From contig NZ_CP012069.2 in NCBI RefSeq assembly GCF_001189515.2, positions 930,001 to 994,000 of the forward strand: a DNA stretch of 64,000 nt, read 5' to 3'. The position numbers and the translations under genes were made by a program. Source of the stretch: Olsenella sp. oral taxon 807. Lineage in GTDB: Bacteria > Actinomycetota > Coriobacteriia > Coriobacteriales > Atopobiaceae. The notes below the pieces were generated by a model. The model worked only from the letters and a program-made list of their open reading frames with translations. It had not been told where the DNA came from and did not search any database. Shown in pieces: positions 1 through 64,000 of this stretch; positions within the stretch are counted from its first letter, which is position 1; each line of letters begins with the position of its first letter.

Positions 1-382
1 CTTGGATGGGTTTCCACGAAACACCCAACAGGCTGTGGTTCTGGATTCCGAGCTGGAATCTATGGGAATTAAGCTCGACGTCGCCCTGCTCGTTGACGTT
101 AAGCCGGAGGTCATCATCAATCGTCTGAGCCTGCGTCGCACCTGTCGCGACTGTGGCTACACCGCAGCGATTGGCGTCGATAGCTGTCCGCGCTGCAGTG
201 GTGAGATGTATCAGCGTGATGATGACAGGCCAGAGACCATCGCAAGGAGGCTCGACACCTACCAGAACCAGACTGCTCCACTCATCGAGTACTACTGCGG
301 TCGCAAAATCCTTAAGGAGGTAGACGGAGACAGGCCAGTCGACGAGGTGTACGCCGACGTGAGGTCTCTGCTTGGCCTATGA
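1..382 (+). CDS. adk: Adenylate kinase, C-terminal part (cut by window edge)
   Basis: This is the 3' part of adenylate kinase, which interconverts ATP + AMP and 2 ADP in the cytoplasm. The reading frame is open from base 2 and the true start lies outside the window; the first codon (TTG) is an internal Leu. Visible motifs are the AMP-binding DGFPR segment at the very start, a four-cysteine zinc LID (CRDC ... CPRC) typical of zinc-type bacterial enzymes, and the RxDD-RPETI region after it. The stop overlaps the map start by 4 bases (ATGA), so the two are translationally coupled in the ribosomal-protein operon. Confidence 0.95.
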   Translation, partial: LDGFPRNTQQAVVLDSELESMGIKLDVALLVDVKPEVIINRLSLRRTCRDCGYTAAIGVDSCPRCSGEMYQRDDDRPETIARRLDTYQNQTAPLIEYYCGRKILKEVDGDRPVDEVYADVRSLLGL

Positions 383-1167
383 TTCACATTAAGTCAGCAG
401 CTGAGATCGAGGAGATGAAGCATGCGGGTTCGCTCGCCAAGCAGGCTCTGCGTTTGGCGGGGACGATGGTGCGTCCTGGCGTCTCGACGCAGGAGATTGA
501 CTCCTCGGTCGAGAGCTTCATTCGCTTGCATGGCGCCATTCCCACCTTCAAGGGATACGGTGGTTTTCCCGGTAGCATTTGTGCCTCAGTGAATGAGCAG
601 ATCGTGCATGGCATTCCCTCTCCGGAAGTCTTCCTGAACGAGGGGGATATTATCTCCATCGACACTGGAGCGACGTTTGGCGGCTGGGTGGGTGACAATG
701 CTTGGACCTTCTACGTGGGAACTCCCTCCGATGAGGTGAGGGGCCTGTGCGAGGTCACGCGCGACTGCCTGAGGTGTGGCATCGAGCAGGCTGTCCCCGG
801 GAATCACCTGGGTGACATCGGCCATGCGGTCCAGCAGCTTGCCGAAGGGAGCGGCTATGGCGTCGTGCGCGAGTACGTGGGTCATGGCGTGGGCCACACG
901 ATGCATGAGGATCCCAATGTCCCTAACTATGGTAAGAAGGGACGAGGCGTCAAGCTGCAAGTCGGCATGGTCATTGCCATTGAGCCCATGATCACCCTTG
1001 GAGTACGCGAGAACCATACGCTCGGCAACGGTTGGACGGTCGTCACCGATGACGGAAAGGTGGCTGCGCACTACGAGAACACAGTCGCCATAACCAAGGA
1101 TGGGCCTGTGATACTCACGCAGGATGACAACGGACCTTGGTGTTCCATGCAGGGCGGCGAGCAGTAG
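379..1167 (+). CDS. map: Methionine aminopeptidase, type I
   Basis: Removes the initiator Met from nascent proteins. At 262 residues it is a normal-length type I enzyme without an N-terminal zinc extension. The metal ligands are visible in order: two Asp in the DTGA...VGDNAW segment, His in GHGVGHTMHEDP, Glu in IEPM and Glu in HYENT near the C-terminus. It follows adk with an ATGA overlap and precedes infA, the common adk-map-infA order. A 170-base gap with a small hairpin separates it from infA. Confidence 0.96.
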   Translation: MIHIKSAAEIEEMKHAGSLAKQALRLAGTMVRPGVSTQEIDSSVESFIRLHGAIPTFKGYGGFPGSICASVNEQIVHGIPSPEVFLNEGDIISIDTGATFGGWVGDNAWTFYVGTPSDEVRGLCEVTRDCLRCGIEQAVPGNHLGDIGHAVQQLAEGSGYGVVREYVGHGVGHTMHEDPNVPNYGKKGRGVKLQVGMVIAIEPMITLGVRENHTLGNGWTVVTDDGKVAAHYENTVAITKDGPVILTQDDNGPWCSMQGGEQ

Positions 1168-1244
1168 ACCGGCTAGGCTAAGGGACGGGAGGCGGCGAAG
1201 GTTCTGCCGAATTCTCAAGCGGACCGCAGGAGGTACCCTCTCTG

Positions 1245-1265
1245 CAGGGAATATGAAGTTCCCTG
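1245..1265 (+). terminator. Small hairpin between map and infA
   Basis: A perfect 7-bp inverted repeat (CAGGGAA / TTCCCTG) with a 7-base loop lies between map and infA. The nearest T-run (1282-1290) starts about 17 bases after the stem, so it is at best a weak terminator. It could be a processing or attenuation structure within the operon. Confidence 0.35.
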
Positions 1266-1336
1266 TGGAGTGGATGCCTTGTTCTTTTTTATGTATGATA
1301 TATGGTTGCTGCTGTTAGCAAGAGAAAGTAGGTAAG

Positions 1337-1555
1337 GTGGCTAAGACGGATGGAATCGAGCTTGAGGGTAAGGTCATGGAACCTCTCCCCAACGCGATGT
1401 TCAACGTGGAGCTCGAAAACGGCAAGACAATCCTCTGTACCATCTCGGGTAAGATTCGCATGAACTACATACGGATCTTGCCGGGGGACAGGGTCGTCGT
1501 AGAGATCTCCCCCTATGACCTTACGAGGGGTCGTATCACCTACCGCTACAAGTAA
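1337..1555 (+). CDS. infA: Translation initiation factor IF-1
   Basis: IF-1 is a 72-residue OB-fold protein that binds the 30S A-site during initiation, and the length here is exactly typical. The start is GTG at 1337, preceded by a purine-rich stretch (AGAGAAAGTAGG). Family-typical segments are [13 protein letters not shown] near the N-terminus, [16 protein letters not shown] in the middle and the basic end [11 protein letters not shown]. It sits between map and rpmJ as in most Gram-positive and actinobacterial genomes. Confidence 0.97.
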
Positions 1556-1730
1556 GAGGCAGGTTTGGCATGGCCAGAGGGAATGCGCACGAGGGCCTCG
1601 CGCGTCGTGGCCATGCATGTGCGAGGGATGTTCACGTCTGCGGCTGGACGTCAAGATAAGGCAGGTCAGCTCCACCTGGCACTGTCGGTGTGGTATCGGT
1701 TTGTGTAAGAACTACCGGAAGGAAAGCGCA

Positions 1731-1844
1731 ATGAAGGTACGTCCTTCGGTTAAGAAGATGTGCGATAAGTGCAAAATCATCCGCCGCCATGGCAAGGTTT
1801 ACGTGATCTGTGAGAACCCTCGCCACAAGCAGCGTCAGGGCTAA
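1731..1844 (+). CDS. rpmJ: 50S ribosomal protein L36 (zinc-binding form)
   Basis: A 37-residue basic protein, the standard L36 length. It has the C+ zinc pattern: Cys11, Cys14, Cys27 and His32. The ATG at 1731 is preceded by GGAAGGAAAG. The frame is open further upstream, but that extension has no L36 similarity. It lies 15 bases before rpsM. A zinc-binding L36 beside an S4 that lacks the zinc cysteines means only some of the duplicated zinc-ribosomal set is represented here. Confidence 0.96.
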
Positions 1845-1859
1845 GAGAGGAGCTCGAAG

Positions 1860-2231
1860 TTGGCACGTATCAATGGTGTCGACCTCCCGCGCGACAAGCG
1901 TACCGAGGTCGGTCTTACCTATCTGTATGGCATCGGCGCGTCGAGCGCCAAGAGGATCTGCGCCGACTGTGGCGTGAACCCCGACACCCGCGTTAAGGAC
2001 CTGACCGAAGATGAGGTCACAAGGATCCGTGACTACATCGACGCGAACTTCACCACTGAGGGTGATCTACGTCGCGAGGTTCGTCAGAATACCGCCCGTC
2101 TGATGGAGATTGGCTGTTACCGTGGCCTTCGTCATCGCAAGGGCCTCCCTGTCCATGGACAGCGCACGCACACTAACGCTCGCACCCGCAAGGGCAAGAA
2201 ACGTCAGATCGGCGCGAGGAAGAGGGGCTAG
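1860..2231 (+). CDS. rpsM: 30S ribosomal protein S13
   Basis: S13 is a component of the 30S head contacting P-site tRNA and the B1 bridges. The 123-residue product has the YGIG helix-hairpin segment, the [19 protein letters not shown] core and the very basic C-terminal tail [17 protein letters not shown]. The start is TTG at 1860, placed by AGAGAGGAG a few bases upstream and by the ARI start typical of S13. It is followed 9 bases later by rpsK. Confidence 0.97.
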
Positions 2232-2240
2232 GGAACAAGT

Positions 2241-2642
2241 ATGCCACAAAAGAAGAATCAGCACACGACGCGTGTCCGTCGCGCGGAGCGCAAGAACATC
2301 GCTGTGGGTCAGGCCCATATCAAGAGTACGTTCAACAACACGATCATCTCCATCACCGATCCGGCGGGTAACGTCATTGCCTGGCAGTCGGGTGGTACCG
2401 TCGGCTTCAAGGGCTCTCGCAAGTCCACACCCTTTGCGGCCCAGGTCGCGGCTGAGGCTTGTGCAAAAGCTGCCATGGAGCATGGACTTCGCAGGGTGGC
2501 CGTATTCGTGAAGGGTCCCGGTTCCGGACGCGAGACCGCCATTCGCTCCTTGCAGGCCGCCGGTCTCGAGGTTTCGGGCATCCAGGACAAGACTCCCATT
2601 CCGCACAACGGTTGCCGTCCGTGCAAGCGTCGTCGCGTGTAG
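2241..2642 (+). CDS. rpsK: 30S ribosomal protein S11
   Basis: S11 forms the platform of the 30S subunit. The 133-residue product carries family-typical segments [30 protein letters not shown] and the C-terminal [16 protein letters not shown]. The ATG at 2241 follows rpsM by 9 bases and rpsD begins 18 bases after its stop, in the conserved S13-S11-S4-alpha order. Two long antisense open frames over this gene are shadows. Confidence 0.97.
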
Positions 2643-2660
2643 TAAGGAAGGACAGTAGCA

Positions 2661-3254
2661 ATGGCAATCGATAGGACCCCTGTCCTCAAGAGGTGTCGCC
2701 AGCTCGGCATCGACCCCGTTGTCATGGGCATCAACAAGGAATCTCATCGCCAGCCTAAGCGCCGTCGGCGCCAGGAGAGCGAGTATGGCATGCAGCTGCG
2801 CGAGAAGCAAAAGGCCAAGTTCATCTACGGCGTTCTCGAGAGGCAGTTTCGTGGCTATTACGACAAGGCCATGAAGACCAAGGGTATCACCGGTGACAAC
2901 CTGATGAGCTTGCTTGAGTGCCGTCTGGATAACGTCGTGTACCGCCTTGGCTTCGCCCGCACCCGCAAGGAGGCTCGTCAGACTGTTCGCCATGGTCACA
3001 TCATGGTGAACGGCCGTCGCGTGGACATCCCCTCCTACCAGGTAAAGGCTGGTGACGTCGTAGCCGTGGCCTCCAAGGCCAAGGACCTGCTCCCCATCAA
3101 GGAGGCCATCGTCGCCTCCAACGGCAAGGCCGCACCTGCTTGGCTCGAGGTCGACATCGAGAAGCTCCAGGGAAGCGTTCTGCAGACCCCGGTTCGCAAC
3201 CAGATCGACCTTGAGATCGACGCTCAGCTGATCGTCGAGCTCTACTCCAAGTAA
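2661..3254 (+). CDS. rpsD: 30S ribosomal protein S4
   Basis: S4 is a primary 16S rRNA binder and, in many bacteria, autoregulator of this operon. The product has 197 residues. The N-terminus (MAIDRTPVLKRCRQLG) lacks the four-cysteine zinc knuckle, so this is the C-minus form. The S4 RNA-binding domain is visible at about residues 88-150 (CRLDNVVYRLG ... RQTVRHGHIMVNG). A GGAAGG Shine-Dalgarno site precedes ATG 2661. Confidence 0.97.
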   Translation: MAIDRTPVLKRCRQLGIDPVVMGINKESHRQPKRRRRQESEYGMQLREKQKAKFIYGVLERQFRGYYDKAMKTKGITGDNLMSLLECRLDNVVYRLGFARTRKEARQTVRHGHIMVNGRRVDIPSYQVKAGDVVAVASKAKDLLPIKEAIVASNGKAAPAWLEVDIEKLQGSVLQTPVRNQIDLEIDAQLIVELYSK

Positions 3255-3273
3255 GCGACGACTGCAGGAGGAC

Positions 3274-4221
3274 ATGTCCATGTCAGAATTCATTCGACCG
3301 CAAGTTTCCGTCGAGGAGATCAGCGACAACATCGCCCGCATCACGGCTGAGCCGCTTGAGCGCGGCTACGGCGACACGCTTGGCAACTCCCTGCGTCGCG
3401 TACTGCTCTCCTCCTTGGAGGGTGCGGCGGTCGAGGCTATCAAGATAGACGGCGTGCAAAAGGAGTTCGACACAATCGAGGGCGTCTACGAGGACGTCAC
3501 AGACATCGTTCTCAACGTCAAGGGACTCGTCTTCAAGAGTGTGGGGACCGGTGCCGACGCGACCGCCACTATCAACGTCGACGGTCCCTGCACCGTGACG
3601 GGCGCAGACTTTAAGGTGCCGTCCCAGTTTGAGCTCGTGAACGGGGACCATGTCGTGTGCACCCTCGGTGAGGGGGCCCACCTCTCCATGCAGATGCACA
3701 TAGGCGTTGGTCGTGGTTATGTGTCTGGGGCCGAGAACGAGGGTAAGAACGATCCCATCGGTTATGTGTGCGTCGACTCGCTGTATTCTCCGGTGCGTCG
3801 TTGTGCCAAACTCGTCGAATCCTGTCGTGTCGGCCAGCGTACCGACTACGATCGTCTCATCCTTGAAGTCGAGACCAACGGATCTGCCTCTCCGCGAGAG
3901 GCGGTGGTCGAGGCGGCCAACATCATCAACCAACACATGAGCGCGTTCATGAGCCTGACCGCCGAGGAGGAGCAGGAGGAGGACGCATCCATCTTTGCGG
4001 ACAACGTCGAGGAGGACAGCACCGAGCTCGACAAGCAGATCGAGGACCTCGCCCTGTCCGTCCGCTCGTACAACTGCCTCAAGCGCGCCAATATCCATTC
4101 GGTGCGCCAGCTCGTCGAGTTCTCCGAGAACGACCTGCTCAACATCCGCAACTTTGGCGTCAAGTCCATCGAGGAAGTCAAGGACAAGCTCGAGGAGATG
4201 GGCCTTGGCCTCAAGGCCTAG
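3274..4221 (+). CDS. rpoA: RNA polymerase alpha subunit
   Basis: The alpha subunit nucleates RNA polymerase assembly and contacts UP elements and activators. The product has 315 residues. The N-terminal dimerisation domain is recognisable by GYGDTLGNSLRRVLLSSLEG near residues 35-55. An acidic linker (EEEQEED ... EEDS) leads to a C-terminal domain with two helix-hairpin-helix motifs (LKRANIHSVRQL, LLNIRNFGVKSIEEVK). A GGAGG site precedes the start. An alternative in-frame ATG two codons later is possible. Confidence 0.97.
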   Translation: MSMSEFIRPQVSVEEISDNIARITAEPLERGYGDTLGNSLRRVLLSSLEGAAVEAIKIDGVQKEFDTIEGVYEDVTDIVLNVKGLVFKSVGTGADATATINVDGPCTVTGADFKVPSQFELVNGDHVVCTLGEGAHLSMQMHIGVGRGYVSGAENEGKNDPIGYVCVDSLYSPVRRCAKLVESCRVGQRTDYDRLILEVETNGSASPREAVVEAANIINQHMSAFMSLTAEEEQEEDASIFADNVEEDSTELDKQIEDLALSVRSYNCLKRANIHSVRQLVEFSENDLLNIRNFGVKSIEEVKDKLEEMGLGLKA

Positions 4222-4257
4222 GGCACGTCTTCCGTTTCATTGAGGAGTAGCTAGACC

Positions 4258-4737
4258 ATGAGACATAATAAGAAGAGGGGTATGAAGCTCGGGACAGATG
4301 CCAGCCATACCCGGGCAATGAAGAGGAGCCTCGTCGCCTCACTTCTCGTCAACGACCGCATCAAGACCCTTGAGTCTCGCGCAAAGGCCATCCGTCCCGA
4401 CGTTGATAGGGTCATCACCTGGGCAAAGAGGGGTGATTTGCATGCTCGGCGCCTTGCCATCGCCAAGGTCGGCGATAAGGAGACTGTTCGCGAGATCTTC
4501 GAGAAGGCAGCGCAGGGGCTTTGGGCAGACCGCAATGGTGGGTACACCCGTATCCTCAAGCTCGGTCGCCGCAAGGGCGATGGTGCCGAGGTCGTTATCA
4601 TCGAGCTTGTGACTGAGGCCGTTGCCACGAGGGAGGAGGCCTCGGGTAAGACCTCCGTCCAGAAGGTCGAGAAGGTCGCAGAGGAGTCCGAGGGCGAGGC
4701 GGATGCTACAGAGGCGTCCGAGGAGGAGTCTGAGTAG
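4258..4737 (+). CDS. rplQ: 50S ribosomal protein L17
   Basis: L17 lines the polypeptide exit region of the 50S subunit. The conserved core (about residues 1-120) starts MRHNKKRGMKLG and includes TLESRAKAIRPDVDRVITWAKRGD and GYTRILKLGRRKGDGA. A low-complexity acidic tail (about residues 125-159, rich in Glu/Ala/Ser) extends beyond the minimal bacterial L17, as in several actinobacteria. It is the last ribosomal-protein gene here and is followed by a GC-rich hairpin. Confidence 0.96.
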   Translation: MRHNKKRGMKLGTDASHTRAMKRSLVASLLVNDRIKTLESRAKAIRPDVDRVITWAKRGDLHARRLAIAKVGDKETVREIFEKAAQGLWADRNGGYTRILKLGRRKGDGAEVVIIELVTEAVATREEASGKTSVQKVEKVAEESEGEADATEASEEESE

Positions 4738-4765
4738 TTCGCCTACATGAGTTGTAAGACGTATG

Positions 4766-4796
4766 GGGGAGGTTCGCTCAGGGAGCGGGCCTCCCC
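4766..4796 (+). terminator. GC-rich hairpin after the rplQ operon
   Basis: GGGGAGG and CCTCCCC arms enclose a loop that itself can pair (CGCTC ... GAGCG). The tail TTGGCTTACTTTTG is only moderately T-rich, so read-through into the ECF genes is plausible. Its position just after rplQ and before the next Shine-Dalgarno site supports a terminator or attenuator. Confidence 0.55.
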
Positions 4797-4828
4797 TTGG
4801 CTTACTTTTGCTGAAAGGAGCGGGGGGC

Positions 4829-6463
4829 GTGCTGTCGCTTGATCACGTGAGCTACGCGTATCCGGGCTTAGCATATGCGGTCGAGGACCTGTCCCTCTGC
4901 GTTTCGCAAGGCGGATGGGTCGTGGTGGTGGGTCCAAGTGGTTCGGGCAAGTCTACGCTTGCGGCACTTGCCAGCGGCTCGTTGTCGCCCGTGTCAGGAC
5001 AGGTCACCGCTGACGACAGAGACGTGCGTGACTCCTGCGAGGTCGCGCTGGTACGGCAGGACCCATCGTCACAGTTCGTGAGCTCCCTTGTCGAGGACGA
5101 TGTGGCGTTCGGTCCGCGTAATCTTGGGCTGGACGCCGATGCGATCAGGACGCGAGTGCGCGAGGCGCTCGAGCTTGCTGGAATCTTGAGTCTTTCTCAC
5201 AAGGATGTCAACGAGCTCTCGGGAGGCCAGAGGCAGCTTGTTGTCTTGGCGGGAGCGCTGGCGCTGCGTCCGCGCTACCTCGTCTTGGACGAGGTGTGCT
5301 CACAGCTCGACTCAGCCGCCCGAGAGGCGCTGCGTGGGGTCATCGGCGTGCTACGAAGGCGTGGGGTCGGCATCCTTGAGGTCACCCATCTTGTCGAGGA
5401 GCTCATTGGCGCAGAGGAGGTCATTGTCCTCTCTGCGGGGCGAGCTGTCTGGGAGGGTACCCCTCAAGGGCTTTTTGTCAACTCGGGCGCCTGTCGGCTT
5501 GCGGGTCTCGTGGGTCCTGACGCCCGACTCTGCGCCTCCCTTGCAGCTGCTGGTGTCGACTTGAGCGTTGCGCTCATTGATCTTGAGGCGGCGTGCGCAA
5601 CCCTGCGCGATAAGGACAAGGTTGCCATATGGGATGCGCTGAAAGGGTCCCTTGATTGTAAGAGGACCGGTCTCGGGGCCGTTAGTCCCACCGAGCGTAT
5701 GCAGGGGGGACTCGAGCTGGACTCGGTCTTTCTCTATCGCGAGGATGCGAGTGTCTACGGCGTTGGTGCCGCCTGCGTGCTTGCGGACATCTCGCTGGCT
5801 GTGGCCTTTGGCCACGTTCTGCTGCTTGCTGGTCCCTCGGGCTCTGGTAAGACGACGTCCGCGCTCGTGATGGCAGGACTCATCGAGGCTGACTCTGGCA
5901 CCTCGATGCTGGCTGGCAGGCCCGTGCGCCCCTCGGATGTCGGCCTCGCCTTTCAGCGTCCGGAGGAGCAGCTCTTTGCCAATACCGTCCTCGACGATGT
6001 CGCCTTCGGGGCGCTCGCGCGCGGGGCGGGTGCGAAAGCGGCACGATCCCAGGCCCAAGAGGCACTAGAGCGTCTGGGTATCGAGAGAACGCTGTGGGAC
6101 CGCTCGCCCCTTGCTCTTTCGGGTGGAGAGGCGCGGAGAGTCGCGCTTGCGGGAATCGTTGCCATGAGGCCCTCTGCCTACGTTCTCGATGAGCCGACGG
6201 CTGGCCTTGACGGTAGGGCTGCACGGCGGGTCATCGCGTTGACCCGTGAGCTTGCGACGGATGGGGCGGCCGTGGTCGTGATCTCGCACGAGGTGGGGGA
6301 GTGGCTTGGCGTCGCAGACGATGGCTGCCTCCTTCGCGAGGGTCGGGTCATCTGGTCGGGCAGTCGCGCAGAACTTTTGGCGTCTCCCGGTACCTTTCGT
6401 AGGGCGGGGCTTAAGGTTCCTCTGGCGGTCCGCGTGGGGGAGGCGCTCGGTGAGCGGCACTAG
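4829..6463 (+). CDS. ECF transporter ATPase, two ABC domains fused
   Basis: Energy-coupling-factor ATPase made of two fused ABC domains (EcfA/EcfA'), powering uptake of vitamins or metals with EcfT and S components encoded elsewhere. The GTG at 4829 is chosen because AAAGGAG lies 8 bases upstream and the domain begins at once (LSLDHVSYAYPG); an earlier in-frame ATG at 4763 overlaps the terminator hairpin. Domain 1 has Walker A GPSGSGKST at about residue 35, signature LSGGQRQ and Walker B YLVLDEV. Domain 2 has GPSGSGKTT at about residue 335, LSGGEARR and YVLDEPTAGLD. The product has 544 residues. It overlaps the EcfT start by 14 bases. Confidence 0.92.
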   Translation: MLSLDHVSYAYPGLAYAVEDLSLCVSQGGWVVVVGPSGSGKSTLAALASGSLSPVSGQVTADDRDVRDSCEVALVRQDPSSQFVSSLVEDDVAFGPRNLGLDADAIRTRVREALELAGILSLSHKDVNELSGGQRQLVVLAGALALRPRYLVLDEVCSQLDSAAREALRGVIGVLRRRGVGILEVTHLVEELIGAEEVIVLSAGRAVWEGTPQGLFVNSGACRLAGLVGPDARLCASLAAAGVDLSVALIDLEAACATLRDKDKVAIWDALKGSLDCKRTGLGAVSPTERMQGGLELDSVFLYREDASVYGVGAACVLADISLAVAFGHVLLLAGPSGSGKTTSALVMAGLIEADSGTSMLAGRPVRPSDVGLAFQRPEEQLFANTVLDDVAFGALARGAGAKAARSQAQEALERLGIERTLWDRSPLALSGGEARRVALAGIVAMRPSAYVLDEPTAGLDGRAARRVIALTRELATDGAAVVVISHEVGEWLGVADDGCLLREGRVIWSGSRAELLASPGTFRRAGLKVPLAVRVGEALGERH

Positions 6464-7241
6464 GGGTCTCCCCTTAGGGGCCTACCTCGCCAGGCACAGT
6501 TGGCTGCATGGGATGGATGCCCGCGTCAAGCTGGCTGCCCTCGTGCTGCTGTCGATGGCCGTGTTTGCGGCCTCAGATCCGCTTGGGCTCCTGCCGCTTG
6601 GGGTCGTGGTCCTTGCCTGTGTCGTGAGCTGTCATGTGCCTATGGGCTCCATCGTCCGTGCGCTCAGGCCAACGTTGCTCATGCTCGTCTTCGTGCTGCT
6701 CGCAAATGGCCTGGTGGTGGACGGGAGCTGCGAGGTTCAGATCGTGGGTCCCGTGGGCGTCAATGTCACGGGTCTCATGCGCGGCGCGAGGGCGGTCGTG
6801 CGCATCGTGCTGCTCGTCTCCCTCGTCTCCCTCGTCTGCGCGACGACGACGGTACCGCAGCTCTCACGCGCACTCCTCTCGGCCCTGCGTCCGCTTGTGC
6901 AGCTGGATGTGCCCGTCGGCGGCATTGCCATGGTCGTGTCGGTGACGCTTCGCTTCATTCCCGAGATCATGGGGCAGTTTGGGAGAATCACGCTCGCGCA
7001 ACGGGCAAGAGGGGCCCGCTTTGACCGGGGGGGTCCCCTCAGGCGTCTCGGTGCCTATGCGGCAGTGATGATTCCGCTGGTCGTCTCCCTTCTTAAAAGG
7101 GGGGACGAGCTTGGGAGGGCGATGTGTGACCGTGGCTTTACCGGCGAGATGAGCTTGGTCGAGAGATCTAGGCTCTCTGCCCGTGACCGTGTGGCACTTG
7201 TGGTTTCCTTGGGCCTGCTGGCATTTTCCGTCTGGCTCTAA
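6450..7241 (+). CDS. ecfT: ECF transporter transmembrane component EcfT
   Basis: EcfT couples the ATPase to substrate-binding S components. Start GTG 6450 lies inside the end of the ATPase gene behind a GGGGGAGG site; longer in-frame starts would overlap the ATPase gene much more. The product has about 263 residues with hydrophobic segments near residues 25-45, 50-70, 110-130 and the extreme C-terminus. The EcfT coupling motifs are visible: AQRARGARF about two-thirds along and AMCDRGFTG near the end. No S-component gene is adjacent, as expected for a general (group II) ECF module. Confidence 0.9.
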   Translation: MSGTRGLPLGAYLARHSWLHGMDARVKLAALVLLSMAVFAASDPLGLLPLGVVVLACVVSCHVPMGSIVRALRPTLLMLVFVLLANGLVVDGSCEVQIVGPVGVNVTGLMRGARAVVRIVLLVSLVSLVCATTTVPQLSRALLSALRPLVQLDVPVGGIAMVVSVTLRFIPEIMGQFGRITLAQRARGARFDRGGPLRRLGAYAAVMIPLVVSLLKRGDELGRAMCDRGFTGEMSLVERSRLSARDRVALVVSLGLLAFSVWL

Positions 7242-7283
7242 TTACACCCGACTGTGTAGATCTTACACCTGACTGTGCAGATC
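7242..7283. repeat. Two tandem 21-bp near-identical repeats
   Basis: Directly after the ecfT stop, a 21-base unit (TTACACCYGACTGTGYAGATC) occurs twice head-to-tail, differing only at two C/T positions. It is not obviously a terminator. It could be a regulator-binding pair for the downstream genes or a slipped duplication. Confidence 0.7.
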
Positions 7284-7393
7284 TGACTTTTTTGGTAGGT
7301 GGTCGGTAAAGACCTCTCGTTTGGTGACGCGTCACGCATGGTGCTGCAGTACACTTGTCCTGTCGTGGGTACAGGCGGGAGGGGGGCGAACCT

Positions 7394-7573
7394 ATGGGTA
7401 GGCCAGTGCTTCGGGTTGCGAGGCCCGATGACGCTCAGGCCCTTGTGGGCATCTATGCGTATTACGTCGAGAAGACAGCCGTCAGCTTTGAGTGGAAGCC
7501 GCCTTCGGAGCTCTCGTCCAAGACGCTCGCAGCTGCTGGTGTGGGCAAAACACTTGAGCTGGGCAGCACCTGA
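7394..7573 (+). pseudogene. Truncated GNAT acetyltransferase fragment
   Basis: Only the first ~35 residues are recognisable: LRVARPDDAQALVGIYAYYV then KTAVSFEWKPPS, which matches the N-terminus of phosphinothricin-acetyltransferase-like GNAT enzymes (usually 160-190 residues). After PPSELSSKTLAA the similarity stops and the frame ends at residue 59. The acetyl-CoA-binding core is missing, so this is a remnant. Its TGA shares one base with the truA ATG, so it may act only as a translationally coupled leader. Confidence 0.7.
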
Positions 7574-8418
7574 TGGGAGGGGGACTGGTGCCAGACGCAG
7601 TGCAGCCTCTTGACGGCACCCTCGTGATCAAGCTCGGCTACCGCGGTGGCGGCTTCTCGGGCATCGCGGAGCAGCCAGGCCAGCGTACGGTAGGTGCAGA
7701 GCTGCGCCATGCCCTGGAGACCTCGCTGCGTCGTCCCGTGCAGATGGAGCTTGCGGGACGCACCGATGCCGGCGTGCACGCCCTCGGGCAATACGTGAGC
7801 GTTCCCGTCACGACTGCGGAGCTGGCCTTGCGAGGCTCTCGCCTGGTCTCCTCGCTCGTCGCCCTTACCCCCGATGATATCTCCGTCTGCGGGATCTTTC
7901 GCGCTGACCCTGGCTTCTCTGCCCGCTTTGACGCGGTGAGGCGACACTATCGCTACCATATCGCCTGCGGGTCTATGAGGCCCGTGATGGCTTGGGAGCA
8001 TGCCTGGTGGCTACGCACCATAGCTGCGCTCGACGTTGCCGCGATGGAGCGGGCGGCGGCCTGCCTTGTGGGCGAGCATGACTTCAGGAGCTTTTGCAAG
8101 GCACGTTCCGCCCAGCTCATCAAGGACGACGGGAGGTCAACCTGTCGCTTCCTTGAACGGGTTGGGGTGGCCCAGGTCACGGGGGCCTTTGAGCCACTCG
8201 TGGCCATTGATGTCTGTGGCAATGCCTTTCTCCATAACATGGTGCGGATCATCGTCGGCAGCCTCGTCGAGGTGGGCTGCGGCAGGCGCGACCCGCAGTG
8301 GCTCATCGATGCGCTCGAGGCCCGCGATCGCAGGGCCGCTGGCCCCACGGCTCCCGCGCGCGGTCTTGTCCTCATGGGGGTGGACTATCCGACAGATGCC
8401 CTCGTTCCCTGGGAGTAG
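7573..8418 (+). CDS. truA: tRNA pseudouridine(38-40) synthase TruA
   Basis: Converts U38-U40 of the tRNA anticodon stem to pseudouridine. The product has 281 residues. The TruA signature GRTDAGVHALGQ is present with the catalytic Asp at about residue 65, along with RHYRYHI and the late AFLHNMVRIIVGSLVEVG segment. The ATG at 7573 overlaps the stop of the preceding acetyltransferase fragment. The first ~14 residues precede the conserved start (LVIKLGYRGGGFSG), so a slightly later start is possible. The ECF-truA order after rplQ is common in Gram-positive bacteria. Confidence 0.94.
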   Translation: MGGGLVPDAVQPLDGTLVIKLGYRGGGFSGIAEQPGQRTVGAELRHALETSLRRPVQMELAGRTDAGVHALGQYVSVPVTTAELALRGSRLVSSLVALTPDDISVCGIFRADPGFSARFDAVRRHYRYHIACGSMRPVMAWEHAWWLRTIAALDVAAMERAAACLVGEHDFRSFCKARSAQLIKDDGRSTCRFLERVGVAQVTGAFEPLVAIDVCGNAFLHNMVRIIVGSLVEVGCGRRDPQWLIDALEARDRRAAGPTAPARGLVLMGVDYPTDALVPWE

Positions 8419-8696
8419 CAGGAGCCTTTGTGGGGGCTGTGCTCCAAGTCCGGCGCATGGGCGATCGACCTGTCGGGCTGCGAGAGACCCAACAAGGGGA
8501 CCGTCCTGTACCGCCAGTGACCCTCGCGCAGTGTGAATCTGCTGAATTCGCCGCGGCGGCACAGGGAGTTCACAGCGTCTCGATAGTGCTGGTTGATAAT
8601 ACAGCGGACAGGGCGCATTGACGGGTGTCCCTGGCCGAGAGACGGATCGCATCGTAAGCGACCGAGTCGGCCCCGTGATATGGAGACTAGAGGGCT
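8419..8696. other. Intergenic region, no gene recognised
   Basis: This 278-base stretch lies between truA and the glycosyltransferase gene. Short open frames exist but none has a convincing start site or known similarity. The downstream glycosyltransferase promoter probably lies here; an AT-rich GATAAT box is present near 8593, but I could not pair it with a well-spaced -35. Confidence 0.4.
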
Positions 8697-9767
8697 ATGA
8701 CCCCCACGCTACCTAGAGTATCGATTATCATACCGGCGTATAACGTCGATCGCTACATTAGGCGTGCGGTGGAGAGCCTGCAGCACCAGACCTTCGAGGA
8801 CTTCGAGCTTTTGGCTGTGGACGACGGCTCAAGTGACCGCACGGGCCAGATCCTTGACTCCATCGCCGCTCGCGACATTCGTGTGAGCGTCTTTCACCAA
8901 AAGAACGCCGGTGCACCTGCGGCCCGTAACTTCGCCCTCGATCACGCCCGTGGCGAGTACGTCATGTTCTTCGATGCGGACGACTGGGCCGAGCCCGCCA
9001 TGCTATCCAAGATGTATGCCTTCGCCTCGGCGAACAGGCTCGAGCTTGTTGTGGCCGGCTTCTATATCGACACACACTATGGCAGCGTCGACCGCCACAC
9101 CTCCGAGCTCAAGCACTGCGCCGATAACGTCTTTGGCACACAGCGTGACTTCAGGCTGGCTGCCTGGCAGCTCTTTGACGCCAACCAGCTGTATCCGCCC
9201 TGGAACAAGCTCTTCCTGCGTGCGAGGATCGAGGAGCTGGGACTGCGCTTCATGCCCACCTTCTGGGATGACTTTCCCTTTGTGCTCGACTTCATCCGCG
9301 ACGTCGAGCGCGTCGGCGTCATGTCTGAGGCCTTCTACCACTTCATTCGCCAGCGTGTCGAATCCGAGACGTCCAGATGGCGTCCGGATATGTACACCAA
9401 GCGCGAGGAGGAGCACGGCTGGATGCTCGACCTCTACCACTACTGGGGGCTCGACGGCGATGCCGCGAGCATGGAGATGATCCAACGTCGCTACATCGAA
9501 CGGCTCGTGGGCTGCATAGAGAATGTCTGCGATCCAATGTGCAAGCTCTCGCGGGCAGAGAAGGTCGCCCAGATTCGACAGATGATCGGGACCGAGAGGG
9601 CTAAGCTTGCCGTTGACGTGGCACGTCCCCGCTCAAAGATGATGCGGATGATGCTCGCCCCGATCAAGAGGCAGGATGCCAGGATGTGCTATCGGGAGGG
9701 GCGTCTCATCTCCTTCGTGAGGCGACACAACGGGAAGCTCTTCGCGATACTCAAGGCTAGGCGCTAG
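8697..9767 (+). CDS. Family 2 glycosyltransferase
   Basis: Likely transfers a sugar from a nucleotide-sugar donor to a surface glycan or lipid carrier; the acceptor is unknown. The GT-A fold is at residues 1-220: VSIIIPAYNVDRYIRRAVES at the N-terminus, LLAVDDGSSD, NAGAPAARN and the metal-binding DADD at about residue 92. The C-terminal ~130 residues (basic, helical, FARRHNGK-like end) are not recognised. The product has 356 residues and no membrane segment is evident. It is a single gene, not in an obvious glycan cluster; pyrE follows after 101 bases. Confidence 0.88.
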   Translation: MTPTLPRVSIIIPAYNVDRYIRRAVESLQHQTFEDFELLAVDDGSSDRTGQILDSIAARDIRVSVFHQKNAGAPAARNFALDHARGEYVMFFDADDWAEPAMLSKMYAFASANRLELVVAGFYIDTHYGSVDRHTSELKHCADNVFGTQRDFRLAAWQLFDANQLYPPWNKLFLRARIEELGLRFMPTFWDDFPFVLDFIRDVERVGVMSEAFYHFIRQRVESETSRWRPDMYTKREEEHGWMLDLYHYWGLDGDAASMEMIQRRYIERLVGCIENVCDPMCKLSRAEKVAQIRQMIGTERAKLAVDVARPRSKMMRMMLAPIKRQDARMCYREGRLISFVRRHNGKLFAILKARR

Positions 9768-9868
9768 CTCTTGCTGCGCTACAATCAGGGCGGTTAGGCT
9801 CGGACCTTTCGCAGAGAGTCTGTGCATACCGTACGTTTTGGCAACACGTTACGACCAAGGGTGATCAC

Positions 9869-10507
9869 ATGGCATCTACGCACGACATCGCACGGGAGCT
9901 TCTCCGTATACAGGCCGTCTTCCTGCGTCCTGATGAACCGTTCACCTGGGCATCCGGCATACGAAGCCCCATCTATTGCGATAACCGCCTAACGCTCTCG
10001 TATCCTGCCGTCCGTACGCTCGTCGACGAGTCAATCGCCGGGATGGTACAAAAGCTGTATCCGGACGCTCAGGCGCTCATGGGCACCTCGACTGCGGGTA
10101 TCGCACATGCCGCCATAGCCGCCGACCGTCTCGGCCTACCCATGGGCTACGTACGCGGTTCAGCCAAGGACCATGGCCGCAAGAATCAGATAGAGGGACG
10201 GCTCGAGGCGGGCGAGAGGGTCGTTGTCATCGAGGATCTCATCTCGACTGGTGGTAGCGTACTCGACTGTGTGGAGTCGCTTCGTGAGGCTGGCGCCGAC
10301 GTGCTTGGGATCGTGAGCATATTCACCTATGGTATGCAGGAGGGCCTGAGCCGGCTTGCCGCAGCTGACGTCGAGAATCACAGCCTCTGCGATCTGGATA
10401 TCCTCGTGGACGTCGCGGTGGAGGAGGGCTACATCGCGGACCTCGACAGGGCCCGTCTCCTGGCCTTTCGCGACAACCCCTCAGATGAGAGCTGGATTCA
10501 GCCCTAA
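9869..10507 (+). CDS. pyrE: Orotate phosphoribosyltransferase
   Basis: Makes orotidine 5'-phosphate from orotate and PRPP in pyrimidine synthesis. The product has 212 residues. The N-terminal part shows FTWASGIRSPIYCDNR, the orotate-site loop of this family. The PRPP-binding motif is VVVIEDLISTGGSVLD at residues ~115-130, and a KDHGRKNQIEG loop precedes it. No other pyr genes are adjacent and no PyrR-type attenuator was recognised upstream. Confidence 0.95.
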   Translation: MASTHDIARELLRIQAVFLRPDEPFTWASGIRSPIYCDNRLTLSYPAVRTLVDESIAGMVQKLYPDAQALMGTSTAGIAHAAIAADRLGLPMGYVRGSAKDHGRKNQIEGRLEAGERVVVIEDLISTGGSVLDCVESLREAGADVLGIVSIFTYGMQEGLSRLAAADVENHSLCDLDILVDVAVEEGYIADLDRARLLAFRDNPSDESWIQP

Positions 10508-10634
10508 GCTGTCATCATGCGAGCGATAGACTGAGCGGCAGGCTGCCAGACGCTTAAGCTACTGAGGGTTCGTGTGAATCCCACAGGAACCGCTAGAATG
10601 CTGAACGTACATTTTCATTTTCATACGCCATGCT

Positions 10635-11864
10635 GTGAGGCAAGACCAGAACCTGATGAGAGACGAACGCAAGCTGACACGCGAGCGGCGGAGGCGCAAG
10701 GTGCGTCGTAAGGGACGCTACGACGCACCCGATGGCCCCAGGCGCCACCGCTTGGACACTCGTAGACAACCAAGTTTCTCCTCGCGCAGTCTCGTATACC
10801 CTGCTAGGCGCTGTGCGAGGCTACTGCTTGTATGGATGGGACGTCTGTCACGCCTCCTTCGTTTGTACCTTAGGCGTTGCGCCAAATCGCTGCGTCTCTG
10901 GGCGTATCGCGCGCTCTCGTGGGTGATCGACCATCAACCGCGATCGTATGTGATCCTTGCGAGCGCCTTCCTCATTGTGGTTGCGCTGGGCTTGGGGTCG
11001 TGCGTACGATCGTGTGCTCACGTTTCCCCGCAGCAGCCTGAGAACCAGCCTGAGGACCAGCCTACCCACTCTGAGTCTGGCGGCGAGTCAAGCGGTGCTG
11101 AGCAGAGGACCTGGAGCTACCCCGCATCGCTGGATCCCTCCCTTGCTGACGAGCTCAACAGGCTTGGTAACGAGAACGAACAGGTGGCGGGCATCCTCGA
11201 TAACATGGGTGCCTACGCGCACATCGGCAATGGGGGTGAGTCGGCCGAGGCCGACCTCCTTAAGCTCCTGGCCAAGGAGCCGGCTGCCCGTGACTTCATC
11301 CAAGGTCTTCCCAGCAAGTATCCACAGGCCAAGGGGGAGGCCTATGACGAGACCGTGACGGCCGGGACGGCGCCTGTCCTCTATCAGTGGGACGCACGCT
11401 GGGCATACACCGAGTACTGTGGCAGGGACTTTGGGGCCACCGGCTGTTGTCCCACGGCCCTCTCGATGGTGTACATGGCGGTCACTGGTAAGGCTGACGT
11501 GACGCCCTACGTGATGGGGCAGCTTGCGACAAGTAAGGGGTACACGGATGACAGCTCGGGCACCTACGGCAACTTCGTCGACGTCGCCGCTAGGCATTAC
11601 AGGCTGGCTCACAGGGAGCTGGGCATCACTGTCGCTGATCTCGAGGATTATCTGGGCCGAGGCTACATCATGATCGCCAGTATGGGACCAGGCGAATTCT
11701 CGACCTCGGGTCACTTCATCGTCATCACTGGCAAGACCGCAGACGGCAATCTCATCATCCACGACCCGTACTCCAAGATCCACACCGAGAAAAGCTGGGA
11801 GCCGTCTACCATCGTCAGCCAGATGAAGCGTCTGCATGCCTTCAGGCTTCCCACGTCCACGTGA
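10635..11864 (+). CDS. Membrane-anchored C39-like cysteine peptidase
   Basis: Predicted type II membrane protein with an extracytoplasmic papain-like C39_2 domain. Layout: very basic cytoplasmic N-terminus (about residues 1-95, many Arg), one membrane segment at ~103-122 (VILASAFLIVVALGLG), a Pro/Gln/Ser-rich linker, then the catalytic domain from ~250. The likely nucleophile is in GATGCCPTALSM (Cys271/272) and the His in SGHFIVITG about 90 residues later, followed by IIHDPYS with the Asp/Asn position. The start is GTG 10635; an ATG at 10656 is an alternative. Substrate unknown, perhaps peptidoglycan-associated or peptide processing. Confidence 0.8.
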   Translation: MRQDQNLMRDERKLTRERRRRKVRRKGRYDAPDGPRRHRLDTRRQPSFSSRSLVYPARRCARLLLVWMGRLSRLLRLYLRRCAKSLRLWAYRALSWVIDHQPRSYVILASAFLIVVALGLGSCVRSCAHVSPQQPENQPEDQPTHSESGGESSGAEQRTWSYPASLDPSLADELNRLGNENEQVAGILDNMGAYAHIGNGGESAEADLLKLLAKEPAARDFIQGLPSKYPQAKGEAYDETVTAGTAPVLYQWDARWAYTEYCGRDFGATGCCPTALSMVYMAVTGKADVTPYVMGQLATSKGYTDDSSGTYGNFVDVAARHYRLAHRELGITVADLEDYLGRGYIMIASMGPGEFSTSGHFIVITGKTADGNLIIHDPYSKIHTEKSWEPSTIVSQMKRLHAFRLPTST

Positions 11865-12009
11865 GCCTCGCGCCAAGACGCCTCCTGCCAAGATTTGGTA
11901 ACACGACGGCGTGGCATCGGCCAGACGCCACGCCACATCGTCCAAATGCTATACCACATCATCAAGACGCCATACCAAGGCGCAGGAGTCCGCGTCTCGC
12001 TCTGAGTGC

Positions 12010-12157
12010 CACTCGATGTCACCGAGTGCACGATGCTCGCACCACTCGACGTTACCGAGTGGCGCAGAATCTCTCGTTACCTGCGCATTTGTGGCTCTTC
12101 GCACCACTCGACGTCATCGGGTGCACGATGCTCGCGCCACTCGATGCCACCGAGTGC
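12010..12157. repeat. Locus A: four short palindromes in two direct repeats
   Basis: Four copies of a stem CCACTCG-AYGYYAY-CGRGTGG-like palindrome lie at about 12010, 12042, 12104 and 12137. They come as two pairs about 95 bases apart, each pair joined by GTGCACGATGCTCGC. Each could form a small hairpin or bind a dimeric protein. Frames crossing this region are not credible genes. Confidence 0.8.
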
Positions 12158-12534
12158 GAAGCTACAAATCTGGCATGGTGGGCGAGGGACATATCATAGA
12201 AGTCGGCTTCCCAGATCGAGCCGACGACCCACCAACGTAGAAATGTAAGCAAACGACAGCCCTCCCGCCCCAAAGAATCATCTTGGGACGGCTCTGCGGT
12301 ACCTCAAGAGCGAAAGCCCTCCGAGTGCGACGGGAAGGTAGTGCTGCCACACGGGTCCCAGAGTCTGTGGCGAAAGTGACGCAGGGCAAACTTCAGCCTC
12401 AGACCCCGGGACCCTGCCTTAGCCTGAGTTCCCGGCACCTCCTGAGCCCACAACTGGCAGCCTGATGGTGTCTCGGCCCGGCCTAGGGCGCGCCATCAGC
12501 GAGACCCTCTGCTCAGACTGCGCCTTTTCGTGCG
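12158..12534. other. Gene-free stretch of locus A
   Basis: No credible gene. At 12406-12422 it holds one copy of a 17-base sequence (CCGGGACCCTGCCTTAG) found again at the end of the nfnB gene. At about 12512-12531 it holds a single motif (CAGACTGCGCCTTTTCGTG) resembling the repeat unit of locus B near 42 kb. Confidence 0.6.
12406..12422 (+). repeat. 17-bp direct repeat, copy 1
   Basis: CCGGGACCCTGCCTTAG occurs identically at 13780-13796, where it runs into the nfnB stop codon. The two copies bracket the 101-bp element, the palindrome array and the transposase remnant. Confidence 0.75.
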
Positions 12535-12635
12535 GTCAGCCCCAGGCCGAGGCCTGCGGGCCTCGGCGCAACCCGCCCCTGCGGCTTGGCGGGCGGTTGC
12601 CCGAGCGCATTTGCCCAGTTGGGCCACTCTCCAAT
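12535..12635 (-). ncRNA. 101-bp structured element, copy A (candidate RNA)
   Basis: Read on the minus strand, this 101-base segment aligns end to end, without net length change and at roughly 80% identity, with 42714-42814. The shared landmarks are TGGCCCAACTGGGCAAATGC, then a GC-rich stem GCAACC...GGTTGC, then GCGCC and CCTCGG. Within the stem the two copies differ by changes that preserve pairing (G-C here, C-G there), which points to a conserved RNA or DNA fold. No reading frame is conserved. Confidence 0.55.
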
Positions 12636-12724
12636 CGGCGTGACGGCTGCGGGTCCGGAGTCCGTCCCGGCCAGCACCGCCACTCGCCTCTGATCGTGCC
12701 GATACGGTACGCTCGACGTAGATT

Positions 12725-13106
12725 GGCAGTGTGCGGCGTGCCGCCCAGTACGCTCACCACCGAGTGGCAGTGTGAGTTGCACTGCCACTCGCCCCCGAAC
12801 GTACCGGACGCACTGCCACTCGACCCTGAACGTGCCGTCCCGTACGTTCACCACCGAGTGGCAGTGTACGGTGCGCTGCCCAGCACGCTCGATGCCGAGT
12901 GGCAGTGTACGGCATGCCGCCCAGCGCGCTCACCACCGAGTGGCAGTGTGAGTTGCACTGCCACTCGCCTCTGAACGTACCGGACGCACTGCCACTCGGC
13001 CCTGATCGTACCAATGCGGTACGCTCGATGTCGAGTGGCAGTGAGGATGGCACTGCCACTCGACCCTGAACGTTCCGTCTCGTACGTTCACCGACGAGTG
13101 GCAGTG
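12725..13106. repeat. Locus A: array of alternating inverted repeats
   Basis: The 12-base motif CGAGTGGCAGTG and its complement CACTGCCACTCG alternate many times. Two 56-bp units (12811-12866 and 13051-13106) pair end to end with an inner AACGT/ACGTT stem. Two 31-bp units (12761-12791 and 12937-12967) are the reverse hairpin with a TGAGTTG loop. Intervening copies sit before GCYGCCCAGYRCGCTC. The whole block can fold into cruciforms; there is no spacer diversity as in CRISPR. Confidence 0.85.
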
Positions 13107-13125
13107 TACGGTGTGCCGTCAGGTG

Positions 13126-13689
13126 AGGGTTATCAACGTGTTCCACATGCTCGCTGACCTTCTGAGAGGCCATCCTGGCCCTAGAGCAGGGGAGCCTCGC
13201 GTAGGTGAGCTCCCACCAGTCCCCGGCGTGGCGGTCGGTGAGGCCGGCGGGCACGTAGAACGCCAGCAGCGCCCGCACCGTGTCGGGCTCGGCGTGGCCG
13301 CACGCGTCGGCGCAGGTCATCAGCCCGCCCGATCTCAGGAACGAGCCCGGCGGGAACGCGTCGCCGAACGACACGACGAGCGCCGTGCCTGCGGCGCGGG
13401 CGTTGCGCCTCCTCGGCCCCTCGACGCCCTCCGGCGCGGGCCCGAACTCACCCGTCGCCAGGTCGTAGGGGAACATCCCCCGCTCCCGGCTCCGGTACAC
13501 CCCGCGCGCCCTGTCCACGACCCGTCCCAGGTATACGCGGTCCTCCTTCGTGACCCTGGCGCCCCCTGCGGACCTGACGACTGTCGCGCGCCCGCTGCCG
13601 CCCGCGACGTCGCGGGCGGCGCACGTCCCCACCTCCCGTGGGATGGGTGAGGGCCTCATGCCACGTGGCGCCGGACGTGGCCGCCGCAC
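13126..13689 (-). pseudogene. Transposase remnant, IS1634-like N-terminal domain
   Basis: On the minus strand a frame encodes DRVYLGRV near its start, then FGDAFPPGSFLRSGGL, PDTVRALLAFYV and a block reading DWWELTYARLPCSRARMASQ. This pattern is the N-terminal region of IS1634/IS4-superfamily transposases, and it aligns in order with the intact element at 22.9 kb (LSFLGADGVAGCLREALPDD ... YQRALAHVTHGVVRDGS). The catalytic DDE domain is absent: similarity ends near 13126, where the frame runs into the palindrome array. The true start is uncertain. Confidence 0.7.
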
Positions 13690-13717
13690 GCAAGCGACGG
13701 CCCAGATATTTCGGCAG

Positions 13718-13764
13718 CTGGGCGCAGGCCCTCGGGGCTGGCGGCGATCCGGGTCTGCGCCCAG
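13718..13764 (-). other. Inverted repeat downstream of nfnB
   Basis: CTGGGCGCAG and CTGCGCCCAG form perfect 10-bp arms around a 27-base GC-rich loop, about 30 bases past the nfnB stop. It may contribute to 3'-end formation of the nfnA-nfnB transcript, but no T-run follows. Confidence 0.4.
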
Positions 13765-13779
13765 TGGACTAAGGAAGTG

Positions 13780-13796
13780 CCGGGACCCTGCCTTAG
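13780..13796 (+). repeat. 17-bp direct repeat, copy 2
   Basis: Second copy of CCGGGACCCTGCCTTAG; its end covers the stop codon of nfnB read on the minus strand. See 12406-12422. Confidence 0.75.
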
Positions 13797-15196
13797 TCGA
13801 TCAGCGCCTCGGTCATGCTCGCTGCGGCCTTCTTGCCGGCACCCATTGCCAGAATGACTGTCGCGGCGCCGGTGACGATGTCGCCTCCCGCCCAGATCTT
13901 GGGATTGCTCGTCCGTCCATCCTCATCGGCGTCGATGTAGCCCCACTTATTGAGCTTCATGCCTCCGATGAGCTTGGCAAAGGGGTTGGCGTTCGTGCCG
14001 ATGGCCGAGATGGCGACATCGCAGGGTATCTCCTCGATGGCGCCCTCTATGGGTATGGGGCGACGCCGGCCGGAGTCGTCGGGCTCTCCGAGCTCCATCC
14101 TCTGGACGCGGGTCGCACAGACGCTGCCGTCCTCGCCGGCCAAGAACTCGAGCGGCGCCATGAGCGGCATGACCTCGACGCCCTCGGCCTTCGCATGGTG
14201 CAGCTCGGCGCGGCGTGCTGGCATCTCCGCCTCGGTGCGCCGGTAGGCGATGATGGCGCGCTCTGCCCCCAGGCGCTTGGCCGTGCGCACGGCGTCCATG
14301 GCCACGTTGCCGCCGCCGAAGACGATGACATTCTTGCCGTGCTTGGTGGGGGTGTCGTAGGCGGGAAACTGGTTTGCCTTCATGAGGTTCACGCGCGTCA
14401 GGTACTCGTTTGCGAAGAAGACGTTCGGGAGGTTCTCTCCGGGTATGTTCAGGAACTTTGGCAGGCCTGCACCTGTCGCCACGTAGAGGGCATCGAAGCC
14501 CTTCTCGCCCAAGAGCTCCTCGGCGTCGGCCAGACGGCCCATGACGCTGTTGTACTCAAACTTCACACCAAGGTCCTTAAGGCCGTCGATCTCGCGCCTG
14601 ACGACCTCCTTGGGAAGACGAAACTCTGGAATGCCGTAGACGAGCACGCCCCCGCCCGTGAAGAACGCCTCAAATACGGTGACGTCAAAGCCGTTGCGGG
14701 CAAGCTCCCCTGCGCAGGCGATACCGGAGGGGCCAGAGCCGATGACGGCCACGCGCCTGCCGTTTTGGGGGGAGACCTTCGTGGGGCTGGCTAGCTCGGG
14801 CTGGTCGCCCAAGAAACGCTCCAGCTGGCCAATGGCTACGGGCTCGCCCCTCTTGCCACGTATGCAGACTCCCTCACACTGGCTCTCCTGCGGGCAGACG
14901 CGACCGCAGATGGCAGGCAGCATTGAGGACTCGTGGATGATGTCGAGACCCTCGCCAAAGCTCTTCTCGTAGATCTTCTCGATGAAGGCGGGTATGTTGA
15001 TGTTGACGGGGCAACCCTCCACGCAGAGGGGCCTCTTGCACCTCAGGCAGCGTGCTGCCTCGGCAATGGCCATCTGCTCGGTGAACCCCTTGTCGACGGG
15101 ACGGAAGTCGCGAGCGCGCTCCTCGGCGGGCTCCTCGTTGTCGGCGGTGCGCGGGGACTTCATGTCCGCGACCCAGCGACCCTTTAGCTCTGGCAT
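13793..15196 (-). CDS. NfnB / glutamate synthase small-subunit-like flavoprotein
   Basis: Flavoprotein of the GltD/SudA family. With the adjacent gene it most likely forms NfnAB, the bifurcating NADH-dependent reduced ferredoxin:NADP+ oxidoreductase. Features in order: cysteine-rich [4Fe-4S] region CLRCKRPLCVEGCPVNI (about residues 47-63) and a second cluster VCPQESQCEGVC; FAD motif GSGPSGIACAGELARNG (~150); and NADPH-type motif FGGGNVAMDAVRTAKRLG (~290). At 467 residues it is standard. It overlaps the upstream NfnA-like gene by 13 bases. A plain glutamate-synthase role is less likely because no large subunit is nearby. Confidence 0.85.
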   Translation of the reverse strand: MPELKGRWVADMKSPRTADNEEPAEERARDFRPVDKGFTEQMAIAEAARCLRCKRPLCVEGCPVNINIPAFIEKIYEKSFGEGLDIIHESSMLPAICGRVCPQESQCEGVCIRGKRGEPVAIGQLERFLGDQPELASPTKVSPQNGRRVAVIGSGPSGIACAGELARNGFDVTVFEAFFTGGGVLVYGIPEFRLPKEVVRREIDGLKDLGVKFEYNSVMGRLADAEELLGEKGFDALYVATGAGLPKFLNIPGENLPNVFFANEYLTRVNLMKANQFPAYDTPTKHGKNVIVFGGGNVAMDAVRTAKRLGAERAIIAYRRTEAEMPARRAELHHAKAEGVEVMPLMAPLEFLAGEDGSVCATRVQRMELGEPDDSGRRRPIPIEGAIEEIPCDVAISAIGTNANPFAKLIGGMKLNKWGYIDADEDGRTSNPKIWAGGDIVTGAATVILAMGAGKKAAASMTEALID

Positions 15197-16026
15197 GCGT
15201 AGTTCGCCTCCTCATATGACTTGAGCGACAGGCTCTCCTCGCTGCGGTACGCAGCTTGGCGCGCGCGCAGGTCGTTCCAGTCGACCTTCGTGGCGTCAAA
15301 GTCAGGCCCGTCCACGCAGGCGAACTTCGTCTGCCCGTCGATCTCGACGCGACAGCAGCCGCACATGCCGGTGCCGTCGACCATGATCGGGTTGAGTGAT
15401 GCGGTGATCGGCGTGTTGTACCTCTCGGCGGTGAGGGTCGAGAACTTCATCATGGGCACAGGACCCACGCAGAAGACATGGTCGACCTCGCCTCCCTTGA
15501 GCAGGCGCTCGAGCGGTACGGTAACGACGCCTTTCTCACCGTAGGAACCATCGTCGGTCGTGATGTGGACGTGGTCGTCGTCAAGGATGGAGCGAAACTG
15601 GTCCTCCAAGAGGAGCAGCTCCTTGGTACGAGCACCCATGATCGCGTGGACCTCGTTGCCGCTGGCGACGAACTGGCGCGCGACGGGAAAGGCGATGGCA
15701 AGCCCCACTCCGCCGCCGATGATGGCCCACTTGCCCTCTCCCATCTCGGTGGGCTGGCCCAAGGGGCCGGTCACGTCCTGCAGGTAGTCTCCCGCCTCGT
15801 AGCTCGAGAGCATCGTAGTGGTCTTGCCGATCACCATGAAGATGAACTCGATCCAGCCCTCGGCGGCATTCCAGTCCGCAAAGGTGAATGGCACCCGCTC
15901 GCCCGTCTCGTTGGCACGAATCACGAGAAACTGGCCCGCGTGGGCGTGCTTGGCCATCTCGGGTGCCTCGACGCGAAACTTGAACACCTTCTCCGAGAAC
16001 TGTGTCTTCTCGAGAATTTTGTACAT
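15184..16026 (-). CDS. NfnA / ferredoxin-NADP reductase-like subunit
   Basis: FNR-family subunit with FAD and NAD sites and a C-terminal [2Fe-2S] segment (GMCGCCRV ... FACVDGPDF). The first ~95 residues form the FAD barrel (GQFLVIRANETGERVPFTFA); an NAD-binding part follows (IIGGGVGLAIAFPVARQF). The ATG at 16026 (MYKILEK) is chosen because GGAGAGGAG lies 7 bases upstream; an ATG at 16032 and a TTG at 16044 are too close to that site. The product has 280 residues. It is co-transcribed with nfnB; a good promoter lies upstream. Confidence 0.85.
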   Translation of the reverse strand: MYKILEKTQFSEKVFKFRVEAPEMAKHAHAGQFLVIRANETGERVPFTFADWNAAEGWIEFIFMVIGKTTTMLSSYEAGDYLQDVTGPLGQPTEMGEGKWAIIGGGVGLAIAFPVARQFVASGNEVHAIMGARTKELLLLEDQFRSILDDDHVHITTDDGSYGEKGVVTVPLERLLKGGEVDHVFCVGPVPMMKFSTLTAERYNTPITASLNPIMVDGTGMCGCCRVEIDGQTKFACVDGPDFDATKVDWNDLRARQAAYRSEESLSLKSYEEANYACQS

Positions 16027-16100
16027 ATGCATACTCCTCTCCAAGAGTGTCTTGTACCCATGGCGTCCGCTACCCCTTCGGACGCCACCCTCTCCAGACG

Positions 16101-16128
16101 TTCATAGGTAGATTCTAATTATTGTCAA
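16101..16128 (-). promoter_or_regulatory. Likely sigma-70 promoter of nfnA-nfnB
   Basis: On the minus strand a perfect -35 TTGACA (16123-16128) is followed after 16 bases by TATGAA (16101-16106), about 75 bases before the nfnA start in an unusually AT-rich patch. Confidence 0.6.
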
Positions 16129-16274
16129 AGGGTTTTACCTTTGGATTCTCTGATCATGTGTAATGTGTCGGGTCGCAGATCCAGCAGGGAAGGTCGTCGT
16201 GGTGGTGGCGCTCGCAGCGCCTCAGGGTGGACGCCATGACAGGGAACGCCGGGCGATGGGCGACAGGTGCGGGG

Positions 16275-16871
16275 CTAGCAGTTCTTGACGGAAAACGCGA
16301 CCCCGCGCTCCAGGCACATCTCGCAGGCATCTGCGGCGCGCTCACAGCTGAGCTCGAACTCCTCGAGGAAGCTTCCCTTGAGTTGGCGCAGGGCATAGTC
16401 AGCGACGCTCATTCTCCCGGGTGGCCGTCCAATGCCCACGCGCACGCGGGCGAAGTCGCGGGTGCCCAGCTTGTCTGCGATCGAGCGAAGGCCATTGTGG
16501 GCGTTGAGGCCTCCGCCGCACTTGACGCGCACCTCTCCCTGCGAGAGGTCCACCTCGTCGTGGACAACCAGGATCTCTGGTGCCAAGACCCCAAGCTCGC
16601 GCATGAGCTTAGAGAGGGGTCCGCCGCTCGTGTTCATGTAGCTCTGCGGCTTTGCGAGTACGACCGGACATGGATCACCGTCCGTCCCCTTGAGCTGGAT
16701 GCGACAGGTCATGCACCCCGCCGCGCTCTTCCAGAACGAGGCGTGAGCGCGTCGCGCGAGGATGTCAATGGTGACAAAGCCGGCGTTGTGACGAGTGCGC
16801 TCGTACTCGGCACCGGGGTTTCCGAGGCCGCAGATGAGTCGTATGTCATTGGGCTGCGCGCTGGCTGGCAT
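16275..16871 (-). CDS. pth: Peptidyl-tRNA hydrolase
   Basis: Releases tRNA from peptidyl-tRNA dropped off the ribosome. The product has 198 residues. The catalytic His is in RTRHNAGF (His28), with the partner Asn in GLGNPG and Asp in VVHDEVDL; the KPQSYMNTSG loop and GGLNAHNGLRSI segment are also typical. A single gene on the minus strand, 230 bases beyond the nfnA start region, with a short GGCGCT/AGCGCC hairpin (16207-16221) downstream. Confidence 0.95.
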   Translation of the reverse strand: MPASAQPNDIRLICGLGNPGAEYERTRHNAGFVTIDILARRAHASFWKSAAGCMTCRIQLKGTDGDPCPVVLAKPQSYMNTSGGPLSKLMRELGVLAPEILVVHDEVDLSQGEVRVKCGGGLNAHNGLRSIADKLGTRDFARVRVGIGRPPGRMSVADYALRQLKGSFLEEFELSCERAADACEMCLERGVAFSVKNC

Positions 16872-17038
16872 GCTGGTCTCCCGTCGACGTGCCGATGCTG
16901 CACCTCCACTATAGCTGGAAGGCAGATGATTCTACAGCAGCTTGATTGGATGGTCGGGAGTGTGGGGTAGCTGTGGTGCACAGGTGCAAGGTGGCGCCTC
17001 GCCGTTGGCGTCTCGTGATACTCCGCGTGCGCTTGCGG

Positions 17039-18226
17039 CTACCGTCCGTTGGAAACGCGTTGGATGTAGCGGCCCATCCCCGGCACGGTGAAGTCGAGCT
17101 GGCCTGTGCGAGGTGCATATATCAGGCCCGCGTCAACGAGCCGCTTGCGCACAGACGTGAGGCTGCTCGGCTTGCGGCCCAGGCGCCGCGCGAGGTCATC
17201 CATCAACGAGGCACCCTCGTCCAGCGACATGGCCTCCATGAATCTGCGCTGGGCGTCGGTCGCACGATCCCAGCGGGAGCGGTACAGCCCGCTGTCCACC
17301 TCGTCCTGCGCCAGCCTCGTGGCAATCATCGCGTCCTCATCCGAGATCAGCGTGGACGAGGTCCTCTGTTCCCACGCAAAGTAGCCACAGCTCTGGACAA
17401 AGTAAGGATAGCCAGCCGAAACTGCAGTTACGCGCTGTATGGCGCCCTCATCCCAGCTCACTCCAAGGCGTTCGCAGGGCTCCTGCAGCGCGAGGCGCAC
17501 GTCCTCGTTCGAGAGCAGATCGAGCTGATGGTAGCGGTACATGCGCTCCGCATAGCTCGTTGCCTTGGCAAGGATGCTGGGAAGTGTGGGAAGGCCTGTC
17601 CCACAGAAGAAGAGCGGCGTCTGCTCATTGCCCTGCCCGAGGGTGTGTAGCGCGACGTTCAGGGCGTCAAGCTCCTCTTGACCGGCCTCCTGCAGCTCAT
17701 CAATGCCGAGAAACACAGCTGTACTCGAAGCGTGAGCTGCGTCACCCAGCGCGCGAAGCATGTCCTGAAGGTCTAGAGAGAGGTTGCCCGTGTCAGCATA
17801 GCCCCGTGCAGGTTCCACGTCGATGCCAATGGAGTATGAGCCGCTTGGGTCGATGGTGAGCTGAAACGATCTCAGCACCCTCACAGCGCGCGCGAGGGTG
17901 TCAGTAATGCGCTTTGATCTTGTTCGTATCTGCCTGAGCTCCAGATAGGTTGCCTGTGCAATGCGTTGCGAGAGTGACTCGCGCTCCGTCGCCTCCGTGA
18001 GGATGACGATCCAGCCTGAGTTTCGTGCATGCTCGGCAAGTTCGTTGAGCAAGACAGTCTTTCCGATACCTCGCAGCCCCCAGATGACGCACGGTCGTCC
18101 CTCCTCACGCTTCGAGACGACACGACCCATGTCAAGATGCATGGAGGCAATAAGACGGTCGCGACCAGTGAGGAGAGGAGGGCGTCGTCCGGCGCCGGGG
18201 TTGAAGGGATTGTCGGGCTCACCCAT
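17039..18226 (-). CDS. AAA-type ATPase with C-terminal winged helix
   Basis: A 395-residue STAND-like/COG1672-type ATPase. Walker A is GLRGIGKTVLL near residue 55 and Walker B VFLGIDELQEA near residue 165. The C-terminal third (SLMDDLARRLGRKPSSLTSVRKRLVDAGLI) looks like a winged helix. The start ATG 18226 has an excellent AAAGGAGG site; an ATG 30 bases upstream lacks one. Function is unknown; relatives are often accessory and sit near mobile DNA. A perfect 23-bp inverted repeat lies immediately upstream and could regulate it. Confidence 0.8.
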   Translation of the reverse strand: MGEPDNPFNPGAGRRPPLLTGRDRLIASMHLDMGRVVSKREEGRPCVIWGLRGIGKTVLLNELAEHARNSGWIVILTEATERESLSQRIAQATYLELRQIRTRSKRITDTLARAVRVLRSFQLTIDPSGSYSIGIDVEPARGYADTGNLSLDLQDMLRALGDAAHASSTAVFLGIDELQEAGQEELDALNVALHTLGQGNEQTPLFFCGTGLPTLPSILAKATSYAERMYRYHQLDLLSNEDVRLALQEPCERLGVSWDEGAIQRVTAVSAGYPYFVQSCGYFAWEQRTSSTLISDEDAMIATRLAQDEVDSGLYRSRWDRATDAQRRFMEAMSLDEGASLMDDLARRLGRKPSSLTSVRKRLVDAGLIYAPRTGQLDFTVPGMGRYIQRVSNGR

Positions 18227-18263
18227 GCTGCCTCCTTTCCATAACGGCGGCTTCATTCGTTTA

Positions 18264-18321
18264 TATCCGTTCGTATTTGATCATATCTTGAATTCTAAAT
18301 ATGATCAAATACGAACGGATA
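18264..18321. repeat. Perfect 23-bp inverted repeat with 12-base centre
   Basis: Arms at 18264-18286 and 18299-18321 are exact reverse complements; each contains CGTTCGTATTTGATCAT or its complement. The centre is CTTGAATTCTAA. AT-rich against a GC-rich background, about 40 bases upstream of the ATPase start. No T-run follows, so an operator, cruciform or mobile-element scar is likelier than a terminator. Confidence 0.9.
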
Positions 18322-18423
18322 GAGTGGGTTTGCCGGAGATCGGGGGCGACCCTGTCGATTCCCCGCTGACATGGAGCGCGACTGACACGAGGTGTTGCGG
18401 GAAAGACGGCGCTGCCCTTGTCG

Positions 18424-18558
18424 CGATGTGAGTGATTCACTCACATCGAGCTTCTCTTCAATAAGCGTCTGAACTGCGATGATGTAAATTCACTCTCCTG
18501 ATGCGCATGGAGTTTGGTGCGAAAAATCACTCACTTCGCGATGGCGATGTGAGTGATT
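18424..18558. promoter_or_regulatory. Cluster of GTGAGTGATTCACTCAC palindromes
   Basis: A palindrome with 12-bp arms around one base is centred at 18436 (core GTGAGTGATTCACTCAC). A diverged copy starts near 18546, and AATCACTCAC/GTGAGTGATT half sites at 18525 and 18549 form a further inverted pair. The repeated half site TCACTCAC suggests binding sites for a dimeric regulator. No gene with a good start lies directly next to them. Confidence 0.55.
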
Positions 18559-18602
18559 CACACACTTCGCGAGCTATCGTGGGGGATCCGCGCGTCGTGT
18601 AA

Positions 18603-18866
18603 ACGGTCACGTGGCGTGCCCTTGCGGCGGTTGACGTGGGGACGCTGCGCTAGACGTTCTTTCTCAATCAAACACGTGTACTGGGCGATGTGACATCGTC
18701 TTTTGTCTCCGATTTCGAGATTGGCGGCAACACATTTGAGGTAGGGGGCCGCTCCAAGGGGCAGGACCAGCTTGCTGGGGTGCAACACGGCTATGTGGTG
18801 AGAGACGATATCGAGCATGGGTATGGCAATGTGATTCCCCTGTGGGCATTCGGCCTGGGGTATTAG
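18603..18866 (+). pseudogene. C-terminal relic of a DUF4143-type AAA ATPase
   Basis: The plus-strand frame reads LAAVDVGTLR, then TAG, then TFFLNQTRV, SDFEIGGNTFEVGG, KGQDQLAG, VVRDDIEHGYGNVIPLW and a final FGLGY before TAG 18866. This is the characteristic C-terminus of AAA ATPases that carry DUF4143. The in-frame TAG at 18651 sits where relatives have Glu (RETFF), so a GAG-to-TAG change is likely. Everything upstream (P-loop domain) is gone. The intact neighbour at 19.8-21.2 kb belongs to the same broad family but is not its direct source. Confidence 0.75.
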
Positions 18867-18993
18867 GTCGAGGTCGTCTTGCCTACACGCAGGCTGCACA
18901 TAGTACGTGGTGCCATGTGGCAGGACCGGCCATAGTTTTTGACCGCGCGTGCACGTCGCTGTCTACCGCTTGGTCTCGGACAGCCCTCATTAC

Positions 18994-19545
18994 TTACTGC
19001 CTACTCATCTTTCCCTCAAATGAGTACGTCCTGACATGACGCTGTATGTTCTCTCCACGCTCGAGATAACGCAATAGTATCTGAGCGCAGGCGCGGCTGT
19101 CGCTTTCGGCTCGATGATGGTCGAGGTCAATGCCGTAGTACTCACACAGCACGTCTAGCCTGTGGCTCATTCCCGGAAGCAGCCTCCTGCCCATCTGCAC
19201 GGTGCACAGGTAGCTGGCCCGGGCCTTCCAAGCGATGCCGTAGGCGTCAAGGCACTTCCTGAGAACCCCCAGGTCGAACACGGCGTTGTGCGCTACAAGC
19301 AAGCCGCTCGACATCACTGGCTCGATCTGTTCCCATGCTTTTGGGAAGGTCGGTGCGTCTTGTACCGTCTTTGCGCTTATCCCCGTAAGTCGGGTGTTAA
19401 AGAGATCGAAGTGGCTCTCCGGGTTCACGAGGGTATGGTACTCGTCCTCGACCTCGCCGTCTTGCACCACCGTGATCCCGATGGAACTCATGCGGTCATT
19501 CAGGTGGTTTGGGGTCTCCACGTCAAATGCTATGTATCTCTCCAT
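18994..19545 (-). CDS. DEDDh 3'-5' exonuclease (DnaQ-like)
   Basis: Stand-alone exonuclease resembling the epsilon proofreading domain. Motif I is AFDVET at residues ~5-10, motif II LLVAHNAVFDLGVL near residue 88, motif III HRAESDSRACA near residue 150. The start ATG 19545 (MERYIAF) is supported by AGAGGTGG 7 bases upstream. The same frame stays open for about 90 more codons upstream, which lack known similarity. The product has 183 residues. Likely role: DNA or RNA processing or repair. Confidence 0.85.
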   Translation of the reverse strand: MERYIAFDVETPNHLNDRMSSIGITVVQDGEVEDEYHTLVNPESHFDLFNTRLTGISAKTVQDAPTFPKAWEQIEPVMSSGLLVAHNAVFDLGVLRKCLDAYGIAWKARASYLCTVQMGRRLLPGMSHRLDVLCEYYGIDLDHHRAESDSRACAQILLRYLERGENIQRHVRTYSFEGKMSRQ

Positions 19546-19816
19546 ATGTGGTCCACCTCTTCTGCTGGTCTTCGTAGCAAGGAGGCTCTCGTCCTCCGTC
19601 ACGTCAAAGGCGTGTCTCGACCTCGTCACCGCCGTTCCCGCGCCCTTCTCAACCGTACTTGTATCTCCGTCAGCATACAAAGCAAACTGTGTCGCTCGCA
19701 AGGTGTGTGAACCACTTGGCTTCATCTCGTCCCCGCGCTTCAAGTCCCACGCCACATACGTGCAATCTGCGTACTTGAAGTACCCGATAAAATGAGACAG
19801 TGGGGGATTCGCACGG
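19546..19816 (-). other. Open but unrecognised frame upstream of the exonuclease
   Basis: In the exonuclease frame there is no stop through this interval (it includes HFIGYFKYADCTYVAWDLKR and RSRHAFDVTEDE). No Shine-Dalgarno-supported start was found, and it overlaps the 3' end of the next gene if extended. It could be an N-terminal extension, a decayed gene, or chance in GC-rich DNA. Confidence 0.3.
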
Positions 19817-21178
19817 TTAGAGGCAGAATGCGAAGTAGAGCGGCAGCAGGGTTCTCTGACCCGAACTCGCCACCTGCCTTGGGTGCAGCACGTAGGATCT
19901 GCCGAGCCGATCGCCAAAGGTCCGCTCGAACTTGTCGAGCAATGATGTGCCGTAACGCTTCGTTGACTTGACCTCGACAGGGCTCACGCGGGCCCTCAGG
20001 TTCGCGTCGTCATGCGCACGTACGATGAGAAAGTCTATCTCCATCGTCCTTTGGGAGTCGCCTCTCGCATAGCGGGAGTAGAAGAAGAGCCTCCGACCGT
20101 TTGCCCTGAGCTGTTGTGCCACAGCGTTCTCAACGAGCATTCCCTCGTTGAGCGAGAGCCTGTCAAAGAGGATATCCCTATATACCTCACTCGGCGTCGA
20201 TCGACGATCGGCGAAGACCTGGGAGACGAGCAGCCCCGTATCCGCCATGTAGCACTTGAATGATGCGTTGTCCTCGCTGAGGCCCAAGCCGACCGTCGGA
20301 TCGGTTGCGTTGCGACATATATTGGTGAGTCGCGCGTCTTCAAGCCAGAAGAATGCGGAGTCATAGCTCCTCGACCGTGCCTCGCGGTCGATTGACGCCA
20401 GCGTGAACTTCTTCTCATGCTTCGAGAGCTGTCCGGGTATCTGTGAGAAGATGCTGCGTAGCTTGCCAGCGTCGCCGTTGGCGAGCTTTCCCATGTCATT
20501 GAGGTAGAGATCGATGATGCCGCGCTTGATATAGTCCACCTCATTGAAGTCTCGCGACTGCACGTATTCGTTGACTGCCTGTGGCATGCCGCCTACGAGC
20601 AGGTATTCGCGCCAGAGCCTCATGGCTCGCTTGTGAAGGGCATCTGGCAGCTGCCTTGAGGTCTCGAAGGAGTTCCTGATGAGGTCCGACAGCAGCTTCT
20701 CGCCCATTGCCCAGCAGAATTCCTCGAAGTCCAGGGGATCCATCTCAAGCTTGCGTTCCTCGGAGGGAATGACGATATCCTTTATATGTCTCTTGATGGA
20801 GATGAGCGACCCAGTCTCCATGAAGTCGTACCGTCCATCAGCGACAAGGTGTTTGATCATCTCGCGTGCCTTCGGATAGAGCTGTACCTCGTCAAACACG
20901 ATGAGCGATTCACGCGTGTGCAGTGGCGTCCTGTAGTAGGCGGACAGAAGCATGAAGAACGTATCAAGGTCATCGCGCTGATCCTCGAAGATGGATCTCA
21001 CGTCGCGCGGCAGACGCGAGAAGTCGATGATGATGCTCGAGCGATACTCGTTTTTTGCGAATTGCTCGACCGCCGTGCTCTTGCCGACGCGCCGTGCTCC
21101 CTCGATAAGAAGGGCCTCCCTGCCCCTGGCGCGGGACTTCCACCTGCGCATGTGATCAAGGACTTTTCTCTCAAGCAT
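19817..21178 (-). CDS. AAA+ ATPase with DUF4143 domain
   Basis: A 453-residue ATPase of the AAA_14/DUF4143 class, function not established. Walker A is EGARRVGKSTAV near residue 27, Walker B LIVFDEVQLYPKA near residue 93. The second half contains the DUF4143 nuclease-like fold (MEIDFLIVRAHD and VEVKSTKRYG near the C-terminus, the spacing seen in PD-(D/E)XK-like domains). ATG 21178 has AGGAG just upstream; earlier in-frame ATGs at 21193 and 21208 do not. Such genes are frequent, patchily distributed and probably horizontally mobile. Confidence 0.85.
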   Translation of the reverse strand: MLERKVLDHMRRWKSRARGREALLIEGARRVGKSTAVEQFAKNEYRSSIIIDFSRLPRDVRSIFEDQRDDLDTFFMLLSAYYRTPLHTRESLIVFDEVQLYPKAREMIKHLVADGRYDFMETGSLISIKRHIKDIVIPSEERKLEMDPLDFEEFCWAMGEKLLSDLIRNSFETSRQLPDALHKRAMRLWREYLLVGGMPQAVNEYVQSRDFNEVDYIKRGIIDLYLNDMGKLANGDAGKLRSIFSQIPGQLSKHEKKFTLASIDREARSRSYDSAFFWLEDARLTNICRNATDPTVGLGLSEDNASFKCYMADTGLLVSQVFADRRSTPSEVYRDILFDRLSLNEGMLVENAVAQQLRANGRRLFFYSRYARGDSQRTMEIDFLIVRAHDDANLRARVSPVEVKSTKRYGTSLLDKFERTFGDRLGRSYVLHPRQVASSGQRTLLPLYFAFCL

Positions 21179-21205
21179 CAATCTCCTGTTCATACGTTCG
21201 TATAA

Positions 21206-21294
21206 CACGATGCCGCAACATGGGATAAGCTCATTTTACACGATACCGTCGTGTGAGACTGCAGAGATACGCACGATGCCGCTATGTGGAACGA
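21206..21294. promoter_or_regulatory. Repeated CACGATGCCGC motif upstream of the ATPase
   Basis: CACGATGCCGC followed by AACATGG (from about 21208) recurs about 65 bases on as CACGATGCCGC followed by TATGTGG, with CACGATACCGTCGTG between them. Position just upstream of the ATPase start suggests operator sites. Confidence 0.4.
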
Positions 21295-21327
21295 AACGCG
21301 GCGACTTTGCGCCTAGGATCCTGCTCC

Positions 21328-22695
21328 CTACTCTTGCGTGTCGTCTGGAGTCCCCGCGCGCCACCGTTTGACATCGGACAGGCGCTCGGAAAGCCACGCC
21401 TCGCGACCCTCGCACGTGGGGTGATAGTACTCAGATCCTGCGAGTGAGTCGGGCAGGTACTGCATGTTGGCAGCCACCTTGTGCTTCTCGTAGTGTGCCA
21501 GGCGGTAGTCCTTACCGTAGCCCAGATCCTTCATCAGGCGCGTCGGGGCGTTACGGATAACGAGCGGCACGGGCTCCGCCATGCTGTGCAGGGCGTCCTT
21601 CTTGGCACGCTCGTAGGCGATGTAGCTGCTGTTTGACTTGGGTGCGAGAGACAGGTATATGACCGCCTCGGTGAGGTGCACCGAGCACTCGGGCATCCCG
21701 ATGAAATGGCAGGCGTGGAAGGCGTTCACGGCTACGTTGAGGGCGTTGGTGTCGGCGAGGCCAACATCCTCCGACGCAAAGCGCGTTATGCGGCGGGCAA
21801 CGTAGAGCGGGTCCTCACCGGATTCGAGCATGCGCGCGAGCCAGTATACGGCGGCGTCGGGGTCGGAGTTGCGCATCGACTTGTGTAGTGCACTGATGAT
21901 GTTGTAGTGCTCCTCACCCGTCTTGTCGTAGAGTAGGCTGCGCTGGCCCGTGCACTGCCTTACTGTCTCGGGTGTTACCGTGACCACGTCGCCTTCCGTA
22001 TCACCGTTGAGAACCACCATCTCGAGCGTCGAGAGCGCCATGCGCGCGTCACCGTTTGCGAACGTGGTGATGGCGTCAAGCAGGTCGTCAGCAATTCTCA
22101 CTTCCTGTCCGCCGAAGCCACGCTCATCGGTCAGCGCACGGCGCAGCAAGCCCTCGACCTCCTCCTTGGTCAGCCCCTTTAGCACGAATACCTTACAGCG
22201 TGAGAGGAGCGCCCCGTTCACCTCGAAGGACGGGTTCTCGGTCGTGGCTCCGATGAGCGTGATCGCGCCCTCTTCCACGAAGGGCAGAAACGCGTCCTGC
22301 TGCGCCTTGTTGAATCGGTGAATCTCGTCGACGAACACGATGGTGCGCCTGCCTGTATGCGTCTGCGCACCCGCACGCCTCATGATCTCGCGGATCTCCT
22401 TGATGCCGCTCGTCACGGCAGAGAAGGTGATGAACTCGGCACGTGTCTGGCGCGCGATGACCCGCGCGATTGTGGTCTTGCCCACGCCGGGAGGCCCCCA
22501 GAAGATCATGGACGGCAGCTGGTCGGCCTCGATCATGCGGCGTAGCACGTTGCCCGGTCCTATGAGGTGGGTCTGTCCCGACACCTCGTCGAGGGTCTTT
22601 GGCCGCATGCGTGCTGCGAGCGGCGCCGAGCTGTCCGCCACCTCTTCGTCAGTGGTGTCGAACAGCGAGCCCTGTCCCTCGAACGATGGCTTCAT
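21328..22695 (-). CDS. rarA: Replication-associated recombination protein A
   Basis: RarA/MgsA AAA+ ATPase acting at stalled replication forks with SSB. The N-terminus has an FxGQGSLFD segment, then RPKTLDEVSGQTHLIG. Walker A is WGPPGVGKTT near residue 58, Walker B FVDEIHRFNKAQQDAFLP near residue 113, and a GATTENPSFEVN sensor follows; the C-terminal MgsA domain contains CHFIGMPE. ATG 22695 fits the family start (MKPSFEGQ); an ATG ten codons upstream is less likely. The product has 455 residues. An IS element has inserted about 80 bases upstream. Confidence 0.94.
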   Translation of the reverse strand: MKPSFEGQGSLFDTTDEEVADSSAPLAARMRPKTLDEVSGQTHLIGPGNVLRRMIEADQLPSMIFWGPPGVGKTTIARVIARQTRAEFITFSAVTSGIKEIREIMRRAGAQTHTGRRTIVFVDEIHRFNKAQQDAFLPFVEEGAITLIGATTENPSFEVNGALLSRCKVFVLKGLTKEEVEGLLRRALTDERGFGGQEVRIADDLLDAITTFANGDARMALSTLEMVVLNGDTEGDVVTVTPETVRQCTGQRSLLYDKTGEEHYNIISALHKSMRNSDPDAAVYWLARMLESGEDPLYVARRITRFASEDVGLADTNALNVAVNAFHACHFIGMPECSVHLTEAVIYLSLAPKSNSSYIAYERAKKDALHSMAEPVPLVIRNAPTRLMKDLGYGKDYRLAHYEKHKVAANMQYLPDSLAGSEYYHPTCEGREAWLSERLSDVKRWRAGTPDDTQE

Positions 22696-22773
22696 CGCGT
22701 GCCCCTTTCCTGTTGCATGCGTCACATGAGCAGGCGCAGATCTTCTAAGAAGAATAAGCCCTAGTTCTTTCTG

Positions 22774-24533
22774 ATTGTAGAACTACCGCCTGATCAAACC
22801 AAAGAAAATCGAGAAAATCGCAGGTCGAGGCCCCAAGGGGCCTCTCTTGTGCTATATTATATGTAGTGCTACTTACTACTTCCTGTGTGGCACGGGAGGC
22901 GACCGGGATGCCGTTCATAAAGGTGCAGAAGCTGGTCAGGGACGAGTCCGGCGCAATCAGGAGCGGGTCCGCCGCCGTGGTCGACACGTCGTACGTGCGC
23001 GGCGCCAAGTACCACTCGGCGCAGGCGGTGCGCGAGAGGCTGGGCAAGGTCGTCTGGCTCGCGGACGACAGGCGCTCGGGCGTGTTCGCGTCACCGACGC
23101 GCGGCCTGGTGGAGTACGACGCGGACGCCGACGGATTCGCGCCGGTGGCCAAGGGCGACGAGCGGCTGGCGAACACGGGCGCGTTCCCCGAGCCGCCGCG
23201 GCACCTGGAGCTCGGCCCCGAGCACCTGCTGCTGTCGTTCCTGGGCGCCGATGGGGTCGCGGGGTGCCTCAGGGAGGCGCTCCCCGACGACCGGTCCTAC
23301 CAGCGCGCCCTCGCCCACGTCACGCACGGCGTGGTGCGGGACGGGAGCCGCGAGACCTGCGACAACATGGTGGCCAGGTCCTTCGCGGCTCTGGCGCTGC
23401 CGGGCGTGCCGCCCGCGTCGCTGAGATCGGACACGGCGTTCTTCTCGGCGATGGGCGCCGACGGGGCGAAGGTCGCGTTCTTCAGGGCGTTCGCCAGGCT
23501 CATGAGGAGGACGAAGCCCGGCTTCGGCCGCGCATGCTACGTGGACTCCACCCCGCTCCCGAACGACGCGGTCGACAACCCGCTCAACGCCCTCTGCAGC
23601 CACGGGCTGAGGGGCGCGGCGGTCCAGATGCGCCTCGCGCTCGTGCTCGACGAGACGACGGGGCTGCCCGTCTGGTACGAGGTCGTGCCCGGCAACGTAC
23701 TTGACCTCTCGACCATAAAGACCGTGATGGGCGACGTCCTCGCCACGCTCGGCATCGAGGTCGTAACCGCGGTCCTCGACGCGGGCTACGCGTCGCGCGA
23801 GCTGCTCGAGGCCTTCTCCGAGGGCGAGAGGGACGTGCTGGTCAGGATGCCGGCGAGGAGGGGGTACCCGTACCGCGAGCTCTGGCGGGGCGTCCGCTCT
23901 CTGATCGGCAAGGGCAAGTACGCGATCACGCGCTCCGGCCACCTCTACTTCGCCAGGAGGCGCGACGTCGAGGTGCAGGGCGTGAGGCTGCACTGCTACG
24001 TCTACGTGGACCAGACCAACGCCACGCCGCGCTTCGCCAGGTGGCTGGACAAGAACCAGGAGAGGTTCGACGGGATGTCGCTCGCCGAGAAGGACTGGGA
24101 GACCGTGCGGCAGGGCTACTTCGTGCTGATGTCCACCAAGGTCGCGACGCCCCGCGAGATCCTGGACGAGTACTTCTGCCGCACCGAGATCGAGGGCGTC
24201 TTCAAGACCAGCAAGGACTACCTGGGCCTGCTGCCGCTGCGCAAGTGGAGCGACCTCACCGTGCGCGGCAAGATCCTCGCCGACATCATCGGCACCATCG
24301 TGGTGCTCAGGATGCGCAAGGCGCTCGCCGGGGCCGACGTCTCCCTCACCGAGGTATGGGGCAAGGCCAGGTCGCTGTCCTGCTACACCAACGCCGACGG
24401 CAGGGTCGTGGTCGAGACGCCGTCGAGGCAGGTCCGCGAGTACTACAAGGCGCTCGGGGTGAAGGTGCCCTCGTCAATCGACGTCAGGGAATTCGACCGT
24501 GACGTCCTCGGCCTGGAGCTGTAGTTCTACAAT
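22774..24533 (+). mobile_element. Complete insertion sequence, IS1634/IS4-like
   Basis: About 1.76 kb bounded by perfect 13-bp terminal inverted repeats: ATTGTAGAACTAC (22774-22786) and GTAGTTCTACAAT (24521-24533). The right repeat covers the transposase stop codon. Inside the left end, a GAGGCCCC-AA-GGGGCCTC hairpin (22827-22844) precedes the transposase and would block read-through transcription from outside. No clear target-site duplication is visible. Confidence 0.88.
22908..24524 (+). CDS. DDE transposase of the IS element
   Basis: A 538-residue transposase. The N-terminal domain matches the remnant at 13.1-13.7 kb. The catalytic positions are readable as YVDSTPL (Asp near 212), AVLDAGYASRELLE (Asp near 291) and CRTEIEGVFKTSKDYLGL (Glu near 427), in the IS1634/IS4-superfamily arrangement. 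ATG 22908 is preceded by GGGAGG; the earlier in-frame ATG at 22866 lacks a site. Codon use is extremely G/C at third positions with many AGG Arg codons, unlike flanking genes. Confidence 0.9.
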   Translation: MPFIKVQKLVRDESGAIRSGSAAVVDTSYVRGAKYHSAQAVRERLGKVVWLADDRRSGVFASPTRGLVEYDADADGFAPVAKGDERLANTGAFPEPPRHLELGPEHLLLSFLGADGVAGCLREALPDDRSYQRALAHVTHGVVRDGSRETCDNMVARSFAALALPGVPPASLRSDTAFFSAMGADGAKVAFFRAFARLMRRTKPGFGRACYVDSTPLPNDAVDNPLNALCSHGLRGAAVQMRLALVLDETTGLPVWYEVVPGNVLDLSTIKTVMGDVLATLGIEVVTAVLDAGYASRELLEAFSEGERDVLVRMPARRGYPYRELWRGVRSLIGKGKYAITRSGHLYFARRRDVEVQGVRLHCYVYVDQTNATPRFARWLDKNQERFDGMSLAEKDWETVRQGYFVLMSTKVATPREILDEYFCRTEIEGVFKTSKDYLGLLPLRKWSDLTVRGKILADIIGTIVVLRMRKALAGADVSLTEVWGKARSLSCYTNADGRVVVETPSRQVREYYKALGVKVPSSIDVREFDRDVLGLEL

Positions 24534-24665
24534 TAGCGTCATCTAGGGATAAGTGTACGGCATTCGAAGCTCCATCATGAGCATCCGAGTACATGCGCGT
24601 TCTCATCCTTAGCCGGTGAGTTGATCTTTACTTCCCCGGAGATTGCCTGCATGCTCCAAGGGAAA

Positions 24666-24687
24666 ACCGACCATCTCAGCCGTCGGT
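24666..24687 (-). terminator. Terminator of the TetR-ABC-ECF operon
   Basis: Read on the minus strand: ACCGAC, 10-base loop, GTCGGT, then TTTTCCC, starting 18 bases after the S-component stop. A classic intrinsic terminator shape, closing the minus-strand operon. Confidence 0.7.
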
Positions 24688-24704
24688 CATGACGCGCCCC
24701 CGCG

Positions 24705-25292
24705 CTACACCAAACCGGCCTTCTGGAAATGCTTCTTAAGCAGCTTGCGCGCAATCAGGGATCCGAGAAACGCGCACAACGCCACAACCAACAGCATGGC
24801 TACTGCCATCGCGGGGGAGACTATCGTGCTCAGCAGTTGCATGTAGTCCTCTCCGAACTGCGTCGAGTACTGGGTGAGCGTCTGCTGGGAGAAGAACAGG
24901 AAGGGCACGTACATGCCGCCGAAGGCCGCGAGTACCATGTACACGACGTAGCTCGCCGTGAGCGCTCTCTCGTTCGTGCAGCTGGTCTTCGACGCCAAGG
25001 TGGCAGCAATGACGCCCGCTATCAGGCAACACACGATCATCGGCACATAAAGGCCATGCACGCCCGTGAGCGCGCAGAACACGAACAGCGCCCAGGATTT
25101 CTTGGTTCTTGCCGCGACCAAGAAGTACGTAATACCAGCTAGCAACGCCCAGAGGGGACTCACTGCCAGCATGGTGTAGGGCGAGAAGGACAGTATCGCG
25201 CACACCATGTAGATAGCCAAGGCGCATACGGCCAAAAGCGCGGTCACTATCAAATCTTTGACCTGAAATTCAGTTTTTCCTTCGTTTCCCAT
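24705..25292 (-). CDS. ECF transporter S component, MptD/Trep_Strep type
   Basis: A 195-residue integral membrane protein with about five to six hydrophobic segments (for example VTALLAVCALAIYMVCAIL at ~12-30, SPLWALLAGITYFLVAA, VVYMVLAAFGGMYVPFLFF, VAMLLVVALCAFLGSLIA). The pattern matches the Trep_Strep/MptD family of ECF substrate-binding components. It is the last gene of the operon after EcfT and the ATPase. The substrate is unknown; company with two ABC half-exporters hints at a metal chelate, haem or similar small molecule. Confidence 0.75.
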   Translation of the reverse strand: MGNEGKTEFQVKDLIVTALLAVCALAIYMVCAILSFSPYTMLAVSPLWALLAGITYFLVAARTKKSWALFVFCALTGVHGLYVPMIVCCLIAGVIAATLASKTSCTNERALTASYVVYMVLAAFGGMYVPFLFFSQQTLTQYSTQFGEDYMQLLSTIVSPAMAVAMLLVVALCAFLGSLIARKLLKKHFQKAGLV

Positions 25293-25319
25293 TGTCTATC
25301 CTCTCTTTGAGATTAACTG

Positions 25320-26012
25320 TTAGCGCATCGACAATGAAACTCCCACGACAAGCGCGAAGAGCGCCGTCATAAGCGCAACGAGGAGGCCGTCCTTCGGGCT
25401 GAATTCGGCTATCTGGTACTGCGTCTTCTCACACGGATAGCTGATGCCCCGCGTCTCGGCGGAGGCGGAAAGCTCGGTGGCGGTCATCAGGACCCTCATG
25501 AGAATCGGCACGATGAAGGCCTCGTACGTCTGGGCAGGATGGGCGAGAACGCGTCGCAACGACAAGCCGACCCCCCTCGTCTTTAACCCCTGTTTTATAT
25601 AGATGGCATCCTGCATGATGGAAGGTAGGAAGCGCAGGGCGACGGCAAACGGGATGATCACGACCTGGGGGACATGGCTCGACCGCAGCGACGAGATGAG
25701 CTCCGAGATCTCCGTCGTCTGAAAAAGCAGGCTTAGTCCGAGCGCGATCGTGAGCATGCGAAGGAAGAAGAACTGTATGACCGATGCGAGGTGCGCCGGC
25801 ACCACCTGCGCCAGCAGGAACAGCAGGACGTAGACGGCCACATAGGCAAGCGCGTCTTTCCAGATGCCCGCCAACAGGGCAAACAGGAGCACGATCCCGA
25901 ACAGGAGCGCCCCGGTGACGCCCCCGCCCAGCGAAAAGGCCAGCGTCGATGTGAGCAGGACCAGTAGCAGCTTAACACGGGGGTCGTAGCGCAATCCAAC
26001 GGACTGTATCAC
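25320..26012 (-). CDS. ECF transporter transmembrane component (second system)
   Basis: EcfT-like protein, 230 residues, five to six membrane segments. The coupling motif KTRGVGLSLRR lies near residue 150 and a second ASAETRGISY near residue 185. It overlaps the ATPase gene stop by four bases and precedes the S component by 27. It is dedicated to this operon (group I arrangement), distinct from the general EcfT at 6.4 kb. Confidence 0.85.
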   Translation of the reverse strand: MIQSVGLRYDPRVKLLLVLLTSTLAFSLGGGVTGALLFGIVLLFALLAGIWKDALAYVAVYVLLFLLAQVVPAHLASVIQFFFLRMLTIALGLSLLFQTTEISELISSLRSSHVPQVVIIPFAVALRFLPSIMQDAIYIKQGLKTRGVGLSLRRVLAHPAQTYEAFIVPILMRVLMTATELSASAETRGISYPCEKTQYQIAEFSPKDGLLVALMTALFALVVGVSLSMR

Positions 26013-27517
26013 AGGAGACCACCGCCGAGCATGATCTGTCGGGTCCTTTCCAGCGCCGCCTGCGAGGATAGGGGAAAGTCATCGGCTATGCGTCCCTCGG
26101 CGAGCGCAAGGACCCGCGTTGCCGTGAGGTCTACGAGCTCGATGTCGTGCGTGATGACGAAGACGAGCCTTCCCGATTCCCGAAGTTGGTTGATGGCCTG
26201 AGCAACCGCGCACATGTTGCCCCAGTCCAAGCCGCTCGTCGGCTCGTCGAGCACGACGATGGGTTTGCTGGAGGCCATGGCGGTGCCGATGGTCAGGCGC
26301 TGCTTTTGGCCCCCCGAGAGCGCGTAGGGGTGATGCTGCGCGAAGTCGGTGAGGTTGAGCATGTCGAGGATGCCGGCGATCCTTTCGTCGATGTCGCTCG
26401 CCCGCTCGTTGCCGAGGCGCAGCTCCTCCACGGCGCTCTCTTTGTACAGCTGGTGATCCGCTTCCTGCATGACGAAGTACGCGTAGTCGCTGAGCCGCTT
26501 TTGCCTCACCTGTGACCCAGCTACAACGAAGCGTCCGTTCCTGCAGGGGATCAACCCCGCCAGCACTTTGCCCAGGGTCGTCTTTCCACTTCCGTTGCGC
26601 CCGATTAAGGCGATGACCTCGCCCTTCCACGCGCTGAGCGAAACGTCGTCGAGCAGCAAGGGCTCGCCCCTGTAGGAAAACCTGACGTGACTTGCTCGGA
26701 GGAACACATCCCCCCTGCAGGGGGGAGCGGGCGGCGAAGCGTGCCTAAGCGATCCCAGGTCGAATGCGCGCAACTGCTTGTCGTGCAGGGCGTCGGCCGT
26801 CATCAGCTCCATATGGCTGCCCGCGCTGTCCTCGATAACCCGTCCCTGTCGCATGACTATGATGTGGTCTACAAGACCTGCCAGCCAGAACAGGCGGTGC
26901 TCCGAGACCACGATGGTGTGCCCAGCTTCCTTCAGGGCAGCAAGTACGTCTCTGACCTGGAGAACCGTGGCACTATCTAAGTTCGCCGTCGGTTCATCGA
27001 GGACGTATATCCCTGGGTTGAGGGTTGCCGCCGCAATGAACGCAACCTTCTGGCGTTGCCCGCTCGATAGCGAGAAGATGCTTTTCCCTTTCAGGTCCCC
27101 CATGCCCAGGGTGGCGAAGGAGTCGTCCACCCTCCTCACGATCTCCTCGTGCGCAACGCCGTAGTTCTCACACGCAAACGCGGCTTCCCCATCACTGCTC
27201 GTCGTGAAGAACTGGCTCCTGGGATCCTGAAAAATTGAAGCGACCAGCTTCCCCGCGTCTCCGGGGGTCGTCTCCTTGATAGAACGGCCGCCGACCAGGA
27301 CCTCGCCGCTCAGCTCGCCCCTGAAGAAATGAGGGATCAGGCAGTTGACGCATCGCGTGAGCGTCGTCTTGCCGCTACCGCTCTCGCCGGTGACCAGTAC
27401 CAGCTCGCCTGCGTCGATGGTGATGTCGACGTTCTGCAGGCTCCTCTTGTCCTGGCCCTCGTATTGGAACGAGACGTCGTCGAAGCGGATGAGCGGTTCT
27501 TGTGCGCCCCCTTGCAT
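26009..27517 (-). CDS. ECF ATPase, two ABC domains fused (second system)
   Basis: A 502-residue tandem ABC ATPase for the dedicated ECF transporter. Domain 1: Walker A TGESGSGKTTLTR, signature LSSGQRQK, Walker B YVLDEPTANLD. Domain 2: IGRNGSGKTTLGK, LSGGQKQR, VVLDEPTSGLD. ATG 27517 (MQGGAQEPLIRFDDVSF) is chosen because the domain begins there and it falls 7 bases after the upstream gene's stop; the longer frame extends into that gene. It is the same architecture as the ATPase at 4.8 kb. Confidence 0.9.
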   Translation of the reverse strand: MQGGAQEPLIRFDDVSFQYEGQDKRSLQNVDITIDAGELVLVTGESGSGKTTLTRCVNCLIPHFFRGELSGEVLVGGRSIKETTPGDAGKLVASIFQDPRSQFFTTSSDGEAAFACENYGVAHEEIVRRVDDSFATLGMGDLKGKSIFSLSSGQRQKVAFIAAATLNPGIYVLDEPTANLDSATVLQVRDVLAALKEAGHTIVVSEHRLFWLAGLVDHIIVMRQGRVIEDSAGSHMELMTADALHDKQLRAFDLGSLRHASPPAPPCRGDVFLRASHVRFSYRGEPLLLDDVSLSAWKGEVIALIGRNGSGKTTLGKVLAGLIPCRNGRFVVAGSQVRQKRLSDYAYFVMQEADHQLYKESAVEELRLGNERASDIDERIAGILDMLNLTDFAQHHPYALSGGQKQRLTIGTAMASSKPIVVLDEPTSGLDWGNMCAVAQAINQLRESGRLVFVITHDIELVDLTATRVLALAEGRIADDFPLSSQAALERTRQIMLGGGLL

Positions 27518-27524
27518 GCTGGGC

Positions 27525-29249
27525 TTACAGCCTCCACTCGATCGACTGCGTGCGGCATCGGATGAACCTGCTGTATATTCCGTCTTGGCTTGCCAGCTGC
27601 TCATGAGTCCCCTTTTGGGCGATTTTGCCCTGGTCGATAACGACGATCTGATCCGCATGGCGAACCGTCGAGAGCCTATGGGCTATCGAGATGAGGGTCT
27701 TGTCCCTCGTAAGCTCGCGTATGGCAGACAGAAGCTCTTTTTCGTTTTCCGGGTCCACGCTGGAGGTGGCCTCGTCCAAGATGACGATAGGCGCATCTTT
27801 CAGAATGGCTCGCGCGATGCTGACCCGTTGGGCCTCTCCGCCCGAAAGCGTCGAGCCGCCAGCCCCGACAACCGTGTCGTACCCGTCCGGCAGGGCTTCG
27901 ATGAACTCGTGGCAGCGCGCCTTCTTCGCGGCCTCGATGACCTCCGTCCGGCTTGCCTCGGGCCTTCCGAAGCGGATGTTGCTCTCGATCGTGTCATGGA
28001 AGAGGTAGACGTTCTGGAAGACCATGCTGACGAGCGAAAGGAGGCTGCCGCAGGTGTACTCGCGCACGTCGTGCCCCCCGACAAAGACGGAGCCCGACTG
28101 GACGTCCCAGAACCGCGCTATCAGATTGCACAGCGTCGTCTTTCCCGAGCCCGAGGGACCCACGATGGCGCACGTGGTGTTTTGGGGGATGTTCAGGTTG
28201 ATGCCCGTCAGCACCTCGCGGCTCCCATAGGCGAAGGCCACGTCTTTGAACTCTATGTCGTACGAGGCGGGGGCTATATCGTCCCCGCCCTCGTCGAGGA
28301 GGGGAATGTCGGCTATCGAATCGAGGCGGTCGAGCTGCGTCGTGAGCAGCTTGCTCAGAAACGCCCCGTCGCCCAGGAGCTCCAGCTCCATGAAGACGAT
28401 AAAGGCGCAGACGATGAACAGGAGGCAGGAGGACAGGGAGATGGTTCCTCGCAGGTAGAGCAATGCCGCTACCAAAAACATCAGGCAGCTTGCGATCTTG
28501 AACACAGCTTCGTACAGCTTCATGGCGCCCGCCGTCGCGTGCGTCACTTCCAGGTCGCTTCTCAGCTTGTTCTCGAAGGCTTCGTCCACCTTGCCTTTGC
28601 TCTCCCTGCCCTTCCCGAAGGATCGCAGGATGGAGATGCCCCGAATGTACTCCAAGGCACTGCCGACCAAGCGCTCTTGGGCACCCTGCATATCCTTCGT
28701 ATGGGCTCCCGCCCGCCTTCTGATGAGGGCGAGGACGGCCGTGCCCGCCAGGATGCTCGCGAGGGAGACGAGCCCGATCGGCAGGCAGGCAAGGCAGAGC
28801 ATCAGGGTCATGGCGAGAGCCTGTGCGAAGCCGCCGACGAGGAACGTGAGGGCCAGCATGCAATTGCCCTCCAAGTCAGATATGGTTGTCGTGAGCACTG
28901 TCTGGATGGTGCCCAGGTTGCCTTCCGTGAAATAGCCCATGGGGGCCCGCTTCAGCTGCTCGCCGATCTCGAGCCGCCTATCTCGGAAGATGTCGTACCC
29001 TGCCACGCTCATCGTGATGTTGGTAAGGTACTGGAACAAAAACCGGCCCGCGACACTTAAGGTGACGATGGTGAATGCCTGTCCTATAATCGTGGCGGTG
29101 AGTGTGTTGATGTTGGCCATGATCAGCAATAGGGCAAAGAAAGGAAGCGCAGCGCAACATGACTTTAGAGTACTGAATACTATGCCGGCAATCACGCGCG
29201 GCCGATATGCACCGGACAAGGCAAGTATTCTTTTGACGATAGCAAACAT
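27525..29249 (-). CDS. ABC half-exporter (membrane + ATPase), subunit 2
   Basis: About 574 residues: six-helix ABC membrane domain (about 1-310) fused to an ATPase domain with Walker A GPSGSGKTTLC, signature TLSGGEAQR, Walker B VILDEATSSVD and H-loop SIAHRLSTVRHAD. ATG 29249 has AGGGGG upstream and starts the membrane domain (MFAIVKRILALSG). Longer versions of this frame are out-of-phase readings of the preceding gene. It pairs with the next upstream gene, 8 bases away, as a heterodimer of the IrtAB/YbtPQ or MdlAB type. Confidence 0.88.
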   Translation of the reverse strand: MFAIVKRILALSGAYRPRVIAGIVFSTLKSCCAALPFFALLLIMANINTLTATIIGQAFTIVTLSVAGRFLFQYLTNITMSVAGYDIFRDRRLEIGEQLKRAPMGYFTEGNLGTIQTVLTTTISDLEGNCMLALTFLVGGFAQALAMTLMLCLACLPIGLVSLASILAGTAVLALIRRRAGAHTKDMQGAQERLVGSALEYIRGISILRSFGKGRESKGKVDEAFENKLRSDLEVTHATAGAMKLYEAVFKIASCLMFLVAALLYLRGTISLSSCLLFIVCAFIVFMELELLGDGAFLSKLLTTQLDRLDSIADIPLLDEGGDDIAPASYDIEFKDVAFAYGSREVLTGINLNIPQNTTCAIVGPSGSGKTTLCNLIARFWDVQSGSVFVGGHDVREYTCGSLLSLVSMVFQNVYLFHDTIESNIRFGRPEASRTEVIEAAKKARCHEFIEALPDGYDTVVGAGGSTLSGGEAQRVSIARAILKDAPIVILDEATSSVDPENEKELLSAIRELTRDKTLISIAHRLSTVRHADQIVVIDQGKIAQKGTHEQLASQDGIYSRFIRCRTQSIEWRL

Positions 29250-29257
29250 GCGGCCCC

Positions 29258-31021
29258 CTATGCCAACTCGGCTACGCTGACGTAGTCGTTCCAGAGTCGT
29301 TGATAGAGTGGGCAGGATGCTAGGAGTTCGGACTGGGTTCCACGGCCCACAAGCTTGCCGTGGTCGAGTACCAGGATCTGGTCGGCGCCCTGAATCGTAG
29401 AGAGCCGATGGGCCACCACGATGAGGGTCTTGTCGCGGACAAGCTCGCTGAGCGCTTGTTGGATTAAACGCTCGTTTTCCGGATCGGCATAAGCAGTGGC
29501 TTCGTCGAGGATAACGACGGGCGCATCCGCCAGGATGGCCCGGGCAATCGTGATACGCTGGCGCTCGCCACCCGACATTCTGTTGCCAGCATCGCCAGCA
29601 TCGGTGTCGTATCCGTCCTCCAACTGAACGATAAAGTCGTGGCAGCACGCGGCCTTCGCAGCCAGCTCCACCTCTTCGTCGGTTGCGCTGGGCCTTCCAA
29701 GGCGGATGTTCTCGCGGATGCTCTCGTTGAAAAGGAAGTTGTCTTGGGAGACGTAGCTTATCGCGCCCGTCATCTGCCGAGATGGGATGTCCCTGATGTC
29801 GGCTCCCCTGAAAACGACACGCCCTTCCTGGGGATCCCAGAAGCCTGCCATCAGCTTCGCGATGGTCGACTTGCCGGAGCCCGATGGCCCCACTATGGCA
29901 CAAACGGTTCTTGGCTCGACGACGAACGAGACGTCCTTCAAGACCGTGGCGTCACCGTAGGAGAACCATACGTGCTCGAAGCGATATGCCGTATCGTCTA
30001 GCGGAATGTCCTGCTCGGGGCGCTTCAACTCGGCCTTTTCGAGAAACGCCTGGATGGTGGCGAGGTGGGCGCGAACCATATTGAACTGCTCGGAGTATCT
30101 TGCCACGCGCATCAGGGGTGCGATGAATCCTATGGGAAGGATGATGCAGACAATAAAGGCCGGGAGGGAAGTCGACCCCTCCTTGTAGAGCCATGCGCCT
30201 ACGGGAAGGGTCACGAGCAGGGTGGTGGGCATGACTGCCTGCGCCATCGCCGACCAGAACCAGCTCTGCCTCCACCAAGACAGGGTACTGTCATGAAAGG
30301 AGCCGACGGCCTCGCTGAACTTCCCATAGGAGGAGGTCCCTTGATTAAACGCCTTGATAACCTCGATGCCCCCCACGTATTCGACGAGGGTGCTGTTCAT
30401 GGCGTTTTGGGAGCTCGTGTACGTTGCGCTCCTGCTCTTATAGTCGCGCATCATGCCCGCATAGCACAGAAGGCCGAGTGGGATGGTGGCAAGGGCCGCC
30501 AAGCCCATGCGCCAGTCGAGGGTGAACACCACCACGATGCAGCAAAACGGCGCCACAACGTTGGATGTTACCTCGGGCATGAAGTGCGCCATGGAATCCT
30601 CGAGCTTTGAGACGGTATCCACCATGAGGGTCTTGAAGTCCCCCGCGGGGGTTTCCAGCAAGACGCCCAAAGGAACGCGAAACATCTTTTCCGCTATCGC
30701 GCTGCGCATGTTCTTCAGGATTCGATACGTCGCCTTGTGCGACATGAGGGTGGAGATGAAGGTCAAGGCCAGCCTGAGCAGCTGACCACCTAAGGCGACG
30801 GCGAAGAGGGCGAGCGCGCCTGACGTGGTGGCCGTGCCATCTAAGAGGCTTTCGACCATGATGGCAACGGCCGCAAAGGGGAGCATCCCGAAAAGCTCGC
30901 CGCATATGGCCAAGACCACTGATGCATACAGATGTTTCGCATAAGGACCCGCATGGTCAAGCAGCTGGCGTACGGAACTTGAACGATGGTCTGCTGCGCC
31001 GCTCGTTTTCACTATGCCCAT
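29258..31021 (-). CDS. ABC half-exporter (membrane + ATPase), subunit 1
   Basis: About 587 residues, same layout: membrane domain to ~330, then Walker A GPSGSGKSTIAK, signature MSGGERQR, Walker B VILDEATAYADPE, H-loop VAHRLSTIQGAD. ATG 31021 (MGIVKTSG) is preferred because GGTGG precedes it; ATG 31033 is an alternative. It follows the TetR gene by 46 bases. Half-exporter pairs next to a dedicated ECF importer recall systems that handle siderophores or haem (IrtAB and YbtPQ work as importers), but direction and substrate cannot be read from sequence. Confidence 0.88.
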   Translation of the reverse strand: MGIVKTSGAADHRSSSVRQLLDHAGPYAKHLYASVVLAICGELFGMLPFAAVAIMVESLLDGTATTSGALALFAVALGGQLLRLALTFISTLMSHKATYRILKNMRSAIAEKMFRVPLGVLLETPAGDFKTLMVDTVSKLEDSMAHFMPEVTSNVVAPFCCIVVVFTLDWRMGLAALATIPLGLLCYAGMMRDYKSRSATYTSSQNAMNSTLVEYVGGIEVIKAFNQGTSSYGKFSEAVGSFHDSTLSWWRQSWFWSAMAQAVMPTTLLVTLPVGAWLYKEGSTSLPAFIVCIILPIGFIAPLMRVARYSEQFNMVRAHLATIQAFLEKAELKRPEQDIPLDDTAYRFEHVWFSYGDATVLKDVSFVVEPRTVCAIVGPSGSGKSTIAKLMAGFWDPQEGRVVFRGADIRDIPSRQMTGAISYVSQDNFLFNESIRENIRLGRPSATDEEVELAAKAACCHDFIVQLEDGYDTDAGDAGNRMSGGERQRITIARAILADAPVVILDEATAYADPENERLIQQALSELVRDKTLIVVAHRLSTIQGADQILVLDHGKLVGRGTQSELLASCPLYQRLWNDYVSVAELA

Positions 31022-31067
31022 CCTTGCCACCATTATTATCCGTATCTTACTGAAAATAACGAGACCA

Positions 31068-31715
31068 TTACTTCGCGGACAAGCCAAGAATGCCGTACCA
31101 CCCGTAGTGATGGAACGTTACGATGCTCTTTATGTAGTCCTTCGCTTGTTCGTAGGGGATGTCGCGGACGATGCATTCGCATACCGCGCTTATATATCCA
31201 CGTGTCAGCATATGCACTTCGGTCTCGCTTGGCCTGTGGGAAGCCAGGCCGGTCTCGTACGCAGCGTCGATGAAGGCCATATTCTGTGCCGCATAACGCT
31301 CTGAGATCGTTTCGGTGAAATCTTCCGCAGATGACCCCTGCGCACACTTCAGAAGCAGCCTGAACTCATCACAGTGCTCGTACATGTAATCGATGTAATC
31401 CATCACCTGGGCATATGTCTGCTCGACGGAGTCGGAGTCAAGTGCCTTCTGGATACCGGCGGCGTCGCACCCATCGCGGTCGAGACGGGCGACTGTGAAT
31501 TCGGACACTTCCTTCACAAGTGTGAGGAACAGGTCGTTCTTGTCTTTGAAGTGTCGGTAGATAGCTCCGGTGGTCACCTGGGCGGCAGAAGCGATCGACT
31601 TGAGCTGCGCTGCCCTGTACCCCTTCGCAAGGAATTCGGCTTTCGCGCACTCCAAGATGCGCTCTCTCGTCAAATCAGAGCAGTACGTCACGCAGCGTCT
31701 CCCTTTGATAATCAT
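31068..31715 (-). CDS. TetR-family regulator of the ABC-ECF operon
   Basis: A 215-residue one-domain-pair repressor. The DNA-binding HTH is at about residues 16-62 (TRERILECAKAEFLAKGY ... TGAIYRHFKDKNDLF). The C-terminal ligand domain is unspecific. First gene of the operon, so it probably represses itself and the five transporter genes, acting at the repeats that overlap the promoter just upstream. A later start (for example at TRERILE) would also keep the HTH. Confidence 0.88.
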   Translation of the reverse strand: MIIKGRRCVTYCSDLTRERILECAKAEFLAKGYRAAQLKSIASAAQVTTGAIYRHFKDKNDLFLTLVKEVSEFTVARLDRDGCDAAGIQKALDSDSVEQTYAQVMDYIDYMYEHCDEFRLLLKCAQGSSAEDFTETISERYAAQNMAFIDAAYETGLASHRPSETEVHMLTRGYISAVCECIVRDIPYEQAKDYIKSIVTFHHYGWYGILGLSAK

Positions 31716-31768
31716 ACTATCTTTGATAAACCGGCTATCTTTATAGCATAGATTATCGAGAAAGTAAA
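31703..31768 (-). promoter_or_regulatory. Promoter and operator of the TetR-ABC-ECF operon
   Basis: On the minus strand, TTTACT (31763-31768), 17 bases, TATAAA (31740-31745): a good sigma-70 promoter. Overlapping and downstream on the plus strand are CTATCTTT copies at 31717 and 31735, CTTTGATAA at 31703 and 31721, and a GCTAT-CTTT-ATAGC palindrome (31734-31747) on the -10. This repeat cluster is the obvious TetR-protein target. Confidence 0.65.
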
Positions 31769-32088
31769 GAATGGCAGACTCTTTGGGGTTTCTGACGGGC
31801 AGTTTCGCTACGCCTTAACATGGCTTGCTCGCGTCTTGATTCCTCGAAAAGATGAAGCGAGGTGACTCGAAAAGCGTAGTTGAGTTCGTTCGAAAACAAT
31901 AGATGGGGTTTCTCTACATAGAGGGGTTTCCGGGCACGGCGGCGCGCAGTTGCTTGCATCAACGCCTCGTTCCGTACTCACCCCTGCTTTTCGCCTGCTC
32001 ATTTTTGAATTTCAGCGTGGCAAGATGGGAGAGTCATGTACGCGATGAAGTACTATGAGGCTAATAGTGATGAGTTGGAAGGGGGGCC
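31769..32088. other. Intergenic, no credible gene
   Basis: Weak open frames on the minus strand lack start sites and similarity. A stretch near 31777-31800 (TGGGGTTTCTGACGGGCAG) resembles one at 34728-34750 (CGGGGTTTCTGGTGGGTAG), suggesting an old dispersed repeat. Confidence 0.4.
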
Positions 32089-32586
32089 ATGGCGAGGGGC
32101 GAGTCTGGGCACCTGCCCTATGCGGGCGTGGGCCCCCTCTATGTTGTCGCCATCATCGGGGTGACGGTGCTCGGCATAGCCTTGGGACAGCTCGGCCTGA
32201 TCCCCTGCGTGGGCTGGCCGGTCCCGAACGCCGCACGTATTGCTCTGGGCATCGCGCTGGTCGTGCTTGGGGTCGCGATGTGGCTGGCGGCATTCTTTGG
32301 CGCGGGCATAGACGATGGGATCCGTGAGAACCAGCTTGTGACCACAGGTGTCTACGCGTGGGTGAGAAATCCGATCTACGTGGCCTTTGCCATGGCGTGC
32401 ACGGGGGCGATCGTGATGGCGGACAATGTCTGGCTGCTCGCTCTGCCCCTCCTGTTCTGGGCGTTCCTCACGCTGCTCATGCGGCACACCGAGGAGCGAT
32501 GGCTCCTGGATCTCCATGGTAGCGTGTATCGCGCGTATTGTGAGCGCGTCAACCGCTGCATACCCTGGCTGCCACGTCGGCGCTAA
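32089..32586 (+). CDS. Isoprenylcysteine methyltransferase-like membrane protein
   Basis: A 165-residue protein with about four hydrophobic segments, of the ICMT/PEMT-like methyltransferase class. The SAM-binding core is recognised by QLVTTGVYAWVRNPIYVAF (about 82-100), the conserved RNPxY motif, and a later Glu-rich EERWLLDLHGSVYRAYCERV with the typical Y...Y...V spacing. ATG 32089 follows GGAAGGGGGG. The natural substrate of bacterial members is generally unknown. Confidence 0.8.
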   Translation: MARGESGHLPYAGVGPLYVVAIIGVTVLGIALGQLGLIPCVGWPVPNAARIALGIALVVLGVAMWLAAFFGAGIDDGIRENQLVTTGVYAWVRNPIYVAFAMACTGAIVMADNVWLLALPLLFWAFLTLLMRHTEERWLLDLHGSVYRAYCERVNRCIPWLPRRR

Positions 32587-32975
32587 GGCCTGTCCGTCAA
32601 GGCGTGCGTGAAGCCAGCTCTCCTTGCAGCCACCGGTTGCGGGAGAAAGAACATCGTATGCCAGAAGTGGCGTTCGTGTCGGGTGTGGTCGAGCATGACA
32701 CCATGCGGCCGTTAGACGTATGCCGACGATGACAGCCCATGCTCGCAGCCGACGATCGTCGCGCATCTCGCACGACGGGCGCTAACGTCACCGAGCCATT
32801 GCATGGACTGGTGGCGTAATGTGTGCGGCTGGTGGCAGGCGGGTGTGTCCGTTGTTGTCGTGGTCCCTTCGCTACTACAATTTCTCAGGCTGGCAAACGT
32901 AGTCGAGATCGTCCGCGTGCGCCACCCGAGCCGGCCACATGCGTCATGTCGTAACGCACATGAGAAGGGACTTCC
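32587..32975. other. Intergenic with a copy of the XRE upstream repeat
   Basis: No gene recognised. A segment at about 32660-32732 aligns with 34793-34872, just upstream of the XRE regulator gene: GTGTGGTYGAGCATGA, CCATGC and GACGATGACAG/GACGACGACAG blocks match in order. Possibly a duplicated regulatory region. Confidence 0.5.
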
Positions 32976-34592
32976 GTGCCAAGCTTGTCAGATCAAATTG
33001 CCTCGCGGCGCACCTTCGCCATCATCTCGCACCCCGATGCGGGCAAGACGACCCTCACCGAGAAGCTGCTGCTCTATACCGGTAGCATACAGACGGCGGG
33101 CTCCGTCAAGGGCAAGGCGAGTGCGCGCCATGCGGTCTCTGACTGGATGGACATCGAGAAGGAGCGCGGCATCAGCGTGACCTCGTCGGTGCTGCAGTTC
33201 ACGTACGACGGCTACTGCGTCAACATCCTCGACACCCCCGGCCACCAGGACTTCTCCGAAGACACCTATCGCACGCTCATGGCCGCCGACGCCGCCGTCA
33301 TGGTCATCGACGGCGCGAAGGGCGTCGAAGCCCAGACCAAGAAGCTCTTCAAGGTGTGCACGCTGCGCCACATCCCCATCTTCACCTTCGTGAACAAACT
33401 CGACCGCGACGCGCGCGACCCCTTTGACCTCATGGAGGAGATCGAGACGGTGCTCGGCATCGGCACCTACCCCATGAACTGGCCCATCGGCAGCGGCCGC
33501 GGCTTTCGCGGCGTGTTCGACCGCGCCGCGCGCCGCGTGCTCGCCTTCGAGGGCGACGGCCATGCCAACGCCACGAAGCGGGTGGACGAGGTCGAGGCCG
33601 AGCTGGGAGACCCTGCCCTCGACGAGCTCATAGGCGAGGAGAATCACCGGAATCTGGGCGATGACATCGAGCTCCTCGATGGTGCCGACAACGAGTTTGA
33701 CCTCGAGGCCGTGCACACGGGCAAGCTCACCCCGGTGTTCTTTGGCTCGGCGCTCACCAACTTTGGCGTGGGGCCCTTTCTCAGGGACTTCCTGTGTCTG
33801 GCTCCCGCACCCCTGGCCTACATGGACAGGCTTACGGGCGAGAAGGTGGACCCCTCTCGCAACGACTTCTCTGGCTTCGTCTTCAAGATCCAGGCGAACA
33901 TGGACAAGAACCACCGTGACCGCATCGCCTTCGTGCGCATCTGCTCGGGCAAGTTCGAGCGTGGCATGGATGCCCAGCACGTGCAGGGCAAGCGCAGGAT
34001 CAAGCTCGCGTGCGGCACGGCAATGATGGCCGACGATCGTGCGACGGTGGACGAGGCGTACGCCGGCGACGTCGTGGGCCTCTTTGACCCGGGCCTGTTC
34101 TCGATCGGCGACACCGTCTGCGCGGGCAGGCGACAGGTGGAGTATCCCAGCATCCCGACCTTCGCTCCCGAGCACTTCGCACGCATCACGCAGGTTGACA
34201 CGCTCAAGCGCAAGCAGTTCATCAAGGGGATGGAGGAGCTTGCCCAGGAGGGTGCCGTTCAGATCTTTCGCGAGCTCGGTACCGGCATGGAGAGTGTCAT
34301 CGTGGGCGTGGTGGGCGTGCTGCAGCTCGACGTGCTCGAGCGGCGCCTGAGGAGCGAGTATGGCGTGGAGGTCATGCGCCAGCCGCTTCCGTACTCGGAG
34401 ATTCGCTGGATAGTCAACAGTCCAGACGACATCGACGTCGCAAGGTTGAATCTCTCTAGGGACACCTGCCGTGTCGAGGACATGCGGGGCGGGAGGCTCC
34501 TGCTGTTTACCAACGAGTGGAACGTCGATTGGGCCATCGAGCGAAATCCCGACCTCAGGCTCTCGGAATTCGGTAACGTCTCCCTCTCGTGA
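32976..34592 (+). CDS. prfC: Peptide chain release factor 3
   Basis: GTPase that recycles RF1/RF2 after termination. The product has 538 residues. G1 is HPDAGKTTLTEKLLLYTG (~20), switch/G2 region ERGISVTSSVLQF, G3 DTPGHQDFSEDTYRTL, G4 NKLDRDARDP; domain II and the RF3-specific C-terminal domain (ERRLRSEYGVEVMRQPLPYS) follow. The start is GTG 32976 with AGAAGGGA upstream. Long antisense frames over this gene are shadows. Single gene, flanked by intergenic repeats. Confidence 0.95.
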   Translation: MPSLSDQIASRRTFAIISHPDAGKTTLTEKLLLYTGSIQTAGSVKGKASARHAVSDWMDIEKERGISVTSSVLQFTYDGYCVNILDTPGHQDFSEDTYRTLMAADAAVMVIDGAKGVEAQTKKLFKVCTLRHIPIFTFVNKLDRDARDPFDLMEEIETVLGIGTYPMNWPIGSGRGFRGVFDRAARRVLAFEGDGHANATKRVDEVEAELGDPALDELIGEENHRNLGDDIELLDGADNEFDLEAVHTGKLTPVFFGSALTNFGVGPFLRDFLCLAPAPLAYMDRLTGEKVDPSRNDFSGFVFKIQANMDKNHRDRIAFVRICSGKFERGMDAQHVQGKRRIKLACGTAMMADDRATVDEAYAGDVVGLFDPGLFSIGDTVCAGRRQVEYPSIPTFAPEHFARITQVDTLKRKQFIKGMEELAQEGAVQIFRELGTGMESVIVGVVGVLQLDVLERRLRSEYGVEVMRQPLPYSEIRWIVNSPDDIDVARLNLSRDTCRVEDMRGGRLLLFTNEWNVDWAIERNPDLRLSEFGNVSLS

Positions 34593-34886
34593 GTGGGTAT
34601 CGGCACGGGTACATTGAGGGACTTTAGAATCATTTAGAGCTTCCACCTGCGGTTGCGAGATGACATACGAGCCCTTTGGGGACATTCGGGAACGCTTGTT
34701 TTCTCTGGATGTCCCCTTTTTGCGGCTCTTCGGGGTTTCTGGTGGGTAGCACGGGCTTTGCTCGCAACTATTGGTTGCGAGAAGAATTGCAAGCTAGAAT
34801 TGGTGGTGCATGTGATGGGTGTGGTTGAGCATGATGCCATGCAGCTGCTAGGCTCATACCAACGACGACAGAGAGAGGTTCCCATC
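34593..34886. other. Intergenic region upstream of XRE regulator, with hairpin
   Basis: Contains CTCGCAAC-TATTG-GTTGCGAG (34761-34781), an 8-bp perfect hairpin, with another GGTTGCGAGA half site at 34653. The segment 34793-34872 is duplicated near 32.7 kb. These are candidate binding sites for the downstream XRE protein. Confidence 0.45.
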
Positions 34887-35408
34887 ATGAAGATCGAGAC
34901 AGCGAAGAGACTTTACGAGTATCGTCGGGCCTCCGGGCTTTCCCAGGAGCAGGTTGCCGCTAAGATCGGCGTTTCGCGCCAGGCGGTGTCGAAGTGGGAG
35001 TGCGCCGAGTCATCTCCCGACACTGATAACCTCATCGCGCTTGCCCTGCTCTATGGGGTGACGGTGGACGAGCTGTTGTTCGCCGATCCCGAGAGGGCGA
35101 TTGTCGCAACACTAGAGCGTGAGACAGACGCAGATGATCCCGAAGAGGGCGCTGAGAGCGCGAGCGTCGCCGAGGGGGCGCCTGCGGAGGCAGGGGAGGA
35201 GTCTGCCTGGCAGTCCCCCGAGCATCCCGAGCAGGACTACGTCAACATCAGCTTTTCCCAGGGCGTGCACGTCCGTGACTCCAAGGGAGGCGAGGAGGTC
35301 CATGTGGGCTGGGACGGCATCCATGTGGACAGTGACAAGGAGCACGTGCACCTGAACTTCGGAGGTCTGGCCAAGATGATTCGCGAGTTTCGCAAGGACC
35401 AGGAGTAG
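34887..35408 (+). CDS. XRE-family transcriptional regulator
   Basis: A 173-residue protein. The HTH is at residues ~8-64 (RRASGLSQEQVAAKIGVSRQ, KWECAESSPDTDNLIALALL), highly typical of Cro/C1-type regulators. Then an acidic linker (DADDPEEGAES...) and a C-terminal ~55 residues (YVNISFSQGVHVRD, HVGWDGIHVD) that may sense a signal or dimerise. ATG 34887 has GAGAGAGG upstream. It sits 3 bases before the CPBP protease gene, probably co-transcribed and autoregulated. Confidence 0.87.
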   Translation: MKIETAKRLYEYRRASGLSQEQVAAKIGVSRQAVSKWECAESSPDTDNLIALALLYGVTVDELLFADPERAIVATLERETDADDPEEGAESASVAEGAPAEAGEESAWQSPEHPEQDYVNISFSQGVHVRDSKGGEEVHVGWDGIHVDSDKEHVHLNFGGLAKMIREFRKDQE

Positions 35409-35411
35409 CCC

Positions 35412-36173
35412 ATGGATGAGGCCATGACCGACGGACGGCACATCGCACGGTACCTCATCATCGCATTCGCGATGACCTGGACCTGCTGGATGGCCCGGGC
35501 CGCCCTGTGCGCGAGCGGGGTGGCCACGGTGGACTCACCCGCCGTCCTGCCCCTCTTTCTTATAGGAGGCTTTGGGCCGACGGTTGCCGCGCTGGTGGTG
35601 AGGCCTGACGCACGGTCGCTGCACGGGTTCGCGCGGTTTGTCTGCGGTGGCTCGAGGACCTCCATCGGATGGCTTTTCCTGCTCGTCGTACTTGGAGCGC
35701 TCTCCATCGCAGGAAACTCCTCCGGTCTCAACGCAGCGATTCCCGCGTTCGCGATTCCGGTGATCTTCCTTGTCACGACGCTCATCGGCGGCGGCAATGA
35801 GGAGCTGGGTTGGCGCGGTGTGCTGCAACCCGAACTCGAGGGGAGGCTGCCCTATCCTGTGGCCACGCTCGTCACAGGCGTGATCTGGTCGGTCTGGCAT
35901 GTGCCTTTCTGGCTCACACCAGGTGACTCGCACCTCTCGTTCCCGTTCCTGCTCTTCGCCCTCCAGGCGGTCCTTTTGTCCTTCTGGCTTGCCGGCCTGC
36001 GCAGGAGGGGCGGCTCCGTCTTGTGGTGTGCCGTGCTCCATGGGGCCATGAACACGCTCATGTCGGCGTTCGTCCTGCAGCTGAATGCCCCGTTCGTCAT
36101 CGGTATGCTCGCGATCACCGCCCTGTCGATCTGGATGGGTATGGCGGCTCAACGGGACGACAGGCGTGCCTGA
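35412..36173 (+). CDS. CPBP-family intramembrane metalloprotease
   Basis: A 253-residue membrane protein with six to eight hydrophobic segments. The CPBP (Abi/CAAX protease) motifs are present in order: EE-R in GGGNEELGWRGVLQ near residue 138, H in WSVWHVPFW near residue 170, and HGAMNTLM near residue 217. It probably cleaves membrane proteins or peptides; some relatives confer bacteriocin self-immunity. It is coupled to the XRE regulator just upstream. An ATG four codons later (35424) is an alternative start. Confidence 0.88.
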   Translation: MDEAMTDGRHIARYLIIAFAMTWTCWMARAALCASGVATVDSPAVLPLFLIGGFGPTVAALVVRPDARSLHGFARFVCGGSRTSIGWLFLLVVLGALSIAGNSSGLNAAIPAFAIPVIFLVTTLIGGGNEELGWRGVLQPELEGRLPYPVATLVTGVIWSVWHVPFWLTPGDSHLSFPFLLFALQAVLLSFWLAGLRRRGGSVLWCAVLHGAMNTLMSAFVLQLNAPFVIGMLAITALSIWMGMAAQRDDRRA

Positions 36174-36255
36174 ACGGGGATTCCACCGGGGTGGGGCGAC
36201 GGCTTGCCGTCCCGCCCCGGTTACGGTCCCGCCCCGGTCACGCATGCACCCTGTG

Positions 36256-37035
36256 CTACAGGTTGGCCTCCATCGTCTTCACGAGGAACTCTGCTCCGCC
36301 GTTGCCGGCTGCGGTGTCGTAGTAGTTCTTGAAGCGTGGGTCGCCTAGGTATCCGCGCACCAGCGCCAGGTGCACCTTGCGGTCGTAGGACTTGCCCCAG
36401 TGGATGCGCATCCAGCGCTCGTGCATGTGAGCGAGCTCAGCGGCTTGGTCACCCGTCGGGTCGCCCGATGCCATTGCCAGGCGCAGCTGTACCTTTATGG
36501 CCTCCTCAAGCAGGTCCTTCGCGTCCCACTCGTCGCGCGTGAGCGACATGATGCGTTCGTTGGCCGCGTCGATGGCCTCATCGCCGTAGCGCCTGCGCGC
36601 CTCGGTTCCGTACGTATCCTCGAACTCCTTCAGTCCTTGGGCCTTGATGGCCTCGAACCTCTTCTCGTTGTCCATGTTCTCGATCCCTTCGATAGTCGCG
36701 ATAGCCGCCTTTGTGCGGGCCATCGCGTCCGACAGTGACTTCTTTTGCGCGCGCAGGGTCCTGAGGTGTGACTCAAGGGTGTCCCGGAGGCTTGCCTGTG
36801 AGTCCCTGAGCAGGTGACGGATGGTCGTGAGGGGAAGGTTGCAGGCGCGCATCGCAAGGATCTGCGACAGGCGTCTTGCGTCGCGGGGACCGTACGTGCG
36901 GTACCCGTTCTCTGCCCGGGCGGGCTCGAGGAGCCCCATGTCCTCGTAATGGCGCAGCGTGCGTGCACTCACGCCCGCCATCTGGGCCAGTTGTCCCACG
37001 CTGTAGTGTCTTCCCGCAGGTTTCGATTCGTCCAT
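36256..37035 (-). CDS. MerR-family regulator with TipAS effector domain
   Basis: A 259-residue activator. N-terminal MerR HTH (YSVGQLAQMAGVSARTLRHY near residue 11, then DMGLLEPAR and GYRTY), coiled coil to ~115, then TipAS domain (FEAIKAQGLKEFEDTYG ... RWMRIHWGKSYDRKVHLALV). TipAS proteins bind thiopeptides or other cyclic compounds and switch on export or defence genes. A 7-bp-arm inverted repeat upstream is its likely operator. No obvious transporter gene adjoins it. Confidence 0.9.
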   Translation of the reverse strand: MDESKPAGRHYSVGQLAQMAGVSARTLRHYEDMGLLEPARAENGYRTYGPRDARRLSQILAMRACNLPLTTIRHLLRDSQASLRDTLESHLRTLRAQKKSLSDAMARTKAAIATIEGIENMDNEKRFEAIKAQGLKEFEDTYGTEARRRYGDEAIDAANERIMSLTRDEWDAKDLLEEAIKVQLRLAMASGDPTGDQAAELAHMHERWMRIHWGKSYDRKVHLALVRGYLGDPRFKNYYDTAAGNGGAEFLVKTMEANL

Positions 37036-37058
37036 CTCACACCTCCAAGGGCATCATG

Positions 37059-37081
37059 GACCCTCACGTAGCGAGAGGGTC
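37059..37081 (-). promoter_or_regulatory. Likely operator of the MerR/TipAS gene
   Basis: GACCCTC and GAGGGTC arms around a 9-base centre, 24 bases upstream of the MerR-family start. Inverted repeats of this size between promoter boxes are usual for this regulator class. Confidence 0.55.
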
Positions 37082-37417
37082 AAGGAACTTTACGTGACGA
37101 GAAGGCTACGGGGGTGCATGGGACTTGCCATGGGCGAGTGTCGAGGAAGTAAGCTATATCAACAGCCCTCGTGCAATATACACAAGGCAATCACACGCTA
37201 AGCATGGCATGCTCCCGTTGATGGAAGGTGAGGACGGGAGGCATGGCTTGGTGGGGCCGAGGACGGCGCTCGATCCGGGCGCGCGGAGGTTCCGACCACG
37301 CCGGGCCGGGGATGTTCTCGCGGCTCGTGGGGTATCGTTTGGGCTAAGTGTCACGATCCTGCCAAGATTCCGGCGCACTGTCGACCGCCCGGGCTCGTCG
37401 GGCCCTTGAGCGCCTCC
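37082..37417. other. Intergenic, no gene seen
   Basis: No open frame with a plausible start. It contains ATGCTCCCGTTG near 37209, matching one arm of the hairpin at 39655-39687. Confidence 0.4.
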
Positions 37418-37694
37418 TTACCCAGCGTGAGGCTGGTCTGCTCGCGCCGGCAGTGAGTGCGCAAGGACAAGCGCGACCTGGTCGAAGGAGGGGCCGAGCG
37501 CGCGCTCGAAGAGCTCCCCCTTGCCCGCGAACAGGAAGTAGAGGGCATCTGTCGTCACATGGGCCGCCGCACAAATGCTGCGCAGCGACGCCCCTGGCAG
37601 CCACGCTCAGCAAACTCCCGCGTCGCCGCAGCGATGGGGGTGCGCCTCGTGTCGGCGCTCTCCTCCCTCGTCCGTCTTATGTGGCTCTCCCAAG
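37418..37694 (-). pseudogene. TetR-family regulator remnant, frameshifted
   Basis: On the minus strand one frame gives TREESADTRRTPIAAAATREF, AERGCQG, and the next frame continues ASLRSICAAAHVTTDALYFL, then FAGKGELFERALGPSFDQV and stops at TAA 37418. Together they reconstruct a TetR HTH domain. Loss of one base in the run of G near 37600 breaks the frame. The ligand domain is missing. Clearly decayed. Confidence 0.75.
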
Positions 37695-37719
37695 CGCGGG
37701 CGCGGTGCGCGCTGGCCCT

Positions 37720-37845
37720 TTACGCGAGCATGCGCTCGACCTCGTCGGGGTCGAGCCCCAACGACGCCGCACCAGCTCGTGCGTCCACGAGGCCGGCGCG
37801 CACGAGCTTGCCGCCGTGCGCATTGGTCTCCGTGAGCACCCTCAT
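37720..37845 (-). pseudogene. Rpn nuclease C-terminal fragment (oldest copy)
   Basis: A 41-codon frame from ATG 37845: MRVLTETNAHGGKLVRAGLV, then DARAGAASLGLDPDEVERML. It aligns with the end of the full-length Rpn protein next door (RVLTEAEA ... GLVSVQDAATSVGVDADEIR), with the middle deleted. First of three stacked C-terminal copies. Confidence 0.7.
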
Positions 37846-37955
37846 GAGGGCGGGCGTCGCACGGTGCGCTCATGTGCGGACGGGTTTTGCCGAAGCCCCG
37901 ACTGCTTCCGCTCGACCACCGTCGCCTCGCGCACATCATCCCCCCGCAGCCGACC

Positions 37956-38222
37956 TCATCCCTCTGCCGCGAGCGCGCGCCTGATCTCGTCGGCGTCCAC
38001 CCCCACCGAGGTGGCAGCGTCCTGTACGCTTACGAGCCCGTCGCGCACGAGACGGACGAGCGTCTCGAGCTTGCCCTCCGCGATACCCTCTGCGCGGATC
38101 TCCTCAATGACGCTTCCCATGTCCTCTCGCCCCTCCTCCGTCTCCCTGAGCCTGCGCTTCATCCTGGACGTCTCCGGGAAGCGCTCCTCTTCGTACGCCT
38201 CGGTCTCCGTGAGCACCCTCAT
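37956..38222 (-). pseudogene. Rpn nuclease C-terminal fragment (recent copy)
   Basis: An 88-codon frame from ATG 38222 that is nearly identical to the last ~96 residues of the intact gene (only a few substitutions and an 8-residue deletion in the Glu/Lys linker). Upstream of ATG, both this and the older fragment switch to the same unrelated sequence, so the copies arose by tandem duplication of a ~370-bp unit. No catalytic region; probably non-functional. Confidence 0.75.
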
Positions 38223-38326
38223 GAGGGCGGGCGTCGCACGGTGCGCTGGTACGAGCTGGCCCTGCCGAGCTCCCGACTGCTTCCGGCCGCCGATGAGTCG
38301 AGCACGTCACCCCCGCGCAGCCGACC

Positions 38327-39121
38327 TCATCCCTCCGCCGCGAGCGCGCGCCTGATCTCGTCGGCGTCCACCCCCACCGAGGTGGCGGCGTCCTGTACGC
38401 TTACGAGCCCGTCGCGCACGAGACGGACGAGCGTCTCGAGCTTGCCCTCGAGCTTGCCCCTCTCCTCGCCCTCCGCGATGCACTCCGCGCGGATCTCCTC
38501 TATGACGCTTCCCATGTCCTTTCGCCCCTCCTCCGTCTCCCTGAGCCTGCGCTTCATCCTGGACGTCTCCGGGAAGCGCTCCTCGTCGTACGCCTCGGCC
38601 TCCGTGAGCACCCTCATGAGGGCGGAGACCTCGCTGCCGTCCCTCGCCAGGGCGTTCACGTAGAGCTCCTCGAGGCCGTTCTCGGCCGACTCGCCGGTCT
38701 CCCTGACGACCCTGTCCACATGATACAGCGGCCGGCCGCCCCTGAGGGGGTCGAACTCGCAGACGAGCACGACGCAGACGTCCGGGACGTCCCCGAAGGG
38801 GGTGCCCGGGCGCGTCCTGTCCGCCGTCACGAGCGAGGCGTAGTAGCGCGCCCTCCTCTGGAGGTCGCCCTTGTCGGCGCGCTGCACCTCGACGTCCACG
38901 AGCCTGCCGTCGGAGAGCTCGCAGAGGGCGTCGAGCACCGCAGAGCGCCCCCGCGTGTTCGTGACGGCGGACTGCGGCTTGCACTCCACCACCTCGAGCC
39001 CCGGGTCCTGGAGCAGCACCCTCAAAAGCTCCCCGCAGAAGGCCTTGCTCTGCGCCATCACCCGAAACATCAGGTCGTCTATGGGCCTCAGCTTGCCCAC
39101 GTCACGTACCGCCCGTGCCAT
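38327..39121 (-). CDS. Rpn-family PD-(D/E)XK nuclease / transposase-like
   Basis: A 264-residue Rpn-type protein (recombination-promoting nuclease, formerly transposase_31). N-terminal KLRPIDDLMFRVMAQSKAF and LLRVLLQDPGLEVVECKPQS match the family. The nuclease core is DALCELSDGRLVDVEVQRAD near residue 75-94 (D...ExQ motif), followed by RRARYYASLV. The C-terminal part is charged and ends in a small helical domain (LVSVQDAATSVGVDADEIRR). The start MARAVRDVGKL at 39121 is chosen over an ATG-in-frame 42 bases earlier. Two partial copies lie downstream. Confidence 0.82.
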   Translation of the reverse strand: MARAVRDVGKLRPIDDLMFRVMAQSKAFCGELLRVLLQDPGLEVVECKPQSAVTNTRGRSAVLDALCELSDGRLVDVEVQRADKGDLQRRARYYASLVTADRTRPGTPFGDVPDVCVVLVCEFDPLRGGRPLYHVDRVVRETGESAENGLEELYVNALARDGSEVSALMRVLTEAEAYDEERFPETSRMKRRLRETEEGRKDMGSVIEEIRAECIAEGEERGKLEGKLETLVRLVRDGLVSVQDAATSVGVDADEIRRALAAEG

Positions 39122-39548
39122 CCGACCACCGTCCCCCACTCGCCGCCGTTTCTTGCCACTCACTATAGCACAGGACTGGAACGCATGTTCTTGTCAATAC
39201 AAGAGTATGGATACTTCGTGAATCCCCGTAGATTATTTTTCATGGGTTGGTCAGTAATGCTTCCTCGGGCTGGCGCATCGGATTCCGCTTGCGGTCCTGT
39301 CGAAGGTGGCGGATGACTTCTCGAATACGTCCCCACATGCTCCGCATGTCGCCTGTCGGCGCGATACCTTCTAGACATGGTTGAGGTTGTTGTTGCTCCC
39401 GAAGGCCGTGGCGGTACACCGCCCTCGTTTGGGCATGCGGGCCTTGCGCTCGCAGACCGAGCTGCCCGGCCCGGAGCGCATGTCGTGCGAAAACGGCAGA
39501 TGGCTACCGCAGTCGTCGTGAGTCGTCGCGCATACGCACGGAGTGTTT

Positions 39549-39598
39549 TGGTCCAATGGGAACCGCGCAGCTGGGACTGCGGTGGGAGTCTTGGACCA
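39549..39598. other. Nested stem-loop, 50 bp
   Basis: TGGTCCAA (39549-39556) pairs perfectly with TTGGACCA (39591-39598), and inside it GCAG/CTGC with flanking CCG/CGG can extend the stem. A possible structured RNA or protein site of unknown role; no adjacent start codon fits a riboswitch. Confidence 0.4.
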
Positions 39599-39654
39599 GC
39601 GTGCTTCGTGGGATGCCAGCACCGGGTCCCGAGTGCCACGGCCCTGTTAGGACA

Positions 39655-39687
39655 TGCTCCCGTTGTCGCCTCTCATTAACGGGAGCA
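39655..39687 (-). terminator. Perfect 10-bp hairpin past the AICARFT gene
   Basis: TGCTCCCGTT (39655-39664) and AACGGGAGCA (39678-39687) enclose 13 bases, about 40 bases beyond the stop of the minus-strand purine gene. There is no T-run, so terminator function is moderate. Confidence 0.45.
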
Positions 39688-39725
39688 CGTCACACATAGC
39701 ATGTAAATACTTTATGGATACAATG

Positions 39726-40904
39726 CTAGTGGTGGAAGAGCCGCGTTCCCGTGAAGCACATCGCGATGCCGTATCTGTCGGCTGCCGCGATCACGTCGTC
39801 GTCGCGGATGGAGCCGCCGGGCTCCACGATGTAGGAGACGCCGGACTTGTGGGCGCGCTCGACGTTGTCTCCAAAGGGGAAGAACGCGTCGGAGCCGAGC
39901 GTGACGCCGTCCTGCGCGGCAATCCACTCGGTCCGCTCCTCGCGAGTGAGGGGCTCTGGTCTCTCGGCAAACCACTGTTTCCACGCGCCCTCGGCCAGTA
40001 CCTCGTCCTGCTCGTCGGAGATGTAGACATCGATGACGTTGTCGCGCTCGGCACGCCGGATGCCCTCGGCGAACTTGAGCCCAAGCACCTTGGGGTGCCG
40101 ACGCAAGAACCATGCGTCGGCCTTGCTGCCAGCTAGACGCGTACAGTGGACGCGGGACTGCTGACCCGCGCCAATGCCTATGGCCTGGCCGTCCCTCACA
40201 TAGCATACGGAGTTCGACTGTGTGTACTTGAGCGTGACGAGGGAGATGAGCATGTCCGTCAGTGCCGTGTCGGGCAGGTCCCTGTTGGCGGTCACGACGT
40301 CTTTCAGTAGCGAGCGGTCGATCGCGAGGTCATTGTGGCCCTGCTCGAAGGTGACGCCAAAGACGTCGCGCTGCTCGATGGGCGCGCAGCGGTAGTCGGG
40401 GTCGATCAGCACGACGTTGTACCTGCCGCCCTTCTTGGAGCGTAGGATCTCAAGTGCCCCATCGCTGTAGCCGGGTGCGATAATGCCGTCCGAGACCTCG
40501 TGTTTGAGGTATCTGGCCGTGCGCTCGTCGCAGCAGTCAGAGAGCGCCGCCCAGTCGCCATAGGAGCTCACGCGGTCGGCGCCGCGCGCGCGGATGTAGG
40601 CGCAGGCGATGGGGGAGAGCTCTCCCTCGTCGTCCACAAAGTACATCTGCCTGTCCACATCGGAGAGGGGCCTGCCCACGGCTGCACCGGCGGGCGAGAC
40701 GTGCTTGAACGACGCTGCGGCGCTCTGTCCTGTGGCCTCCCTGAGCTCGCGCACGAGCTGCCAGGAGTTGAGGGCGTCTAGGAGGTTGACGTACCCGGGT
40801 CTACCCGAGAGCACTGTCATGGGCAGGTCGGAGCCGTCCCTCATGAAGACGCGTGAGGGCCTTTGGTTGGGGTTCGTGCCGTACTTGAGCTCGAGTTCGT
40901 TCAC
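39726..40904 (-). CDS. AICAR formyltransferase, single-domain
   Basis: Converts AICAR to FAICAR with 10-formyl-tetrahydrofolate, the penultimate purine step. The 392-residue protein begins directly with the AICARFT domain ([49 protein letters not shown] with the KH pair) and lacks the N-terminal IMP cyclohydrolase domain of ordinary PurH. The closing segment [32 protein letters not shown] and FTGTRLFHH are typical. The missing activity is supplied by the PurO-like gene 24 bases upstream. Confidence 0.92.
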
Positions 40905-40928
40905 AGGTTCTCTCCCTAATCCTCGCCC

Positions 40929-41585
40929 TCAGTCACCGAGGTTCTTGTTGTACAGCTTCACCGTGCCCCCGACGTTGGCGTAGAGCGACACCTTGTTGTC
41001 GGCATTGAGGGCGACCCACAGCTCGTTGGCTGTGGGCAGGCTCACCTCCACCGGCTCGCCGACGAAGCTCGGCAGCGGATCACCGTCGCCTTGGTAGGTG
41101 CTGATGAGGTAGCCCGTGCCCTCGTCGGCGCCCTCGTAGCAGAAGAACTCGCGCTGGCAACGGCCAGAGGCGCCGGCCTGGCGCTTGAGGATGGAGAGCT
41201 CAAAGGAGCCGCCTGCGTGCAGGATGGCCGAGATGCGTGGCGTGAAGTTGGGGTCGTCTGGCTCGAACTCACGGGCCATACACGCCGCAAAGAAGTCACC
41301 TGTGTCCACGATGGTGTCGGTCTGGTCACCGTTTGTGACCACAAGGTCGTCTCCCATGCGGCGCACGGGGTGGTAGATGATGAGGCTTGCGTCCTTGAGG
41401 AGCGCGGGGTCGTGCGCCTCTGTGCGGATGCCGTCTGCTGTCAGCGAGAAGACGCGGTTCCTGCTGTTGGGGCTGCGGCCCATAATCCAGTAGTACGCGC
41501 AGTGCCTTCCTCCCCAGTCTTTGCCCACCACGATGCCGCGACCGGGGTAGGGGTTGTTCCTCAGGAGCTCGCATAGGTCTTGCAT
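40929..41585 (-). CDS. IMP cyclohydrolase, PurO type
   Basis: A 218-residue protein matching the archaeal-style PurO/COG3363 cyclohydrolase: NPYPGRGIVVGKDWGGRHCA near the N-terminus, YYWIMGRSPNSRNRVF, IIYHPVRRM, VVTNGDQTDTI, PNFTPRISA. It closes FAICAR to IMP. ATG 41585 has AGGGGACC upstream. It is followed by the AICARFT gene, giving a two-gene unit for the last two purine steps. PurO is mainly archaeal, so its presence suggests old transfer; similar pairs occur in some Coriobacteriia and Clostridia as far as I recall. Confidence 0.88.
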   Translation of the reverse strand: MQDLCELLRNNPYPGRGIVVGKDWGGRHCAYYWIMGRSPNSRNRVFSLTADGIRTEAHDPALLKDASLIIYHPVRRMGDDLVVTNGDQTDTIVDTGDFFAACMAREFEPDDPNFTPRISAILHAGGSFELSILKRQAGASGRCQREFFCYEGADEGTGYLISTYQGDGDPLPSFVGEPVEVSLPTANELWVALNADNKVSLYANVGGTVKLYNKNLGD

Positions 41586-42172
41586 CAAAGGTCCCCTCTC
41601 GTCCGTCCCCTGCGCAGCAGCTGTCGCCCAGACGCTCGCAGCTGTGATAGAAGGCCCACGTCGCGCCGGAAGAGGTCTCCCGATGCCCTGTGCGCCGCGT
41701 CCCGCGCGCCGCCCAACTGGTGCCGGACGACATCGCCCGCCGCCCACAGGTATTCTATCATGCTTCTCTCGATTGCTCGCCAGGCCCCGCCGTCCTCGTG
41801 CGTCACGGGACCTGTGGCGCCCTTTGCACGGCAGCCTCTCGCGGATGTACCCCTGTCATGCCACAATCATGGGGTGGAAAGGCCGATGTCGCCACCATAT
41901 AGTTCGAAGACTCCCTGTCAGGAGATGATGCGAAATGCCTTTCCCCAAGAATGAAGTCCGCAAGGTGTGCATGCACGATACCCGAGCGCTTCTGTGGGAG
42001 CGATCACACAGCAGATGCTTCGGGTATCTTTCCGAGATCCTCTCCAGCGATCTTATGATCGCAGGTAATACACCTCAGCCAAGTCGCAGGAGCACCCAAC
42101 GAAGCAGTACGTGGGATAGTGACGCGCACCGTGGTGGCACACAAAGCGCGTCCTTCCGTGACGTCGCTGGCT
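41586..42172. other. Poorly coding gap between purO and locus B
   Basis: A minus-strand frame of 58-93 codons ends in TGA overlapping the purO ATG (TGATG), so it could be a coupled leader, but no product is recognised. A plus-strand frame from ATG 41935 (MPFPKNEVRKVCMHDTRALL), with CAGGAG upstream, runs into locus B after about 75 codons and may be the stub of a disrupted gene. Confidence 0.35.
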
Positions 42173-42660
42173 CAGAATGCGCTTTTTCGTCGACCCGCGA
42201 TCCCAGAGTGCGCTTTTCCGTAGAATGCGCCTTTTCTGACCTGCGCAAACGTCGAGTCGTCTCACGGAAAACCGCATTCTGTGCGTTGGGCCTCACGTAA
42301 AAGCGCATTCTGTCCCCGGGCCTTCACGGAAAACCGCACTCTTCACCCGCGTGGCCTTCCAGAGTGCGCTTTTCCGTTGACTCCAACCCCCAGAGTGCGC
42401 TTTTCCGTAAAGTGCGCCTTTTCTGACCTGCGCAAACGTCGAGTCGTCTCACGGAAAAGCGCAGTCTGCACGTTGAGTCTCACGGAAAAGCGCATTCTGC
42501 ACGTTGGGCCTCACGGAAAAGCGCATTCTGCACGTTGAGTCTCACGGAAAAGCGCATTCTGCACGTTGGACCTCACGTAAAAGCGCACTCTGGCCCAACG
42601 TCTCACGGAAAAGTGCAGTTTGCAGCCCCCACGTCGCGCAGACTGCGTCTTTCGGTCACG
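42173..42660. repeat. Locus B: 31-bp tandem and inverted repeat array
   Basis: Two opposing motifs alternate in blocks: forward AGAGTGCGCTTTTCCGT (at 42204, 42360, 42391 and diverged copies) and reverse CTCACGGAAAAGCGCATTCT. The reverse units recur every 31 bases (42448, 42479, 42510, 42541, 42572, then 42602; also 42261, 42292, 42323) with a shared GCACGTTGRGY tail. A 187-bp block (from 42204) is itself duplicated (from 42391). Repeats lack unique spacers. Confidence 0.88.
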
Positions 42661-42713
42661 TCGCCGCCTGGGAGGCGTGGGGCGCGCAACCCCCCGCCAG
42701 GCTGCGGGGCACT

Positions 42714-42814
42714 ATGGAAAATGGCCCAACTGGGCAAATGCGTCCGAGCAACCCCCCGCCAGGCTGCGGGGGGGGGTTGCGCCAGAGTCCGCAAGCCTCG
42801 GTTTGGAGCCTGAC
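42714..42814 (+). ncRNA. 101-bp structured element, copy B (candidate RNA)
   Basis: Same-length homologue of 12535-12635 on the opposite strand: TGGCCCAACTGGGCAAATGC, a long GC stem GCAACCCCCCGC...GCGGGGGGGGGTTGC, GCGCC and GCCTCGG. The first half of its stem is also duplicated at 42689-42710. It lies at the edge of the locus B repeats, exactly as copy A lies at the edge of the locus A repeats. Confidence 0.55.
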
Positions 42815-42930
42815 TTCTGCCCGGGTGGCGCCGATAAGGACGGACACGCCTCGTGACGCTATGTTTCCAATTCGGTGAAACATCGCCTTTTGCGCCGTTG
42901 GGCTACCTCCCTGTGCTAGTCTTTGTCCAT

Positions 42931-42954
42931 CGTGCATGCAGCAATATGCATATA
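42931..42954 (+). promoter_or_regulatory. Candidate ARG box upstream of argJ
   Basis: GTGCATGCAGCAATATGCATA has two TGCAT half sites in the spacing and form of actinobacterial ArgR operators. It lies about 100 bases upstream of argJ, in the only stretch free of repeats. Confidence 0.5.
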
Positions 42955-43053
42955 TGGGGGACACAATCCAATGGCGCCTGCGGCCCACGGGCTGCGGGAC
43001 CAAGGTGTCGGAAGCGAGGCAGGATATGAGCTATGCAAGGAGAGGGGCTGCTC

Positions 43054-44340
43054 ATGAGCGGATTTGAGCCGCTGCGCGTACCTGAGCGGGACGGTGCGGC
43101 CGAGGGCTTCGGCTTCGTGCCCTGCGAGGGCGGCGTCTGCGCCGCCAGGGGCATCCGGGCCACAGGCGTCTCTGCGGGCTTTCGCCACAATCCTGACCGT
43201 CGTGACCTCGCGCTCGTCGTCGCGGACAGGACCTGCGTCTGTGCGGGCACTTTCACCAAGAACCGCTTCTGCGCGGCGCCTGTGCAGGTCTCGCGGCCAC
43301 GTGCGGCCTCGGGCCACGCGCGTGCCGTCGTCCTGAACTCGGGCAACGCCAACGCCGCCACGGGCGAGCAGGGCCTTGAGGTTGCACGCGCATCTGCGCG
43401 CATCGTCGCGGACGCCCTGGGCTGCGCTGCCGAGGAGGTGCTCGTGGCCTCGACCGGTGTCATCGGCGTGCCCTTGGGCCTGGAGTGCTTTGAGATGGGA
43501 GTGCCCGCCTGCGTTGGGCAGCTCGAGCGCTCGGTAGCGGCCGCCCACCACGCCGCCCGCGCCGTCATGACGACGGACACCCACTCCAAGCAGGCCGCCT
43601 ACGTCGGCAGCCTTCCCGCTCCAGGTGGCGGGACCGTCGAGGTCCACGTGGGGGGTTTTGCCAAGGGCTCGGGCATGATCCAGCCCGACATGGCCACGAT
43701 GCTCTCGGTGCTCTCCACAGACGCACCGCTCACGCCCAAGGCCGCGCGGGTGGCCCTGGGGCGGGCCGTGAGCCAGAGCTTCAACAAGGTGACCGTTGAC
43801 TCGGACACCTCCACCAACGACTGCTGCATACTCTTTGCCACGGGAGAGGCCGAGCTCGAGGCCATCGACGAGGACTCTGCGGCCTTCCCTGCCATCTGCG
43901 CCGCCCTGCGCGCGACCTGCGAGGCGCTGGCCCGCCAGATCGCGGCCGACGGGGAGGGCTCGACCAGGCTCGTGACCGTCGACGTCATGGGGGCGGCCAC
44001 CGAGGCAGACGCCGACGCCGTGGCCCGCGCCGTCGCAAACTCGCCGCTCGTCAAGACCGCTGTCTTCGGGCACGACGCGAACTGGGGCAGGGTCGCCTCC
44101 GCCGCCGGAAAGTGCGGGGTGGCCTTCGACCAGCGCAAGGTGGACATCGACCTGCTCGGCGTGCCTGTCTGCCGCAGTGGCCTTGCCGTGGCCATGGACG
44201 AGGACGACATGCTCAAGCGCTTCAAGGAAAGCGAGGTCCCCATAGCCATCGACCTGGGTATGGGATCGTGCTCCACGCGCGTCTGGACCTGCGACCTCAC
44301 GCACGACTACGTGACCATCAACGGGGACTACCGCACCTAG
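43054..44340 (+). CDS. argJ: Ornithine acetyltransferase / N-acetylglutamate synthase
   Basis: Bifunctional ArgJ of the cyclic arginine pathway. The product has 428 residues and is self-cleaving: the processing site is KGSGMIQPDMATML, cleaved before the Thr of ATMLSVLSTDA near residue 213. Other marks are NSGNANAATGEQG and STGVIGVPL. ATG 43054 (MSGFEPL) has AAGGAGAGG in good position, better than the ATG 21 bases earlier. argB follows after 46 bases. Confidence 0.95.
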   Translation: MSGFEPLRVPERDGAAEGFGFVPCEGGVCAARGIRATGVSAGFRHNPDRRDLALVVADRTCVCAGTFTKNRFCAAPVQVSRPRAASGHARAVVLNSGNANAATGEQGLEVARASARIVADALGCAAEEVLVASTGVIGVPLGLECFEMGVPACVGQLERSVAAAHHAARAVMTTDTHSKQAAYVGSLPAPGGGTVEVHVGGFAKGSGMIQPDMATMLSVLSTDAPLTPKAARVALGRAVSQSFNKVTVDSDTSTNDCCILFATGEAELEAIDEDSAAFPAICAALRATCEALARQIAADGEGSTRLVTVDVMGAATEADADAVARAVANSPLVKTAVFGHDANWGRVASAAGKCGVAFDQRKVDIDLLGVPVCRSGLAVAMDEDDMLKRFKESEVPIAIDLGMGSCSTRVWTCDLTHDYVTINGDYRT

Positions 44341-44386
44341 GCGCGAGCCGCAGGTGCAAGGTCCCTGACAGGAAAGGTTGGCTGAC

Positions 44387-45286
44387 ATGGTGATGAGAAG
44401 GCGCAGGCCCAGCGATGCCTCGCAGGGCAAGGCTGAGGTGCTCGTGGAGGCCCTGCCGTGGATCAACGAGTGGGCGGGGAGCACCTTCGTGGTGAAGTAC
44501 GGTGGCTCGGCGATGGAGGACGCCACGCTCCGGGCGAAGGTCATCGAGGACGTGCTGCTGCTCAAGCTCATGGGCGTGCACGTGGTGCTCGTACACGGCG
44601 GCGGCAAGGACATCTCGTCTCTGAGCGACCGTCTCAACCTGAGCGTGCGCTTCAAGGACGGTCTGCGCGTCACGGACGAGGACACCATGGAGGTCGTGCA
44701 GATGGTGCTCGTGGGCAAGGTGAACGCCGAGCTGGTGCAGGCCATCAACGGCTACGGCAACCACGCGGTGGGCATCTCGGGCGCCGACGGCCGCACGCTC
44801 AGGGCCTGTCAGCTCGATCCCGAGCTAGGCCGCGTGGGCCGCGTCACCGAGGTTAACCCAGACCTCGCCCTCAAGGTTCTAGATGACGGCTACATCCCCG
44901 TCATCGCAGGCGTGGGCTTTGGCGAGGACGGCGGCCCCTACAACGTCAACGCCGACTTCACGGCGAGCCACATCGCCCAGGCGCTCGGCGCGGACAAGCT
45001 CTTCTTCCTCACGGACGTCGATGGCCTCTACGCCGACTTCGACGACAAGGACAGTCTCATCGCCGGCATGGGTGTAGGGGAGGCGCGACACCTCATCGAT
45101 GCGGGCACGCTCAGCAAGGGGATGATCCCCAAGGTGAGAAGCGCCATCGAGGCCATCGAGGCGGGCGTGGGCCAGGTCACCATCCTGAACGGCACCGTCG
45201 AGCACGCGCTGCTCGTCGAGACGTTCACCGACGAGGGCATCGGGACCGAGATATCCAACGACTCCCGCAACCCCAAGGAGGCATAG
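44387..45286 (+). CDS. argB: Acetylglutamate kinase
   Basis: Phosphorylates N-acetylglutamate. The product has 299 residues. VVKYGGSAMED near residue 37, VLVHGGGKDISSLSDRL near residue 66, GISGADGRTLRA and FLTDVDGLYAD mark the amino-acid kinase fold. ATG 44387 with AGGAAAGG upstream is preferred over an in-frame TTG nine bases earlier. The basic N-terminal extension and KVRSAIEAIEAGV near the end suggest an arginine-inhibitable form. argD follows by 1 base. Confidence 0.95.
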   Translation: MVMRRRRPSDASQGKAEVLVEALPWINEWAGSTFVVKYGGSAMEDATLRAKVIEDVLLLKLMGVHVVLVHGGGKDISSLSDRLNLSVRFKDGLRVTDEDTMEVVQMVLVGKVNAELVQAINGYGNHAVGISGADGRTLRACQLDPELGRVGRVTEVNPDLALKVLDDGYIPVIAGVGFGEDGGPYNVNADFTASHIAQALGADKLFFLTDVDGLYADFDDKDSLIAGMGVGEARHLIDAGTLSKGMIPKVRSAIEAIEAGVGQVTILNGTVEHALLVETFTDEGIGTEISNDSRNPKEA

Positions 45287-45287
45287 C

Positions 45288-46544
45288 ATGTACGAGTTTG
45301 ACACACACGCGGACTTCATCGCAGGGGACGAGCGCTACCTCATGCACAGTTACGCCCGGCTGCCCGTGAAGTTCGTGCGAGGCTCGGGTTGCGTGCTCAC
45401 GGACTCTGAGGGCAGAGACTACCTGGACTTTTTGGGCGGCATAGGCGTGGTGTGCCTGGGGCACTGCCACCCCAGGCTCGTGGACGCCCTCAAGGGGCAG
45501 GCCGAGAGGCTCTGGCAGGTGGGAAACTACTTTCACGTCGAGAACCGCAGCGAGCTTGCGGCTGCGCTCTCGCGCCTGCTTGGTGCGACCACCGACGAGG
45601 AGGGTCACGTGACGGGCTCGACGGGCCAGACGTGGAGGACCTTCTTCGCGAACTCGGGCGCCGAGGCGAACGAGGGTGCCATCAAGCTCGCGCGCCGCTG
45701 GGGCGAGCGTAGGCTCGGCGGGGCCACGGGCATCGTCACGGCCAAGCGGAGCTTCCACGGCCGTACGCTCGCGACCTTGGCGGCGACCGGCCAGGACGTG
45801 TTTCATAAGAGCTTTGCGCCGATGCCCGCAGGCTTCATGTCGGCGGAGCTCAACGACCTTGCCGCCCTTGAGGAGGCTATCGCTAGGCCCGAGGCAAGCT
45901 GTGGTCCCGTCTGTGCCATCATGCTGGAGTGCGTCCAGGGCGAGGGCGGCGTCTGGCCGGCCGACCCCGAGTATCTGCAGGGAGCCGCTCGCCTCTGCGA
46001 GGAGCGGGGTCTCGTGCTCATCGTGGACGAGGTGCAGACCGGCGTCTTTCGCTGCGGCGCGCCCTTCTCGTACCAGCTCGCGGGCATCGTGCCGGACATC
46101 GTGAGCATGGCCAAGGGCATCGCGGGGGGCTTTCCCATGGGCGCCTTCTCCGCGCACGGAGAGGTCGCCGACCTGCTCGGGCCGGGAGACCACGGCTCCA
46201 CCTTCGGCGGCAACCCGCTTGCCTGCGCCGTGGGCCGCGCCACGATGGAGACGCTCGTTGCGGAGGGCATAGGCGAGCACGTCATCGAGGTGGGAGCACA
46301 GCTTGCCGAGAGGCTCGCGGCGCTGCCGCACGTCACTGAGGTGCGTGGGCGCGGCCTCATGCGCGGCGCCCAGCTCGACGCGCCCATGGCGCGAAGCCTC
46401 GTCGAGCAGGGCCTGCGCGCGGGTCTCGTGCTTAACTGCGTGGGCGACTCGACCCTGCGCTTTTTGCCGCCGCTTGTCGTGACGGCAGGGCAGGTCGATG
46501 CCATGGCCGAGCGCCTGGCCAAGCTTATGGGGCAGGTGGCGTAG
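45288..46544 (+). CDS. argD: Acetylornithine aminotransferase
   Basis: PLP enzyme making N-acetylornithine. The product has 418 residues. FANSGAEANEGAIKLARRWG near residue 122, FHGRTLATLAATGQ, VDEVQTGVFRCG near residue 248 and the PLP lysine in VSMAKGIAGGFPMGAF near residue 277. Start ATG 45288 with CAAGGAGG inside the end of argB. The run ends argJ-argB-argD; argC, argF and argR are not in the window. Confidence 0.95.
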   Translation: MYEFDTHADFIAGDERYLMHSYARLPVKFVRGSGCVLTDSEGRDYLDFLGGIGVVCLGHCHPRLVDALKGQAERLWQVGNYFHVENRSELAAALSRLLGATTDEEGHVTGSTGQTWRTFFANSGAEANEGAIKLARRWGERRLGGATGIVTAKRSFHGRTLATLAATGQDVFHKSFAPMPAGFMSAELNDLAALEEAIARPEASCGPVCAIMLECVQGEGGVWPADPEYLQGAARLCEERGLVLIVDEVQTGVFRCGAPFSYQLAGIVPDIVSMAKGIAGGFPMGAFSAHGEVADLLGPGDHGSTFGGNPLACAVGRATMETLVAEGIGEHVIEVGAQLAERLAALPHVTEVRGRGLMRGAQLDAPMARSLVEQGLRAGLVLNCVGDSTLRFLPPLVVTAGQVDAMAERLAKLMGQVA

Positions 46545-46712
46545 GGGCGCTGGCCGGGCGGGTCATCAAAGGTCATTGAGGGCAGCGAATGGATCATCGG
46601 AAGACGCGGCAAAGCGCCGGAGACAGGGGCGTCGCATCCCGTTCCAGTGTCCTCATCCATCAAGTGACGCTATGCTATCTGATATCAAGTATGGTGGAGA
46701 AAGGTGCTGTCA

Positions 46713-48446
46713 GTGGCAGATAGGATAATCCAAACGGCAGATTTGACTACGATCGAGAACAACCTGACTTCAATGCGTCGTGCAATTGAGCAGGTTGACG
46801 ATTCCGTCGCTAACGTTAACCGTCAAATGAATGGCGTCGAGGTTCGGCTTGACGCGCTAGCAAGCGACTTCCGAGACTATGTCAATAATGAAATGCGACG
46901 TTGGGAACTTGAACACGCAACTACAAAGCTTAATAATATCAGACAGCAGCTTGCTGTAAAGTTTGGGCATTACTCGGAGGTGAGACGAACCACTACAGGA
47001 ATACTCCAGGCAACCGATCTCGGTATTGTCAGGAATGCAACGATTACCAAAGCCTCCGAGGACCTTATGCTGAAGTGTCCCGAGTATTGGCTTGCTCCTT
47101 GTCTTGTGGCGCTCGCAGCGTGGATCAATGATGAGAAGGACATTGCCAAAAAGGCGCTCAAGGAGGCCATCCATCGCAATGATGAGAAGGCATCTCTGCT
47201 ATTTGGGCTCATTTGCCGTCGTGCCAATAGGCAAGGGCCCGCACTCGAGTGGGTGAGGCGGTATCTTGCCAACCAAGATCCCGAAGGACTTGGTAGGGAA
47301 GCCATCATCATACTTGATGCGTATGCCACAGGTCTCTTCTCGGCCGATTCTGAGGGAGCGATCGCAGGCCAACTCAATGATTGGTGTGATCTGCTCGCCT
47401 CCCGTCCGGGGTTTCTTGAGGAGCAGACCAGCCGTTGGAAGACTGCCCTTAAAGACAAGCGCAAGCCTGTCGATCCAACCAAGTACCCTTACCTTCGCAA
47501 GTACTCGCACACATGGCCTATCCTCGAGGATATTCTTGAGGGAGCAATGGCTCATCAGTATATTCTAGCATATTTTAAGGATATCTTTGCACAGCAGCCC
47601 TCACAGGATGTCGTGAGGAAGCAACTTGACGATATTCTAACTACTCTTGTCTCTGAGTTCGATGACGAAGAGCTTCCGCTCAAGCGCGAAGAGCGTCTTT
47701 GTGAGTTGATTATCGAACACGAGGGCGATACCCAAGAGGCGCAGATATTGGCGGATCACGAGAAGACCTCCATGGAGGAGCAACGTGATTTTACCCAACT
47801 ACTGACCGATGCAGCGATGTATCCCGATATCTCGCGCTCAAGTGTCTCGTCTCAGCAGTTTGCAGTGGCGTATTCACGCGAATGGATTTGCAATGGCTAC
47901 AATGATATGGTTGCCGAGAATCGCATGAAGATTCCAAACGACATCGAAATTAACATCGACAGCTTCAATGCTGTCACTTCCGCTGGCACAGATGAGGAAA
48001 ACCTCGTCAAGGCCTTTGATGAGCTGGTCGAGTCAGAGCGCAGTGCTGAGTTAGATAAGACCGTGCTTACGCCCTTTGAGCAAAACTGCCACTATGCTGG
48101 TATCGCATGCATCGCTTTCGGTCTTATTGCTCTTGCTGCTAAGCTAACATTCTTTGGAGTTCTCTTATGTATTGCTGGAATTGCTCTTGTATATAAACAT
48201 TACTCACAGGAAAAGAATATAAACTCTCACCGTGATGTGATTAATTCGAACTATGACACAAAAAAAGAAAATGGTACCAAGCTGCTCAAGGCAACGATTG
48301 CCGAAATCGTTGACTTTCGTATCGAGTTTAGTCAATATGATGCCGGAAGCCAAGAAGTTCTTGATATGCTTAACGAGCTTTCACCTGATGAGTACGTGAG
48401 GACCCTTACCGGCGTCACACGTCACATCGTCTCGGCTACTCATTGA
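46713..48446 (+). CDS. Unrecognised coiled-coil membrane protein (operon 1)
   Basis: A 577-residue protein with no family I recognise. Residues ~1-75 are a coiled coil (IENNLTSMRRAIEQVDDSVA, LDALASDFRDYVNNEMRR). A middle helical region follows with TPR-like spacing (LAPCLVALAAWINDEKDIAK, KALKEAIHRNDEKASLLFGL). At ~460-493 two adjacent hydrophobic segments (GIACIAFGLIALAAKLTF, FGVLLCIAGIALVYKHY) form a likely hairpin in the membrane. GTG 46713 fits the GGAGAAAGG site; GTG 46704 overlaps it. AT-richer codons (AAT, GAT, ATT) than the arg genes suggest transfer. First gene of a five- or six-gene cluster. Confidence 0.7.
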   Translation: MADRIIQTADLTTIENNLTSMRRAIEQVDDSVANVNRQMNGVEVRLDALASDFRDYVNNEMRRWELEHATTKLNNIRQQLAVKFGHYSEVRRTTTGILQATDLGIVRNATITKASEDLMLKCPEYWLAPCLVALAAWINDEKDIAKKALKEAIHRNDEKASLLFGLICRRANRQGPALEWVRRYLANQDPEGLGREAIIILDAYATGLFSADSEGAIAGQLNDWCDLLASRPGFLEEQTSRWKTALKDKRKPVDPTKYPYLRKYSHTWPILEDILEGAMAHQYILAYFKDIFAQQPSQDVVRKQLDDILTTLVSEFDDEELPLKREERLCELIIEHEGDTQEAQILADHEKTSMEEQRDFTQLLTDAAMYPDISRSSVSSQQFAVAYSREWICNGYNDMVAENRMKIPNDIEINIDSFNAVTSAGTDEENLVKAFDELVESERSAELDKTVLTPFEQNCHYAGIACIAFGLIALAAKLTFFGVLLCIAGIALVYKHYSQEKNINSHRDVINSNYDTKKENGTKLLKATIAEIVDFRIEFSQYDAGSQEVLDMLNELSPDEYVRTLTGVTRHIVSATH

Positions 48447-48464
48447 GAAGGGGGATGAATTTAC

Positions 48465-49247
48465 GTGTTTTGCCCTATGTGTGGGAAGAAGAATCGTGAC
48501 TCCTCTAACTTTTGTGCCAGATGTGGCGCATCGTTGAAAAGACTTGGTGTTCCTGCTTCGCGCGCGGACGCGGCCCCAGAGAGGGGCGGGAGCGTGGAGG
48601 CGCCGGCCGAGCAGGCGTTTGCGAACGTAGTTCCAGAGGTGGACAGCGTCCCGTCCAAGGAGGTCGGTGAGGTAGCCGAGCGTCAGCAGGACATTTTGGT
48701 GGACGCGGCCCCAGGGGGGAATGACGCCCCGTTCGAAGAAGTCGCTGAGGTAGCCGAGAGCCAGCAGGAGGTGATCGCTGACGTGACCCCAGAGGGGGGC
48801 GGGAGTGTGGAGGTACCGGCCGGGCAGGCGTTTGCGAACGTGGCCCCAGAGGGGGATGACATTCCCGCAAAGCCCGAGCAGGCCACACCAGAGCCCAATC
48901 ACATAGCAATGGCCGAAGAGACGGGTCCGTCCTTACCATTCGAAGCGATCTCCGAGCATACCGAGGATGCCTTTGCTGCAGTGGCCGATGAGGCCAACGA
49001 TATGGATACGCTTGCACCTAAAGGCACTGCAGGTGACCCAAGTCCTGCCGACAACGGTGTCGGCAGGATGTTCGCGAGTGTCGACGTCGGCACGTTCGTC
49101 AGCCCACGCCCGGTCAACAACGACGTCGGCAAGGGTAACGAGAGCGTTATGGAAGCTTATCCAACATTCGCGCAGGGTTTACCTGATTGGGATCTGACTC
49201 CCCCCAGTAGTATGGTTATTCGACATGTTAGGATGGCTCAAAAATGA
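48465..49247 (+). CDS. Zinc-ribbon protein with repeated acidic linker
   Basis: A 260-residue protein. The N-terminus is a zinc ribbon (CPMC near residue 3 and CARC near residue 17). Then ~150 residues of low complexity containing two tandem repeats: GGSVEAPAEQAFANV / GGSVEVPAGQAFANV, and EVAERQQDILVDAAP / EVAESQQEVIADVTP. The C-terminus ends YPTFAQGLPDWDLTPPSSMV, a compact motif separate from the linker that probably docks a partner. Start GTG 48465 (after GAGAAGGGGG). The stop overlaps the next ATG (ATGA). Confidence 0.7.
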   Translation: MFCPMCGKKNRDSSNFCARCGASLKRLGVPASRADAAPERGGSVEAPAEQAFANVVPEVDSVPSKEVGEVAERQQDILVDAAPGGNDAPFEEVAEVAESQQEVIADVTPEGGGSVEVPAGQAFANVAPEGDDIPAKPEQATPEPNHIAMAEETGPSLPFEAISEHTEDAFAAVADEANDMDTLAPKGTAGDPSPADNGVGRMFASVDVGTFVSPRPVNNDVGKGNESVMEAYPTFAQGLPDWDLTPPSSMVIRHVRMAQK

Positions 49248-49693
49248 GAAGCCCCCATACATATGCAGAGTGGGTTGAGGTTATCGACATATTCGGCAAT
49301 AGGCTTGACGACGATGGCGCCATCTCGGCCATGCGTTCGGGAACTCTCGATTGGCAGGCGGGTGTATCGGATAGGTTTCTTCAAAAGCTTATCGGTGCCG
49401 TCAACAAGAGGATGAACGCCGCAGTAGACGCCTTTCAAAAGAGGCAGAGGCGGTCGGTGGCTGACGAGAGATCAATAACCGAAGCTTTGCTTGCGTTTCG
49501 TCGAGAGTTCATCACCTTGATGAATGCGGTGGATATTCCAGCTATGCCTGAAAAGTATCGTGAGGAGTGCCGATCTCTCATCCGAGGCCAAGCTGATGCC
49601 AATCAGTCAAGCCTCGAGGACTCTGCACCCAGAGTGGACAGAAGCGGCAAGCTTCTTTCCATCATCCATAAGACTCCAGTTAACAAATTCTGA
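49244..49693 (+). CDS. Unrecognised small helical protein (operon 1)
   Basis: A 149-residue, mainly helical, charged protein without a membrane segment or known motif (for example WVEVIDIFGNRLDDDGAIS, LLAFRREFITLMNAVDIPA). It is translationally coupled to the zinc-ribbon gene (ATGA) and lies 10 bases before the AAA+ ATPase, so it may be an adaptor for that ATPase. Confidence 0.65.
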   Translation: MRSPHTYAEWVEVIDIFGNRLDDDGAISAMRSGTLDWQAGVSDRFLQKLIGAVNKRMNAAVDAFQKRQRRSVADERSITEALLAFRREFITLMNAVDIPAMPEKYREECRSLIRGQADANQSSLEDSAPRVDRSGKLLSIIHKTPVNKF

Positions 49694-49703
49694 GGTAGCC
49701 CGA

Positions 49704-51278
49704 ATGAGCAGCAAGCATGAGACGAGGGACTTGTTGGTGCGCTATGCGAAGGCCCGCATCCCTCTCATAACCATCAAGACGGATGAGAGAAGGCGGGCTA
49801 TCGAGATCTTGACCGAGGTCGCCGAAGAGCTTGGGGTCAAGGTATATTGCCACACCAAGTCAAAGGGGATCTATGACGTCACATCCATGCAGACCGTCTG
49901 CGATGGGGAAAGTGTCTACGAGGCCTTTGATTTCATGCGTGAGCAGATGAAGAAGCGTAGCCAACTTACCTTCGCGTTGTCAGAGACGGGGGACATCTCC
50001 ACCGAGACGGGAGATGCCCAGGATCTCTACGACCTCGTGCAGTCAGCAGTTGATGCCTCAACCACCATCATTGTGATCACCAACAAGGACGTGTGGGGGC
50101 AACTCCAGCAGACGGGGCTCGTAGTCGTTCTGGACCGTCCCAACGAGGAGGAGGCCTATGCTGTCATCAGGGGTCTGATCGATCAATACCGGGGTAGCAT
50201 CCCCATTGAGTGGACGGATGAGGAGGTTCGTGAGGCCGCCAGCGCATTGGCCGGGGTCTCCCAGATCGAGATCGAGAATACAATCGCCTCCCTTATCGCG
50301 AACGGGCACATTGGTGAGGATGATCTCGTCGAGATCCGCGGCTCAAAAGACAAGCTCTTCTCGAACATCAGTGGACTTGAGAAGATACAGACCAGTAAAT
50401 CCGATGCAGAGGTCGGTGGCCTTGCAGCCTTGCAGGAATGGTGCAAGGAAAAGAAGGAACTGCTTACCCCCGAGAAGCGCGACGCCCTTCTCAAGATGGG
50501 GTTGAAGCCTCCCCGCGGGATTTTGCTTGTTGGCGTCCCGGGTTGTGGTAAGTCCCTCTCAGCGAAGTCAATTGCGTCAAGTTGGAAGTTGCCCCTCTAT
50601 CGCCTTGACTTCGCAACCGTTCAGGGTTCCTATGTTGGCCAAACCGAGAGGCAGCTCAAGGAAGCCTTTACTATGGCGGAAGCCGTCTCACCCTGCGTTC
50701 TCTGGATCGATGAGATCGAGAAGGGGTTGTCTGGTGCCACCGCGTCAGCCGGCGATGGCGGCGTGTCCACTAGGATGGTCGGCCAGTTCCTGTTTTGGCT
50801 CCAGGAGTGCATGAAGATGGTGTTCGTCATTGCCACCGCGAACAACGTCTCACAGCTACCGCCCGAGTTACTCAGGCGCGGGAGATTCGATGAGATATTC
50901 TTCGTCGATCTACCCACCACCGAAGAACGTCAGTCCATCATGTCACTCTATATGAAAAAGTACCTGAGTCTTAATTTCGCAGGACCCCTTGCCGATGAGC
51001 TGGTGGAGCTTACGGAGGGATTCAGCGGGGCGGATCTTGAGTCAACAATTCGAGATCTGGCATATCGGAAGGTCGCGAATCCCCAGCTTTCCATTACTGC
51101 GGATATTATTAGAAAAGCATTCAACAATGTTGTTCCCCTGTCGCAAACCAGTCCCGAGCAAATCGAGTCGATTCAAAATTGGGGGCGTGAACGTGCCGTC
51201 CCTGCCTCGGGCAAGCCAATCGGATCACATCCTCTCCAAAGGTCTGAGGGGCCGCGCGTTCGAGAAGTCCTCATATGA
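49704..51278 (+). CDS. Ycf46-like AAA+ ATPase
   Basis: A 524-residue AAA+ protein of the Ycf46/FtsH-like kind. An N-terminal ~230 residues fold like a degenerate P-loop domain (LVRYAKARIPLITIKTDERR; FALSETGDISTETGDAQDLY; IIVITNKD) without Walker A. The active AAA domain has Walker A GVPGCGKS at residues 277-284, Walker B LWIDEIEKGLSG near 335, sensor 1 ATANNVSQLPPELLRRGRFD with arginine finger, and SGADLESTIRDLA. ATG 49704 follows TGAGGTAG. Neighbours suggest a remodelling machine with the zinc-ribbon and coiled-coil proteins; target unknown. Confidence 0.85.
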   Translation: MSSKHETRDLLVRYAKARIPLITIKTDERRRAIEILTEVAEELGVKVYCHTKSKGIYDVTSMQTVCDGESVYEAFDFMREQMKKRSQLTFALSETGDISTETGDAQDLYDLVQSAVDASTTIIVITNKDVWGQLQQTGLVVVLDRPNEEEAYAVIRGLIDQYRGSIPIEWTDEEVREAASALAGVSQIEIENTIASLIANGHIGEDDLVEIRGSKDKLFSNISGLEKIQTSKSDAEVGGLAALQEWCKEKKELLTPEKRDALLKMGLKPPRGILLVGVPGCGKSLSAKSIASSWKLPLYRLDFATVQGSYVGQTERQLKEAFTMAEAVSPCVLWIDEIEKGLSGATASAGDGGVSTRMVGQFLFWLQECMKMVFVIATANNVSQLPPELLRRGRFDEIFFVDLPTTEERQSIMSLYMKKYLSLNFAGPLADELVELTEGFSGADLESTIRDLAYRKVANPQLSITADIIRKAFNNVVPLSQTSPEQIESIQNWGRERAVPASGKPIGSHPLQRSEGPRVREVLI

Positions 51279-51531
51279 GGGAGTCAGCTTGGTCGATCGT
51301 AGGGCTTCCCTAAGCCGCATAGATGCACTCCCAAGACTCGTTGAGCTTGATTTCGCTCCGCGAAAGTCCCGGCCAGCTCGCTACGTACGCGTCAGGATAG
51401 CCGCACATTTTGAATCAAGGAGAAAGGAAGTATCCAGATGCCACGCCAGCTACTTAACGTTCATGCAAACAGTAGACGACAGCAGCAACTCGATGTGCAA
51501 TCTAGCTCAAAAAAGGCTCAACAGAAAGTAA
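51193..51531 (+). CDS. Overlapping basic ORF between AAA gene and next gene
   Basis: Uncertain. From GTG 51193 a frame inside the AAA gene's last 86 bases continues 113 codons: SLPRASQSDHILSKGLRGRA, FEKSSYEGVSLVDRR and FAPRKSRPARYVRVRIAAHF. Composition looks coding (compact, basic, little bias break), and it fills the 160-base gap that otherwise has no gene. It then overlaps the start of the next gene by 94 bases, which is unusual. It may be a real small protein, a frameshifted one ending near 51432, or chance. Confidence 0.35.
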   Translation: MPSLPRASQSDHILSKGLRGRAFEKSSYEGVSLVDRRASLSRIDALPRLVELDFAPRKSRPARYVRVRIAAHFESRRKEVSRCHASYLTFMQTVDDSSNSMCNLAQKRLNRK

Positions 51532-51929
51532 ATCCCGTCACATTTGAGCGTGCACTTCGCAAGCATCGATCGAAGCGCTACATCGAACTCATGAAAAAGC
51601 TCGACGCTGGGGGACACGTTACCAACCAACAGCAGGTCAATTACTTGATCGCAGCGCTTCGTAACGAGCTCGGAGAGCTTGATGAGAGCCTCTCAGACTC
51701 TTTGCGGGGCATTGTCTCAAAATGCTATCTGGGTGATCCATACGAGGTTCATACGCTTGATGTGGCCCAATGCATAATTGACCATTACGCGCGAGGCGAG
51801 CGCCTTCCTGGCACGCTCGAGAAAGTTCGAGGAATCGCCATGCTGGGCGGATATGACTTCATCGAGGTCTACGATGGCTATTTCTGCGCGGTAAGCGATT
51901 CTGGCTCTGTGTCTGTGATCAGGGGATAG
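51438..51929 (+). CDS. Unrecognised protein, end of operon 1
   Basis: A 163-residue protein with a basic, Gln-rich N-terminus (LNVHANSRRQQQLDVQSSSK) and a helical body (VTFERALRKHRSKRYIELMK; GIVSKCYLGDPYEVHTLDVA) ending in a beta-like tail (IEVYDGYFCAVSDSGSVSVI). No domain recognised. The strong site AAGGAGAAAGGAAG precedes ATG 51438. Likely part of the same transcript as the AAA+ gene. Confidence 0.65.
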   Translation: MPRQLLNVHANSRRQQQLDVQSSSKKAQQKVNPVTFERALRKHRSKRYIELMKKLDAGGHVTNQQQVNYLIAALRNELGELDESLSDSLRGIVSKCYLGDPYEVHTLDVAQCIIDHYARGERLPGTLEKVRGIAMLGGYDFIEVYDGYFCAVSDSGSVSVIRG

Positions 51930-52120
51930 GCTCCATCATCACTGGTCCTCTTCGATCGTGAGCCGGTGCGCATCACGCGCATCGGTACGCTGCCTTGGGC
52001 GGCAGACGGGAGATACACGCAAGAGCGTCACCCGCCCATAATCAGGCATGGAGCGGGATTCCGGCAGGTTAAGGTTGGTGATTGGCTTCAGGTTCTGGTT
52101 ATAAGCTCATAAGCGTGTCG

Positions 52121-52419
52121 CTAGCCTGGCTGGCCATGGGAGTTCACATCCATGAGCGACAGGGCAAAGTCTGTCAGCGCGCCAAAGGTTGAACCGGCAG
52201 CCATGAGGCCACGGTCGGGAATGGTGATCTTGAATTCTCTCTCGATCGCCAATAGCAAGCCAATAACAACACAACGAGCTGCATGGAGTCGACGCCCAGT
52301 TCCCCACAAAAACTCGTTTCGCCCGTGATGCCAGACACCTTCAGTGCCGATTCCACGAGCGCGTGCAGACGCTCCTTGGCGTCGTCTTTACCTGCGTCAC
52401 TAGCTTCTCTCACTATCAT
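52121..52419 (-). pseudogene. Acyl carrier protein gene with frameshift
   Basis: From ATG 52419 the frame encodes AKERLHALVESALKVSG, GETSFCGELGVDSMQLVVLL with the phosphopantetheine Ser in GVDS, then goes out of phase; the neighbouring frame continues LLLAIEREFKITIPDRGL, AGSTFGALTDFALSL. Joined, they give a complete ~95-residue acyl carrier protein. The break coincides with a near-duplicate TTATTGGC / CTATTGGC; removing 8 bases restores the frame. Either a recent inactivation or a sequencing error. Confidence 0.75.
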
Positions 52420-53106
52420 TGCCCTCTCAATCCGCCGAATCTCCCTCGCTGCCCGACGGGTGGTCCCGCCTCACCTGTGGCGCGACGTGATATGCCTCGC
52501 TACGCTTTGCGGATCTAGGCAGAGGGTGTCGTCGATGTTGGCAAATACGGATTTCAGACTATTTTTGAAGATCATGTGATTTTATGCGCCGTCGCAAGGA
52601 GACGCACCGAGGAGAGCACGAGGATGTCCGGCATGATACCGCGAGAGATGTTGTTCTGTGGCGCAAATTTCTTAAGGATCCTCAACCAGAGGGTCTGCGA
52701 GACCGGCGTCTCGGCACGGGTGCTGATGACGCAGTGGCCCGCGTGAAGATGACGGGATGGTGGCCAGACAGGAGAGGTTGATGGGCGATCGCGCACTACG
52801 ACGGCTATGAGGGCAGTGTCTTTGCCCTCATAGGGGCGTGCGCTTGCCCTGCCTTGGGGACGCCGCCTCGCACTCATGTCGCCCAGCCGCGATTTTGTCA
52901 AATTCTGCTGCGAGTATATCTTCTGGTGCATCAAGAAGACGTTAACAAAGAAAGTTACAGAAGGTATCACGAAAAGAGCTGTAATATAACTGAATATTGA
53001 CTAGCGTCTTGCGTTGTGGGACCGCCGTCGGGCGTTTGTGAGGATGGTGTTGATATGATTGCAGACATAACACATACATCTGAAAGCAAAGTATCGGGGG
53101 GGGGTA
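52420..53106. other. 687-base decayed region before the LytTR gene
   Basis: No intact gene. A short plus-strand frame (ATG 52627, MSGMIPREMLFCGANFLRIL) and antisense frames have no similarity I know. With the broken acyl carrier gene it looks like the eroded remains of a lipid- or surface-related locus. AT-rich sequence at 52970-53060 probably holds the promoter of the next cluster. Confidence 0.4.
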
Positions 53107-53955
53107 ATGGACCTTCATATTGCCGTGTTTGATGCGGACGCGAACCAGTCACAGAACTTGGTGGGCCTGATAGGGAAGCTCGGCCTCACGTGGTACGGCT
53201 CCCCAGGCCATCTGGTGCCGACGGTCGTCGAGCGCAGCGCGTATCCTGATCAAGGCATTGACGACCTGGACGTCTTCGTGCTGAGTGGCGTGGACTCGCT
53301 TGTGAGCCATGTTCCGGATGTGCTCTTCATTGCCAGCAAGCTTGGCGGAGTGGACGATGCCATCCGAGTGGTGAGCGGCTTCCTCTCCGATAGGCATACG
53401 ACCCAAATCATATTCATAGTACCCTCGGACGTGTCTGTGGCGCACGGCCACACGGTGCAGCATGTGGGGTTTTTGGTGTGTCCCATCTCCCTCGACAAGC
53501 TCGAGCTTGCCCTGAATAGGGCCGTTCTCACCCTGTTTCTCGAGCGATGTCAGCTAGGCTTCGATTGTCCCCTCTGCCTGCGTGGCACCAAGGCGACGTT
53601 CTATGTTCTCGTAAGTGACATTCGCTATGTCGAGAGTCGTGGGCGGACGCTGCACATTCATCTGAGGCCTCACTCAAAGGCCATGAAGAAGGACGACGTC
53701 TCCGACGGGATGGCCTCCGCCTCCGGCATCCTCGACGAGGTGATTCCTGTCACCATGTCGCTCAAAAAGTTCCAGACCTTCGTGCCAGACACGTTCATTC
53801 GCTGCCACAACAGCTTCCTCGTTAATCTGAGCTGTGTCTTCAGGCTCTCGCGTGACACCATCACGCTCAGGGATGGGACCTGCATTCCCGTGAGCGAGCG
53901 CAAGAGGCAACACGTGCAGCAGCAGCTCTGTCGTTACGGGAGGGTCGTTGCCTAG
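53107..53955 (+). CDS. LytTR-domain regulator
   Basis: A 282-residue DNA-binding protein. Residues ~1-150 resemble a degenerate receiver (LHIAVFDADANQSQNLVGLI; IIFIVPSDVSVAHGHTVQ) without a clear phosphoacceptor Asp. The LytTR domain spans ~165-275 (YVLVSDIRYVESRGRTLHIH; FVPDTFIRCHNSFLVNLSCV; ITLRDGTCIPVSERKRQHVQ). ATG 53107 directly follows a G-run. Divergence is not seen: it points the same way as the vWA/tubulin genes and may control them. Confidence 0.8.
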   Translation: MDLHIAVFDADANQSQNLVGLIGKLGLTWYGSPGHLVPTVVERSAYPDQGIDDLDVFVLSGVDSLVSHVPDVLFIASKLGGVDDAIRVVSGFLSDRHTTQIIFIVPSDVSVAHGHTVQHVGFLVCPISLDKLELALNRAVLTLFLERCQLGFDCPLCLRGTKATFYVLVSDIRYVESRGRTLHIHLRPHSKAMKKDDVSDGMASASGILDEVIPVTMSLKKFQTFVPDTFIRCHNSFLVNLSCVFRLSRDTITLRDGTCIPVSERKRQHVQQQLCRYGRVVA

Positions 53956-53996
53956 CACGTGCGCGGCCCTTGGGAATCGGTATGGGAAGGGGAGCC

Positions 53997-54833
53997 ATGG
54001 GACTGTGGGGAGTCGTCATCATCCTCGTGTTCTTGTTCATGATCTATAAGATTATTTTAAGGGGATTCAAGACGGGAGGCAGCTCCGGTTCCCTCGTGCT
54101 GCGCCTCATCCTCGTGGTGTTCGTGCTCGTGCTGGTGCCCTACGTCATCCTGATGCTGGTGGACGCCATGTCCATCTCCATGGGTATCGACATAGTGCGG
54201 TTTGCGGACGTGGGGCTGGAGAAGTGGCCTGCCGGAAAACTCATCAAGGGGATGCTTGCCCGCGGCACTCCCGTCTCCCCGCTCGACGTGGTTGTGGGCA
54301 CGCTCCAGGCGATCTGCGTGGCTTTCGTGCGGGCCCTTGCCCCGGAGGTTCCCATCAGGGACTCCCTCGAGGAGGAGCATGAATACGACCTTCGCAACGA
54401 CAGGCCCCGCCGGAGCCTGAGGGGCTGGATCGGCTGGGTGCTGCTAGCGACACTCGCGAACTCGTTCGTCACGGTGCTCATCAGCACCATCATCGGCCTT
54501 ATCTTCTCTTCTCCCAAGGAGGTGTTGCCCCTCTTTGGGGTGATTGGGGTCATCGTTGCGGTGATTCCCGCATTTGGTCTTGGCTTCGTCTTTGTCAAAC
54601 GCATTTTGCACGCACGGGTACTCCAAGGCAGCGAGGGGCCCAGGTTCAAGTATCCCAACATCACGCTTGCCTTCAAGATGTTTATGGCCATCGGGCAGTA
54701 CGCCTGCATCACGGCAGGCCTGATTGTGATCTCGCAGAACGCCTACCTCGGGGCGTGTGCGGCCCCGTTCTTTCTCGCGGGACATGAGGTGCTGGGCATG
54801 GTGAAGAATGCCGTGAAGCTCGACATCGAGTAG
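53997..54833 (+). CDS. Multi-pass membrane protein, unknown
   Basis: A 278-residue protein with about six hydrophobic segments (GLWGVVIILVFLFMIYKII at the N-terminus; LRLILVVFVLVLVPYVILML; GWVLLATLANSFVTVLISTI; PLFGVIGVIVAVIPAFGLGF; ICITAGLIVI near the end) and a charged cytoplasmic loop (SLEEEHEYDLRNDRPRRSLR). ATG 53997 has AAGGGGAG 5 bases upstream; two earlier in-frame starts lack one. No family recognised. Placed between the LytTR and vWA genes, perhaps anchoring the system in the membrane. Confidence 0.65.
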   Translation: MGLWGVVIILVFLFMIYKIILRGFKTGGSSGSLVLRLILVVFVLVLVPYVILMLVDAMSISMGIDIVRFADVGLEKWPAGKLIKGMLARGTPVSPLDVVVGTLQAICVAFVRALAPEVPIRDSLEEEHEYDLRNDRPRRSLRGWIGWVLLATLANSFVTVLISTIIGLIFSSPKEVLPLFGVIGVIVAVIPAFGLGFVFVKRILHARVLQGSEGPRFKYPNITLAFKMFMAIGQYACITAGLIVISQNAYLGACAAPFFLAGHEVLGMVKNAVKLDIE

Positions 54834-55027
54834 GCTGGGGACCTGCAGTCATCGCCGCGATCGTGTACGCAGCGCCGGCAGTCATGAGCGAAGCTCATTC
54901 AGATATACACCTCACAGCTGCTATGAGTTCCATTTAGCAACAAGACTCCTTAAACTAGGAAAGTCTTGTACTGGTACACAGGATTGCTGGAATGTATCTG
55001 GTAGGTTTGATGTTACGGGGGTGTGGC
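54834..55027. promoter_or_regulatory. Upstream region of the vWA gene with two hairpins
   Basis: AAGACT...AGTCTT (54942-54967) and the palindrome TGTACTGGTACA (54967-54978) stand side by side in AT-rich DNA. They could be a terminator for the preceding gene or sites for the LytTR protein. No convincing -10/-35 pair is claimed. Confidence 0.35.
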
Positions 55028-57061
55028 ATGGGGGACAGGCGACGAGCCCGAGGCTTTGCCCGCGCACTTCGTGCGACGGCCCTGCTGCTCTGCGCGACGA
55101 CGCTCTGTTTGCTGTCGCTCTTGCGCGCGAGCGTGGCCTACGCGGCAGGGTCGGATCTTAAAGGTGACCTTACGAATCGCTACAACGTGGTGATAGTGAC
55201 CGACGAGAGCGGTTCCATGAGCCGGACCGATCCGGACAACCTGCGAGGCGCGGCGATCGCCCGCTTCGTGGCGCTGCTTGCCCAGGAGGGGAACCGGGTA
55301 GGTGCCGTCGCCTTTGGCGAGGGAATCCCCCTGCAGTCCGACCTCAGGGACCTGACGAGCGTCCAGTTGCGCCAGGAGTTCGTGCAGAGGATGGACACGG
55401 TCGCGCTCGAGAATTGGACGAACATAGGCGAGGGGCTTAGGGCTGCCGTCGGTATGCTCGACGGCCAGAGGGACGCTAGCATACCCTCGATCATCCTGCT
55501 CCTCTCTGACGGCAACACGGACATGCCCAGCGACGAGGCGCGCCAGGCCTCCCTCCAGACTAAGGCCCAGGCCATAGAGGCGGCGCGCGGCGCGGGCTAC
55601 AAGATCTACACGGTCAGCCTCAACGCGAACGGTGAGGCCGACTCCAACGAGCTGAGGCAGGTCGCCTCGGCGACGGGTGGGGAGTTTCGCGAGGTCACCA
55701 GTGCCTCGGACCTCCAGGGTGTCTACGACCTGTACTACTCGCTCGTGTTCTCGGCCAAGGCCGACCAAGGCAGCGACGTCGTCATACCAGACTCCGGCAT
55801 CGTCAGTGGCGCCTTCGACGTCGCGAGCATCGGCGTGGAGGAGGCAAACGTCCTCATAACGGGGACACCGACGGACTACTCGTTCACGAGGCCCGATGGC
55901 ACGAGCGTCACGCGCGACCAGCTAGCTGGCTCGACGTTCTCGACGGAGGCGCTCACGGCGGTGAAGGTGAGAGAACCTTTGGCAGGTACCTGGCGCTACA
56001 CCGTACGCGGGGTGCCCAAGGACCATGTTCGCGTCGATATCGTCCGCAACACCGATGTCTCCGTCCGGCTCGAGTCGAGCGCCAGCGGCAGCAAGCTCTC
56101 TGCTGGTGACAGCGTGGACTTCACGGCGACCATCCTCGAGTCCGGAAGACCCGTCAAGCCCGAGGTCTACGGGAGCTTCTCCGGTGAGCTTGTGATCGAG
56201 GGAGCAGGCGGCTCAAAGCAGGCACTGGCGCTCACGGCTGGCGAGGGCGGCTTTGCCCTGACGGTTCCCTTCCCAGATAGGGGCAGCTTTGCGGTGCATG
56301 CGACGGCCTCGGGCGAGGGCTATGAGCTTTCCACCCAGACGCTGAGCCTCAACGTGGGAAACAGCGCACCTGTGCCCGGCGAGACCATACAGGCGACCGT
56401 CAACCTCTGGCCCTTCATCGACAACACCGCGACCATAGACCTCACGCCTGGCGCGACCGACACGGAGGACGGCGAGCTCTCCTATGAGGTCGAGTCGAGC
56501 GCCTTCATGCCCGACGAGTACAAAATCGACGGCTCCAAGCTGGTCCTCAGCGGCTACAGCCTTCCCGAGGGGTCGTTCACAGTTCGCGCGACCGACTCGG
56601 ACGGGGCGTCGTGCACGTTCGACGTGCACGTGAAGACCGTCAACATAGGCCTCATCACCTGTGTTGTCATCCTCGGGGCCATTCTGCTTGCCCTTGTGGT
56701 GGCGGGCGTCCTGCTGCGGATCCTCCTGAACAAGCGCTTCTACGGTACTTGCTACGTGCGCCCCATGGACAACGAGAGCTCCGAGTACCAGAAGGAGACG
56801 AGCCTGGAGGGGAGCCGCGGGCGCATCAAGCTCGCTTTGTTTGGGGTCGAGACCTATGGCATAGACCCGCAGGCGTACTTCCAGGCGTCGGGCAAGGACT
56901 ACGTGACCTTTGTCTCTAAGGTACCGGTGTACAGCGGCGGGCACATGCAGAGGAAGGTGCGTGTAGGTGGCAACGGCTACGAAGTCCCGATCGCCGTGGA
57001 CGAGAAGGGACAGAAGGGCGTGGTTGTTCGGTTTAAGAGTGAGCTGAGTCGTTCAAGGTGA
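55028..57061 (+). CDS. Secreted/anchored von Willebrand factor A protein
   Basis: A 677-residue protein. A signal peptide is at residues ~1-38 (RALRATALLLCATTLCLLSL ... AYA). The vWA domain follows with an intact MIDAS: DESGS at 59-63, Thr in ENWTNIGEG near 135, Asp in LLLSDGNTD near 160. Next come two Ig/cadherin-like beta domains (~270-530), a membrane segment at ~540-567 (LITCVVILGAILLALVVAG), and a cytoplasmic tail of ~110 residues that looks like an FHA-like or beta fold. ATG 55028 has ACGGGGG upstream. It probably carries an extracellular metal-dependent adhesion/assembly function into the cytoplasmic tubulin. Confidence 0.82.
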   Translation: MGDRRRARGFARALRATALLLCATTLCLLSLLRASVAYAAGSDLKGDLTNRYNVVIVTDESGSMSRTDPDNLRGAAIARFVALLAQEGNRVGAVAFGEGIPLQSDLRDLTSVQLRQEFVQRMDTVALENWTNIGEGLRAAVGMLDGQRDASIPSIILLLSDGNTDMPSDEARQASLQTKAQAIEAARGAGYKIYTVSLNANGEADSNELRQVASATGGEFREVTSASDLQGVYDLYYSLVFSAKADQGSDVVIPDSGIVSGAFDVASIGVEEANVLITGTPTDYSFTRPDGTSVTRDQLAGSTFSTEALTAVKVREPLAGTWRYTVRGVPKDHVRVDIVRNTDVSVRLESSASGSKLSAGDSVDFTATILESGRPVKPEVYGSFSGELVIEGAGGSKQALALTAGEGGFALTVPFPDRGSFAVHATASGEGYELSTQTLSLNVGNSAPVPGETIQATVNLWPFIDNTATIDLTPGATDTEDGELSYEVESSAFMPDEYKIDGSKLVLSGYSLPEGSFTVRATDSDGASCTFDVHVKTVNIGLITCVVILGAILLALVVAGVLLRILLNKRFYGTCYVRPMDNESSEYQKETSLEGSRGRIKLALFGVETYGIDPQAYFQASGKDYVTFVSKVPVYSGGHMQRKVRVGGNGYEVPIAVDEKGQKGVVVRFKSELSRSR

Positions 57062-57093
57062 GCTAGACGCTTCTAAGACGAGGGGAGAAGTAT

Positions 57094-60000
57094 ATGAGTG
57101 GGCAGGATTCTGGAAACAACGTCGGTAAAGTTGTTGATGGTAACAGCGATGAAGTTGTTGATGGGGGACAACGGTTCATCCAAGATGACTCTGCCGTTCT
57201 CGCCATCGGCCTTGGGGGTACGGGGGTGGACTGCCTGCGAACCCTTAAGAAGAGGGTTTATGAGCGCTTACAGTCGGACAATCCCGGCGAAGTGGTACCC
57301 AGCTACGAGCACATTAAGTTCCTGGCAGTGGACTCGGACGCTGATGGCATGGGGAAGGCGGCAGATTCGTCTGTGTATGCTCCCTACAAGCTTAATATGG
57401 ACACGGAGTTCTTTGATGTCTCTTGCGCGGACAATCTCTCAGAGATATTTGGGAAAAATCGAGTCAATCTAGCGAAGGACCCCGCGTACCGTGAGTGGCT
57501 CCAGTTCGATGACATCAATAAGGTGGGCACGGCCACCGATGGTGCGGGTGGCGTCCGCCAGATAGGTCGCTACCTGCTGGTGAGAAGGGCCTCCGAGTTC
57601 GTGTCGACAGTTCGTGACATGGTCACCGAGGCGATGGAGGATGCGAACGGCAACAAACGCAAGGTGTACGTGCACGTCTTCTCCGGTCTAAGTGGCGGTA
57701 CGGGCTCCGGGACCTTCCTCGACGCGTGCTACCTCGTCCGGGAGGCATTGAGAAGGGCGGGCGCTAATGGCAACAGTGTCATGGGCTACCTCTTCCTGCC
57801 CGACGTGAACCTCGCCGACAAAGCTATCCCCACTAACGTGAGGACGTACATAGAGCACAACGGCTACGCTGCGATGCAGGAGCTGGACTACTGCATGGGC
57901 TTCGGGAGAAACGGTGACGTCTGGCACCAGACCTACCCCCGCGTGGGAGATGTCCGCTGGGAGACGCCGCCCGTGGACCTCTGTCACCTCGTGGCCGGGA
58001 AGACGTCGAAGGGTGTGCCCCTTCCCAAGATGTACAAGCATGCGATGAGTGTCGTGGCGGACTACGTGATGGACTTCCTTGCCAAGCCTGCACAAGTTGC
58101 GTTCAGTCTTAAATCTCATCTCAGTAATGTGCAAACCATCAGGGATGCGGAGAGGAACGAGCAGGACGCCGGCGCCTGCTACGACTATCTCGTCCTCGGG
58201 GCCTCGTGCGCCGTCGTGCCGTACGGCAGGATCATGACCTACCTCGTCTCGGGCTTCTTCCAGAGGCTCGAGGGGCTCGGCATGCGCGGCAGGGTCCCGA
58301 CGCAGCAGGAGGTGGAGCGGTTCCAGGAGGGCGTTGGCCTCACGCACGACGCCCTGCTGCGGGAGCTGCAGAGGGGCGTCGGGGTCGACCCCGACTACTA
58401 CGGCGCGAGGCCGGCCGACGCGCAGAAGAAGAGCCCGAACGTGGAGGATCACTACATGAAGCTCGAGGCCGCCGCGAAAGGTGCCCTCGCCCAGAACCTC
58501 TCTGACCTCTCGAGGGATGTCCCGGGCCACGTCCGGAGCGGGCTGCCCACCGACGGCAGGGCCCAGGCCGTGATGGCCAAGGTGGTGAACGCCGTCCTCG
58601 ACGCCATGGTTGACCCCGAGCGCGGCCCCTGGTACGCCTCCGCGCTCTTGAGATCCGCCAAGGTCACCGACCTGCTCGCGGCGGCCCGGGGCATCGAGGC
58701 TAAAGCGGAGAGGGAGCGTGTGCAGGAGGAGGCCCAGGATGAGGAGGGAATGCCCATCTTGGACGACTTCGTCAGGGCGCGAGATGAGTTCTTTAACTGC
58801 TCGTTCCGACTGAAGAAGAGGTACGACGCCTTCGTCGAAAAGACCTGCGAGCTGACCCGCTGCCGCATCAGGAGGGACTCGTACGAGGCGCTCGAGAACC
58901 TCGCAGGTAGCTTGGCCGCGCAGATCAAGCGCCTCGCGGACGAGCTCACCGGCCCCTTCGAGGATGCCATGGGGGAGCTCATCGATATCTTCGACGAGAG
59001 CTGGTCTTACCTCAAACACTTTGCGGACGGCGCGAGCACCTACGAGCAGCCCGTCGTCACGATGAGTCAGATCGCCCCCGTGCTCGACGGGGAGCTAGAG
59101 AGTTGCGACGTTGGCAAGGTTACCCAAGAACTGCTCGACACATTGCTGGACAAGAGGGGCAGGGCTGCTTTGGGGCCGGGCGGCGACAGATCCATCCTGA
59201 TATACCGGGTCTCAGACTACTTCGCGGAGACGTTCAAGGACTGGTCCCAGAGGTCGCTGACAAAGTACCTTGAGGACAAATACGGCATACACAACAACCC
59301 GAAGCTGCTCGCCAAGCAGGTGCAGGACGACCTCCTGAAGAATATGGACAAGCGAGCCGAGGTACTCTTCGACACCGACGGGAGGTACGACCTGCCGGAC
59401 GATGGCTCCGCCCTCTGCTACGTCACGGTGCCGCAGACCTCCCCCGTGGTCGTGAATGCGGCCGATGGCTTTGTGAAGGCAAGGGGCACCGGATTCAAGA
59501 AGCGCGAGACCTCCGCGGCCGACCGCGTGAGCTTCCTTCGGCTCAAGATCGGCGTCCCCCTGTGGGGCTATGGTGCCCTCGCGCGCTGCGAGGCCGGCTA
59601 CCAGCCCGCGCCCGGCAGGCACCTCTACGAGAGGGCGGTGTACGTGGATGGCGTCTCGGACTCCGCAGAGGTCGAGGCGTCCCGCGACTGGGGGAATCTG
59701 CCCTCGCCCGTTCCGCTGAGTCTCTCGAATTCTGACATATGGGTGGAAAAGCTTAACGAGGCGCTCGCCGCTGACGTGATTGTCCCTCACAAAAAGGGCT
59801 ACTACATCCGAACTTTGACCGATGAGTTCATGGGGGGCATCCGCACAAAGCATGATGCGGCGAAGGGACTGCCAATCGTCGACAGGCTCAAGGTGCAGAA
59901 CGAGCTACAGGCCATGGACTCCAATCGTGTGTACGATCCCAATGTGCATCTCCTTTCCGACATGATGAGACCCCAGAACATCAAGGCCGAGAGGACGATC

Positions 60001-60549
60001 TGCGCCGACCTCCTGGCCAAGGCCCCGGTGCTCGTCGAGATCGTGCGGGAGGAGCTCGAGAAGTGTCGCGAGATAGCGGGCTACATCGAGGATCTCCAGC
60101 CAAAGGTGGACCATGACCTCGAGAGCTTCCGCAATGCCCTGTTCACCGGGGTCATCGAGTTCTCCAATCCCGTCGTCCAGTACGTGAGCGGTGGGCTCAA
60201 TGGACCGATTGTCCTTTCAGATAGGACATTCGGCCATGGAACCATCCCGCTCTACCAGGCATTACTGAGCTTCAAGGACAAGTCGGTGCTTGTGCCAGCC
60301 ATGCGCAAAGCGATCGAGGCGCAGACGCAGAGCATCCTGACAGCCAACCAGATCCCTGCCAGTGTCCAGGGGGCCTGCGACGCCGTGCAGAGGGAGCTCG
60401 ATCGCGGTCCTAATCTCATCGCAATTGCGACGGCAATGTTCCCTCGTGAGGTTGGTGAGGTGACGAATTTGCTCACTGATCTCACAAAACAGTTAACTAC
60501 CTTTAGGTTGGCGTATCTGATTCCCGGTGCAAAACCAAATACAAACTAA
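57094..60549 (+). CDS. Tubulin/FtsZ-superfamily protein (Tubulin_2-like)
   Basis: A 1151-residue GTPase of the bacterial tubulin-like class, much larger than FtsZ (~400). The nucleotide-binding loops are visible: GLGGTGVDCLRTLKK (~39-53), LAVDSDADGM (~85), and the tubulin signature SGLSGGTGSGTF (~198-209). Residues beyond ~330 are a long helical extension (for example YVMDFLAKPAQVAFSLKSHL, RDEFFNCSFRLKKRYDAFVE) with no known domain. It follows the vWA gene by 32 bases and precedes the next by 70. Likely forms GTP-dependent filaments that organise partners; no DNA-partitioning partner (TubR) is nearby. Confidence 0.82.
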   Translation: MSGQDSGNNVGKVVDGNSDEVVDGGQRFIQDDSAVLAIGLGGTGVDCLRTLKKRVYERLQSDNPGEVVPSYEHIKFLAVDSDADGMGKAADSSVYAPYKLNMDTEFFDVSCADNLSEIFGKNRVNLAKDPAYREWLQFDDINKVGTATDGAGGVRQIGRYLLVRRASEFVSTVRDMVTEAMEDANGNKRKVYVHVFSGLSGGTGSGTFLDACYLVREALRRAGANGNSVMGYLFLPDVNLADKAIPTNVRTYIEHNGYAAMQELDYCMGFGRNGDVWHQTYPRVGDVRWETPPVDLCHLVAGKTSKGVPLPKMYKHAMSVVADYVMDFLAKPAQVAFSLKSHLSNVQTIRDAERNEQDAGACYDYLVLGASCAVVPYGRIMTYLVSGFFQRLEGLGMRGRVPTQQEVERFQEGVGLTHDALLRELQRGVGVDPDYYGARPADAQKKSPNVEDHYMKLEAAAKGALAQNLSDLSRDVPGHVRSGLPTDGRAQAVMAKVVNAVLDAMVDPERGPWYASALLRSAKVTDLLAAARGIEAKAERERVQEEAQDEEGMPILDDFVRARDEFFNCSFRLKKRYDAFVEKTCELTRCRIRRDSYEALENLAGSLAAQIKRLADELTGPFEDAMGELIDIFDESWSYLKHFADGASTYEQPVVTMSQIAPVLDGELESCDVGKVTQELLDTLLDKRGRAALGPGGDRSILIYRVSDYFAETFKDWSQRSLTKYLEDKYGIHNNPKLLAKQVQDDLLKNMDKRAEVLFDTDGRYDLPDDGSALCYVTVPQTSPVVVNAADGFVKARGTGFKKRETSAADRVSFLRLKIGVPLWGYGALARCEAGYQPAPGRHLYERAVYVDGVSDSAEVEASRDWGNLPSPVPLSLSNSDIWVEKLNEALAADVIVPHKKGYYIRTLTDEFMGGIRTKHDAAKGLPIVDRLKVQNELQAMDSNRVYDPNVHLLSDMMRPQNIKAERTICADLLAKAPVLVEIVREELEKCREIAGYIEDLQPKVDHDLESFRNALFTGVIEFSNPVVQYVSGGLNGPIVLSDRTFGHGTIPLYQALLSFKDKSVLVPAMRKAIEAQTQSILTANQIPASVQGACDAVQRELDRGPNLIAIATAMFPREVGEVTNLLTDLTKQLTTFRLAYLIPGAKPNTN

Positions 60550-60619
60550 TCTTACCCTCCGGTGTCTGATCATGGATTGGCAGGTGCCGGAGGGTCTTTG
60601 AAGGGCTCGAAGAGTTGCC

Positions 60620-62635
60620 ATGAAGAAGGATGATATCTCAAAACTGATAAGTGATGCCGCCGCCACCTTGCACTCAAAAGGCAATGATGGGATGAAGAAG
60701 TACGTGGGAGTGGAGTATCCTGCGTGCGTCCTCTATTACGGAGAAAGTACGTCCTCATTTCACAACGGCATACTCGAGGCTTTACAAAGCGAATGGGGAA
60801 TTGTTGCGAGCATCATTCCCTTCTACACCATCTTAAACCCAGACTTGTCAGGTAGGCATGCACTGAAGGACATGCAAACGAGCAGTGATGCGGATGTGAA
60901 GGCATTCCAACGAACTGTCATGAACGTACAGGGTGCTAAAAACAGCAATTTCTTCAATGACTCGACTGTACTCTATACCTTTTGTGTTGTCGATACACGA
61001 GGCATGGGGCCTGAGGACTTTCATGATTGGTATGCATGCATAGAGAGCATACAGGATCTTCTCGATGGCGTGACACTCAAGACCCTGCTCATTGTGTTAT
61101 TGAACAATTCTGTGGGAGATGCCAATGCCTCATCGATTACCCAGAAGCTGGCCGAAATCTACGAGGGTGAAGAGCTTGGGCCAGCGAATGGGCACCTTTA
61201 CGAGGGTGTTCTCCTGTATGGCAACCAGAGCTGGAACAAGCAGTTTAACGGGCTATTCGATGAGCAGGTCGCTTGGGAGCATGGCGATTGGAATGTGTTG
61301 GCTGACGTGATAATGCTGACAAATTCCCAGTATGACGCTACCACACCAAATTTCAACGCTGTGTCAAGTCTGAGGCGTCTGCTGTTCTCCACCCGGGTCC
61401 ATCCGGCGGTGACTGTAGCGCTCAAACAGGTAGAGAAACCCTGTGGTGACATCGCAACTGTTTCCTTGTTGCATGTGGTGAGGCAGCTTGATGCGAGCTT
61501 TACCGCAATGAAAGGCGTGCCTCTTAATGAGCTAAGTGTTTTACAGGCACTTGGGTGCAATGAGAATGGATATTTTCAATTTACTGATTATCTTAATGAG
61601 CAAATTGATGAAATTGAGAAGAATACATTTAGAGGCTTTGAGGATGGCCTACCCCTATCAATTGAATCTGCACCGCTCACGAATACGCCTGATATGGGCA
61701 AGTTATCCTATGGGGAGGCAGATGACAAGACAAGCGGATGTCTCTCTGCTTTTGTTGAGAACAACCATCTTCGCCAGATCGATAGGGTGCTGTCGGATGG
61801 CTCCAACGGTATCGATAAGCTGATGCGGGAACGTGTGACGTCGACCCTCACCGCACCCCAGCTGCTCAGTCTCAGCAAATCGGCATGGGAACAGTATATA
61901 GAGAAGGCCTTTGTTGGGGCGCGGGCATATGATCCCAAGCGGCTTAAAGTCCACGATGCCATAGATCGTAAGTTGCGCCAAAGGGTAGCGGAGAGGGCGC
62001 ACAGATGCGTCTTGGAAATCATTAGCGAGCTCTATGATAAGGCTGGGCAGGTTGAGCGTGAATTCAATGCGCTGAAGAGTGATGTGTCGCTTGCCACGAG
62101 TAAGGTGGATCCCAATCTTGATAACTTCTATGGGAAGATAGTAAATTCCTTCTGCATATCTGGAGGGCTGCAAGAAGTGCAGCAACTTGTTTTTACCTCT
62201 GATGGTGATCGGAAGACGATGATCGAGGCTATTCGTACAAAAGGACTGAAAAATCTCTTTTCCTATGCGATCGATAGACAGAACATATTCAGTCTCGGGT
62301 TTATGGATGAACTTACGCTGCGTATGGCAGACGGTAAGGCCCAGGCTGCTGCGCAAACTGTCATCGGGGCTGATCTTGTTAAGAACATCTCTGGTCAAGT
62401 CGCCTACCGCTCAATATTTCCACTTTCTAGCCAGCAGGTCGAAGCCTATCTCCTGCACGTTGACACTAACGCGGTGGGCATTGATCGGGCCAGCTCATCT
62501 GGCAAGCTTTACTCGTATTTGAATAAGCGCGCCATCCCCAACGGCACAAGTCGCGTTTTCTTGAACATCGGTCGGCGGGACAGCGCTAGCTCGCTGTGGT
62601 TCTACGCGCTGGATACCCAGCATCTTCGAGGGTAG
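60620..62635 (+). CDS. Unrecognised 671-residue protein in tubulin operon
   Basis: No family recognised. A globular N-terminal ~300 residues (YVGVEYPACVLYYGESTSSF; VVDTRGMGPEDFHDWYACIE; LIVLLNNSVGDANASSITQK) have alternating strands reminiscent of a P-loop-like fold but no Walker A. The rest is helical (YIEKAFVGARAYDPKRLKVH; LEIISELYDKAGQVEREFNA). Lower GC, with many NNT/NNA codons, than the genes before 46 kb. The close position to the tubulin gene suggests a filament-binding or effector subunit. Confidence 0.65.
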   Translation: MKKDDISKLISDAAATLHSKGNDGMKKYVGVEYPACVLYYGESTSSFHNGILEALQSEWGIVASIIPFYTILNPDLSGRHALKDMQTSSDADVKAFQRTVMNVQGAKNSNFFNDSTVLYTFCVVDTRGMGPEDFHDWYACIESIQDLLDGVTLKTLLIVLLNNSVGDANASSITQKLAEIYEGEELGPANGHLYEGVLLYGNQSWNKQFNGLFDEQVAWEHGDWNVLADVIMLTNSQYDATTPNFNAVSSLRRLLFSTRVHPAVTVALKQVEKPCGDIATVSLLHVVRQLDASFTAMKGVPLNELSVLQALGCNENGYFQFTDYLNEQIDEIEKNTFRGFEDGLPLSIESAPLTNTPDMGKLSYGEADDKTSGCLSAFVENNHLRQIDRVLSDGSNGIDKLMRERVTSTLTAPQLLSLSKSAWEQYIEKAFVGARAYDPKRLKVHDAIDRKLRQRVAERAHRCVLEIISELYDKAGQVEREFNALKSDVSLATSKVDPNLDNFYGKIVNSFCISGGLQEVQQLVFTSDGDRKTMIEAIRTKGLKNLFSYAIDRQNIFSLGFMDELTLRMADGKAQAAAQTVIGADLVKNISGQVAYRSIFPLSSQQVEAYLLHVDTNAVGIDRASSSGKLYSYLNKRAIPNGTSRVFLNIGRRDSASSLWFYALDTQHLRG

Positions 62636-62643
62636 GGAGCGCC

Positions 62644-63348
62644 ATGAAGGTTAGGATCTTACCGAGCTCAAACCAGCATTACGTGGGCAATATGCAGCAA
62701 TCCTCAGGCTCTCTTACATGGGACTCCGCTGGCATTGACTGGACTTTGATGGTGCGCGGTGCCTATGGTGAACCCATAAACATCGATGACGCTATCGTGA
62801 GGCAGTTGCAAATCCGGGGTGCCAGTCTTGTAAATGGTCCTGATGGACCCGTCAAATTGTCTGACGGGCGCAGCATCGTCCTGCTACGCTTCAACCCTAT
62901 GATGGGCGGTATTAATGCCTACAGCTATTCAAATTCCCATGCGCACTATGCCATCTTTGGCTGTGTCTATGAGAGTGAAAGTGACATGCTGACTGTCTAC
63001 GAGCCCGATTCTTTTGCAGTCACTCAGTGTGACGTGCCCGGTACGGTGAAAGTGTGTATCAAGAAGCAATGGGAAAGACAGCGGCATTGGCTCCCCTTTT
63101 GCAGCAAAGACGTCTTCCTTGGTTATAGCGTAAGCATCGAGTATGACGGCAAGCTATCTGATGGTGAGGATTGGGGTCTGCAGTACGAGTTTTCTCCCAT
63201 TGGCTCGTCTGGTAAGTCATTTTGCTACCCCATCGTGTCAAAAATGGTAGGGGCGAAGCTCTTGGTCCGTGCCTCGCCAGGGCAGGAGCCTCCCAAGATA
63301 AAGAGCAGCAAGAAAGGCTATGTGGTCGAAGTAACTGCTGACTTATAG
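62644..63348 (+). CDS. Unrecognised beta-rich protein in tubulin operon
   Basis: A 234-residue protein, predicted mostly beta (WTLMVRGAYGEPINIDDAIV; YAIFGCVYESESDMLTVYEP; LGYSVSIEYDGKLSDGEDWG), without signal peptide or membrane segment. ATG 62644 lies 8 bases after the preceding stop, so it is co-translated. No known domain; possibly an adaptor between the large protein and the GTPase that follows. Confidence 0.65.
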   Translation: MKVRILPSSNQHYVGNMQQSSGSLTWDSAGIDWTLMVRGAYGEPINIDDAIVRQLQIRGASLVNGPDGPVKLSDGRSIVLLRFNPMMGGINAYSYSNSHAHYAIFGCVYESESDMLTVYEPDSFAVTQCDVPGTVKVCIKKQWERQRHWLPFCSKDVFLGYSVSIEYDGKLSDGEDWGLQYEFSPIGSSGKSFCYPIVSKMVGAKLLVRASPGQEPPKIKSSKKGYVVEVTADL

Positions 63349-63391
63349 GCATAGGCTGCCAGTCGGCGTAAGTGGGTCGAAGGGGATCGCT

Positions 63392-64000
63392 ATGGGAGAC
63401 AAGGATGCAGGCAAAAATATTACCTGCCCATTTTGCTTCAAGACGTTCAAGGATTGGCAAGTCCACTTTCGTATGGAGGTACGAGAGGATAACCCGCTCT
63501 TTGAGCCTCAGAAGGACCAGAAATATGAGGACTTTTGGAGCGAGTATGGAGGAACAACCGAGTATGGGGAGTCTGATGAGGTGCCTCCGTACTTTCACCG
63601 TGTGTATGATCCTTGTGACCCCGGCCATAAGAATGCGTTCATCAAGGAGGATCCTCAGGCTGATCCCCCGCGCACCGTACTTGTACGTGATGTGGACGGC
63701 ATGGTGATTGGGGCGCGAGATAGCTTTGGTAAAGTGACCAGGGAGCGGGTCTGTCCTCACTGTCATAACTTACTACCGGGGGCTTACGGGCGCAAACCCG
63801 TCAAATTCATATCGTTCATTGGCATAACGGGCGCAGGGAAGACAGTGTACCTTTCGCAACTATGCAGGTTCATGCCAGCTCAGTTAGGAGCCTACGGCGT
63901 CTCGGTGATGCCAACAAGTCAATACGCAAATGATTATATGAATAAAAACAAGGTCGTGATGGGGGAAAAGTTACCGGATAGTACTAACCCCAAGCGACTG
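63392..64000 (+). CDS. Zinc-ribbon P-loop GTPase, N-terminal part (cut)
   Basis: The frame from ATG 63392 (GAAGGGG upstream) is open to the window end, 203 codons. CPFC at 12-15 and CPHCHNLLP at 121-129 form a split zinc ribbon, followed at once by a P-loop GITGAGKTVYLSQL (~144-157). This layout (split ribbon then GKT/S-Y-x-x-x-L) matches TRAFAC-clade 'double-GTPase' proteins of predicted bacterial conflict systems as I remember them. The G3/G4 motifs lie outside the window, so the assignment is provisional. Confidence 0.65.
   Translation, partial: MGDKDAGKNITCPFCFKTFKDWQVHFRMEVREDNPLFEPQKDQKYEDFWSEYGGTTEYGESDEVPPYFHRVYDPCDPGHKNAFIKEDPQADPPRTVLVRDVDGMVIGARDSFGKVTRERVCPHCHNLLPGAYGRKPVKFISFIGITGAGKTVYLSQLCRFMPAQLGAYGVSVMPTSQYANDYMNKNKVVMGEKLPDSTNPKRL

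Follow-up and report, generated by a model that had tools for sequence, protein, structure and literature searches.

Within the 64,000-nucleotide stretch analysed here (the window), two segments of exactly 101 bp resemble each other in opposite orientation: copy A, at 12535-12635 on the minus strand, and copy B, at 42714-42814 on the plus strand. Each lies at the edge of a repeat array, and the repeats of the two arrays differ. The question raised by this locus is what kind of element the two segments belong to. A preliminary description had proposed a constant, structured core to which locus-specific repeats are attached. Our verdict is that they belong to a new family of intergenic mosaic repeats that is restricted to one species, has a NIME/BIME-like layout and has partly spread as an IS1634-type MITE. 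The reading that we favour, with a rough probability of 0.68, is that both segments are pieces of this non-coding mosaic, that its IS-ended copies would have spread through a transposase acting in trans, and that its motif would be recognised by a protein. Direct reading covered about one tenth of the chromosome, and the genome-wide counts given below come from genome searches.

The two segments are fragments of a longer element

The homology of the two segments was borne out, with 81% identity in a BLAST search of the copy A region against its own genome and an alignment score of 106, compared with a maximum of 30 among 300 dinucleotide shuffles. Both contain TGGCCCAACTGGGCAAATGC, as had been described, and the lack of a conserved reading frame also stood, with C- and G-run lengths that differ between the copies and not by multiples of three. 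The 101 bp, taken earlier as the unit, are instead the stretch that two truncated copies of a ~193-bp element have in common, and their equal length is accidental. Copy A begins mid-element and lacks the left half, while copy B ends before the right motif and lacks the right end.

A search of the genome with these segments recovered many further loci, which excludes the possibility that only two copies exist. The copy B query gave ~43 strong matches, mostly of 150-178 bp and 81-89% identity, to which the copy A query added a few. After 39 loci had been fetched and the matches merged, 51 recognisable cores were identified in the 3.2-Mb genome. In an alignment of 41 complete copies, the ~193-bp element is bounded by CAGANTGCGCYTTTCCGTG and CACGGAAARGCGCANTCTG, which are inverted 19-bp motifs, and the mean column identity is 84%. 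Subfamily I, comprising roughly half of the cores, is marked by GCCGCCCGGGAGGCG... with AGGCCTCGGCCTGGGG, and subfamily II by GCGGCGCCCGGGAGG... with AGATCTCGGTTCGGAG. The modular family that had been suspected is therefore real and bigger than supposed, as one genome holds 931 motifs alongside ~50 cores and ~51 modules with a short centre. Its description as a core with locus-specific repeats was wrong: the same 19-bp motif is present on at least one side in 49 of the 51 cores and on both sides in 41. Another repeat accompanies copy A and its one sister (C1:871689-871888, 90% identical across 200 bp) because both are chimeras. A palindromic repeat, GCAACAGTGTACACAAGTGCC...TGTACACTCTTGCG, was also observed beside or inside core elements (L089 near 3110, L069 near 3400, L090 near 2720 and 3300).

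Table 1. Features of the copy A and copy B loci (positions in the window).
Feature	Position	Strand	Evidence
Non-autonomous IS1634-like derivative holding copy A, 1,369 bp	12423..13791	-	blastn to C1:2242604-2244337; terminal inverted repeats
IS right end (IS query positions 1689-1738)	12423..12472	-	92% identity, blastn
19-bp motif CAGACTGCGCCTTTTCGTG, bounding the core unit on its right	12514..12532	-	
Copy A, a ~193-bp core reduced to its right half	12535..12635	-	BLAST, alignment
Second-family repeat array, CGAGTGGCAGTG/CACTGCCACTCG	12675..13106	.	~307 exact copies in genome
IS left ~640 bp: terminal repeat and N-terminal part of a truncated transposase gene	13151..13786	-	87% identity
Array B, forward and reverse 19-bp motifs, direct ones 31 bp apart	42142..42657	.	
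Two short centres in array B	42223-42262 and 42410-42449		
Degenerate 19-bp motif, left boundary of the long core	42639..42657	-	
Long core copy B, truncated before the right boundary motif; includes 42714-42814	42658..42815	+	

A species-restricted motif arranged with strict spacing

With up to two mismatches allowed, the 19-bp motif CACGGAAARGCGCANTCTG occurs 931 times in the genome (473 forward and 458 reverse), and the reversed-pattern control gave 0. The motif is not palindromic, being self-complementary at 6 of its 19 positions. A 17-bp version with one mismatch was found 0-1 times in each of 79 relatives, four congeners included. The exact 21-mer pattern had no match in 84,980 species genomes and the 19-mer pattern had none in IMG/VR, two collections from which near-identical records may be left out. 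Searches of phage, plasmid and viral contigs for the repeat gave no match, and 12-mer and spacing scans of two congeners (400 kb and 159 kb) found no similar repeats. The motif is essentially absent from relatives, and the repeat family is species-restricted. In the sample from congener G004 (L206-L225), a strong 65-66-bp direct periodicity was observed, possibly a CRISPR array.

The family is assembled from four building blocks: the 19-bp motif, 12-bp variable spacers that set direct motifs 31 bp apart, a 40-bp short centre and a ~156-bp long centre (the core). Spacing follows strict rules across the fetched loci, with same-orientation neighbours at 31 bp and convergent pairs at 35 bp. Divergent pairs are separated by 59 bp (often 17+42) around the short centre CCTGSGCAAACGTGG and by ~175 bp around the long core. 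The short centre with its flanking motifs gave ~51 strong genome matches, and the long core holds a box related to it, CAACTGGGCAAATGCG. Copy B represents the end of such a 19-bp-motif array, upstream of argJ, and no IS terminal repeat was found around 42 kb. Using genes called by a simple codon-usage script, 44 arrays were placed in intergenic gaps, with overlaps to one well-scored and one weak call. The gaps comprised 14 convergent, 9 divergent and 19 tandem cases, and an orientation preference was not clear.

The spacers are far more variable than the motif, with 112 different sequences among 149. Spacers from different loci match at 5.2 of 12 letters on average, and several motif positions are more than 97% constant. 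In three tandem units of L078 (C1:1212.8-1214.3 kb), the differences amounted to 69/351 in the spacers (20%), 14/372 in the motifs and 16/471 in the cores (3-4%), figures that represent three pairwise comparisons and are not independent. Motif and core diverge less than spacers in most tandem duplicates examined; the contrast is weaker at the other duplicated loci, and L063 displays none. The tandem-unit contrast suggests that the sequence itself is conserved, and gene conversion could be an alternative source of the low motif divergence.

Copy A and subfamily I within an IS1634-like element

The IS ends at copy A enclose half a core, a single copy of the 19-bp motif and an array belonging to the second family, CACTGCCACTCG. 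The CAGACTGCGCCTTTTCGTG motif reported beside copy A is real, and the two loci appeared to carry different repeats because the copy A half core is fused to a second dispersed family. The transposase remnant is 68% identical to residues 2-219 of P0001. CTTAG at 12418-12422 and 13792-13796 flanks the element, a match that needs a right end shorter by one base. The second family, with 0-5 copies in relatives (background level), has spacings of 31, 41 and 105 bp. It was found at C1:917.9 kb, 924.0 kb, 1344.0 kb, 1456.6 kb and many other loci besides the array in the window. Nearby, window 11915-12160 contains CACTCGATGTCACCGAGTG-type short repeats and a 21-bp tandem repeat, downstream of a gene ending at 11864.

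Two full-length copies of the IS (1.72-1.73 kb) with open transposase frames are present in the genome. One (C1:2242604-2244337, 1.73 kb) encodes a 541-residue transposase and has TTTAA on either side, and the other (C1:920867-922588) has CTAAA on either side. The 541-aa transposase matches Pfam DDE_Tnp_1, and its best NCBIfam match is IS1634 (NF033559) at 75 bits, under the cut-off of 100; the element is therefore named IS1634-like. When the two full-length copies were compared (L160:1068-2789 and L161:1005-2738, L161 being the reference), 73 A/T-to-G/C transitions were counted against 5 in the opposite direction, along with 33 transversions. The corresponding transition ratios in partial copies were 45:17, 27:6 and 30:38. 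These counts possibly mean that mutation in decaying repeats is strongly biased from AT to GC, with the direction unpolarised.

Subfamily I runs rightward into CAGTCTGGGCAGAGGGCCTCGCTGATGG...CACCATCAGGCTGCCAGTTGTGGGCTAAGGAGGTGCCGGGAACTCAGG and leftward into TTCCCGGCACTTCCTTAGCCCGCTGGACACAGG, both of which are ends of the 1.73-kb IS, and several of its cores stand between the terminal repeats of the IS1634-like element. In five elements tested by blastn, the IS right end spans 51-66 bp and the left end 79-199 bp. Exact 5-bp flanks (CTCAA and CTTAC) were identified at two core-bearing elements, C1:1890300-1890889 and C1:2529006-2529571; two more match at 4 of 5 positions, and others do not match. 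Judged by sequence, subfamily I and copy A have the features that define a MITE of the IS1634-like element. No IS ends were found in subfamily II. The whole family as one IS MITE was rejected on the ground that IS ends are missing in subfamily II and copy B.

Another insertion sequence of IS1634 type lies at window 22759-24548; its ends are CCCTAG...CTAGGG, and it contains an open frame of 576 codons. It has ~10 equal-scoring genome matches, six of which were read and are nearly identical, so it was probably recently active. Some matches of its transposase lie near arrays, and the element was considered as the parent of the motif and rejected: the ends of six copies carry CCCTAGTTCT and not the motif.

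Covariation and folding of the core

The suggestion that the core is a constant RNA structure, in which differences between copies keep pairing, was not supported. Across five helices (terminal motifs, both GC-rich hairpins, GCYCAACTGGGC), the covariation score was 0.069, as it was in shuffles (0.069), and the proportion of paired cells was 92.9% in both cases. There was no excess of pairing over shuffled partners. A family of structured non-coding RNAs, with repeat tails specific to each locus, is very improbable, even though conserved GC-rich stems can be drawn and folding far exceeded that of shuffles in 2 of the 11 cores tested (z < -4); most single-copy z-scores were near -1. In addition to the covariation result, 28 of 41 copies have no base pair at the variable position of the terminal pairing, and neither array B nor its core contained a sigma-70-like promoter match. 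No Rfam family was matched in the gathering scan, and a permissive scan of locus A returned just weak microRNA matches, far under the cut-offs.

The convergent dyads point in the same direction, with a mean of 3.2 mismatches versus 2.7 with shuffled partners, and 500 of 500 shuffles paired at least as well. The dyads pair worse than shuffles, and well-matched palindromes are therefore under-represented, which counts against the hairpin as a conserved feature. The family looks like mobile "mosaic" DNA and not like an RNA gene.

Spread and maintenance of the family

Under the favoured reading of a mobile intergenic mosaic, the IS-ended copies, copy A among them, would have been spread by the IS1634-like transposase acting in trans. 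Unequal recombination of units of 31 bp and ~428 bp may lengthen the arrays locally. Constancy of the 19-bp motif would be due to recognition by a sequence-specific DNA-binding protein acting on double-stranded DNA, most likely a transposase or recombinase. The trans-mobilisation route would cover the IS-ended copies; against the reading stands that IS ends are lacking in subfamily II and copy B, and that inspection by eye of motif-only arrays revealed no target duplications beside their outermost motifs. In a more speculative and unlikely reading, the 931 motifs could be phased docking arrays for a lineage-specific DNA-binding protein or multi-site transposase, which would assemble on modules of inward motifs around a centre, in a layout resembling the multiple end sites of Tn7-like elements, and would have spread through the chromosome of one species without palindromes.

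A rival explanation, which we regard as quite unlikely, holds that the arrays are chromosomal binding platforms for a nucleoid or regulatory protein, selected by the host as has been proposed for BIMEs, with mobility incidental. The 31-bp spacing is near three helical turns, the motif is constant while the spacers vary, sites occur all round the chromosome, and spacings of 31 and 41 bp recur in the second family. However, absence from four congeners implies that such a platform is not needed by the genus, and the motifs show no clear preference in orientation relative to genes and none in strand (473 vs 458). Amplification of REP/BIME-type repeats by a RAYT-type Y1 transposase would suit the copy number, the alternating-orientation clusters and the species restriction, all of which fit BIMEs (PMC2817692). 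Two Y1_Tnp matches are indeed present in the genome. This origin is nevertheless highly unlikely given the non-palindromic motif; the nearer match lies ~1.8 kb from an array, and both resemble decayed IS200-type frames, long and decayed-looking (L128, C1:1897213-1897560; L129, C1:2547829-2548131). Among the motif sites listed, none were seen flanking a Y1 gene at either match. Constant repeats alternating with variable spacers of constant length also recall a CRISPR-like array with 12-bp spacers, an interpretation that can hardly be true: both orientations occur inside one array, spacers within an array are related (CACGTTGAGTCT, CACGTTGGGCCT) and differ by point changes between tandem units, and the arrays are spread across many loci.

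Comparison with known repeat families

The mobile mosaic inferred here adds a well-defined family of intergenic repeats from an actinobacterial lineage, probably within Coriobacteriia. For one protein of the window, the closest named relatives come from an uncultured Olsenella, an Atopobiaceae MAG and a Bifidobacterium, each with 41% identity. The family also raises a testable question, namely which protein recognises a 19-bp motif that one species carries in such abundance and its congeners lack. Several known systems share parts of this organisation. Correia repeat enclosed elements consist of a ~104-157-bp core between 26-bp inverted repeats in more than 100 copies (PMC9778887). The family described here resembles them in this, but its boundary motif also builds long arrays with variable spacers. 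With MITEs of IS1634/IS4 type, subfamily I and copy A share terminal repeats, 5-bp flanks, the lack of an intact transposase and an apparent parent in the genome; however, the interior is mostly repeat mosaic and not IS, and subfamily II and copy B are without IS ends.

BIMEs, composed of REP palindromes and associated with RAYT, consist of short repeats placed at regular intervals and in alternating orientation; they are restricted to a species and present in more than 100 copies (PMC2817692), and these features recur here. The spacing grammar is unlike that of REP/BIME, since the unit is non-palindromic and the dyads are less complementary than shuffled partners, and no intact motif-flanked RAYT was found among the motif sites listed. 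In NIMEs (dRS3 and RS elements), inverted repeats of ~20 bp number in the hundreds and flank repeat blocks of 50-150 bp, clustered between genes within a single genus (PMC9778887). The same layout was found here, with ~20-bp inverted repeats, 50-150-bp blocks, intergenic location and hundreds of copies. The dRS3 unit is the palindrome ATTCCC(N)8GGGAAT, whereas the motif CACGGAAARGCGCANTCTG is non-palindromic and unrelated in sequence, and direct 31-bp runs are common here, unlike in NIMEs. Among these systems, the layout of the family is closest to NIMEs and BIMEs.
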